From a virus, in IMG/VR virus record IMGVR_UViG_3300007735_000618, positions 1-32,442 of that record: a stretch of DNA of 32,442 bases; one strand, written 5' to 3'. The translations under genes were made by a program, and so were the position numbers. Position 1 is the stretch's first letter, and the number at the start of each line of letters is the position of its first letter. Positions 1 through 32,442 of the stretch are shown here, piece after piece. The notes beneath the pieces are model-generated. The model saw only the letters and a program-made list of their open reading frames with translations, was not told the DNA's origin and did not search any database.

Positions 1-174
1 AGGTTTCCGCCTCCCATCCAATTTTGACACAAACTTGAAAAACCGAGCAAAAGCCGACGGCAATCCTAAATCCAAGCGCTGGCCTCGCCCGTTTAGCTCA
101 ATGGCGCAGGCGAGCGCTGAGATGGGCATTCCTAAATCCACGCTGCGGCGCGCGAAGTCTTTGGGTGCTCCTGG
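1..174. repeat. Left copy of terminal direct repeat
   Basis: This stretch recurs at the right end of the window with 172 of 174 positions identical. The differences are position 106 (G here, C at 32374) and position 173 (G here, T at 32441). The first falls at the third position of an alanine codon of the small terminase, so it is silent. The simplest explanation is a circular or circularly permuted phage genome whose assembly overran its start. A true physical terminal redundancy is possible but cannot be told from sequence alone. Confidence 0.9.
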
Positions 175-739
175 CTTCATCCATTCCCGCGTTGACGGCA
201 ACGTGTTGCTCCCGTGGTTGGAGGCGAAGGACATGCTCCCGAAGCAGGCTTCCGCGTTGTCTCCCGAGGAGCCAAAGCCCAAGCGCACGCTCGGCGAGGA
301 AATCGAGGACCTCGACGTGATGCTTGCCCAGGTGGACCGGTCTGCGAAGGCGTCCTTCGCGGCCGGGGACATCGCCACGGCGTTGCAAATCCTTGAGCAG
401 CGCAAGCCACTGAGCGACCAGCGAAACAACGCTCTGACCCAAGCCCGTCGCGCGGGCCGCACCGAGGACGACGTCATTGGACGCGCCGAGGCCGTCCGCC
501 TCATCCGCGCCCTCGCCATCCAAGCGTGCCACGGGATCCAGCGCATTGCACGCGAGGCAGCCGGGCGCCTCGTCGGCGTCGTCGAGCCCGCCGAGATCAT
601 GCGCATCCTCGTGGAGGAACTGACCACCGACGCCTTCCTCCGGCCCTTCGAGGAGGCGGCGAAGCTCGACGCCGGGCACGGCATCCCCGCATGGGTCTCC
701 GAGGAGATGCGCGCCGCCTCGGGGAGCCTCGTGGAATGA
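35..739 (+). CDS. Terminase small subunit (putative)
   Basis: This is probably the DNA-recognition subunit that brings the terminase to the packaging site. The roughly 234-residue product has a helix-turn-helix-like N-terminus (about residues 20-60, around MGIPKSTLRRAKSLGAPGF). A helical body follows, with acidic and arginine-rich segments. The assignment rests mainly on position, because the next gene is a clear large terminase overlapping by ATGA. The start is uncertain. TTG at 35 gives the longest product from a standard start. ATG at 101 would keep the HTH, and neither has a clear Shine-Dalgarno. Across the circular junction the frame stays open back to a stop near 32208, but I find no ATG in it. 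Confidence 0.65.
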   Translation: MKNRAKADGNPKSKRWPRPFSSMAQASAEMGIPKSTLRRAKSLGAPGFIHSRVDGNVLLPWLEAKDMLPKQASALSPEEPKPKRTLGEEIEDLDVMLAQVDRSAKASFAAGDIATALQILEQRKPLSDQRNNALTQARRAGRTEDDVIGRAEAVRLIRALAIQACHGIQRIAREAAGRLVGVVEPAEIMRILVEELTTDAFLRPFEEAAKLDAGHGIPAWVSEEMRAASGSLVE

Positions 740-2535
740 AACCCGTGGGCACGCTGACATGGGCCGAGCGCAACGTCCTACTGGACGGCCGACCGTTCCG
801 CCGCGTGGAGTGGCCGCAGATTGTGGACTTCGTGGAGGCTCTCGATTCCGGCGAAGGCAAGACGATCATCGCCATGATGCCTCCGCAGCGGGGCAAGACG
901 TTGGCCGCGCAACTCCACCTTGCACGCAACGTGGCCGTCTCGCCGCGCCGGGCGCTGTGGTACAGCCGGACGTCGGTGGACGCGCGGAGCCTGTCGGATG
1001 CCAAACTCCGCCCGCTCCTTGGGGCGTGCGATGGCGTGCGGCGCGTCACGTACACGGACCCGGACGCGCGCGGAAGGGGGATGCTCTTCCGCTTCCACAA
1101 CGGCCCCGTCGAGTTGCTGAGCGCCGAGGTAGAAGCGCACCGCAACGGCCGGAGCGGGCAAACCCTCTACCTCGACGAGGCATGGCAATACCCCGAGCGG
1201 GCCATCGCCGAGATCTTCAAGCGTGCGGACTCGTACCGCTGGCAGCGCCAGCACGTCATCACGACGACGGCCCCGGACGAGGGCCACGAGCTGGACGTGC
1301 TATGGCGCTCCGGCACTCGGCATGAGTGGCACGTCGCGTGTCCCCATTGCGGCCATGCCTTCGTCCCGCAGTGGGGCGCCGAGATGTTTCCGGTCGAGCA
1401 GGTGGCCAACGAGGGCGGGTTGCTGAACGTGGGCCGCACCGCCGAAAGCGTGCGCATGGTCCCGCCGTGTTGCCGCGTGCCGACGCAATGGAGCCTTGCC
1501 ATCCAACGCGCGATGAACGACCGGGCGCGCGGCGCAGGCTACCGGCGCGACAACGAGGATGGGCGCCCGGACGTCATCGGCTACCGGTTCAACGCGTTGG
1601 CGGTTGACTCGTGGGAAAGCGTCGCCGCCGAGTGGGCAACGGCCATGAATGCCATGCGCTCGGGCGACCCGTCACTCATGCGCGAGTTCCGGATCAAACG
1701 CCTGTGCATCCCCTGGAGCGCGGAGGCTGGCGCAGTCGCATCCGACGCGAAGCTGGAGGTCGGCCCCTACCGCCTTGGCGAGCAGTGGGACGACGAGGCC
1801 AAGGACGCCGAGGGCAGGCCGTACCGGTTCCTCACGGTGGACGTGCAGCGGAATCACTTTTGGGCCGTTGTCCGCTCGTGGGCGCGCGATGGAAGGTCGC
1901 GCCTCGTGGCCCGTTCCAAGCTCCTCACGTCGCATGAAATCGCAGCGTTCGCCGAGGCCAACGGCGTGCCGTTCGGTCGTTGGTTTGAGCATCGGATGCC
2001 CAACGGGCAGGACGTCGTGACGTGCGAATCGCGGGTGTTCCTAGACTCGGGCAACACGTTCGAGGGCCTGGTGACGCGCATCTGTGCGGACCACGGCTTC
2101 CACTGCATGAGGGGATTCAAGCGCCGGGCATTCAAGCACGCCGACGGGCTCCATCGCATCTACGACGAGGGCAAGCTGCTGGATCCCATGATGGGCTTGC
2201 AGCGGTCCGGCTTTGGCAAGCGCATCTGGGAATGGTTCTTCGTTGGAGACGCCGCGAAGGACCGGATGGAACTCCTCCGCCAGCAGACCGGCCCGGATGG
2301 CGTGCCGTTGTGGACGGCATCGGAGGATCACGGGAGCGAGTACGCCAAGCAGATGGCGGCCGAAGTGAAGGCCAAGAAGTTCGGGGCCGACGGCATGACC
2401 TACTCGTGGCAGTGGGTTCGGGCGAAGCGGGACAACCATTTTTTCGACTGCGAAGTGATGCAGATAGTCGCCGCGTCGATGGCCCGGCTCATCGGGGACG
2501 ACACGTTGACGGACGTGGAACCGCCAAAAGAATAG
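736..2535 (+). CDS. Terminase large subunit, GpA family
   Basis: This is the ATP-driven packaging motor and DNA-cutting nuclease. The 599 residues show a Walker A-like PPQRGKT at 49-55 and a Walker B LYLDEAW at 144-150 with D147 and E148. Cysteine pairs (CPHC at 202-205, CC at 245-246) look like the zinc-binding insert seen in lambda gpA relatives. Acidic nuclease candidates are D369 in TVDV, D437 in FLDSGN, and DCE near residue 575. Length and motif order fit the GpA family. The ATG overlaps the stop of the small subunit gene. The family usually makes cohesive ends, which is inference here. Confidence 0.93.
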   Translation: MKPVGTLTWAERNVLLDGRPFRRVEWPQIVDFVEALDSGEGKTIIAMMPPQRGKTLAAQLHLARNVAVSPRRALWYSRTSVDARSLSDAKLRPLLGACDGVRRVTYTDPDARGRGMLFRFHNGPVELLSAEVEAHRNGRSGQTLYLDEAWQYPERAIAEIFKRADSYRWQRQHVITTTAPDEGHELDVLWRSGTRHEWHVACPHCGHAFVPQWGAEMFPVEQVANEGGLLNVGRTAESVRMVPPCCRVPTQWSLAIQRAMNDRARGAGYRRDNEDGRPDVIGYRFNALAVDSWESVAAEWATAMNAMRSGDPSLMREFRIKRLCIPWSAEAGAVASDAKLEVGPYRLGEQWDDEAKDAEGRPYRFLTVDVQRNHFWAVVRSWARDGRSRLVARSKLLTSHEIAAFAEANGVPFGRWFEHRMPNGQDVVTCESRVFLDSGNTFEGLVTRICADHGFHCMRGFKRRAFKHADGLHRIYDEGKLLDPMMGLQRSGFGKRIWEWFFVGDAAKDRMELLRQQTGPDGVPLWTASEDHGSEYAKQMAAEVKAKKFGADGMTYSWQWVRAKRDNHFFDCEVMQIVAASMARLIGDDTLTDVEPPKE

Positions 2536-2573
2536 CGTTGACATTCCGCGCGCGTTCCATAGCGAAGCGCGCC

Positions 2574-2852
2574 GTGGCATGGGCTACGGTCAAGTTCGGT
2601 GACTACTTCGGCTTCTCCCTCGCGGAGATGCAGGCCGAGCTTGCCCGCTACAAGGCCGCGATGCAGGCGATAACGCCGGGACCAGGCAACATCGTCTCCG
2701 CCTCCGCCAACGGCTCCTCGTTTACCTACGGCCCCAACGGGTCGTGGACGCTGAGCCAATGGCGCGCCGAGATCCAGTCAGCCCTCTCTCAGGTTGACGA
2801 CAACGTCACGGATGAACCCAACGCGGCGGTGGCCGTGTTCGTTGGAGGATGA
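2574..2852 (+). CDS. gpW-like head-tail joining protein (putative)
   Basis: This small protein (92 residues from GTG at 2574; TTG at 2538 would add 12 residues) lies between terminase and portal, the place of lambda gpW. Its N-terminal half contains SLAEMQAELARYKAAMQA, like the short helical head-joining proteins that begin with a 'tell the enzyme to sit on the portal' helix pair. A middle beta-like segment (SFTYGPNGSWTLSQW) and a C-terminal helix follow. It ends four bases inside the portal gene. Function is assigned from position, size and general resemblance, so a different connector or a non-structural role remains possible. Confidence 0.55.
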   Translation: MAWATVKFGDYFGFSLAEMQAELARYKAAMQAITPGPGNIVSASANGSSFTYGPNGSWTLSQWRAEIQSALSQVDDNVTDEPNAAVAVFVGG

Positions 2853-4402
2853 AACGCCGCGCCTCCATGACGTTCGGGAAGCTCGGCCCGGCCAAGCCAA
2901 GGCCGCAGGTGCAAGCCGCCGTTGCACCCATCGGGACTGGATTCACGGGCTCGCAGTTCCTCTACCCGACGGTTCCCGACTCGCCGCAGCGCGGAGGCAG
3001 GCCCACGGGCCTCGACGCCCCGACGTGGTCGCAAATCCCGCAGACGCGCCAGCGCGCCATGCTCCAGGACGCGCGTGCCCTGTACGGTGGCGCTGGCCTC
3101 GTGAAGGGCGCGTGCGGGAAGCTGGCGGACTACGTGGTTGGGTGGGCCTTCCACCCTAGATACACGGGCACCGATGACCGCTTCCGGGCCATCGCGGAGA
3201 CCGTCATCAACGGATGGCTCGACGCCTGCGACGTGCGCGGCGGGCAATACGATTGGCGCGTTGGCCTGCGCACGGCTTGCATATCCATCGACCGCGACGG
3301 CGATTGTTTCGCGGTGCTGACCAAGGACCGCGTCACGGGCGGGCCGCGCCTCAAGTGGGTTGAAGCCGACCGCATCGGGCAACCGAACCTCAGCGGCGGC
3401 GGCAACCAGTGGACGAAGGTACCGGACATACCGGAGACGCGGGGCTACGCCGGGATGAACTCCTCTTGTGGCGTCGTGTTTGACGACGACATGCGGCCCG
3501 TCGCCTTCAACATCCTGCCCAATGTTGGCGCGGGTTCCATCATGACGTGGAACCTCGTTCCCGCAGAAAGCGTCGTGTGGTTCTTCGACCCAGTGTCGTT
3601 CTCGCAGGCGCGCGGAATCCCGAGCATCTGCCACGGCGTGCTGGACTGGTACGATTTGCAGGAGACCGTCGCCGCCGAGAAAATCGCCGCCAAGGTCAAC
3701 TCCTCGCTGGCTCTCATCGAGAAGAACGAGACGGGCCGCCGCGAGCTTGGCAAGGAGGCCATCGGCGCGGCGAGCCTTCCGACGACGGGCCGCGCCGGGC
3801 TCGAAACGCAAACCTACGAGAAGGGCCTCATCCGGTGGATCAAGACGACGGGCTCGATTGAATCACACAAGAGCGACCGCCCGAGCAACGGGTGGCTCGC
3901 CCTCATGGAGCACCTGACCCGCTCCGCATTCGCGGGCATGGGCTTGCCGATGGAGTTCGTCTGGGACAGCTCGAAGATCGGCGGCGCGGGCGTGCGTAGC
4001 ATGGTGGGCCAGGTGCAACGCGTCGTGGAGACGCGCCAGCGCACGCTCTACCGGCCTGCGATGCAGTGCCTCCTCTACGCCGTCGCCTCATACATGGAGC
4101 GAGGCGACATCCCGCCAGCCGCCGACTGGTGGCAATGGGACTTCTCCCTTCCGCCGCTCTACTCCGTGGACATGGGCCGCGACTCGCAGAACCGGCGCGA
4201 GGACTTCGCGGTGGGCATCCGGTCCCTTCGTTCGATCCTAGCGGAGGATTCCATCGACGTGCGGGACCATCTTCAACAGCGCGCCGACGATTACATCCTC
4301 GCCCGCGACATCGCCGAGCAACGGGGCATCCCGATTGAGGCGATTCTCAACCCCAACAAGGTGACCGCACCACCCGAGATCGTGGCCGCACCCGCCGCAT
4401 GA
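2849..4402 (+). CDS. Portal protein, lambda gpB family
   Basis: The 517-residue product should form the ring at the capsid vertex through which DNA enters and to which the tail joins. The N-terminus is typical of lambda-type portals: a basic start, YPTVPDSPQRGG, then RQRAMLQDARALY, followed by a conserved-looking nucleus of alternating helices and beta segments and an alanine-rich C-terminus. A GGAGG ribosome-binding site lies immediately before the ATG, inside the end of the preceding gene. It sits between the gpW-like gene and the protease, as in lambda. Length is normal for the family. Confidence 0.88.
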   Translation: MKRRASMTFGKLGPAKPRPQVQAAVAPIGTGFTGSQFLYPTVPDSPQRGGRPTGLDAPTWSQIPQTRQRAMLQDARALYGGAGLVKGACGKLADYVVGWAFHPRYTGTDDRFRAIAETVINGWLDACDVRGGQYDWRVGLRTACISIDRDGDCFAVLTKDRVTGGPRLKWVEADRIGQPNLSGGGNQWTKVPDIPETRGYAGMNSSCGVVFDDDMRPVAFNILPNVGAGSIMTWNLVPAESVVWFFDPVSFSQARGIPSICHGVLDWYDLQETVAAEKIAAKVNSSLALIEKNETGRRELGKEAIGAASLPTTGRAGLETQTYEKGLIRWIKTTGSIESHKSDRPSNGWLALMEHLTRSAFAGMGLPMEFVWDSSKIGGAGVRSMVGQVQRVVETRQRTLYRPAMQCLLYAVASYMERGDIPPAADWWQWDFSLPPLYSVDMGRDSQNRREDFAVGIRSLRSILAEDSIDVRDHLQQRADDYILARDIAEQRGIPIEAILNPNKVTAPPEIVAAPAA

Positions 4403-6099
4403 AATCCTGGTTCTCCATCCGCGCCCAAACCGCCACCGAGCCCGCCGAGGTCTCCATCTATGGCGACATCGGGAGTTTTGGCATCAGCGCCGCGTCGTTC
4501 ATTGATGCGGTCAAAGCCGTGCAAGGACCCATCCGCGTGCGGATCAACTCCGGAGGCGGGGAGGTCTTTGACGGTTTGGCCATCTACAACTACCTCGCCG
4601 GGCGCGGCAACGTGGAGACCGTCATTGATGGCCTCGCCGCGTCGGCTGCGAGCCTGCCGTTTCTCGCTGGCTCGAAGCGGAAGATGCCGAAGGCCGCGTT
4701 CCTGATGGTCCACAACCCGTGGTCCGGATCCATCGGCAACGCCGCCGAGATGCGCAAGGCCGCCGACGTGCTGGACCGCATCGGGGCCGGGCTGGCGAAC
4801 GTCTATGCCCGCGTGACAGGCATGGCCGTGGAGGCCGTGCAGGCGCTGATGGATGCAGAGACGTGGCTCGACGGCGACGCCGCGCTGGCGGGCAAGTGGG
4901 CGACGGAGGTTGTGGACCTCGGTCCGGTCAAGGCAAGCGTGCGCCGTGGGCGCTACGCAAAGACGCCGACCATGATTCTCGGCGCTGAATGGACCGCGCC
5001 AGAAGCCGCGCGCAACGCGTTCCGCAAGGGCATCGCGCAAGTGGAGGAGGGCCTTGGTGGCGACGGGCTTGAGCCAACCACGGTCAAGGAGGCACGCGCG
5101 CTGGCCTCCGGAGAGAGGCCGACGGACTTCAAGGTGCGCAAGGCCAACGCGTGGTGGGGAAGGAACGAGCGGTTCCTAGACGCCGAGGCGGGAAGCCCGG
5201 CCGACGTCGCGGCGAACCTGTGGGGCGGAGCCGCAGGCCGCGACTGGTTCCGCGCCCTCTTCAACGAACTCGAATCTGAGCAAGCAAGCATGAAGAAAAG
5301 CATCAAGTCCGCCGCACCCGGCGAGCTTCTCGTGGATGATTACGTCTCGCTCACCTATCAGGACGCGGACGCCAAGGGCCAGGTGGCGGGCATCGTCACG
5401 ACCGGAACCGCGAGTGGATCAGATGGCAGCGTAGAGGCTACCGACGCCGATCCCGCCGCGATTGTGACGCTCCTCTCCGAGGTGGACGGCACGGGTCAGT
5501 TCATCGAGACCGAGGTGCAGGTGGCCCGGCTGTTCTCCACGCTCACGCGCATCCAGGAGCCTCCCATGGTGGAGGAAGACGCGGGAGAGACGATGGACGC
5601 GAAAGCCAAGATTTCGGCACCCAAGCCGGGTGCCAACAACCAAACCAAACCAATGAGCAAGCTGATGGCCCTTCTGGGCATTCACGCCGCAGAGGATGAA
5701 TTCCTCATGGCGGCCATCAAGGACCTCGGCGTTACGCCCGAGGGCCTGTCAGATGCGAGGAAGGCCAACGATACGTCCTTCCTCGAAACCCACATCAAGG
5801 CACGTATCTCCACCGCCGACGCTACCGCCAAGGCCGCGACGGACCGAGCCAACGCCATCCTCGCCGCCGTCGGCGTGAAGGCCGACGCTGCGGACGTTGC
5901 TGCCGAGGTCGCCAAGGCCATCGAGGTCAAGGCTGCCGCGAAGGCCGCCGAGATCCTCGCGCAGCGTGGCATCCCTGCCGCCAAGCTCGCCGACAAGACC
6001 GGTGGCACGCCCGCTCCCGCGAAGGAGCTGCAAGGGATGGAGCTTGCCCTTGCTGCCAACCGCGCCCGCCACGCCGCGCGCGCCGCCGCTTCCAACTAA
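4399..6099 (+). CDS. ClpP-like prohead protease fused to WGG-type and scaffold regions
   Basis: This is a maturation protease for the procapsid. Residues 1-190 are ClpP/S14-like: INSGGGEVFDGLAIYN, candidate nucleophile S82 in GLAASAAS, H105 in MVHNPWS and an acidic residue near 155-160. Residues about 225-290 carry a second conserved-looking unit, EARALASGER...LWGGAAGRDW (274-283), of a type I have seen near phage head genes. Residues 300-410 are beta-rich and acidic. The last 148 residues (from M419) are alanine-rich, helical and scaffold-like. At 566 residues it is much longer than a lone protease. It overlaps the portal gene by ATGA and precedes the capsid gene. Confidence 0.88.
   Translation: MKSWFSIRAQTATEPAEVSIYGDIGSFGISAASFIDAVKAVQGPIRVRINSGGGEVFDGLAIYNYLAGRGNVETVIDGLAASAASLPFLAGSKRKMPKAAFLMVHNPWSGSIGNAAEMRKAADVLDRIGAGLANVYARVTGMAVEAVQALMDAETWLDGDAALAGKWATEVVDLGPVKASVRRGRYAKTPTMILGAEWTAPEAARNAFRKGIAQVEEGLGGDGLEPTTVKEARALASGERPTDFKVRKANAWWGRNERFLDAEAGSPADVAANLWGGAAGRDWFRALFNELESEQASMKKSIKSAAPGELLVDDYVSLTYQDADAKGQVAGIVTTGTASGSDGSVEATDADPAAIVTLLSEVDGTGQFIETEVQVARLFSTLTRIQEPPMVEEDAGETMDAKAKISAPKPGANNQTKPMSKLMALLGIHAAEDEFLMAAIKDLGVTPEGLSDARKANDTSFLETHIKARISTADATAKAATDRANAILAAVGVKADAADVAAEVAKAIEVKAAAKAAEILAQRGIPAAKLADKTGGTPAPAKELQGMELALAANRARHAARAAASN
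5653..6099 (+). CDS. Possible internal start giving a separate scaffold protein
   Basis: An in-frame ATG at 5653 (M419 of the protease) would yield a 148-residue, alanine-rich, mostly helical protein matching the scaffold segment alone. This is the arrangement of lambda C and Nu3, known for that phage and inferred here. The bases just upstream (5639-5652) are an unstructured A/C-rich run of CCAAA repeats, very like the leader of the major capsid gene at 6100-6117. Neither has a Shine-Dalgarno. The segment is preceded by a linker rich in Pro, Gly and Lys. Without expression data the internal product is only a candidate. Confidence 0.4.
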   Translation: MSKLMALLGIHAAEDEFLMAAIKDLGVTPEGLSDARKANDTSFLETHIKARISTADATAKAATDRANAILAAVGVKADAADVAAEVAKAIEVKAAAKAAEILAQRGIPAAKLADKTGGTPAPAKELQGMELALAANRARHAARAAASN

Positions 6100-6117
6100 C
6101 CAAAACCAACACACCAC

Positions 6118-7083
6118 ATGCCCCTTAACACACTTCTCGACGCGCAACGCACGCGCAACAACGACGTCGAGGTTGGCATCATCCAGGAGAACCTCGCTGG
6201 TGCTCCTGAGCTTGGCGTCTTCCCGATTCGTCAAATCGCCGGAACCTCCTACCGCACTTTGGTCGTCAGCGGCCAAAACGGCGGCGGGTTCCGCTCCGCC
6301 AACCAGGGCGTCGCCCTTGGCAAAACCACGTATGAGCAGCGCTTGCACGAGTGCTTCCTCTACGAGCACGACATCGAGATCGACCTCGCGGTCCAGCTCG
6401 CCACCATCGGCGATTCCGTTGCCGACATCGAGACCATCGAGATGCAGCAGGCGAGCCTTACGCTGATGCAGAAGATGGGCCGCCAGATCTTCTATGGCAC
6501 CGCGTTCGACGCGGGCGGCTTCTCCGGCCTGAAGCAGTTCACGCCGAAGACCGCCGTCGCCGGTTCCTCCGCGTTCTTCGTGGACGCGACGGGCAGCACC
6601 GCGAGCACGGCGTCTTCCATCTACGCCGTCCGCATGGGCTTGCAGGACGTCCACGTTGTCCTTGGCGGTGGCACCGCCTTGAATTTTGGGGCGTTCATGG
6701 ACCAGCAGCTCACGGACGCCGCAGGCCGCAAGTTCATGGGCCGGGTTGCGGGCCTCACCGCGTGGGCTGGCCTCCAGATCGGCAGCATCGAGAGCGTGGG
6801 CCGCATCGGCAACCTGACGGCGCAGACCGGCAAGGGGGCGACGGATGCGCTTCTTGCGCAGTTGACCTCGCTCTTCCGCGCCGGTCGCCCTCCGCAGGCG
6901 TTCTTCATGTCGCGGCGATCCGCCTTCCAGCTCGCCGCATCGCGCCCGCGCACATCCTACTTCACGCCTGGCGCCGTTCGCGCTGGCTCCACGGTCGCCG
7001 TCACGGACTACACCGTGAGCGATTATCAGGGCATCCCCATCATCGTGACGGACCAGATCCTGGACACCGACGCCATCGAATAA
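6118..7083 (+). CDS. Major capsid protein (HK97 fold expected)
   Basis: The 321-residue product sits directly after the protease/scaffold gene, the standard place for the shell protein. It has the mixed alpha/beta, glycine-punctuated composition of these proteins. It ends in a typical beta-rich C-terminal part with a conserved-looking segment: YQGIPIIVTDQIL. No cysteines or catalytic motifs are visible that would suggest an enzyme. There is no obvious propeptide boundary. The leader (6100-6117) is A/C-rich with no Shine-Dalgarno, unusual for what should be the most strongly expressed gene. The assignment is mostly positional but firm. Confidence 0.85.
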   Translation: MPLNTLLDAQRTRNNDVEVGIIQENLAGAPELGVFPIRQIAGTSYRTLVVSGQNGGGFRSANQGVALGKTTYEQRLHECFLYEHDIEIDLAVQLATIGDSVADIETIEMQQASLTLMQKMGRQIFYGTAFDAGGFSGLKQFTPKTAVAGSSAFFVDATGSTASTASSIYAVRMGLQDVHVVLGGGTALNFGAFMDQQLTDAAGRKFMGRVAGLTAWAGLQIGSIESVGRIGNLTAQTGKGATDALLAQLTSLFRAGRPPQAFFMSRRSAFQLAASRPRTSYFTPGAVRAGSTVAVTDYTVSDYQGIPIIVTDQILDTDAIE

Positions 7084-7116
7084 CCAACCCAACCTCACAC
7101 ACAGGAGAATCACACC

Positions 7117-7533
7117 ATGGCATTCCCCCAAGTCTCGTTCTCGGTCGTTGACGCGCTTCTGTCCGCCACGACCGCGTTGCCGACGCAAACCAACACCGCC
7201 AACTCGGCGTCTGTCGATCTCGGGCCTGCGAATCCGGCGCTTGCTGGCACGCACTCCGACTTCCTCATCACCGCCCCGGACGGCGCGGCGTTGAACACGG
7301 GGCAGACGCTCACGTTCACGATTCAAGACTCGGCCGACAACAGCACGTTCGCGGCTGTTGCATCGCTGCCGACCTACGTCGTGACCGGCGCGTCAAACCT
7401 CGTTCCCGTCGGGTCCAACCGCACGTTTCGCCTGCCGCCCGGCATTCGCCGGTACGTCCGCGTCTCGTGCGCCGCGTCCGCGACCGCTGGCACGTCGGCG
7501 AGCGCATCGTTCACGTTCCAAATCCTGACCTGA
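7117..7533 (+). CDS. Capsid cement or decoration protein (Bbp16-like, putative)
   Basis: This 138-residue protein is Ser/Thr/Ala-rich and beta-strand dominated: VDLGPANPAL...LTFTIQDSADNSTF...RYVRVSCAAS. It matches the general shape of Bbp16-type cement proteins, which follow the capsid gene and stabilise the shell from outside. A Shine-Dalgarno (AGGAG) lies about 11 bases before the ATG. A very stable hairpin follows the stop. The family name is from pattern recognition and not a search. Another capsid-surface protein would look similar. Confidence 0.55.
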   Translation: MAFPQVSFSVVDALLSATTALPTQTNTANSASVDLGPANPALAGTHSDFLITAPDGAALNTGQTLTFTIQDSADNSTFAAVASLPTYVVTGASNLVPVGSNRTFRLPPGIRRYVRVSCAASATAGTSASASFTFQILT

Positions 7534-7592
7534 CCACACCCAAAACCGGGCGCGTCGCATGACCTGCGGCGCGCCCGACAACCCCGCCGCCA
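7534..7592 (+). promoter_or_regulatory. Intergenic 13-bp hairpin (7547-7577)
   Basis: After the cement gene, 7547-7559 pairs with 7565-7577 (CGGGCGCGTCGCA with TGCGGCGCGCCCG, one G-U pair) around a 5-base loop. There is no T-run after it, so it is not a classical intrinsic terminator. It could be a processing or mRNA-stabilising hairpin that sets capsid and cement expression above that of the downstream genes. The next ATG at 7593 follows a C-rich leader with no Shine-Dalgarno. Confidence 0.7.
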
Positions 7593-7904
7593 ATGCTTGT
7601 TGTTCAATCCATCCCTTCGAGCGCGACCCCGACGCTCCTCCTCGCCCAGTCGCCGATTGAGCGGCATTGGCTGGCCATCACGAACCACGGCAACGCAAAC
7701 GTGTTCTATAGCGTCGATGACGTGCGCAACACGTCGGCCCTTCTGACGCCATCCGGTGGCGTCGCCCCGGGCATCCTGTTGCCTCCGGGCGCAACGCATT
7801 TCTTCTCCCGCAACGCGGCTGCGCAGGCCTCCAACACGGCGCCCGTGTACGTCGTTCAACAGTCCGGTTCGGCCCAACAGGTTTCGGTCCAGTACACGCC
7901 ATGA
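7593..7904 (+). CDS. Small beta-rich structural protein, unknown
   Basis: I do not recognise this 103-residue protein. It has alternating hydrophobic and small polar residues typical of a compact beta-sandwich (PIERHWLAITNHGNANVFYS, then a proline/glycine loop PGILLPPGATHFF, then APVYVVQQ). It has no signal peptide or membrane segment. It follows the capsid and cement genes and overlaps the glycine-rich gene by ATGA. It is therefore probably a virion accessory such as a head-surface protein or a fibre anchor. That role is inferred from neighbours only. Confidence 0.6.
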   Translation: MLVVQSIPSSATPTLLLAQSPIERHWLAITNHGNANVFYSVDDVRNTSALLTPSGGVAPGILLPPGATHFFSRNAAAQASNTAPVYVVQQSGSAQQVSVQYTP

Positions 7905-8773
7905 TCGCCAGCATCTTTCCGCCTCCGGGAGGCACCGTCATTGCCGACTACAGCGTCGCCGGAACCTACACCTGGACGAACCCAAGCCCGTCAACCCGTA
8001 GGCTTGTCAACCTTCGAGCCGTCGGCGGTGGAGCCGGAGGCGGCGGTGGCGGAGCGGCGTCGAGCGGGAATGTCGCAGGAGGTTCAGGAGGAAGCGCCGG
8101 GGCCATCCTCGATTTCTTCACCTACACCGATTTGCTGCCCGCCACGCTGAGCCTGACCGTTGGCGCCGGAGGATCTGGTGGTGCTGGCGGTTCCGCTGGC
8201 GGCAGCCAAGGGGCAGCCGGAGCGAATGGAATAGCGAGCACGTTGGCCGGTTCTGGGTTCACGACGATAACTGCCGCAGCCGGAATTGGTGGTGCAGGTG
8301 GATCTGCTGGCGGAACTCCAGGAGTCGCCAGCAACGTGACCGGCCTTCTTGCGGGCCAGACTGCGGCAGGGCAAAACAGCGGCGCTGGTTCTGCCAGTGG
8401 CACAGGCGGGACGCCGTCAATCACGGGTCAATTTTACCCAACCCCTGGCGGCGGCGGCGGCGGCTTGCTGTCCGGCACGCCGCAAACCCAGTCGCCGGGC
8501 GGGGCCGGAGGACAGTCTGGCACTTCCGTTGTTGGCGCGATTCAGGCTTCAGGCGGCGCCTCGGGAGGCAATTCAGGAGCGGCAGGCCCATCGTCATCGC
8601 GCGGCATTGGCATAGGTGGTGGTGGTGGAGGGTCAAACAACAGCGGAGCCGGTGGAGCTGGAGGCGCAGGCAGTGGACCAGGAGGCGGTGGTGGCGGGGG
8701 CGGAGCCGGAACCACGACTGGCGGCCAAGGCGGAAATGGCGCGAGCGGGCAGATCACAATCACTGTTTTTTAA
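7901..8773 (+). CDS. Glycine-rich adhesin-like virion protein
   Basis: The 290-residue product starts with a short beta domain (residues 1-40, TVIADYSVAGTYTWTNPSPS...RRLVNLRAVGGG). It then consists of long glycine/alanine/serine runs such as GGGAGGGGGGAAS, broken by hydrophobic strands (LPATLSLTVGAG, GFTTITAAAG), to the C-terminus. This is the pattern of phage glycine-rich domain proteins, which in T-even gp38 and relatives form polyglycine-helix receptor-binding tips. It probably contacts the host surface. Its place beside the capsid genes and away from the tail tip is odd. It overlaps its upstream neighbour by ATGA. Confidence 0.7.
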   Translation: MIASIFPPPGGTVIADYSVAGTYTWTNPSPSTRRLVNLRAVGGGAGGGGGGAASSGNVAGGSGGSAGAILDFFTYTDLLPATLSLTVGAGGSGGAGGSAGGSQGAAGANGIASTLAGSGFTTITAAAGIGGAGGSAGGTPGVASNVTGLLAGQTAAGQNSGAGSASGTGGTPSITGQFYPTPGGGGGGLLSGTPQTQSPGGAGGQSGTSVVGAIQASGGASGGNSGAAGPSSSRGIGIGGGGGGSNNSGAGGAGGAGSGPGGGGGGGGAGTTTGGQGGNGASGQITITVF

Positions 8774-8774
8774 C

Positions 8775-9167
8775 ATGAATGTCGTCATCATCGATCCGGC
8801 ATCGAAGACGTATTTGGGGCCATGGAATTGGGATCGCGCAGACTCGCCATCGAGCCCATACATGGAACAATCGGCTGCCATCGCGGCCGGATACACGCCA
8901 GCACCGCCGCCTCCTCCAGTTCCCGCAAGCGTGCCGAAGTGGGCCTTCCTCCTTGTCCTCAGACGCATGGGCAAGGAGAGCGCGCTGAAGGCTACGATTG
9001 CAGGCTACACCGGGCCGAACGCAGACCGCGTTCGGGCGAAGTGGGAGGTTGATCCGGACGTCGAGCGAGGCGGCCAGACCGTGGATGACATCGGCAAGGC
9101 CGTCGGCCTCACGCCCGCGCAAGTGGACCAAGTGTTTCGAGATGCGGAGAAGGAGGCAAACCAATGA
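8775..9167 (+). CDS. Hypothetical protein following the adhesin, possibly a fibre-associated factor
   Basis: This is a 130-residue protein of unknown function. Residues 1-60 include a WNWDRADSPSSPYMEQ segment and a proline linker (APPPPPVPAS). Residues 60-130 are helical: WAFLLVLRRMGKESALKATI, then a C-terminal VGLTPAQVDQVFRDAEKEA. Short helical proteins of this kind often follow fibre genes as assembly helpers, which is the best guess. The ATG lies one base after the stop of the glycine-rich gene. It ends on the ATGA start of the next gene, with AGGAGG just upstream. Confidence 0.6.
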   Translation: MNVVIIDPASKTYLGPWNWDRADSPSSPYMEQSAAIAAGYTPAPPPPPVPASVPKWAFLLVLRRMGKESALKATIAGYTGPNADRVRAKWEVDPDVERGGQTVDDIGKAVGLTPAQVDQVFRDAEKEANQ

Positions 9168-9391
9168 GCAAGGAGACCATCGAATCACTGGCCAGCAAGG
9201 CGAGCGTCGCAACCGGGGCGAGCACGACCACGCTTGCCCTCGTGGCCATCATGGGATGGCAGAACCTTCAGGGCATCGAGCGCAAGCTCGACGCTCACAT
9301 GGTCCAGACGAGTGTGATGATTCAGAAGCTGGAGCAACGCATCGAGATGATCGAGCGAAGGCTCGGGCATCCCAGAAACGAGCTTGAATGA
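9164..9391 (+). CDS. Single-membrane-segment coiled-coil protein (inner spanin or holin candidate)
   Basis: The 75-residue product has one weak hydrophobic stretch (about residues 17-32, ATGASTTTLALVAIMGW). A charged heptad-like helix follows to the end (IERKLDAHMVQ...MIQKLEQRIEMIERRLG). An N-terminal anchor plus a coiled coil is the layout of an inner-membrane spanin, and the next gene encodes a lipoprotein as an outer spanin would be. Against this, the membrane segment is short and polar. A holin or a virion-linked protein remains possible. AGGAGG precedes the ATG. Confidence 0.55.
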   Translation: MSKETIESLASKASVATGASTTTLALVAIMGWQNLQGIERKLDAHMVQTSVMIQKLEQRIEMIERRLGHPRNELE

Positions 9392-9395
9392 GCGC

Positions 9396-9734
9396 ATGAA
9401 GATCCTACTCGCCATCCTCGCCGCGCTGGCCCTCGTCGGGTGCGCCAACAACGTCGGCAAGTCCGTCGTCGTCAAAAACACGGTCGCCGGGCTGGAGGTT
9501 TCCAGCGGCGTCCCGCAGGCACCCAAGATTCAGTTTGGGCTCGTCCGCAATTTCTACGTAGCGGTCCCAACCAACGCCACGTTTACGTCCGACGTTGACG
9601 CGAACATCGGCGCGACCAAGGAGAGCGTGCGCGAGAAGCTGACCATTGGCGTGCCGCCGTCTCCGCTTCGGCAGATTCACACGAACGCCAACGAGGCGAG
9701 CCTCACCAACACCATCCGCGTCATCGCCAAGTAG
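9396..9734 (+). CDS. Phage lipoprotein (outer spanin candidate)
   Basis: The 112-residue product begins with a signal peptide ending in a lipobox (MKILLAILAALALVGC, cysteine at residue 16), so it should be lipid-anchored outside the cytoplasm. The mature part is beta-like (KIQFGLVRNFYVAVPTNATF) with no proline-rich region. The start at 9396 is chosen because it puts the basic residue directly before the hydrophobic core. The TTG at 9384 would add four residues. It follows the coiled-coil membrane protein by 4 bases, which suggests a spanin pair. It is longer than most outer spanins and could act in superinfection exclusion. Confidence 0.65.
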   Translation: MKILLAILAALALVGCANNVGKSVVVKNTVAGLEVSSGVPQAPKIQFGLVRNFYVAVPTNATFTSDVDANIGATKESVREKLTIGVPPSPLRQIHTNANEASLTNTIRVIAK

Positions 9735-9736
9735 CC

Positions 9737-10396
9737 ATGGCCGAAGTCTCCACATACGCCACGCTCGCCGCGTCGGCCATCGACCGCACGGCCGATTTCC
9801 TGTACCTCCGCGACGCAACCGGGCCGTCGGGCAAGAAGGCCACGCCGCAGGCCATCTTTGACACGAACCTGCAAGGCACCCACACGCTTTTCGGCGACCT
9901 CACGCTGGACGGTGGGAGCCTGCGCTCGTTGACGTTCCAAAACTTCACCGGCGTGTCCGTCAACGCGTTGACCACGCAGGGCCAGCTCACCCTCAATACA
10001 CCGCTCCGCGTTGCCGGAGGGCTTGGCGTTGGCCAACCCGTCGTCCTGTACGATGCAGGCACGGGCCTCGTCGATTTCGGCACGGTGCCGGAGCAGTTTA
10101 CGACCGGGGCCGTGGACACGCTCACCGCCAGCCGAAACGTCTCCAACGCTGACCTCGGGGAAACGCTCTACTACACCGGCGCTGGAAACATCACGCTGAC
10201 GATCCCGTCAGGGCTTTCCACGGGATGGTGGTGCCGTGTCGTGCAGGGCGGCGCGGGCAAGGTCACGCTCGCAGGTTCCGGCGTGACCGTGTCGGGGAAG
10301 CAGGGCCAACTCTCGACGGGCGGGCAGTGGCACGTCATCGAGGTTCGCCGCCTCACCGCGTCGCAGTACGTCGTCCACGGCGACACCGCGAACTGA
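9737..10396 (+). CDS. Tail-fibre or receptor-binding-like structural protein
   Basis: The 219-residue product starts like many phage fibre proteins: a short N-terminal segment with ATLAASAIDRTADFLYLRDATGPSGKKATPQAIFD, an anchoring pattern that links to a beta-helical shaft. Repeated short strands follow (TLFGDLTLDGGSLRSLTFQNF, LTTQGQLTLNTPLRVAGG). The C-terminal part resembles a small carbohydrate-facing beta domain (GNITLTIPSGLSTGWWCRVVQGGAG). It lies two bases after the lipoprotein gene. The exact role is uncertain, but a virion surface protein is likely. Confidence 0.6.
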   Translation: MAEVSTYATLAASAIDRTADFLYLRDATGPSGKKATPQAIFDTNLQGTHTLFGDLTLDGGSLRSLTFQNFTGVSVNALTTQGQLTLNTPLRVAGGLGVGQPVVLYDAGTGLVDFGTVPEQFTTGAVDTLTASRNVSNADLGETLYYTGAGNITLTIPSGLSTGWWCRVVQGGAGKVTLAGSGVTVSGKQGQLSTGGQWHVIEVRRLTASQYVVHGDTAN

Positions 10397-10770
10397 TGGA
10401 CTTTGCCGCCGCCATAGCCTCAGGACTCGCCAAGGCCGCGACGGTCTTTGGGACGGACTTCTCGCTCGAAGGTGGGCCGACGCTTCGCGGCGTGGTGGAC
10501 CGCAGGGCCGACGTCACAAAACCCGCCGACGGGGGCTTGGCGCTCGATTGGGACGCCACGCTGCTCGTGCCTGTGGCGGCGCTCACGCAGTCGCAGCTCC
10601 TCGACCCTGCGGGCGACGCCATCCTGGACACGGCTGGGTCGCCGTTGCTCGACGACGTTGGCCTGTCAATCGGGCGGAAGCTCACCGTCCTGGGCCAGCA
10701 AATGCGCATCGTCGGCCTCGATTACGACGGGCACCAGTACAACGCGCGGCTGGCCAACGTGAACCAATGA
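10396..10770 (+). CDS. Head-tail adaptor-like protein
   Basis: This 124-residue protein lies at the start of the connector and tail run. It has an N-terminal helix (FAAAIASGLAKAATVFG), then strands with SLEGGPTLRGVVDRRADV, and a beta C-terminus (GRKLTVLGQQMRIVGLDYDGHQYNARLANV). This is the beta-barrel layout of small head-closure or adaptor proteins. The ATG overlaps the TGA of the previous gene by one base, and its end overlaps the next gene by ATGA. The assignment is from order and shape, not from a diagnostic motif. Confidence 0.5.
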   Translation: MDFAAAIASGLAKAATVFGTDFSLEGGPTLRGVVDRRADVTKPADGGLALDWDATLLVPVAALTQSQLLDPAGDAILDTAGSPLLDDVGLSIGRKLTVLGQQMRIVGLDYDGHQYNARLANVNQ

Positions 10771-11657
10771 AAGTCACGGCTGCATTGGATCGCGGGCATT
10801 GGACGAACCAACTCCAGAAGCTGGCCGACGTCATGGGCCAGACCATGGACGAAGTCGTGAAGGGGCAGGCTCGGCTCATCATTCGCGACTGCATCCGCAT
10901 GACGCCGCCGTTCACGCGCAAGCCATACAAGCCGCTGACGGAATCGTTTTCAAAGCAGCATCAGGCCGGGAAGGATGCTGTGCGCAAAAGCATCCTCCGC
11001 GTCTTCAAGCCCGCCAACTCGTTCTGGTCGTTCACCATGGACAAGGATGGCAACAAGGGAGAACTGGCGAAGGCTGCGGCGAAGGCCGCAAAGCGTGGAG
11101 ACCTCGACGAGATCAAGCGGTTGAACCCGCGCAGCAAGGCCATTCAACGCACGATTGCCCTGGAGCGAATGGCTGACGCGGCAACGTTTGATGCCGCGCG
11201 CGACGCAAAGACGGGCAAGCCGCGAAAGGGTTTCGGTGGGATCCTCGTTCATCGCGGGACGGTTCCGGCGTTCGAGAAGGCCAAGACCGAGAAGGGAGTC
11301 ACGAGCTACGCCGGGTTGGCCAAGCTGTTTCGCGCCAAGGCCGCGAACGTCGGCATTGCCAAGGCGGGGTGGTTGCACGCGGCCGACCAGCTAGGTCTTC
11401 CTACAAAGGACTGCCCCGCTTGGGTTCGCAAGCACAAGGGCAAGGCTTCCGGGGAATCGGTGTACAGGTTCGTTGAAGGAGTCAAGGCGTCCGTTGTCTG
11501 CGGCAACGGCGTGCCCTACATTCAGGCCACGGGTGCCGAGCTTCGCATCGTTCAGGCCGCGATGAAGAATCGCGACCGCAACCTCTACAAGCAGATCAGC
11601 ATGGCCATGAAGGCCAAGGCGAAGCGCATGGGCGTGAAGAAATACTGGACCGTATGA
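10767..11657 (+). CDS. HK97 gp10/minor tail Z-like tail completion protein (putative)
   Basis: The 296-residue product has an N-terminal helix pair, MDEVVKGQARLIIRDCIRMTPPFT, typical of gp10-like or lambda gpZ-like neck proteins in which a conserved 'TPPxTG-like' stretch follows the first helix. The middle is unusually basic and lysine-rich (AKAAAKAAKRGDLDEIKRLNPRSK). The C-terminus is also basic (KAKAKRMGVKKYW). It is longer than usual gp10 proteins (about 120-200 residues), so it may carry an inserted domain at about residues 90-200. It sits between the adaptor and tail-terminator candidates, the expected place. Confidence 0.55.
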   Translation: MKVTAALDRGHWTNQLQKLADVMGQTMDEVVKGQARLIIRDCIRMTPPFTRKPYKPLTESFSKQHQAGKDAVRKSILRVFKPANSFWSFTMDKDGNKGELAKAAAKAAKRGDLDEIKRLNPRSKAIQRTIALERMADAATFDAARDAKTGKPRKGFGGILVHRGTVPAFEKAKTEKGVTSYAGLAKLFRAKAANVGIAKAGWLHAADQLGLPTKDCPAWVRKHKGKASGESVYRFVEGVKASVVCGNGVPYIQATGAELRIVQAAMKNRDRNLYKQISMAMKAKAKRMGVKKYWTV

Positions 11658-12160
11658 TCCAGACCAAGATCGAGCAGGCCGTTTCCGAGTTCATCGCGCG
11701 AAGCTACATCGCCTCCGGCGTCGCGACCGGTGACGTCGATCAGCGCGGCACCGTGCTTGCATTCACGGGTGCCTTGGCTGGCCAGCCTGACATTCGCGTC
11801 CACCCCGGCGAGACGGACGCCGAGGCCATCCTACCGGCCGTGCTTGTCGTCGCGGGCGACGGCGAGGAGGACGACCTGGGCAACCAGACCATCGACATCA
11901 ACATCCGCGTCCTGTTCCCATTCGACCCCGACAACGTGCAGGCCGATCAGCTCACGCGGCTGGACGAGGAGTTTCAGCGGGTGTTCGGATTCGCCGCAGA
12001 CGACGCAATCGGCGAGCAGATGGCGACTCTCAACACAATCACAACGGACGTCTCAATCATCGGAATCGAAACGCGCAGTTCGCGTCGCGAGTTCGAGGAA
12101 CGGAGGGCCGTCCGGGAATTGACGCTCCGCGCTTACTGCGCGGACGTCGCGGTCTATTAG
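11654..12160 (+). CDS. Tail terminator-like protein
   Basis: This 168-residue protein has the helix-strand order of tail terminators. An N-terminal helix (IQTKIEQAVSEFIARSYI) is followed by the strand ILPAVLVVAGDGEED, then TIDINIRVLFPFD and a long helix (ADQLTRLDEEFQRVFGF). It directly precedes the tube gene, as terminators usually do. No sequence motif is diagnostic, so this rests on gene order plus predicted topology. Confidence 0.55.
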   Translation: MIQTKIEQAVSEFIARSYIASGVATGDVDQRGTVLAFTGALAGQPDIRVHPGETDAEAILPAVLVVAGDGEEDDLGNQTIDINIRVLFPFDPDNVQADQLTRLDEEFQRVFGFAADDAIGEQMATLNTITTDVSIIGIETRSSRREFEERRAVRELTLRAYCADVAVY

Positions 12161-12168
12161 GAGGCAAC

Positions 12169-12606
12169 ATGGCAGTTTCAAACGTCGGAAAGGCCGTCGT
12201 GTGGGGCATCTCCACCACGGGCATGAGCAAGGATGGAACGGCGATCACCAACGCCTCGGCCATTATCTACTCGTCACAATCGCTGTCCCGCTCGACGGAC
12301 ACGATGGAGCATCGCAACAACCTCGGCGAGGTGGACGGGTACACCACGTACAATCAGAGCCAGCAGTTGGAGATTGAGTGCTACCCGACTGGCTCCACGT
12401 TGGCGAACGCGCGCACGCTTCGTGACGCGCTGCCAGTTCCGGGCCAACGGGTGACGATCGTGGACGCCACGGACGCCAACGACCCGACTGCCACGGATTA
12501 CATCTGCACCGCCGCGAGCTACCGCAAGAGCAACTCGGATAAGGCAACGTACACCATGACGCTCCAGCGGTTCTCGGGCATCGCGAGCTACGTTCCAGTG
12601 ACGTGA
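12169..12606 (+). CDS. Major tail (tube) protein candidate
   Basis: The 145-residue product is Ser/Thr-rich and beta-strand dominated. It includes IIYSSQSLSRSTDTMEHRNNLGEVDGYTTYNQSQQLEIECYP, a pattern often seen in short tube or tail-needle subunits. The C-terminus ends in strands (KATYTMTLQRFSGIASYVPV). It has its own strong Shine-Dalgarno (AGGAGG, 8-9 bases before ATG), which is rare in this genome of overlapping starts and fits a protein needed in many copies. It lies between the terminator-like gene and the tail chaperone position. Confidence 0.6.
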   Translation: MAVSNVGKAVVWGISTTGMSKDGTAITNASAIIYSSQSLSRSTDTMEHRNNLGEVDGYTTYNQSQQLEIECYPTGSTLANARTLRDALPVPGQRVTIVDATDANDPTATDYICTAASYRKSNSDKATYTMTLQRFSGIASYVPVT

Positions 12607-13208
12607 CCGCCGCCGACCTCTACCGCCGCCTGACCCTGCGGACGCGGGCCACCGTGTTCGGGTACCGCCTCGTGCCCTTCACGGTTGGCCACGCGATCCT
12701 CTTCGATTCGCTCGGCGTCCAGAGCATCACCACGCCCGGCGAGGTCGCGCTCGCCGCGTGGATCTGCTCGATGCCCGCGCACGTCGCGGACCGTCGCCTC
12801 AACGGTCGCCGGGCCTCGTGGTGGATGCGGTGGATTGTGTGGACCCGCGCCGAGTGGATGCGCGACCCGGAGGAGGTTCGCAAGGGCGTCGAGGTCCTGA
12901 GCGTGTACCTGGACGACCAGACACGCGTCGCGGCGACGCAGGCGAAGGGCGAGGACGGGCCGCAGTCTGGCGTGCCGTTTTGCCAGCGGTTGCGGGCCGT
13001 GCTGTTGTCACGCCTCAACTACTCGCCCGCCACGGTGGACCAAACGCCGTACCTTCAAGCCCTTTGGGACTACATAGCATGGGCCGAAATGGAGGGCGCG
13101 TTGACGGTGCCGCCTGACGTTGACGACGAGACGGAGGCCGAACTCATCCGCAGGGGCGAGGAGTTTGCGGCCAAGATCGCGAGAGGGGAGATCACGGTGC
13201 CATGCTGA
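12603..13208 (+). CDS. Tail assembly chaperone position, unknown protein
   Basis: This 201-residue protein starts at GTG (12603) overlapping the previous stop. It is largely helical with many tryptophans (ASWWMRWIVWTRAEWMRDPEEVRK) and an acidic C-terminal helix (DDETEAELIRRGEEFAAKIARGE). It stands between the tube and tape-measure genes where siphophages encode tail chaperones. I see no slippery heptamer or second overlapping frame that would make a frameshifted G/GT pair. The function is inferred from position alone. Confidence 0.5.
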   Translation: MTAADLYRRLTLRTRATVFGYRLVPFTVGHAILFDSLGVQSITTPGEVALAAWICSMPAHVADRRLNGRRASWWMRWIVWTRAEWMRDPEEVRKGVEVLSVYLDDQTRVAATQAKGEDGPQSGVPFCQRLRAVLLSRLNYSPATVDQTPYLQALWDYIAWAEMEGALTVPPDVDDETEAELIRRGEEFAAKIARGEITVPC

Positions 13209-14233
13209 GCATGTTGTTCAAGGTCGGGGCCGATGCGACGGCTGCCGAGCGGTCCATGGCTGCGGCCGCCAAAAAGGGCGAGGCCGCGTTCAAGAGCATG
13301 GGGAAGGAGATCACCGGGCGGCTGGCGGGGATGTTCACGGCGGGGGCGTTGATTGATGGCGCTGGGCGCTTCATGACCATGATGCGCGACACGGCCGACG
13401 AAATCCAAGACCTGTCCGAACAACTGGAGATTTCAACTGACGAGGTCCAGCGGTTGCAGGTTGCAGCGGACAAGGCTGGCGTTCGCTTCAACGTGATGGC
13501 CGCAGCCATGCGCAACATCGAGGACCTCCGTGCCGCCGCCGCGACCGGTGACAAGCGCGCAACCGGAATCTTCTCAACGCTCGGAATCGACCCAACAAAG
13601 GGATCCGCGCTCGACATACTTTCCGCCGCAGTCGAGGCGTCCGGACGTGGCGCGAAGGAACAAGCCGCCCTCTTCGACATGGTTGGGAAAAAGGCTGGCC
13701 TGATTCGCAACGTGATTACGGAGATCAACAAGCTTGGAGGCATCAAGCTCATTGACACGGACAGCTTGAAGGCAATCGACGACGCCACCAACCAGCTCAA
13801 GGACCTCAAGCGCGAGGCAATCGCGGCGAGTTCCGATTCGGTCGGGTGGTGGGCAAGGACGATTGCGCGAGCCCGCCAAATCCAAGACGAGTCAACGCGG
13901 GCAGGGAAGGGCTCCGTTGGGTTCGGAACAGCGGTCAATCGATCCATCGCGGAGTCGTTGAAGGACGCAATCTTGGGAAGGACGGAGGGAGGCGTTGATC
14001 TTTCCCCGCTTCCGCTACCGTTTCGAGAGCCTAAGACTGGCAAAGGTGCATCCGGGCAAATGGCTACACCGCCAGCCGCGATCCCGCTCGCCCTCCAGTC
14101 AGACGCCCTTTCCCGCATCGGCCTCTTCGTCGGAGGAAGCAGCGACATGGGCAGCCAGCTCGTGACCATTGGCAACTATCAGCTCTCCGAGCTTCGTGCC
14201 ATCCGGAACAACCTTGAGCACGCCAACCGATGA
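13202..14233 (+). CDS. Tape measure protein, very short
   Basis: The 343-residue product is helical with the character of a tape measure: KVGADATAAERSMAAAAKKGEAAFKSMGKEITG at the N-terminus, a hydrophobic glycine-rich segment (GMFTAGALIDGAG), then long helices (ADEIQDLSEQLEISTDEVQRLQVAADKAG). Tape measures set tail length, and 343 residues is near the bottom of the range, so a very short tail would be expected. It overlaps both neighbours. The C-terminal 80 residues are less regular and may be the part released near the host membrane. Confidence 0.75.
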   Translation: MLSMLFKVGADATAAERSMAAAAKKGEAAFKSMGKEITGRLAGMFTAGALIDGAGRFMTMMRDTADEIQDLSEQLEISTDEVQRLQVAADKAGVRFNVMAAAMRNIEDLRAAAATGDKRATGIFSTLGIDPTKGSALDILSAAVEASGRGAKEQAALFDMVGKKAGLIRNVITEINKLGGIKLIDTDSLKAIDDATNQLKDLKREAIAASSDSVGWWARTIARARQIQDESTRAGKGSVGFGTAVNRSIAESLKDAILGRTEGGVDLSPLPLPFREPKTGKGASGQMATPPAAIPLALQSDALSRIGLFVGGSSDMGSQLVTIGNYQLSELRAIRNNLEHANR

Positions 14234-15042
14234 TCACGCACTTCGGGACATACGACCTCATTGAGCTTCCAACGCCGCAGACGTATAGCCCGGCAACGGG
14301 CATCACGCAGCAGCGGCGGTTCAAGCTCCTTAAGACGAGCGTGCCCGCGTTTACGTCGAGCCTAGCGGCGCAGGGATACGCGTGGGAGATGTCGCCGGAC
14401 GACGGGAGTCCATACGCGACCGTCACGACCATAGCCTCGCCGGAGCTGACCACGACGTGGACGTTGGATGGGAACGACCTGGAGCAACCCATTTGGACAC
14501 TTCCGAAGGTGCGGGAGATGTTCAATCGGATGCCCGACCTCAAGAAGCGCGCCAAGATCAAGCACGACATCGAGGCCCTTGTCAGGGGCGAGTATTCCGC
14601 CGACACGCGAAAGACCGTTCAGGCCATCAAGAACGAGGCGCTGGATGCCATGTCCACGGTGAATCCAGACGGCAACAGCACGCAGCCGATCGAGCTTGGC
14701 AACACGGACGACATTATTGATGGCCTCATCAAGAGCCTTGTGCGCGGCGTTGAGGCGTTCCCTGTGTCGTCCTATGTCCTGCGCAAGACCATGGTCTTGA
14801 GCCCCGTGACGAACGTGTCGCCGGGTTTCCAGAACGCGAACAAGGTCTTCTCGCTCGCGGCACTTGTGCGCGACGAGCCCGGAATCCCGCTCAACATCGC
14901 AGGCATCCTCGTGAGCCTCGGTGGCTACTGGCAGAAGAAGACGCCGCAGGCGAGCCAGGCCGCCGATGGGCGCTGGACCTATACCGTCGAATACTGGTAC
15001 GCCGAAGAGGTTGACCGCTTCATCTATGAGGTAATCGAATGA
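14230..15042 (+). CDS. Distal tail protein, unknown
   Basis: I cannot name this 270-residue protein. The N-terminal third is beta-like (THFGTYDLIELPTPQTY...YAWEMSPDDGSPYATVTTIASPELTTTW). The middle is helical and basic (MFNRMPDLKKRAKIKHDIEALV). The C-terminal third is again beta-like, ending in RWTYTVEYWYAEEVDRFIYEVIE. Its place immediately after the tape measure suggests a distal tail or hub component that caps the tube. It overlaps both neighbours by ATGA. Confidence 0.5.
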   Translation: MITHFGTYDLIELPTPQTYSPATGITQQRRFKLLKTSVPAFTSSLAAQGYAWEMSPDDGSPYATVTTIASPELTTTWTLDGNDLEQPIWTLPKVREMFNRMPDLKKRAKIKHDIEALVRGEYSADTRKTVQAIKNEALDAMSTVNPDGNSTQPIELGNTDDIIDGLIKSLVRGVEAFPVSSYVLRKTMVLSPVTNVSPGFQNANKVFSLAALVRDEPGIPLNIAGILVSLGGYWQKKTPQASQAADGRWTYTVEYWYAEEVDRFIYEVIE

Positions 15043-15197
15043 GAACCACCGCCCGCCCCAAGACCCGCCGCGAGCAACTCCAGGCCGTGCTCCGGTCGCC
15101 CGGCACGCTCGTCTCGCGCACAACGCGCGGCGTCGTCGCCCGCGTCACGCGCTCCGTTTTCACGTCCAACAACAACCAACCGCCCCGTTGGGGCTAG
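15039..15197 (+). CDS. Small basic protein, unknown
   Basis: This is a 52-residue, strongly basic protein (14 Arg or Lys, many Thr) with no membrane segment. It starts at the ATGA overlap with the preceding tail gene and ends 6 bases before the next. The compact coupling to its neighbours supports a real gene, although the size and composition give no function. It may be a small tail-associated or nucleic-acid-binding peptide. I would not exclude a non-functional translation-coupling ORF. Confidence 0.5.
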   Translation: MRTTARPKTRREQLQAVLRSPGTLVSRTTRGVVARVTRSVFTSNNNQPPRWG

Positions 15198-15203
15198 CAT
15201 CAC

Positions 15204-15629
15204 ATGGCCAGCGAAATCACAGTCGTCTCGAATCTCACGCACGCCGCATTCGGTTCAACGGTCACGTCGGCAACAACCAGCGACGTCATCGACGACACGA
15301 GCACCACAAAGCGGCACAGGCTTTTCGTCCAGAGCGTCGGCACATCCCTGGAGGCCGTCGAGATGGGCGACATCAACCTCGGTGTCACGAGCCGCGCCTA
15401 CTGGGTTCGCCTCCGCAACCTGTCCGCCGCGCAGCAATCGCCGCCGTTCGTGACCGTCGCCGTGTCATATGCCAGCGGAGACGTCGAGTTTGCGACGATG
15501 CAGGCCGGTGAAACCTTCGGCCCCGTCCGCATGGTTGGCCTGACCGCTTCGCACCCCGTCCTCAAGGTCAAGGCGAGCGTCGCCGATACCCCCGTGGAGG
15601 TCATCCTCTGCGAGGTCGCCGGAGCCTGA
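15204..15629 (+). CDS. Small beta-rich virion protein, unknown
   Basis: The 141-residue product is dominated by short strands (EITVVSNLTHAAFGS, RLFVQSVGTSLEAVEMGDINLG, YWVRLRNLSA, FVTVAVSYASGDVEFATM). There is no hydrophobic helix. It resembles in style the beta-rich protein at 7593 and other small surface proteins. It lies between the tape-measure cluster and the 1,124-residue gene, which it overlaps at TGATG. A tail-tip or fibre-linking role is likely but not shown. Confidence 0.55.
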   Translation: MASEITVVSNLTHAAFGSTVTSATTSDVIDDTSTTKRHRLFVQSVGTSLEAVEMGDINLGVTSRAYWVRLRNLSAAQQSPPFVTVAVSYASGDVEFATMQAGETFGPVRMVGLTASHPVLKVKASVADTPVEVILCEVAGA

Positions 15630-18600
15630 TGGCCATTACATTCCCCAAGGTCCCGCTCGTGGAGCCGGGCGACGCGGTCACGTCGGCGCAGTTCTCCGCG
15701 CTGGCCGACGCGATCAACGCCCGGATACGCTCGGGCCTTGGGGATGGCGCGTTCCGGTTGGCCTTCTGGTGGCTGTCGGCGTTCCGTCAACTGCGGAACT
15801 CGGACGCGTCGCGCAACCTGTGGCCACCGAACGCCGAGTTCTTCGAGTTCTATCAGGGCCTCGGGGCCGACGTCGATTTCCCCACGGCCGACCCGGGCGA
15901 CCCGGAGGGGATCAACGTATCCTCGCTCATGGGCCTCTACACCTACGGCAACGAGGCCGCAGGCGTGGACTCTGAGGAAGACCGGTTGACGAACCCAGAG
16001 GCTGGCGGGCTGGACGTGCGCGAATGCGCGACGGCGGAAGAGGCATGGCAACTGGCCAAGGAGCAGCGCGGCGCCATCGTGCCCACGTCGGGCCGCATGG
16101 CTGCCCCGGCCTTCGACGCGGCGTTGGAGGTCTTCTCCCTCGTGTCGGCGGGCATCACGCCACACGGCAAGGCATATGGGGGATGGATGCCCACGCCCAC
16201 GATCCTCGGGGGATGCGGCGACGCATCCGGCAGCGGCGTCGAAACAACGAACTACGAGATCAAGTTCACGCGCCTGTCAGACGGGCACGTCGTGACGTAT
16301 CCCGGGACGTGCCCCGCGAATCCTGGAGACGTGTACCGGGTCTTGGACTTCCCGTTGGGCTGGTACGTCGTGAAGTTCTCCGGCGCCGTGGACTGGTATT
16401 CGCGGAACGAATGGATCGAAGGCCCATACTCCGGAGGCGGTGCGCTAAAAAAAACACACGGCGGGCACGTCGAGCGCATCGCCAACCGGTTCGCGGGCGA
16501 GTTCCGGGGCAGCCTTGAGCAGTTTGCCTCCGAGGTGAAGGACGGCGCGCCGTGGTTGGGCAACGCCTTCGACGTCCGGCGGTTCCTGACGCTTCCCTAC
16601 TACCTTGCCCCCGCCCGCGCCCTCGACGCCGGGGCCGATAGCCTTACGCCGGTCTATCCGACTGGCGGTGGATCGTCCGGCGTCCACATCGCGGAGCCCG
16701 GCTTCTGGTTCTCGGCTGCCCTATTGCGCGCGTCTGGCAGGGCCGTGGTGGCGTTTTCCAACGAGGAAGGGGTGACGGTGGCCACTGCCTCGACGGAGGA
16801 CGGCAAAGCCGTCGTGGTGCCTTTCGACGCCGGGGCCAAGACGTTGACAGTGCGCGTGCTGTCCGGCGAGGGCGTGTCGTGGGAGCTGGCGGAGACGCTG
16901 GCCTATCGCCCCCAGGTTCACGACCTGTTCACCGTGCTTCGCATCGCCGGCGCGCGCGAGAGCGACGGCAACGGCACCGACGGAAGCGGCCTGACCGAGG
17001 ACGGAGCCGCCGACTTGTGGCGCGCATATCAGGCCTTCGGCTGCATTCCGCGCACGCGGGCCGGGCAGTTCCTTGCCGGGAGCCTCGCGACGATCAACCG
17101 CAACGCCGTGTTCGACGCGGCGCGCCGCTACTCGCAGGTTGTGCGGTGCATCCCACGCGCCAACATCACAGGCTATGCCGTGGAGGACGGGAAGAGCGTC
17201 GTGTGGATACAGCCACTCGCGCGCGGCACGGTGGACCTCCTCGGCGGCATTACGAACGCCATCGCGCACGAGGCCGCGCCCGGCGAGTACACGAACGAGT
17301 GGGTTGGGTTCTTCCAGTTCAAGGCCTACAACCCGAGCGGGACGTCGCTGTGGAAGCCGGACAGCTACTCGGACTATTTTGCCCTCTCCGACCGCTGTGT
17401 GTTCGCCACGTCGCCGTTCAGCCCGAACTCGCGCACGCTCAAGACGCACTTCAACGCGGCCGATCCCGACGTCGCCAACCTGTACCTCGCGCCCGAGGTG
17501 GCGAGCGGCTACCGCTACGCGACGAACCTACAAGACGCCGCCACGACGCTGAACGCCGCGGCGACGGAGCCATTCTTTCGATCGTGCCGCATCTACGAGC
17601 CGCCCGTGGAAATCGAGTCGGCCGTGCGCGAGGGAGCCGAGGTCAAGATCACGTTCACGGGCAGGCTTCACCACCACCACGCGCTGGCCCCTGCAAGCAT
17701 CGCCCGCGACGTCTCGACGTGGGACCTTGGCGACCTCACGACCGAGGCGCAGGACTATCGGACGGACGAGAACGCCTTGCGGGAATACCTCGCGCACGTC
17801 GCCGACGGGTCGCGCCAATGCGACAAGACCGGTCCCGGGAACACGGGCGCGTCGTCATCATTGTCGGGAGACCCCGATGACCCCTTCGGGACGTGCTACC
17901 CGCATCTGTGGCTCGTCCAGCTCATCCCCAAGCCATACGACGACGAGGGCGACCGGCAGGACCCGGAGGACGTGCCCGTGACGGCGGACGAGTTCGCGTC
18001 GATCGAGACCTACATCCGTGTCCTGTGCGAGGGCAACGTGGACGGCGAGACGTCGCGCGAATACGGGTGCGCGGTCGGGGTTCATTCGGTCTTCGACTTC
18101 AACCTCGCCTCGCTCTGCTTTCAGGCCTTCGGCCGGTCGGCCTTCACGACGCTGCCCAGCCTGCTTACCGACGCCATCAATCCATCCGAGGCGCGGGAGG
18201 ATGGGCCTGCGGGCTACGGGCCGCTGCCCACGGTCCGCCTCGCGGCGGAGACGTTCAACCAGTTCGCGGCCGCCGTAAATCTCCTCACGCGCTACCGCGT
18301 GATGCTGCCCATGTCGTTGACCGTCACGACGTACCAGGACAGCGGGCCGACGCGCGCCGTGCAGGGGACCCGGTACGCCGACGGGAGCGGGGCCGACTGC
18401 CAAGCGCCGATCACCAACGCTGGCTTCCTCTGGACCGGCGACGGCGGCTCGTGGACGCCTTCGACGTTCCTGTCGGGGCCGTCTCCATCCGTGTCCGCCA
18501 CGGGCGAGCGGCAGGTGGTGTTCGCCTCGAATCCGACCTATACGGCCAACTGCGTAGGCTCGCAGTTCTCGGTCGGCAACACGTCGCGGGAGGATGCCTA

Positions 18601-19003
18601 TGCCTTCGAGCCCGTGGACCCTGACGCCTTGAACGCGCTGCCGGAATCGTGGCGGGACCAAATCTCCACCGATGGCGAGATGCTGGCCATCGTCACGGAC
18701 ACGCGGCTCGTCACGACGTGGACGGTGACTGCGAGCCCCACCAACTGCGACGGCGCGACGTGGAACACGGGCGCTGGCTCGTGGGAGATCACGGGGACGG
18801 AGACTCCAGTTGATACGTGCAGGCTCGTCCCGTCCACCGGGCGCGCGGTCGCCGAGGATCTCGGACAAGTGGCCATCTTCGGAGCCAAGACGTCGGGCGT
18901 GTCCGGACAATGCGACATGCAAGCCTACTCGGCGGGCAGGACCGTGCGCACGATCACGCCGGTTGACACGAACGCGCTCATCCTCACGGTCCCGCTCGAA
19001 TGA
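15629..19003 (+). CDS. Very large virion protein, possible tail-tip or receptor-binding protein
   Basis: At 1,124 residues this is the longest protein here, and I do not recognise its family. It starts with a small helical region (ALADAINARIRSGLGDGAFRLAFWWLSAFRQL). A long mixed alpha/beta part follows, with many Trp, Tyr and paired Cys (for example TILGGCGDASGSG near 190-200, CDKTGPGN near 740 and several in the last 200 residues). A run of histidines (LHHHHAL) lies near residue 690. There are no coiled-coil or collagen-like repeats as in ordinary fibres. Last before the terminator, it fits a distal tail or host-recognition protein by position. Confidence 0.6.
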   Translation: MAITFPKVPLVEPGDAVTSAQFSALADAINARIRSGLGDGAFRLAFWWLSAFRQLRNSDASRNLWPPNAEFFEFYQGLGADVDFPTADPGDPEGINVSSLMGLYTYGNEAAGVDSEEDRLTNPEAGGLDVRECATAEEAWQLAKEQRGAIVPTSGRMAAPAFDAALEVFSLVSAGITPHGKAYGGWMPTPTILGGCGDASGSGVETTNYEIKFTRLSDGHVVTYPGTCPANPGDVYRVLDFPLGWYVVKFSGAVDWYSRNEWIEGPYSGGGALKKTHGGHVERIANRFAGEFRGSLEQFASEVKDGAPWLGNAFDVRRFLTLPYYLAPARALDAGADSLTPVYPTGGGSSGVHIAEPGFWFSAALLRASGRAVVAFSNEEGVTVATASTEDGKAVVVPFDAGAKTLTVRVLSGEGVSWELAETLAYRPQVHDLFTVLRIAGARESDGNGTDGSGLTEDGAADLWRAYQAFGCIPRTRAGQFLAGSLATINRNAVFDAARRYSQVVRCIPRANITGYAVEDGKSVVWIQPLARGTVDLLGGITNAIAHEAAPGEYTNEWVGFFQFKAYNPSGTSLWKPDSYSDYFALSDRCVFATSPFSPNSRTLKTHFNAADPDVANLYLAPEVASGYRYATNLQDAATTLNAAATEPFFRSCRIYEPPVEIESAVREGAEVKITFTGRLHHHHALAPASIARDVSTWDLGDLTTEAQDYRTDENALREYLAHVADGSRQCDKTGPGNTGASSSLSGDPDDPFGTCYPHLWLVQLIPKPYDDEGDRQDPEDVPVTADEFASIETYIRVLCEGNVDGETSREYGCAVGVHSVFDFNLASLCFQAFGRSAFTTLPSLLTDAINPSEAREDGPAGYGPLPTVRLAAETFNQFAAAVNLLTRYRVMLPMSLTVTTYQDSGPTRAVQGTRYADGSGADCQAPITNAGFLWTGDGGSWTPSTFLSGPSPSVSATGERQVVFASNPTYTANCVGSQFSVGNTSREDAYAFEPVDPDALNALPESWRDQISTDGEMLAIVTDTRLVTTWTVTASPTNCDGATWNTGAGSWEITGTETPVDTCRLVPSTGRAVAEDLGQVAIFGAKTSGVSGQCDMQAYSAGRTVRTITPVDTNALILTVPLE

Positions 19004-19227
19004 CCCTTCGCGCCACGCGCCACGTCGCGCCGCTCCGGCCATCCCCGCAGGCGAGGCGGTGGACCTATCGCATCGCGCTGCCCACAGAGGCCGCGTGCCG
19101 GGCCTGCGAATGGCTTGGGCCGATGGATCGTTGTTCGCACCCTAGACACGGATGCTTTCGCGGTGAGCATCGGAGATGGCCATGGACGGCGGGCATCCCG
19201 TGCCCGGAGAGCTTCAGGCCGGTCTAG
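19000..19227 (+). CDS. Cysteine-rich small protein, possible zinc knuckle
   Basis: This is a 75-residue product with a basic N-terminus (TLRATRHVAPLRPSPQARRW). A cysteine cluster follows, ACRACEWLGPMDRCSHPRHGCFRGEHRRWPW, with one more Cys near the end. Two CxxC-like pairs separated by about 10 residues suggest a single zinc site. It overlaps the stop of the 1,124-residue gene by ATGA and is the last gene before the terminator hairpin. Function unknown; a DNA- or virion-associated zinc protein is plausible. Confidence 0.6.
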   Translation: MTLRATRHVAPLRPSPQARRWTYRIALPTEAACRACEWLGPMDRCSHPRHGCFRGEHRRWPWTAGIPCPESFRPV

Positions 19228-19231
19228 GCCA

Positions 19232-19265
19232 TTGGAATCTCGCCCGAAGATTCCAACGGATTTTT
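19232..19265 (+). terminator. Rho-independent terminator-like hairpin ending the structural run
   Basis: TTGGAATCT at 19232-19240 pairs perfectly with AGATTCCAA at 19248-19256 around a 7-base loop. The run TTTTT at 19261-19265 follows, with CGGA in between. The T-run is offset by four bases, so it may be partial. It is the only place in the window where such a hairpin follows the whole structural block, and it fits an end of the late transcription unit. Confidence 0.6.
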
Positions 19266-19339
19266 GTGGACACAAAAGGCGGGCGGGTGCATTGTGTCCC
19301 TGTCGCGAGTGAGACCGCGACGTAAACAAAAGACGAGAC
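19266..19339 (+). promoter_or_regulatory. Structured leader 1 with duplicated element (19289-19321)
   Basis: This gap has two competing stems: TTTTGT/ACAAAA (19262-19267 with 19272-19277) and GGACACA/TGTGTCC (19268-19274 with 19293-19299). They share bases and cannot form together. Then comes GCATTGTG, five bases, and a hairpin of GTCGCG (19302-19307) with CGCGAC (19316-19321). The same GCATTGTG-N5-hairpin arrangement occurs at 23117-23149. The start codon at 19340 is preceded by AAAGACGAGAC, with no clear Shine-Dalgarno. I see no convincing promoter boxes. Confidence 0.6.
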
Positions 19340-19552
19340 ATGCGCACTTACAAGACACCAGCAACACGAGGATCCAAGGAAGGTCTGCGCCGCGCAGCAT
19401 TGGACCGCCGCGAGCGGGTGGAGGCTTACTGCCTCCGGCACGGCTTGGAGATTCCAACAACAGCCGACGGAGTTCGGGCCATCTTGTCTGCCGTGACCAT
19501 GGAGGCTTGCCGCGCAATGTCCGAAGCGGCAGGCCGCGTGAAGCAAGCCTGA
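19340..19552 (+). CDS. Small hypothetical protein
   Basis: This is a 70-residue, basic, mostly helical protein (RTYKTPATRGSKEGLRRAAL...RRERVEAYCLRHGLEIPTTADGVRAILSAVTMEACRAM). The pattern may be a short DNA-binding helical domain, but no HTH can be claimed. It is the first gene after the terminator and lies between two structured leaders. A regulatory role in the early region is a reasonable guess only. Confidence 0.55.
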   Translation: MRTYKTPATRGSKEGLRRAALDRRERVEAYCLRHGLEIPTTADGVRAILSAVTMEACRAMSEAAGRVKQA

Positions 19553-19566
19553 CAACCACCGCGTCG

Positions 19567-19622
19567 CCCGGCTCCGGCCGGGTGTTGCCCTCCGTCTCCG
19601 CGCTGCGGGCATGGAGGGCAGC
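19567..19622 (+). promoter_or_regulatory. Structured leader 2, ribosome-binding-site sequestering hairpins
   Basis: A first hairpin pairs CCCGGC (19567-19572) with GCCGGG (19577-19582) over loop TCCG. A second pairs GTTGCCCTCC (19584-19593) with GGAGGGCAGC (19613-19622), ten pairs with one wobble, around a 19-base loop. The right arm contains GGAGGG, the Shine-Dalgarno of the ATG at 19623, so the site is hidden when the stem forms. That suggests translational control of the following gene. Confidence 0.65.
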
Positions 19623-19793
19623 ATGGCGAACAAGAAGACAGGCAAACGAGTAGGCCGTCCCACGATTGGGAAGACGGCGGCGACGCGGCGTGTGGTTGTC
19701 CGGGTGGACGACGAGACGCTGCGAGCGTGGCGAGGGGCCGCATCGGTCCTTGGCGTTGACTTGTCGGCTTGGATTCGTCGGCGCTGCAACTAG
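19623..19793 (+). CDS. Ribbon-helix-helix-type regulator (putative)
   Basis: The 56-residue product has a basic N-terminus (ANKKTGKRVGRPTIGK) and then VVVRVDDETLRAWRGAASVLGVDLSAWIRRRCN. That is a beta strand plus two helices matching the ribbon-helix-helix DNA-binding fold (a strand that inserts into the major groove, then LRAWRGAA and LSAWIRR helices). It is likely a small transcription regulator. The start at 19623 is favoured over ATG 19611 because GGAGGG sits 5 bases upstream. That site lies inside a stem of the leader, so the protein's own translation may be regulated. Confidence 0.65.
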   Translation: MANKKTGKRVGRPTIGKTAATRRVVVRVDDETLRAWRGAASVLGVDLSAWIRRRCN

Positions 19794-19800
19794 GACAAGC

Positions 19801-20874
19801 ATGAGCAACGAACACGCAGCAAGCGGTGCCATCGTGCCCGCGCAACAACCGGCCAAGGCGCTGGTTTCCATTGGCCAGCGGGGCCTTCAACCGTCCGACA
19901 TGGACCAGCTATGGCGCGCCGCGCAAGCGGTGGCCAAGTCGGGATTGGCCCCCAAGGGCATCGACACGCCCGAGGCGGTCTTCGTCGCGATGGAGATGGG
20001 GCTGGAGTTGGGCCTTCCGCTCATGGCCTCGCTCCAGAACATCGCCGTTGTAAACGGAAGGCCGACCCTTTGGGGCGACTCGCAACTCGCCGTGGTGCGG
20101 TCCACCGGCGAGCTGGAGGAGTTCTCCGAGTGGTACGAGCAAGGCGGAAAGCGCCTTGCGCGCAACCCGTCCACCTTCGACGACAACACCGCCGCCGTGT
20201 GCCGCGTCAAGCGGCGCGGGATGGAGGCGAGCGAAACCGCCTTCACGGTCGGCGACGCCAAGCGGGCCGCGCTGTGGGGCAAGCAAGGGCCATGGACCCA
20301 ATACCCCGCCAGGATGCTCCGATTCCGCGCCCGGTCGTTCGCGCTCCGGGACCAGTTCGGCGACGCGCTCCGGGGCTTGCTGTCCACCGAGGAGGCGCAG
20401 GACATTCCCGTGGAGGTCAAGCCAACGGCTCCGGTGCGGACGTTCCGCGCTCCGGTCGCCCAGATCTCCCCGGTCGTCGTTGCTGAGGCGGAGCCTGCCA
20501 TCACCCAACCCGCGCCCCAGGACGACGGAGACGTTGCACCCGTCCAGCCAACCCGCGCGACTGGAGGCGCTGGAGGTTTGCGGTCTGGCGTTTCCAACTC
20601 CAATGCGACGGGACGTGGGATGACTGATCCTGAACGTGTGTTTGAATCCATGCCCGCCGACGGCCCAGTCGAGACCGAGGCGCACAAGGCTATCTCCGCC
20701 GCAATCGCTGCGGCCGGGAAGACCTTCGACGACTTCCTCGCGTGGGCGTTGCGCGAGAACTACCCCGGCGCGGCTGACTGGACCGGCGTCGTGGACATCC
20801 CGCAGGCCACGGCGGAGAAGCTGGCCAAGGCGAGCAAAGGGCTCGTCTCGGCGTTGAAGGGGGGTGGGCAGTGA
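19801..20874 (+). CDS. RecT-family single-strand annealing protein
   Basis: The 357-residue product should pair complementary single strands in phage recombination. Recognisable RecT-type features are MEMGLELGLPLMASLQNIAVVNGRPTLWGDSQLAVV (about 60-98), where the GLPLMASLQNI segment is characteristic of the family. A second is VGDAKRAALWGKQGPWTQYPARMLRFRARSFALRDQFGDALRG (about 155-195). The C-terminal half (after about 220) is proline-rich and less conserved. It is followed after two small genes by an exonuclease, as in RecT/RecE-like pairs. Start at ATG 19801; no overlap with the regulator. Confidence 0.85.
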   Translation: MSNEHAASGAIVPAQQPAKALVSIGQRGLQPSDMDQLWRAAQAVAKSGLAPKGIDTPEAVFVAMEMGLELGLPLMASLQNIAVVNGRPTLWGDSQLAVVRSTGELEEFSEWYEQGGKRLARNPSTFDDNTAAVCRVKRRGMEASETAFTVGDAKRAALWGKQGPWTQYPARMLRFRARSFALRDQFGDALRGLLSTEEAQDIPVEVKPTAPVRTFRAPVAQISPVVVAEAEPAITQPAPQDDGDVAPVQPTRATGGAGGLRSGVSNSNATGRGMTDPERVFESMPADGPVETEAHKAISAAIAAAGKTFDDFLAWALRENYPGAADWTGVVDIPQATAEKLAKASKGLVSALKGGGQ

Positions 20875-21266
20875 ACCCTGACCGCATCGACACGCTGGCC
20901 GACATCGCCGCGAGCCAAGTGCGCGACCTCATCCTTGAGGCGCGGGACTCCATCACGGAAAGCATCACGGCAATCGTCGAGGACGCCAAACAGGCAGGCG
21001 AGGAGAAGACCGTGCTTCGCATCGCGCCATCCATCGCATGGGACCTAGGGAAAAACAGCGTTGTCGTTACGCTGAACGTGACCACGCGGAGGCGTTACGA
21101 GTGCGCTGCCTACCTCGACGACCCGGCGCAGGAGAAGCTGCCCCTTGTGGACGTCAATATCGAACCGACGCCTGGAACGCCATCCAAGGTCTTGCGCAAG
21201 GTCGCCAAGCTTATGCGCGACGCCGGGGCCACGGTTACGGTCTTGAATCCGGAGGTAAAGCCATGA
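20871..21266 (+). CDS. Hypothetical protein next to RecT
   Basis: This 131-residue protein starts at GTG (20871) overlapping the RecT stop. It has an N-terminal helix (DTLADIAASQVRDLILEARDSITESITAIVEDAKQAGEE). A beta-strand-rich second half follows (RIAPSIAWDLGKNSVVVTLNVTTRRRYECAAYLDD) and ends ATVTVLNPEVKP. Tight coupling to RecT suggests a recombination accessory, but no motif supports it. Confidence 0.55.
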   Translation: MNPDRIDTLADIAASQVRDLILEARDSITESITAIVEDAKQAGEEKTVLRIAPSIAWDLGKNSVVVTLNVTTRRRYECAAYLDDPAQEKLPLVDVNIEPTPGTPSKVLRKVAKLMRDAGATVTVLNPEVKP

Positions 21267-21430
21267 GCCACGAAACACTCATCATGGCAAAAATCGCAGA
21301 CCTGCAACAGCGGGTGCGGTATCTGGAACATCAGAACAAGCTAAGCAGGCGGTTTGAAATCGCCTTACTCGCGTGCTGGCTATTCGTGAGCATTACCCAT
21401 GTTGCCGCGATTGTTTGGAGGATCAAATGA
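21263..21430 (+). CDS. Small coiled-coil protein with C-terminal membrane helix
   Basis: This is a 55-residue product. The first 30 residues are an amphipathic heptad-like helix (MAKIADLQQRVRYLEHQNKLSRRF), then one strong transmembrane segment (about 33-53, IALLACWLFVSITHVAAIVW). This layout, coil then membrane helix, is that of XhlA-type membrane proteins. It lies between RecT-linked genes and the exonuclease and overlaps both neighbours. A role in membrane anchoring or lysis is possible but not shown. Confidence 0.55.
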   Translation: MSHETLIMAKIADLQQRVRYLEHQNKLSRRFEIALLACWLFVSITHVAAIVWRIK

Positions 21431-22326
21431 CCCCCCGCTTCAACCTCGCTCCGGGCTATCACCCCGACCTCCCGGCCGCAGACTACCACCGCTTCCGCGC
21501 CGCCTCGGCGTCCGCGTTGAAGACAATCCACGCGGGCACCCCGGCGCACCTAAAGCTTGAATGGAACACGCCCGAGGAGCCTTCCTTCGCGCTCCAGTGG
21601 GGGACGCTTGTCCATTCGCTCGTCCTCGAACCGGACGCCACGCTCCCAAGCGTTGCGGTCATTCCGGAGACCTACGTCATCCCGGCCGACGTGAAGCCCA
21701 AGAAGGGCGACCCGCAGCCCGGCGAGACGGTGCCCTGGAACGGGCGGGCGCGTTACTGCCGCGACTGGACGGCGCTCCAGCAAGCGGCCGGGCGCATCGT
21801 CTTGACCAAGGACCAACTCATTGAGCTTGGCAAGGTCGCCGGGGCCGTTGCCCGGCATCCCGAGGCAGGCCCCATGCTCCGGGAGGCGCGATTCCGCGAG
21901 GCGACAATCGTGTGGGAGGACGCGCGGCAAGTCCCATGCAAGGCTCGCCTTGACGCCATCGGGGCGAACTGGGAAGGGCAACGCTTCATCGTTGACCTCA
22001 AGACCACGACGGACGCCAGCCCGGCTGGGTTCGCGCGCAAGGCTTGGGAGCTTGGCTATCACCTCCAAGCCGCGTGGTACGTTGACGCGCTGGCCGAGAG
22101 CAGGGGATGCGAGGCGCCTCGGTTCTACTTCGTCGCCGTGGAGAAGGACAGCGGCCTCGTCTCCGTGCATCAGGCCACGGACGACTTCATCGCCGCAGGC
22201 CGCGAGGCTTACCGCAAGGCCATGGACCAGTTCGCCGAGGCTTGGCATTCCGGCGTGTGGCCCGGCTACGACGAGAACATCCACGCGCTCGACGTCCCGG
22301 CGTGGGCGAGAAAGGGGGGAGCGTGA
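21427..22326 (+). CDS. PD-(D/E)XK exonuclease, RecE/YqaJ-like
   Basis: The 299-residue product should resect double-stranded DNA to give the strands that RecT binds. Expected residues: H63 in GTLVHSLV, D176 in RLDAIG, the D190-x-K192 pair in IVDLKTT and Q214 in YHLQAAWY. This is the order of this nuclease fold. It overlaps the TM gene before it and the GTG gene after it. With RecT three genes upstream it forms a two-component recombination module. Which family (RecE C-terminal, YqaJ or DUF3799) I cannot settle from sequence alone. Confidence 0.8.
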   Translation: MTPRFNLAPGYHPDLPAADYHRFRAASASALKTIHAGTPAHLKLEWNTPEEPSFALQWGTLVHSLVLEPDATLPSVAVIPETYVIPADVKPKKGDPQPGETVPWNGRARYCRDWTALQQAAGRIVLTKDQLIELGKVAGAVARHPEAGPMLREARFREATIVWEDARQVPCKARLDAIGANWEGQRFIVDLKTTTDASPAGFARKAWELGYHLQAAWYVDALAESRGCEAPRFYFVAVEKDSGLVSVHQATDDFIAAGREAYRKAMDQFAEAWHSGVWPGYDENIHALDVPAWARKGGA

Positions 22327-22514
22327 CGACCTACGACGTCCTCGTGACGCGCCGATACCGCGTGCGCGTCAGCGATCCCAAGTTCCTGCCTCGGGCCATG
22401 GACGACATCCGCGCGGGCCAGACCCTCGCGGAGACGTACACCGGCGGCGGGTCGTTCTCCGTGGTCGCAGGCAAAACCGTGGTGAAGGTCGGCAAGCCAA
22501 GGAGGAGAGCATGA
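22323..22514 (+). CDS. Small hypothetical protein
   Basis: This is a 63-residue protein from GTG at 22323. It has strands TYDVLVTRRYRVRVS and SFSVVAGKTVVKVGKPRRR around a loop, and it is basic at the C-terminus. It overlaps the exonuclease and RusA-like genes at both ends. The tight coupling supports expression, but I recognise no family. Confidence 0.5.
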   Translation: MTTYDVLVTRRYRVRVSDPKFLPRAMDDIRAGQTLAETYTGGGSFSVVAGKTVVKVGKPRRRA

Positions 22515-23041
22515 CCCTCCACCTGACCTGGCACGGCCCGCCGAAGGGCCAGCCTCGGGCCAAGGCGACGCGGCGCGGGGCGTTCGTGCGGATGTACACG
22601 CCCGACACGGCGGACGAAATGAAGGACGGCATCCGCCGACTCGCCATGCAGGCCATGGCCGCCGGCAAATGGCAGCACACGACTGGGCCGGTGGGGGTCG
22701 TCATCACGGCCTATTTCCCGCGCCCCGCCTCACACTTCCGGCGCGTGCGCGGGACTGACGTGCTCAAGGATGGGCAGCCCATCTATCACGACCAGAAGCC
22801 GGACGCCGACAACGTGGCCAAGGCGGTCATGGACTCCGTCGGGCCTCGTCAACGAGTGGACCGCGTGGCCAAGACCGCGCTCGCAGCCCTTGGGCCTTCG
22901 GGCTCATGGCCAGGCGTTTGGGACGACGACAAGCGCGTGGCCGTGCTGACCGTCATGAAGATGTACGCGCCGCTCGGGAAGGGGCCATCCGTCGAGGCGA
23001 TCGTTACCCGCTTGCCCACGCGAGACCCGGGCGAGTCCTGA
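22511..23041 (+). CDS. RusA-like Holliday junction resolvase
   Basis: The 176-residue product is a metal-dependent junction endonuclease by family. The signature is KPDADNVAKAVMDS (D98, D100 and N101 within 96-109), followed by WDDDKRV (D138-D140). The N-terminal GPPKGQPRAK stretch also matches RusA. About 38 residues separate the two acidic motifs, roughly 20 more than in E. coli RusA, with a small basic and glycine-rich insertion (GPRQRVDRVAKTALAALGPS). It ends the recombination module and is followed by a structured gap. Confidence 0.8.
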   Translation: MTLHLTWHGPPKGQPRAKATRRGAFVRMYTPDTADEMKDGIRRLAMQAMAAGKWQHTTGPVGVVITAYFPRPASHFRRVRGTDVLKDGQPIYHDQKPDADNVAKAVMDSVGPRQRVDRVAKTALAALGPSGSWPGVWDDDKRVAVLTVMKMYAPLGKGPSVEAIVTRLPTRDPGES

Positions 23042-23193
23042 AAGTCAAGCCCCGGCCGGTTGAAATCGACGCGCATTTTTCCATCCGAAATATGTTGCAA
23101 CGAAACCACGGCCGGGGCATTGTGAAGGCGTCGCGAGTGAGACCGCGACACCGACCGGCAGGAAGCCGGGAATGCAGAGAGAAAGACAAAGAC
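23042..23193 (+). promoter_or_regulatory. Structured leader 3 with duplicated element (23117-23149)
   Basis: This gap is 152 bases with three stems. A long-range stem pairs GCCCCGGCCG (23049-23058) with CGGCCGGGGC (23109-23118), 10 perfect pairs around an AT-richer 50-base loop. A hairpin pairs GTCGCG (23130-23135) with CGCGAC (23144-23149), identical in 20 bases to leader 1. A third pairs CCGGC with GCCGG (23155-23169) over an AGGAA loop. GCATTGTG precedes the second stem by five bases as in leader 1. The same frame stays open to an ATG at 23092, so a longer product than 23194 is possible. Confidence 0.65.
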
Positions 23194-23397
23194 ATGAGTC
23201 ACCACCAAATTCCCGCTAGCCACTTCAAGGCAGCGACGCTTCGAAATCTCTCCAAGAAGGGAGTGTTCATTGTCGGAATGACAACGATTCCAGGCGAGGA
23301 CGGATCGTTTGCTACAGGTTCAACCGGATACCAGATTTGGGATGGCCAAACCAGCCGCATCATCCCGTTCATGAAGGTTTTGGAACTAGCGAAGTAA
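23194..23397 (+). CDS. Small hypothetical protein
   Basis: The 67-residue product reads SHHQIPASHFKAATLRNLSKKGVFIVGMTTIPGEDGS and so on, a short alpha then beta protein with no membrane segment. The upstream ATG at 23092 would add 34 basic residues. The 23194 start is preferred because the duplicated hairpin then lies in the leader, as upstream of 19340. The start follows AAAGACAAAGAC. Function unknown. Confidence 0.55.
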   Translation: MSHHQIPASHFKAATLRNLSKKGVFIVGMTTIPGEDGSFATGSTGYQIWDGQTSRIIPFMKVLELAK

Positions 23398-23477
23398 ACC
23401 GCCGCCTGCCGTCTCCCCATCGGCAACGGTGCGGGAGCAGGCAGGCCGGGCATGGTGCCGGGCCGAGAAAGGAAGAC
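23398..23477 (+). promoter_or_regulatory. Structured leader 4
   Basis: GCCTGCC (23404-23410) pairs with GGCAGGC (23440-23446) around a 29-base loop. A second hairpin (23444-23464) pairs GGCC, mismatch G-G, GGCA with TGCC, G, GGCC over a TGG loop. The two overlap by a few bases, so they compete. The start codon at 23478 follows GAAAGGAAGAC, which contains AGGA. No promoter is clear. The length is under 100 bases and nothing else is seen. Confidence 0.5.
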
Positions 23478-23594
23478 ATGGACAACAGAGAGCAAGACAG
23501 GCATCCGCTGCATTGGCAGACGGCGTGCATCGCGGTGGGAGTGTGGATCGTGGCCGGAGCCATCGTGGCGCTGGCGTGGGGGGTGTTGCGATGA
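23478..23594 (+). CDS. Single-TM small protein, holin candidate
   Basis: The 38-residue product has a hydrophilic N-terminus (MDNREQDRHPLHWQ) and one transmembrane helix (about 16-36, ACIAVGVWIVAGAIVALAW). It directly precedes the lysin gene with the ATGA overlap typical of lysis genes. Position and topology make it the best holin candidate in the genome. The N-terminus is short, and a lysis-timing or anchor role cannot be excluded. Confidence 0.6.
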   Translation: MDNREQDRHPLHWQTACIAVGVWIVAGAIVALAWGVLR

Positions 23595-23926
23595 GCGCTG
23601 CCCTCCTCGCCGCCCTCCTCGCCGTGGAAAGCGGCGGTAACGACCTAGCCGTGGGCGACCAAGGCCGCGCCATTGGGGCGCTCCAGATCCACCGTGGCGT
23701 CGTCGAGGACGTGAACCGCGTCCACAAGACTCGCTACACGCACGCCGACATGCACGACCGCCAGAAGGCCGTGCGCGTGTGCAGCCTGTACCTCGCCACC
23801 TACGCGCCGGGGGCCTCGTCGGAGGTCCAGGCCCGCGTCTGGAACGGGGGGCCGCGCGGGGCGACCAAGCCCGCGACGCTGGGCTACTGGGCGCGCGTGA
23901 AGGCGAAGATGGGGGGTGCGCGATGA
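23591..23926 (+). CDS. Transglycosylase-like endolysin
   Basis: The 111-residue product is a compact lytic transglycosylase. LLAVESGGNDLAVGDQGRAIGALQIHRGVVEDVN matches the E-S-G-x-N...GxxGxxQI pattern of the family, with E13 as the likely catalytic acid. There is no signal peptide or cell-wall-binding domain, so export presumably depends on a holin. It overlaps the TM protein gene. No other lysis enzyme is visible in the window. Confidence 0.75.
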   Translation: MSAALLAALLAVESGGNDLAVGDQGRAIGALQIHRGVVEDVNRVHKTRYTHADMHDRQKAVRVCSLYLATYAPGASSEVQARVWNGGPRGATKPATLGYWARVKAKMGGAR

Positions 23927-24273
23927 AGCCCGCCGAGCTGGACACCTACCCCGTCGCCTACGTCGAGGGCCTCATCGCCCGCGTCGCGGAGCTGGAGCGG
24001 GAGCTGGAGCAGGCAAAGGCCGACCGAGCCCGAGCCGCCATGGATGCGCGCAACCCGCTGATGGCCCGCGTCGCGGAGCTGGAGGCGCGCGAGAAGCAAC
24101 GCGCCGAGGACGAGGCTTGGGCCAGCGAGCGAACTGTACTCGTCGAGTTCCAGCCCGTGACGTCAGGCTGGTACGCATCGGCTCCGGATGGCGTGGTTGG
24201 GATCAACGCCACTGCCACGACAATCCACGGAGCCCTCCGCGCCCTGCGCGAGAAGATGGAGGCCAAGCCATGA
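23923..24273 (+). CDS. Coiled-coil protein, unknown
   Basis: The 116-residue product has two heptad stretches, ARVAELERELEQAKADRARAAM and ARVAELEAREKQRAEDEAW (about residues 18-66). A short beta domain follows (VLVEFQPVTSGWYASAPDGVVGINATATTIH) and a final helix. It follows the lysin with an ATGA overlap. Being soluble, it is not a typical spanin. I recognise no family, and a structural or regulatory role is open. Confidence 0.55.
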   Translation: MKPAELDTYPVAYVEGLIARVAELERELEQAKADRARAAMDARNPLMARVAELEAREKQRAEDEAWASERTVLVEFQPVTSGWYASAPDGVVGINATATTIHGALRALREKMEAKP

Positions 24274-24524
24274 AGGCCATCGACCTCCCATCCGCCGCCT
24301 TCATGGCCCGGTTCAAGCCGAAGACCGCGCCCGCGCCCAAGGCTAAATCTGGCAACCGATTGTCCGACGCCGACCGCAAGCGCATCGTGGCGCTGCGGAA
24401 CAAGGGGTTTGCGTTGGAGGCCATCGCCAACAAGGTTGGCTGCCACCTCAACACCGCTCACAAGATCGTTAGCGAAGCCGTGGCAAAAGGGCTTTGCACT
24501 CCGGGAAGGATGACTAAGAAATGA
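24270..24524 (+). CDS. Helix-turn-helix DNA-binding protein
   Basis: This 84-residue protein has an N-terminal lysine/alanine-rich arm (KPKTAPAPKAKSGN). An HTH follows: LSDADRKRIVALRNKGFALEAIANKVGCHLNTAHKIVSEAV (about 31-72), with the recognition helix near LNTAHKIV. This is the Hin/resolvase-like or transposase-like HTH type. It is small, with no ligand domain. It may control early or late transcription, as no other regulator of this class is present besides the RHH protein at 19623. Confidence 0.75.
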   Translation: MKAIDLPSAAFMARFKPKTAPAPKAKSGNRLSDADRKRIVALRNKGFALEAIANKVGCHLNTAHKIVSEAVAKGLCTPGRMTKK

Positions 24525-24670
24525 AACCTAAAGACTGGGAACCGTTGGCCATCGTGGCCGTGTGCGCCTTCGCCGTGTGGCTCGGTGCCGTTGGAATCCT
24601 GAACGCAATCGACGACGAGCAAGACCGCGCCGTTGCGGCCTGCAAGGCTCCGGTGAGGAGGACGAAATGA
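24521..24670 (+). CDS. Small single-TM protein
   Basis: The 49-residue product has one hydrophobic helix (about 8-29, PLAIVAVCAFAVWLGAVGILNA) and a charged C-terminal tail (IDDEQDRAVAACKAPVRRTK). It is one of several small membrane proteins in this genome. It starts by ATGA overlap with the HTH gene and ends on the start of the next. Lysis or superinfection exclusion are possible roles, but none is shown. Confidence 0.55.
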   Translation: MKPKDWEPLAIVAVCAFAVWLGAVGILNAIDDEQDRAVAACKAPVRRTK

Positions 24671-25155
24671 ATCCAATTCCAAAGTACCTGCTGGACAAGT
24701 TCGCGACATATCGCGAGCTGCCCGCCGCTCGCTCACCCAAACCAAAACCCAAACGCCAGCGCACACTATCCTCCTGGGCAGCCGAGGCGCTTGTCTATTG
24801 GCCCGAAGGCGAGGACATCACGGCGGACGCCCTTTCCGAGCGCACGGGCCGATCGCTCATCCGTTGCATCCGCGAGCTGACCCGAGCCGCGACCGAGGGC
24901 TGGACGCGCCGGATCAACACTGGAGGCGGGCGGGCAACGACGATTTGGGAGCGCACGAAGGCCAAACCGACGGCCGGAGTCAACGCCAGCGCACGACCCA
25001 TAGCGGAGATGGACCCGGGCCACCGCTTCACCGCCCGCGAAATCGGCCTCCCGAACGCGACGCGGGCCAGGGCGTTCCGCGTGGCGCGGGAGATGGGCCT
25101 GATTAAGCCTGTGGGCGTGGAGGAACCGAAGCGAGCAACCTATCGAAAAGTATGA
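24667..25155 (+). CDS. Winged-helix-like protein, possible regulator
   Basis: The 162-residue product has a basic linker (SPKPKPKRQRTLSSW), then a helical part resembling a winged helix: LVYWPEGEDITADALSERTGRSLIRCIRELTRAATEGWTRRINTGGG (about 40-90). A second helix-strand block follows around MDPGHRFTAREIGLPNATRARAFRVAREMGLI (about 113-145). Both blocks look like HTH or winged-helix units, so the protein may be a two-domain DNA-binding factor of replication or transcription. The assignment is by pattern only. Confidence 0.55.
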   Translation: MNPIPKYLLDKFATYRELPAARSPKPKPKRQRTLSSWAAEALVYWPEGEDITADALSERTGRSLIRCIRELTRAATEGWTRRINTGGGRATTIWERTKAKPTAGVNASARPIAEMDPGHRFTAREIGLPNATRARAFRVAREMGLIKPVGVEEPKRATYRKV

Positions 25156-25361
25156 GACGCGAACGACGCATAGACCGCGAACCGCCCCGCATCCGCGAGG
25201 GCATCCACCGAGCATACAACACGCCTATCCACGTCGAGCCGCAGGACGTCGCGGAGGATCTGGCGAGGCTCAAGAGAGACGCCAAGGCAATCGTTGCCAG
25301 GGCGATCCTCAAGGGGTGGGCGAAACCAGCAGTTGACAATCCCAAGGAATCAGCTACCTAG
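25152..25361 (+). CDS. Small hypothetical protein
   Basis: This is a 69-residue, strongly charged product (RRERRIDREPPRIREGIHRAY, then a helix EDLARLKRDAKAIVARAILKGWA). It could be a short DNA- or protein-binding peptide. It ends before a terminator-like hairpin and a 216-base gap without other confident genes. It overlaps its upstream neighbour by ATGA. Confidence 0.5.
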   Translation: MRRERRIDREPPRIREGIHRAYNTPIHVEPQDVAEDLARLKRDAKAIVARAILKGWAKPAVDNPKESAT

Positions 25362-25382
25362 ACCGCGCTCTGTGTCCTTGTG

Positions 25383-25418
25383 ACCCTCCTCGCCGAGCAT
25401 AGGTGGCGGGGAGGGTTT
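25383..25418 (+). terminator. Terminator-like hairpin
   Basis: ACCCTCCTCGCC at 25383-25394 pairs with GGCGGGGAGGGT at 25405-25416 (one T-G wobble) around a 10-base loop, with only TT following. The stem is strong, but the T-run is nearly absent, so termination would be weak or Rho-dependent. It lies 22 bases after the stop at 25361, in the gap before the replication genes. Confidence 0.5.
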
Positions 25419-25449
25419 GAGGATGCGGGCCGGGTGTGAGAGCCTGACC

Positions 25450-25581
25450 ATGAATACCGTTGAACCTCCAAGGCCGTCCGGGGCTGGGGCCAAGTGCCCA
25501 GCGGGTTTTTCCAGCGCAACGCTGGCGTCTTCCCCCGCCTCTCACCGGTCCCGGATGGCCTTGGGGGATCAAATCCCATGA
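25450..25581 (+). CDS. Possible 43-residue leader peptide overlapping the DUF1376 start
   Basis: An ATG at 25450 opens a 43-residue ORF, MNTVEPPRPSGAGAKCPAGF and onward. Its stop TGA (25579-25581) overlaps the ATG at 25578, the same ATGA arrangement used by most real genes here. It runs through both arms of the 18-bp stem of the next feature. Composition is poor evidence (Ala, Ser, Pro rich) and its Shine-Dalgarno is weak. It may be a translated leader that couples and unfolds the stem, or an accidental frame. Confidence 0.35.
   Translation: MNTVEPPRPSGAGAKCPAGFSSATLASSPASHRSRMALGDQIP
25465..25567 (+). promoter_or_regulatory. Long-range 18-bp stem with inner hairpins upstream of the replication gene
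   Basis: 25465-25482 pairs with 25550-25567 over 18 positions with two G-U pairs. Inside are a 6-bp hairpin (GCTGGG 25483-25488 with CCCAGC 25497-25502, followed by GGGTTTTT) and a 6-bp hairpin (CCAGCG 25511-25516 with CGCTGG 25520-25525, loop CAA). The last bases of the outer stem are GGG (25565-25567), which can instead pair in a small hairpin of GGGAT and ATCCC (25565-25577) just before the ATG at 25578. Alternative pairing would suit a translational switch or attenuator. Confidence 0.65.
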
Positions 25582-26480
25582 GCGACACCACGCAACCGCC
25601 CCAGCCGCAACCGCCCCAGCCTAAGCCGCCCAAGCGCGATCCGGCGTTCCCTCTGTACGCCGACGATTTCCTCAGCGGCACCGCCGACATGTCCGCCGAG
25701 GAGGTCGGAGCCTACATCCGCCTTCTGTGCCACCAATGGTCAAAGGGTGGGCTGCCCAATGACGAGCCTAGGCTGGCGCGCATGGCAGGCCTAATGGGGT
25801 CGCCATCGCTTGGCTATGTTGTCGCCAAGTTCCGGCCATGCGATGACGGGTGCCTCCGCCATCCCCGTCTTGAGTCCATCAGGGCAGAGAGGGACGCTTT
25901 TAAGGCTCGCCAAGCTCATTCCGGGGCCGCTGGAGCCGAAAGGAGGTGGGGAACAAAGCGAAACGATGGCAACCCCAATGGCAACCCCAATGGCAAGCCT
26001 ATGGCGACCCCATTGGCGACCCCATTGGCGAAAGCATGGCCAGAAGATAGCTCTCCATTTCCTTCTCCAGTTATACCCCCTATAGCCCCCCAAGGGGGGC
26101 AGGAGACGCCGCCGGAGCCTCCGGCCCCAAAGCGCCGAAAGCCCCGAGCCAACCTGCCGCTCATCCCCGCACCCGGCTTCGACCTGTTTTGGGCAGCCTA
26201 CCCGGCAAAGCTCGCCAAGACCGCCGCCATCAAAGCGTGGAACCGCCTTTCGGCCGACGACGCCACAACCTCGCGCATCGTGGCCGACGTCCAGGCCCGA
26301 AGGAACTCCCACGACTGGACCAAGGACATGGGCCAGTTCATCCCGCACCCTTCAACCTACCTCAACCAACGCCGCTGGGAGGACTCCCGCGAGACGCTGG
26401 CGCTCGTTGCCGCACCAGGAGACCGGAAGCCGGTTGGGCAAATGACCGAGCAGGAAATCCTCGAATGGGCGACCCGATGA
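25578..26480 (+). CDS. DUF1376-type replication protein
   Basis: The 300-residue protein has the N-terminal DUF1376 signature RDPAFPLYADDFLSGTADMSAEEVGAYIRLLCHQWSKGGLPNDEPRLARMAG (about 20-72), typical of phage proteins that act before the helicase in replication. After residue 110 comes a low-complexity region with tandem repeats (NGNPNGNPNGKPMATPLATPLAKA). The C-terminal domain (about 205-280, FDLFWAAYPAKLAKTAAIKAWNRL...THPSTYLNQRRWEDS-like) is often found in replication initiators or helicase loaders. It overlaps the helicase gene by ATGA. The start at 25578 has GGGGGA a few bases upstream. Confidence 0.8.
   Translation: MSDTTQPPQPQPPQPKPPKRDPAFPLYADDFLSGTADMSAEEVGAYIRLLCHQWSKGGLPNDEPRLARMAGLMGSPSLGYVVAKFRPCDDGCLRHPRLESIRAERDAFKARQAHSGAAGAERRWGTKRNDGNPNGNPNGKPMATPLATPLAKAWPEDSSPFPSPVIPPIAPQGGQETPPEPPAPKRRKPRANLPLIPAPGFDLFWAAYPAKLAKTAAIKAWNRLSADDATTSRIVADVQARRNSHDWTKDMGQFIPHPSTYLNQRRWEDSRETLALVAAPGDRKPVGQMTEQEILEWATR
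25966..26036 (+). repeat. Tandem 12-bp repeats in the DUF1376 gene
   Basis: Copies of an ATGGCAACCCCA-like unit begin at 25966, 25978, 25990, 26001, 26013 and 26025. The spacing between the third and fourth is 11 bases, not 12, so the first half is read as NGNP and the second as ATPL. This is a simple-sequence expansion within a low-complexity protein linker. Confidence 0.8.
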
Positions 26481-27751
26481 CCTACCAAGACCAAGACCCG
26501 GAGATGGGGCTCCTCGGCTGCATCCTCGACGCAGGCGCAGAGAACGCGGCGCAGATCGTTGCAAGCCTACGGCCGGAGACGTTCACGCACCAGACACTGG
26601 TGGACGCATGGGCCGTCATCCGGGCCATCGAGGCAGAGGGCGGCCTGATTGACCTTGTGGAGGTCGCAAGGGCGTGGCCTAAGGTCCATCCGTCGCAATC
26701 GTGCCCGGCGTCGATCCTCTCGGATGCCGCCAACAGCGTGCCCTCGTGGCGCAACTGGCCACGCTACGCCGAGGACATCGCCGCCGCGCACCAACGCCGT
26801 CACCTCGTGACGGCCGCGCAAAGCATTATCGACGATCCGGAATCCGCGCCAAAGGCCCTCGCTGCAATCGAGGCGAGCGAATCCAAGGCAATCACCCAAC
26901 CGCGACGGAGCGCAAGGGAGGTCGCCCGACTGCTGACCGATGACATGCAGGCCAGGGAAGCCCTCGGCGGAAAGCTGGCGGGCATCAGCTACGGTTTCCC
27001 GAAGCTCGACGCCATGACTGAGGGCCTGCAACCCGGCGAGCTTGTGGTGGTCGGTGCCCGCCCATCCATCGGCAAGACCGCCCTCGCCGTGACTCTGCTG
27101 GCCAACATGGCGGTGGACGAATCCGTCCCATGCCTTTTCATCACGCTGGAGACCTCGGACGTGGGAATCCATCGGAGGTTGCTGGCAAACGTCTCCGGCG
27201 TTCCGCTGGGCATCTTGAAAGGCGGGCGATTCTCGGACCAGGACGGGCGGCGCATTGTGGCAACGCAGGGCAGGCTTGCTAAAGCCCCGATTTGGTACCG
27301 CATGGGCATCGGTCAAATGGACGGTCACGCTGCGGCGCGTGAAATCCGCGCGACTGCCAAGGCGCACGGGGTCAAGGTCGCGTTCATCGACTACCTGCAA
27401 AAGCTCAAGACGGATCCGGGCGCGGAAAAACGCACCTATGCAATCGCCGAGAACTGCGAGGCCATCAAAGCCGCCGCAGAGCAAACAGGGGTTGCCGTCG
27501 TTGCGATGGCGCAGCTAAACCGCGAGGCGGAGGGCGACGAGGCCCCTCCGAGCCTACGCAACCTCGCCGACTCCGGGCAGATCGAGCGCGATGCCGACAC
27601 CGTCATTTTGATTCACCGGAAACGAACCGAGGCCATCGGGCAGGGCTTGCTCATCGTGGCCAAGGCGCGCGACGGTGAAACGGGGGCCGTTGCCGTGGAT
27701 TACCACGGGCCGACGGTCCGATTCACACAACAGCAAGGACGACCAGAATGA
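26477..27751 (+). CDS. DnaB-type replicative helicase
   Basis: The 424-residue product should unwind DNA at the phage fork. It has an N-terminal DnaB-like helical part (about 1-120), then the RecA core: Walker A GARPSIGKTA (193-202), FITLETSD (221-228), Walker B VAFIDYLQ (301-308, D305) and a later conserved NREAEGDEAPPSLRNLADSGQIERDADTVILIHR. This is the standard order of the family. It overlaps the DUF1376 gene by ATGA. The length is close to, but shorter than, bacterial DnaB (about 470), with a reduced N-terminal region. The gene order with SSB two genes later makes a compact replication module. Confidence 0.92.
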   Translation: MTYQDQDPEMGLLGCILDAGAENAAQIVASLRPETFTHQTLVDAWAVIRAIEAEGGLIDLVEVARAWPKVHPSQSCPASILSDAANSVPSWRNWPRYAEDIAAAHQRRHLVTAAQSIIDDPESAPKALAAIEASESKAITQPRRSAREVARLLTDDMQAREALGGKLAGISYGFPKLDAMTEGLQPGELVVVGARPSIGKTALAVTLLANMAVDESVPCLFITLETSDVGIHRRLLANVSGVPLGILKGGRFSDQDGRRIVATQGRLAKAPIWYRMGIGQMDGHAAAREIRATAKAHGVKVAFIDYLQKLKTDPGAEKRTYAIAENCEAIKAAAEQTGVAVVAMAQLNREAEGDEAPPSLRNLADSGQIERDADTVILIHRKRTEAIGQGLLIVAKARDGETGAVAVDYHGPTVRFTQQQGRPE

Positions 27752-28005
27752 AACCAAAGAGCGGGCCTGTCGCGGCCATCAATAGCGACGAACGGGAAGT
27801 GCGGGAACGCATTGAGAGAGGCGAGGCGAGGCGGAAGGCGTTCGCGGAGTGGATGCTGGATGAAGGAGACGGCAGTGTGGAGAGCTTCAAGGATGCCGAC
27901 CACCGCGTGATACAGCAGGCCCTTTGGAACGCCTTCAAGGCTGGGGAACGCCACGGCCGCGCCCAGCTCGACGCAATCCTGAGCAACGGAAGAGGGGAGG
28001 CATGA
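27748..28005 (+). CDS. Small hypothetical protein in the replication module
   Basis: This is an 85-residue, charged helical product (EREVRERIERGEARRKAFAEWMLDEGDG...HRVIQQALWNAFKAGERHGRAQLDAIL). It sits between the helicase and SSB genes with ATGA overlaps at both ends. The pattern is a helical bundle-like small protein that could interact with one of them. No motif is diagnostic. Confidence 0.5.
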   Translation: MKPKSGPVAAINSDEREVRERIERGEARRKAFAEWMLDEGDGSVESFKDADHRVIQQALWNAFKAGERHGRAQLDAILSNGRGEA

Positions 28006-28406
28006 ACAAGGTCACCCTATTAGGCAACCTCACCCGCGACCCGGAGACGAGGTTCACGAAGTCCGGCAGGGCCGTGGTCAACGCGTGCATCGCCGTCACG
28101 GAGCGTTGGAAGACGGAGGCTGGAGAGGCGAAGGAGTCCGTCCTATTCATGGACCTCGTGCTGTGGGGCGCGACTGGCGAGATGTTCGCCAAGTATCACG
28201 CCAAGGGCGGCAAGGCCCTGGTGGATGGCAAGCTCATCGCCGAGGAGTGGGAGAAGGACGGCAAGCGCAACCGCGCGGTCAAGGTGCAGGTCGCCGCGTG
28301 GCATTTCGTTGGCGCGAAGACCGAGGCCAAGCCCGCCGCGCCAAAGCCCGCCGCGAGCCCAGAGGCCCCGGCGACCGAGCCAACCGAGGACGACGTTCCG
28401 TTTTGA
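28002..28406 (+). CDS. ssb: Single-stranded DNA-binding protein
   Basis: The 134-residue product has the OB-fold sequence of bacterial-type SSB (MNKVTLLGNLTRDPETRFTK, SGRAVVNACIAVTERWK, FMDLVLWGATGEMFAKYHAKGG, GKLIAEEWEKDGKRNRAVKVQVAAWHFVG; about 1-105). An Ala/Pro-rich linker follows and ends in EDDVPF, the acidic tip that binds partner proteins in this family. It likely coats single strands during replication and RecT-mediated pairing. It lies in the replication module after the helicase. Confidence 0.93.
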   Translation: MNKVTLLGNLTRDPETRFTKSGRAVVNACIAVTERWKTEAGEAKESVLFMDLVLWGATGEMFAKYHAKGGKALVDGKLIAEEWEKDGKRNRAVKVQVAAWHFVGAKTEAKPAAPKPAASPEAPATEPTEDDVPF

Positions 28407-28425
28407 ACCACAACCAAGGACCACC

Positions 28426-29226
28426 ATGAGCTATCGAGTACGATACACCATGCCCGACGGCCGCACTGGCCTGTGGGCTCACGAATACCAGACCCGCGAG
28501 GCTGCCCAAGCGGCGATTGACGACCGCCTCGGTGACACGGGTTTTGCCTACACCGTCGAGGAGGTTGCGGAGCCGGAGCCGAAGCCCGAGCCAACGAGCA
28601 CGACGGAGCGACTCGTCGGCTTGCTCCGCGACCGTCACGCCCGGGGCCTCGCCAAGTACGGGACGACGCTGGACCGAGGAGACCTCACGCCCGAGGACTG
28701 GGCGCAGCACGCCATTGAGGAGGCGTTGGACCTCGCGGGATACCTGATGCGCCTCAAGGACGGGTTCGCGACGCAGCCCGGTTCCACGGCCGCGCATCAC
28801 GTCAAGATTCTGCGGGCGAGGGTCAAGGACCTGGAGGATGTCCAGAAGGCCATACACCGCGACCTTCTTTTCGCATTGGAGATCGGCCAAGCCATGCGCG
28901 AGGCCATGCGAACCGGCGAATGGCGCGCCGGGCATGACCGGGGCATGGCAAACTCCGCCATCGCCGGTTGGGACCGATGGAAGGCGAGCCTCGCCACGAG
29001 CCTACAAGGCACCGCCAAGGCGTCGGAGGCACCCGGGGAGGGTGGAGATAGCGACCGGAGGCGGTTGGAGGCGCTGGAGAGGTGGTTGCGCTCGAAGGAG
29101 GACGTTTCCATCGTCTGGATGGAGAACCGTTGTCTCGCCCTTAACGAAACAGGGCTCGCCGTCGATTGGGGATGGAGCCTCGCCGCCCTCGCCGACAAAC
29201 TCGCCGAGAAGGAGGACAAGCCATGA
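28426..29226 (+). CDS. MazG-like nucleotide pyrophosphohydrolase fused to a longer region
   Basis: The 266-residue product has an N-terminal small beta part (SYRVRYTMPDGRTGLWAHEYQ...). At about 63-110 it has a MazG-like domain, RHARGLAKYGTTLDRGDLTPEDWAQHAIEEALDLAGYLMRLKD, where E-E-x-x-D is the metal-binding motif. The rest (110-266) is helical and acidic with no recognised function. MazG relatives hydrolyse nucleoside triphosphates, so a role in nucleotide supply or stress is likely. The start is the ATG at 28426, after an A/C-rich leader with AAGGA upstream. Confidence 0.7.
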   Translation: MSYRVRYTMPDGRTGLWAHEYQTREAAQAAIDDRLGDTGFAYTVEEVAEPEPKPEPTSTTERLVGLLRDRHARGLAKYGTTLDRGDLTPEDWAQHAIEEALDLAGYLMRLKDGFATQPGSTAAHHVKILRARVKDLEDVQKAIHRDLLFALEIGQAMREAMRTGEWRAGHDRGMANSAIAGWDRWKASLATSLQGTAKASEAPGEGGDSDRRRLEALERWLRSKEDVSIVWMENRCLALNETGLAVDWGWSLAALADKLAEKEDKP

Positions 29227-29420
29227 CCGAGCCCGTCGAACACATCCTGTGGGGCTTGCAGACCCGCATGGGGGAGATCATTAAGCTCGCCAACATGCCG
29301 GAGGACAAGCGCGGCAGCATCACCCGCGAGGCCCACGGGGCTTTGAAGGACATCCTCGAAGCCCAATCTCAGCTCCGCGAGGCCAAGCGCGCCCTGTTTG
29401 ATCCGGAGGTGTCGCCATGA
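29223..29420 (+). CDS. Small hypothetical protein
   Basis: This is a 65-residue, mostly helical product (EHILWGLQTRMGEIIKLANMPEDKRGSITREAHGALKDILEAQSQLREAKRALF) with no recognisable motif. It overlaps both neighbours by ATGA. The even packing with the other small genes supports translation. Function unknown. Confidence 0.5.
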   Translation: MTEPVEHILWGLQTRMGEIIKLANMPEDKRGSITREAHGALKDILEAQSQLREAKRALFDPEVSP

Positions 29421-29611
29421 CCTGCGCGCACGAACCAGAGGAGACCGTCGGCCACGTCGTGGCCCGGCATTGCCGCCATTGTGGCGTGGAGATCGAGCCC
29501 GCCGCGTGCGCCGAGTGCCACGGCATGGAGTTCGTCACGGACGACCAGGGCCGCGAGATTGACTGCCCGGACTGCAATGGAACCGGGTGCGACGGATGGA
29601 GGAAGGCATGA
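29417..29611 (+). CDS. Zinc-knuckle (DnaJ-type) small protein
   Basis: This is a 64-residue protein with two CxxC units like the DnaJ zinc centre: CRHCGVEIEPAACAECHG and CPDCNGTGCDGW, each close to CxxCxGxG. It probably binds one or two zinc ions. A second, clearly similar protein is encoded immediately downstream. Such small zinc proteins are frequent in phages and usually of unknown role. The ATGA overlap is normal for this region. Confidence 0.7.
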   Translation: MTCAHEPEETVGHVVARHCRHCGVEIEPAACAECHGMEFVTDDQGREIDCPDCNGTGCDGWRKA

Positions 29612-29823
29612 GCAACCATTCCGTTGACGCCAACAAAATGGCCTGCCGACACGAGCCCATGGAGCCCGTCGCCGTGTTCGTTCACGCGTGCAAACACTGC
29701 GGCGTTACAATCGAGGCCGTGGAATGCTCCGGTTGCCGTGGAAGTGGAAGGTGCGATTCAGGCGACCGAAGGTGCCCAGTCTGCCGGGGCACCGGCATCG
29801 ACCGATGGGAGGCGGCGACGTGA
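29608..29823 (+). CDS. Paralogous zinc-knuckle small protein
   Basis: The 71-residue product shares the architecture of its upstream neighbour: CKHCGVTIEAVECSGCRGSG then CPVCRGTGIDRW, with a comparable N-terminus (HEPMEPVAVFVHACKHCG against EPEETVGHVVARHCRHCG). The pair looks like a tandem duplication that has diverged. This copy has an extra SGDRRC segment. It overlaps the previous gene by ATGA and ends on the GTG of the next. Confidence 0.7.
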   Translation: MSNHSVDANKMACRHEPMEPVAVFVHACKHCGVTIEAVECSGCRGSGRCDSGDRRCPVCRGTGIDRWEAAT

Positions 29824-30005
29824 AAACCAGGTGGATCGTGACCATGCAATATCGCATCAAAGGCAAGTGGATTGACCCGCTCCCGGGAATGGACCGCTTC
29901 CACGCGACGTGCTGGACACGGAATGACGCGCGTGAGTTGCGCAGGCTGTACCTCCCAGCCAAGCCGGGCCGGCGGTTTGTGATACGGAAGGAGGCGGCGC
30001 CATGA
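29820..30005 (+). CDS. Small hypothetical protein
   Basis: The 61-residue product from GTG (29820) begins KTRWIVTMQYRIKGKWIDP and is basic, with a C-terminal helix and strand. It overlaps the zinc-protein gene by GTGA. It resembles the protein at 30193 at its N-terminus (RW[IF]V..Q pattern), so the two may be related. No function is recognised. Confidence 0.55.
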   Translation: MKTRWIVTMQYRIKGKWIDPLPGMDRFHATCWTRNDARELRRLYLPAKPGRRFVIRKEAAP

Positions 30006-30196
30006 CCCGCACCGAGCACGTCGGCATCGGCTCCGGATGGGTTCTCCGGCTTGTCGTGAGGGACGGCAAGCCCATCCTCTACGCGCACGGAGCGGAGGGC
30101 GGCTGGCTCCGCGTGGACCGCGCCGACGCGACCGACCGCGCTTGGCTCCGCGCCTCGAAGTGGACGCCGCCGTTGCCGGAGGGGGTGAGGCTATGA
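30002..30196 (+). CDS. Small hypothetical protein
   Basis: This is a 64-residue product with short strands and no motif (TRTEHVGIGSGWVLRLVVRDGKPILYAHGAEGGWLRVDRADATDRAWLRASKW). Its coupling by ATGA to both neighbours and the phage context support translation. Function unknown. Confidence 0.5.
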   Translation: MTRTEHVGIGSGWVLRLVVRDGKPILYAHGAEGGWLRVDRADATDRAWLRASKWTPPLPEGVRL

Positions 30197-30381
30197 GGCG
30201 TTGGTTCGTTGTCGTTCAACTCTACGCGCAGGCCCATTGGCGCGATTACCCGCATGAGTGGAGCGGGACTGCGTTCAAGTTCCGCCGCGATGCGGAGCGG
30301 GTCGCTGACAATCTGCGCAAGTGGTACGCCGACCCGCAGCATTGGCACGTCTCCGTCGTGAGGAGGAGGGTGAAGGAGTGA
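30193..30381 (+). CDS. Small hypothetical protein
   Basis: This is a 62-residue basic protein, RRWFVVVQLYAQAHWRDYPHEWSGTAFKFRRDAERVADNLRKWYAD. The N-terminal strand resembles that of the protein at 29820. The middle contains a possible RNA- or nucleotide-binding helix (RDAERVADNLRKWY). It ends inside the GTG of the methyltransferase gene. Function unknown. Confidence 0.5.
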   Translation: MRRWFVVVQLYAQAHWRDYPHEWSGTAFKFRRDAERVADNLRKWYADPQHWHVSVVRRRVKE

Positions 30382-32045
30382 AGCCATACACCCTCCACCA
30401 CGGCGACTGCCTAGCCGTCCTCCGCACGCTCCCGGACAACAGCGTGGACGCCATCGTGACGGACCCGCCCTATGGCCTGTCATTCATGGGCAAGCGTTGG
30501 GATTACGACGTCCCGGCCGTCGAGGTCTGGACCGAGTGCCTGCGCGTGCTTAAGCCCGGCGGGCATCTGCTGGCGTTCGCCGGGACGCGCACGCAACACC
30601 GCATGGATGTGCGGATCGAGGATGCAGGCTTTGACATCCGGGACCTCATCGCCTGGGTCTATGGAAGCGGGTTTAGCAAATCCTTCAACATGCACCGCGT
30701 TGACGCTTGCGAGTGTGAAGGGAATGCGATACCGTCGGCCCATGGAAAAACGGAATCCGAACACGACATGCGACGCCTGCGGAACACCCATCTATCGCAG
30801 GCCATCGACGCTCAACAGGAACGCGAGCAAGGCTTGTTCGCATCGGTGCAGCAACAGCCTGCGAGAACATGCTCAACTCTACACGCCGGAGGCGATAGCC
30901 AAGCGGGCGGAGAAGATGCACGGCGAGAACAACCCAGCGTGGAACGGGGGCAGGTACATCGAACCGGGCAAGGGCTATGTCATGGTGAGGATGGAATCGC
31001 ACCCGAGGGCGAGGGCCAACGGCTACGTTCTGGAGCACATTCTGGTAGCGGAGAAGATGTTGGGAAGGCCGCTTCACGCCGGGGAGGAGGTACACCACAA
31101 GAACCGCAACAGGGCGGACAACAGGCCGGAGAATCTGGAGGTGTTCGCGAGCCACAAGGACCATTGGATGCGGGAGCATTACGAGGACGTGGCGCGTGCC
31201 CGCGATGCGGCAAACTTCGCAAAGAGTTCGCTGGCTTCGGCACGGGATTGAAGCCCGCCCTGGAGCCCATCACGGTCGCCCGCAAGCCGCTCGACGGGAC
31301 CGTCGCCGAGAACGTCCTCGCGCACGGGACAGGGGCGTTGAATGTCGATGGGTGTCGGGTGGGGACGGAGACGGTGATGACGATTCCACGCAACGACGGA
31401 CAACACGGTCAAAGCAACGCTTTGGGTCTTGGTTGGCACGGTCAGGTTGACGCGTCTGAACGCTCCGGCCGCTGGCCCGCCAACCTCATCCACGACGGGA
31501 GCGAGGAGGTCGTGGGGTTGTTTCCTGATAGCAAAAGTGGTGTTGCGGTAAGAAGGAACATTGGAGTTTCTGCAAAAGGAATGTATTCCCCAGGAGGAAA
31601 AGAATCAGATCCCAAGGAGGATGTTGGTTATGGCGACTCCGGCTCCGCCGCCCGGTTCTTCTACCAAGCCAAGGCCGCGAAGGCCGACAGGGATGCGGGG
31701 TGTGAGGGGTTGGAGAAGCGCATGATGGATACAGACGGGGACGGTAGAAATCAGGCTGGATTCAACTCTGAGGATCGCCCGCCAATGCTTCCACGATCAA
31801 ACCATCACCCCACCGTAAAGCCCACCGACCTCATGCGCTACCTCTGCCGCCTCGTGACGCCGCCCGGTGGCGTCGTCCTTGACCCATTCACCGGCTCCGG
31901 CTCGACGGGCCGAGGGGCCATCCTCGAAGGATTCCGGTTCATCGGGATCGAGCGTGAAGCCGACTATCTCGCCATCGCGCGCGCGCGGATCGACGACGCG
32001 GTTGCGATGCGGGCACGCGAGACGGCGCAGTTGACACTGATATGA
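30378..32045 (+). CDS. Beta-class DNA methyltransferase carrying a large in-frame insertion
   Basis: The 555-residue frame has DPPYG at 29-33 near the N-terminus and DPFTGSGSTG near 502-511 at the C-terminus. That is the permuted order of beta-class N4/N6 methyltransferases. Flanking segments are normal (LKPGGHLLAFAGTRTQ, then FAGFGTGLKPALEP, ARKPLDGTVAENVLAHGTGALN, HHPTVKPTDLMRYL). Between about residues 115 and 272 the frame reads through low-information Arg/Gln/Gly-rich sequence that matches no methyltransferase. The DNA there encodes an HNH protein in another frame. A CECEG...CPRCGK pair brackets the insertion. Enzyme activity of the read-through form is doubtful. Target unknown; it probably protects phage DNA from host restriction. 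Confidence 0.85.
   Translation: MKPYTLHHGDCLAVLRTLPDNSVDAIVTDPPYGLSFMGKRWDYDVPAVEVWTECLRVLKPGGHLLAFAGTRTQHRMDVRIEDAGFDIRDLIAWVYGSGFSKSFNMHRVDACECEGNAIPSAHGKTESEHDMRRLRNTHLSQAIDAQQEREQGLFASVQQQPARTCSTLHAGGDSQAGGEDARREQPSVERGQVHRTGQGLCHGEDGIAPEGEGQRLRSGAHSGSGEDVGKAASRRGGGTPQEPQQGGQQAGESGGVREPQGPLDAGALRGRGACPRCGKLRKEFAGFGTGLKPALEPITVARKPLDGTVAENVLAHGTGALNVDGCRVGTETVMTIPRNDGQHGQSNALGLGWHGQVDASERSGRWPANLIHDGSEEVVGLFPDSKSGVAVRRNIGVSAKGMYSPGGKESDPKEDVGYGDSGSAARFFYQAKAAKADRDAGCEGLEKRMMDTDGDGRNQAGFNSEDRPPMLPRSNHHPTVKPTDLMRYLCRLVTPPGGVVLDPFTGSGSTGRGAILEGFRFIGIEREADYLAIARARIDDAVAMRARETAQLTLI
30724..31251 (+). CDS. HNH endonuclease nested inside the methyltransferase gene
   Basis: The 175-residue product (169 residues from ATG at 30742) is encoded one base out of frame with the methyltransferase. 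It has an N-terminal zinc finger of four cysteines (C16, C19, C38, C42 counting from 30724). Then come a middle NNPAWNGGRY motif and the nuclease core GYVLEHILVAEKMLGRPL followed by EEVHHKNRNRADNRPENLEVF, where H124-H125, N133 and the PENL stretch are the HNH signature. GAAGGG precedes the 30724 ATG by one base, a poorly spaced Shine-Dalgarno. The last 19 codons use methyltransferase exon sequence. Known relatives are homing enzymes or packaging helpers. Confidence 0.88.
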   Translation: MRYRRPMEKRNPNTTCDACGTPIYRRPSTLNRNASKACSHRCSNSLREHAQLYTPEAIAKRAEKMHGENNPAWNGGRYIEPGKGYVMVRMESHPRARANGYVLEHILVAEKMLGRPLHAGEEVHHKNRNRADNRPENLEVFASHKDHWMREHYEDVARARDAANFAKSSLASARD

Positions 32046-32182
32046 AGCCACCAAGCAACCGAGAGCGGGACAAGATGCGCAAGGCGTTCAGGGAGTTTGC
32101 CCAACGAACCGGCCAGCCCGCGCACCCATGGCTCAAGTCAAAGGACAGGGCGCGGATGAAGGAGGGAAAACGTGCGTCCTAA
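32042..32182 (+). CDS. Small basic hypothetical protein
   Basis: This is a 46-residue, strongly basic product (KPPSNRERDKMRKAFREFAQRTGQPAHPWLKSKDRARMKEGKRAS). It starts at the ATGA overlap with the methyltransferase stop and is the last gene before the packaging end. It may be a DNA-binding peptide. No motif is visible, and it could be dispensable. Confidence 0.5.
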   Translation: MKPPSNRERDKMRKAFREFAQRTGQPAHPWLKSKDRARMKEGKRAS

Positions 32183-32268
32183 TAGCGTCCACGGCGCGCA
32201 ATACAATAGGCCCCATGGCGCGCCATATGGCGTGTTAAGGAATCTATTAGGCCAAAACCTCAAAAGCA
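32183..32268. other. Noncoding stretch with palindrome before the terminase, cos or pac candidate
   Basis: Eighty-six bases without a gene lie before the repeat. They include a perfect 12-bp palindrome ATGGCGCGCCAT at 32215-32226 and two AATAGGCC/TATTAGGCC copies near 32205 and 32244. It is also AT-richer than the rest. In phages with a GpA-type terminase the packaging site often lies just upstream of the small terminase, so this is a candidate. No nick site is recognised, and it may instead be a promoter or spacer. Confidence 0.4.
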
Positions 32269-32442
32269 AGGTTTCCGCCTCCCATCCAATTTTGACACAA
32301 ACTTGAAAAACCGAGCAAAAGCCGACGGCAATCCTAAATCCAAGCGCTGGCCTCGCCCGTTTAGCTCAATGGCCCAGGCGAGCGCTGAGATGGGCATTCC
32401 TAAATCCACGCTGCGGCGCGCGAAGTCTTTGGGTGCTCCTTG
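32269..32442. repeat. Right copy of terminal direct repeat
   Basis: This is the same 174 bases as 1-174, with C at 32374 and T at 32441. The start of the small terminase gene is repeated here and cut off at the window end, so this copy is not a separate gene. Together the copies indicate a closed circular assembly. Confidence 0.9.

Follow-up and report, generated by a model that had tools for sequence, protein, structure and literature searches.

How can a phage DNA methyltransferase (MTase) gene hold an endonuclease gene in another reading frame and itself stay open from end to end? This question is raised by a locus in the virus record analysed here (the window, i.e. the whole stretch of 32,442 bases), which is probably a complete phage genome because it has a terminal direct repeat of 172 nt (1-172 and 32269-32440, 99% identical). 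The parts of the locus are listed below.

30378-32045, + strand: gene for a beta-class N6/N4 DNA methyltransferase, GTG start, 555 codons including the insert, stop-free
30378-30698, + strand: MTase N part, with motif IV DPPYG at 30462-30476, ending in GSGFSKSFNMHR
~30699-31223, + strand: insert as defined against homologs that lack it, 525 nt or 175 codons; the border could shift by a few codons
30702-30722, + strand: first half of a putative Cys4 clasp, DACECEG in the MTase frame
30724-31251, + strand: ORF of a putative HNH homing endonuclease in the +1 frame of the MTase, ATG at 30724, alternative ATG at 30742
31194-31214, + strand: second half of the putative Cys4 clasp, ACPRCGK in the MTase frame, overlapping the 3' end of the HNH ORF
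31224-32045, + strand: MTase C part, with GFGTGLKP..., HPTVKP, and motif I DPFTGSGSTG at 31881-31910

The host gene has the hallmarks of an MTase on both sides of the insert. Its GTG start (30378) is preceded by GGAGGAGGG, Pfam N6_N4_Mtase matches it in two stretches with the insert in between, and both conserved halves (the DPPYG side and the DPFTGSGSTG side) match PHROG DNA methyltransferases. In the AF2 model, the pLDDT of the MTase core is mostly >90 and its top PDB match is CcrM (6pbd, E 3.7e-10); the catalytic motifs are intact despite the nested HNH. Just upstream of the MTase region, we also observed two small adjacent ORFs (window positions 29417-29611 and 29587-29823) with similar CxxC...CxxCxGxG zinc motifs, which are probably a duplicated pair.

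The HNH ORF lies wholly inside the MTase gene, in another frame, and comprises an N-terminal CxxC...C..C zinc finger, an NPAW motif and an HNH_3 domain. The Pfam match to HNH_3 (PF13392) has an E-value of 4e-11 and 42.8 bits at a cut-off of 24.8, the conserved HNH residue columns are present, and an HNH family in PHROG is matched with E 1e-29. A PDB profile search with the HNH sequence gave no matches, and the sole Foldseek match of the predicted structure, I-HmuI (1u3e), is weak and not significant (E 0.29). Because codon-position GC inside the insert follows the HNH frame (0.57/0.47/0.77, and 0.78/0.57/0.47 when read in the MTase frame), we conclude that HNH is the main coding frame of the insert. 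The claim of an earlier, sequence-only reading of this DNA that an HNH gene is nested in the MTase gene with both frames open is thus confirmed by frame calls, Pfam, PHROG and relatives.

The borders of the insertion were set by alignment with insert-free homologs such as locus L066, which reads GSGFPKSHNLKG followed by EWQGWGTALKP. The insertion follows GSGFSKS of the MTase and occupies a length-variable loop, which in many insert-free MTases has 9 to ~75 residues; the shortest version, of 9 residues, is GSGFPKSHNLKGEWQGWGTALKP (L066, L216 and others). The sequence-only reading had placed the insertion at 30720-31193 (474 nt), which is the stretch between the Cys pairs and is slightly narrow relative to the borders given by insert-free homologs. 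As in that reading, the length is a multiple of three and the last HNH codons use flanking host bases, with the HNH 3' end overlapping the conserved MTase codons GFGTG and reaching 31251; the MTase frame is stop-free from 30378 to 32045. We found no insert-free phage that is an exact sibling of this one.

Two forward frames are jointly open in 8.5% of 474-nt windows of this GC-rich phage genome, and the window alone is therefore weak evidence for a maintained host frame, although with its HNH codons held fixed, an MTase frame free of stops would arise with a probability of 0.0005 (5.5 stops expected). For this reason, we turned to HNH relatives, 139 of which were collected across viral contigs, bacterial genomes and phage records (loci numbered L...). 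Of these loci, 85 have an HNH flanked by MTase sequence at both ends; they were tabulated without selection for openness and include near-duplicates, and in 84 of them the MTase halves are in phase with no stop between them. In a set of 65 distinct nested copies (<85% nucleotide identity), which was itself defined by an open host frame, the host frame has 0 stops versus 370 expected when the synonymous codons of each gene are shuffled and 573 expected by host codon usage. The depletion is confined to the host frame: the third frame of the same 65 copies contains 498 stops versus 466 expected, and the corresponding frame of free-standing HNH relatives contains 300 versus 348 expected. Moreover, AT-rich nested members (GC 0.39-0.47) have 0 stops where 6-11 are expected in each. 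Because stops are absent from the host frame of the relatives while the other frame and the free-standing HNHs are undepleted, we conclude that the MTase frame across the nested HNH is held open by selection.

What is held open is a frame rather than a sequence. The same insert DNA is predicted by AF2 with a pLDDT of 89 as HNH and of ~34 as MTase loop, residues 116-267 of the 555-residue MTase being disordered beside a confident core. The MTase-frame residues of the loop are 25.7% identical among copies versus 23.7% under a null of stop avoidance alone, and this weak conservation argues that openness is preserved and not sequence, the flanking Cys pairs excepted. A functional loop sequence in the MTase frame was considered and dropped because this amino-acid constraint is only slight. 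The sequence-only reading had set against an in-frame insertion any homologs that match it in length and in MTase-frame residues. These are not what we found: the insert is shared by homologs, but its host-frame residues are only weakly conserved.

Most relatives have the HNH in the +1 frame of the MTase. In mycobacteriophages Pollywog (L108) and Mantra (L109) and in cyanophage Cr-LKS3, an HNH lies in the third frame and at another MTase site, and in seven loci (L126, L127, L129, L130, L132, L136 and L194) an HNH of the window's family lies antisense at the window's own MTase site. In these antisense copies, the MTase frame is the sole stop-free antisense frame, which is informative mainly in the AT-richer L126 (GC 0.35), L130, L132, L136 and L194, L127 and L129 being GC-rich. 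Because no ribozyme or bypass signal would survive inversion of the HNH, copies of this kind with an open MTase frame fit a readable host protein, as do all other copies. In L126, we observed, besides the antisense HNH at 2501-3100, a second antisense HNH-like ORF in the same MTase (1823-2290). There are also exceptions: in L157 (2078-3587), the MTase is present at the same site as three separate ORFs (N, HNH and C), a genes-in-pieces outcome, and in the antisense case L158 the MTase frame is broken. Frame transparency is therefore not the sole possible outcome.

The one part of the host frame that stands out in sequence is a CxC pair before the HNH and a CxxCGK pair after it. In 37 copies, both pairs are present in 32, neither in four and only one in a single copy, i.e. 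36/37 are concordant (Fisher 8e-5, uncorrected for relatedness). On trees, this corresponds to 4-5 losses, none of them discordant; corrected for relatedness, the covariation is not formally significant, the independent-pairs test having had too few pairs. Both pairs are also present in 7/7 antisense copies. Among 186 shorter insert-free linkers, the CxC...CxxCGK arrangement is absent, so that no MTase with Cys pairs and without insert, which would represent a direct empty site, was found among them; three insert-free linkers have a contiguous zinc ribbon in the reverse order (CxxCGK...CxC). From this sequence pattern, we suggest that the Cys pairs probably form a zinc clasp closing the base of the loop. 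Because the two clasp halves lie ~160 codons apart and flank the HNH, they argue for an MTase that is translated straight through.

Our interpretation, to which we assign a probability of about 0.85, is that the window contains a frame-transparent homing element, i.e. an HNH gene in the variable loop of an MTase whose frame is read through. The first of the options offered by the sequence-only reading, an in-frame element read through as one long protein, is thereby strongly supported, in particular by the 84/85 loci and the antisense copies. In this model, the small endonuclease gene would occupy the loop in the +1 frame and the HNH would probably be translated from its own internal start codon; in the close relatives L114 and L116, AAGGAGG lies 5-8 nt 5' of the HNH ATG and in L030 and L042 GGAGA is found, while the window has a weak ribosome-binding-like site. 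The MTase would be produced as a single, presumably active chain. Within it, the element would form a long disordered loop, whose base is probably tied off by the host-frame Cys4 clasp. As expected from its HNH family, the endonuclease would cut insert-free MTase genes, and repair would copy the element into them. HNH and host have discordant histories: across 1415 pairs, HNH identity barely tracks the identity of the host C part (r 0.13), as expected of a mobile gene, and between the window and L114 the HNH is 71% identical and the MTase C part 47%.

Four other explanations have to be weighed against a host frame that is read through. HNH homing genes often reside in introns, and the insertion site is precise, as would fit a very compact self-splicing intron that excises the HNH segment from the mRNA. 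An Rfam intron covariance search, however, returned nothing relevant, either in the window at a threshold as permissive as E 10 or in related loci at E 0.5, and there is no room for an intron core. Splicing would make an open host frame and a length divisible by three unnecessary, yet both are retained in 84/85 loci, and a ribozyme could not be shared with copies inserted antisense at that site. The published RNAweasel and MFannot searches of a related insertion, the ShiLan domain discussed below, were also without a match (PMC11855218). We consider the intron option of the sequence-only reading highly improbable. The host frame and the antisense copies bear in the same manner on its bypass option, here widened to include ribosomes that change into the HNH frame instead of skipping the insert. 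Bypass elements exist in T4 gene 60 and as the yeast mitochondrial byps, but bypass does not require an open host frame, from which stops are nonetheless totally excluded, the insert is long (~175 codons), and the frame is open across antisense copies as well as in 84/85 loci; we regard this explanation, too, as highly unlikely.

Alternatively, the MTase could be split or dead, i.e. broken by the HNH, with an open frame that merely reflects high GC. The GC content of 0.61-0.65, the frequency of double-open windows and the three-ORF split in L157 would be consistent with this, but the AT-rich relatives are stop-free, the free-standing relatives are full of stops and the MTase motifs are intact, making it very unlikely that the gene is broken. 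Finally, the insert could be a diverged intein that is removed from the protein. In its favor, the same HNH family occurs out of frame inside true inteins of the same MTase, only a few residues upstream (between YG and SGFPK). The window insert, however, lacks Cys1, blocks A, B, F and G and a terminal Asn; it lies behind SGFSKS, and the Cys pairs on either side of it are of the kind seen in zinc ribbons. An intein is thus the least probable explanation, which we consider extremely unlikely.

The frame-transparent arrangement belongs to a class that is already known. In actinobacteriophages, an out-of-frame HNH in DNA methylases has been described as the ShiLan domain (Arsenault, Gosselin, Gogarten 2025, Genes, PMC11855218; Gosselin 2023, PMC9957025). 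Neither an intron nor an intein could be detected there, and Pacc40 gp60 is a second published example (PMC11855218); a 2025 announcement annotates such an HNH in phage Applejack (PMC12613952). The view of the sequence-only reading that this arrangement is not a described class is therefore out of date as of February 2025 (PMC11855218). Published phages of the ShiLan group, Pollywog and Mantra, were recovered among our relatives. As in ShiLan, the window HNH lies in a frame other than that of the methylase, the host frame is stop-free, the length is a multiple of three and neither intron nor intein is detectable. The two differ in site (after EPVxVARKP in ShiLan, after GSGFPKS in the window type) and in frame and fingers (third frame with two zinc fingers in ShiLan, +1 frame with, by sequence, one N-terminal zinc finger in the window); the HNHs have diverged to ~40% identity and the window type has a host-frame Cys clasp. 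Because site, frame, HNH and clasp differ, the window element is of the same kind as ShiLan but is not the ShiLan domain itself. In the parts of PMC11855218 covered here, there is no selection test and there are no antisense or intein-embedded copies; what is added here to the known class is its wider occurrence, a test for selection, copies that are antisense or lie within inteins, and the Cys clasp. The statistics absent from that description reveal that the host frame across the nested homing gene is strongly selected for readability. Nested HNHs of the window type were not found in the cultured phages Belphegor, Kpn BU9 and Mel-JY01.

In Aeh1, the homing endonuclease gene mobE lies in the phage enzyme gene nrdA and cuts this host gene into two proteins. 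In the window, too, an endonuclease gene sits in the gene of a phage enzyme and neither intron nor intein is involved, but the host frame is continuous; L157 resembles mobE/nrdA. An intein with a homing endonuclease domain is translated with its host, as is presumed of the window insert, and like the latter is a multiple of three in length and located at a conserved site, whereas the window insert has no splicing blocks and its endonuclease is in another frame. Compared with a group I intron with an HNH of the I-HmuI type, HNH family and fold are alike (the fold by the weak 1u3e match), while the window has no intron RNA.

HNHs of this family are also present inside inteins. In ~20 relatives, the same MTase contains a genuine intein whose +1 frame encodes the HNH, and the intein frame is stop-free (L168, L170, L172, L174-L178, L180, L185, L188, L190, L191, L199-L201, L208, L209, L211, L151 and L156). 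These inteins are inserted between YG and SGFPK (YG, then C...TGN, then SGFPKS), start with CLSEDTEIL..., have SRNHRCLV as block B and end in VPTGAFVARRNGKVFVTGN before the S of the host. Splicing blocks A, B, F and G and the terminal Asn are present in L168, L175 and others and absent from the window, and a profile of the intein N part matches the AceL NrdHF intein (E 7e-8). Antisense HNHs of the window's family lie within inteins of terminase (L085, L182 and L214) and of a DNA polymerase clamp loader (L181), which match Pfam Intein_splicing with E 1e-7 to 0.008; the HNH stretches matched there are short, which makes the stop statistics of each of these copies weak. In the literature covered here, we found no account of out-of-frame or antisense HNHs in inteins, and to our knowledge the antisense copies and the HNHs out of frame or antisense in true inteins are new.

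With one HNH family in +1, third and antisense frames, both directly in MTases and in inteins of MTase, terminase and clamp loader, the host frame staying open, frame transparency may constitute a third general mode of residence of homing genes within coding genes, beside introns and inteins, in which the element at the MTase site would also encode a host-frame zinc clasp; we advance this generalization tentatively, at somewhat less than even odds. The nested HNHs of the MTases themselves indicate that a mobile gene can be sustained through tolerance of the host protein and not through splicing, and that many annotated 'DNA methylases' conceal an unannotated nuclease. The arrangement offers a clean natural system for the study of overlapping genes and predicts a disordered host loop of 175 residues, a zinc clasp and an endonuclease made from an internal start.

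Several loci contain further arrangements of this sort. In L082 (~3816-4262 of the locus), an unrelated second zinc-ribbon/HNH-like ORF lies in the third MTase frame, and the MTase frame is open. In L113 (Escherichia phage BUCT618, 1977-3839), the third frame of what is annotated as a single MTase holds another, different HNH-like ORF, and a short stretch of MTase sequence is repeated at the edges of this insert. The MTase of Mantra (1922-4246) has an in-frame LAGLIDADG endonuclease besides the ShiLan HNH, as described in PMC9957025. A DUF3310 gene in L093/L111 (Gordonia phage GAL1) and an unknown gene in L098 each contain an HNH in the +1 frame, and in both cases the start-side sequence of the host is repeated after the insert.
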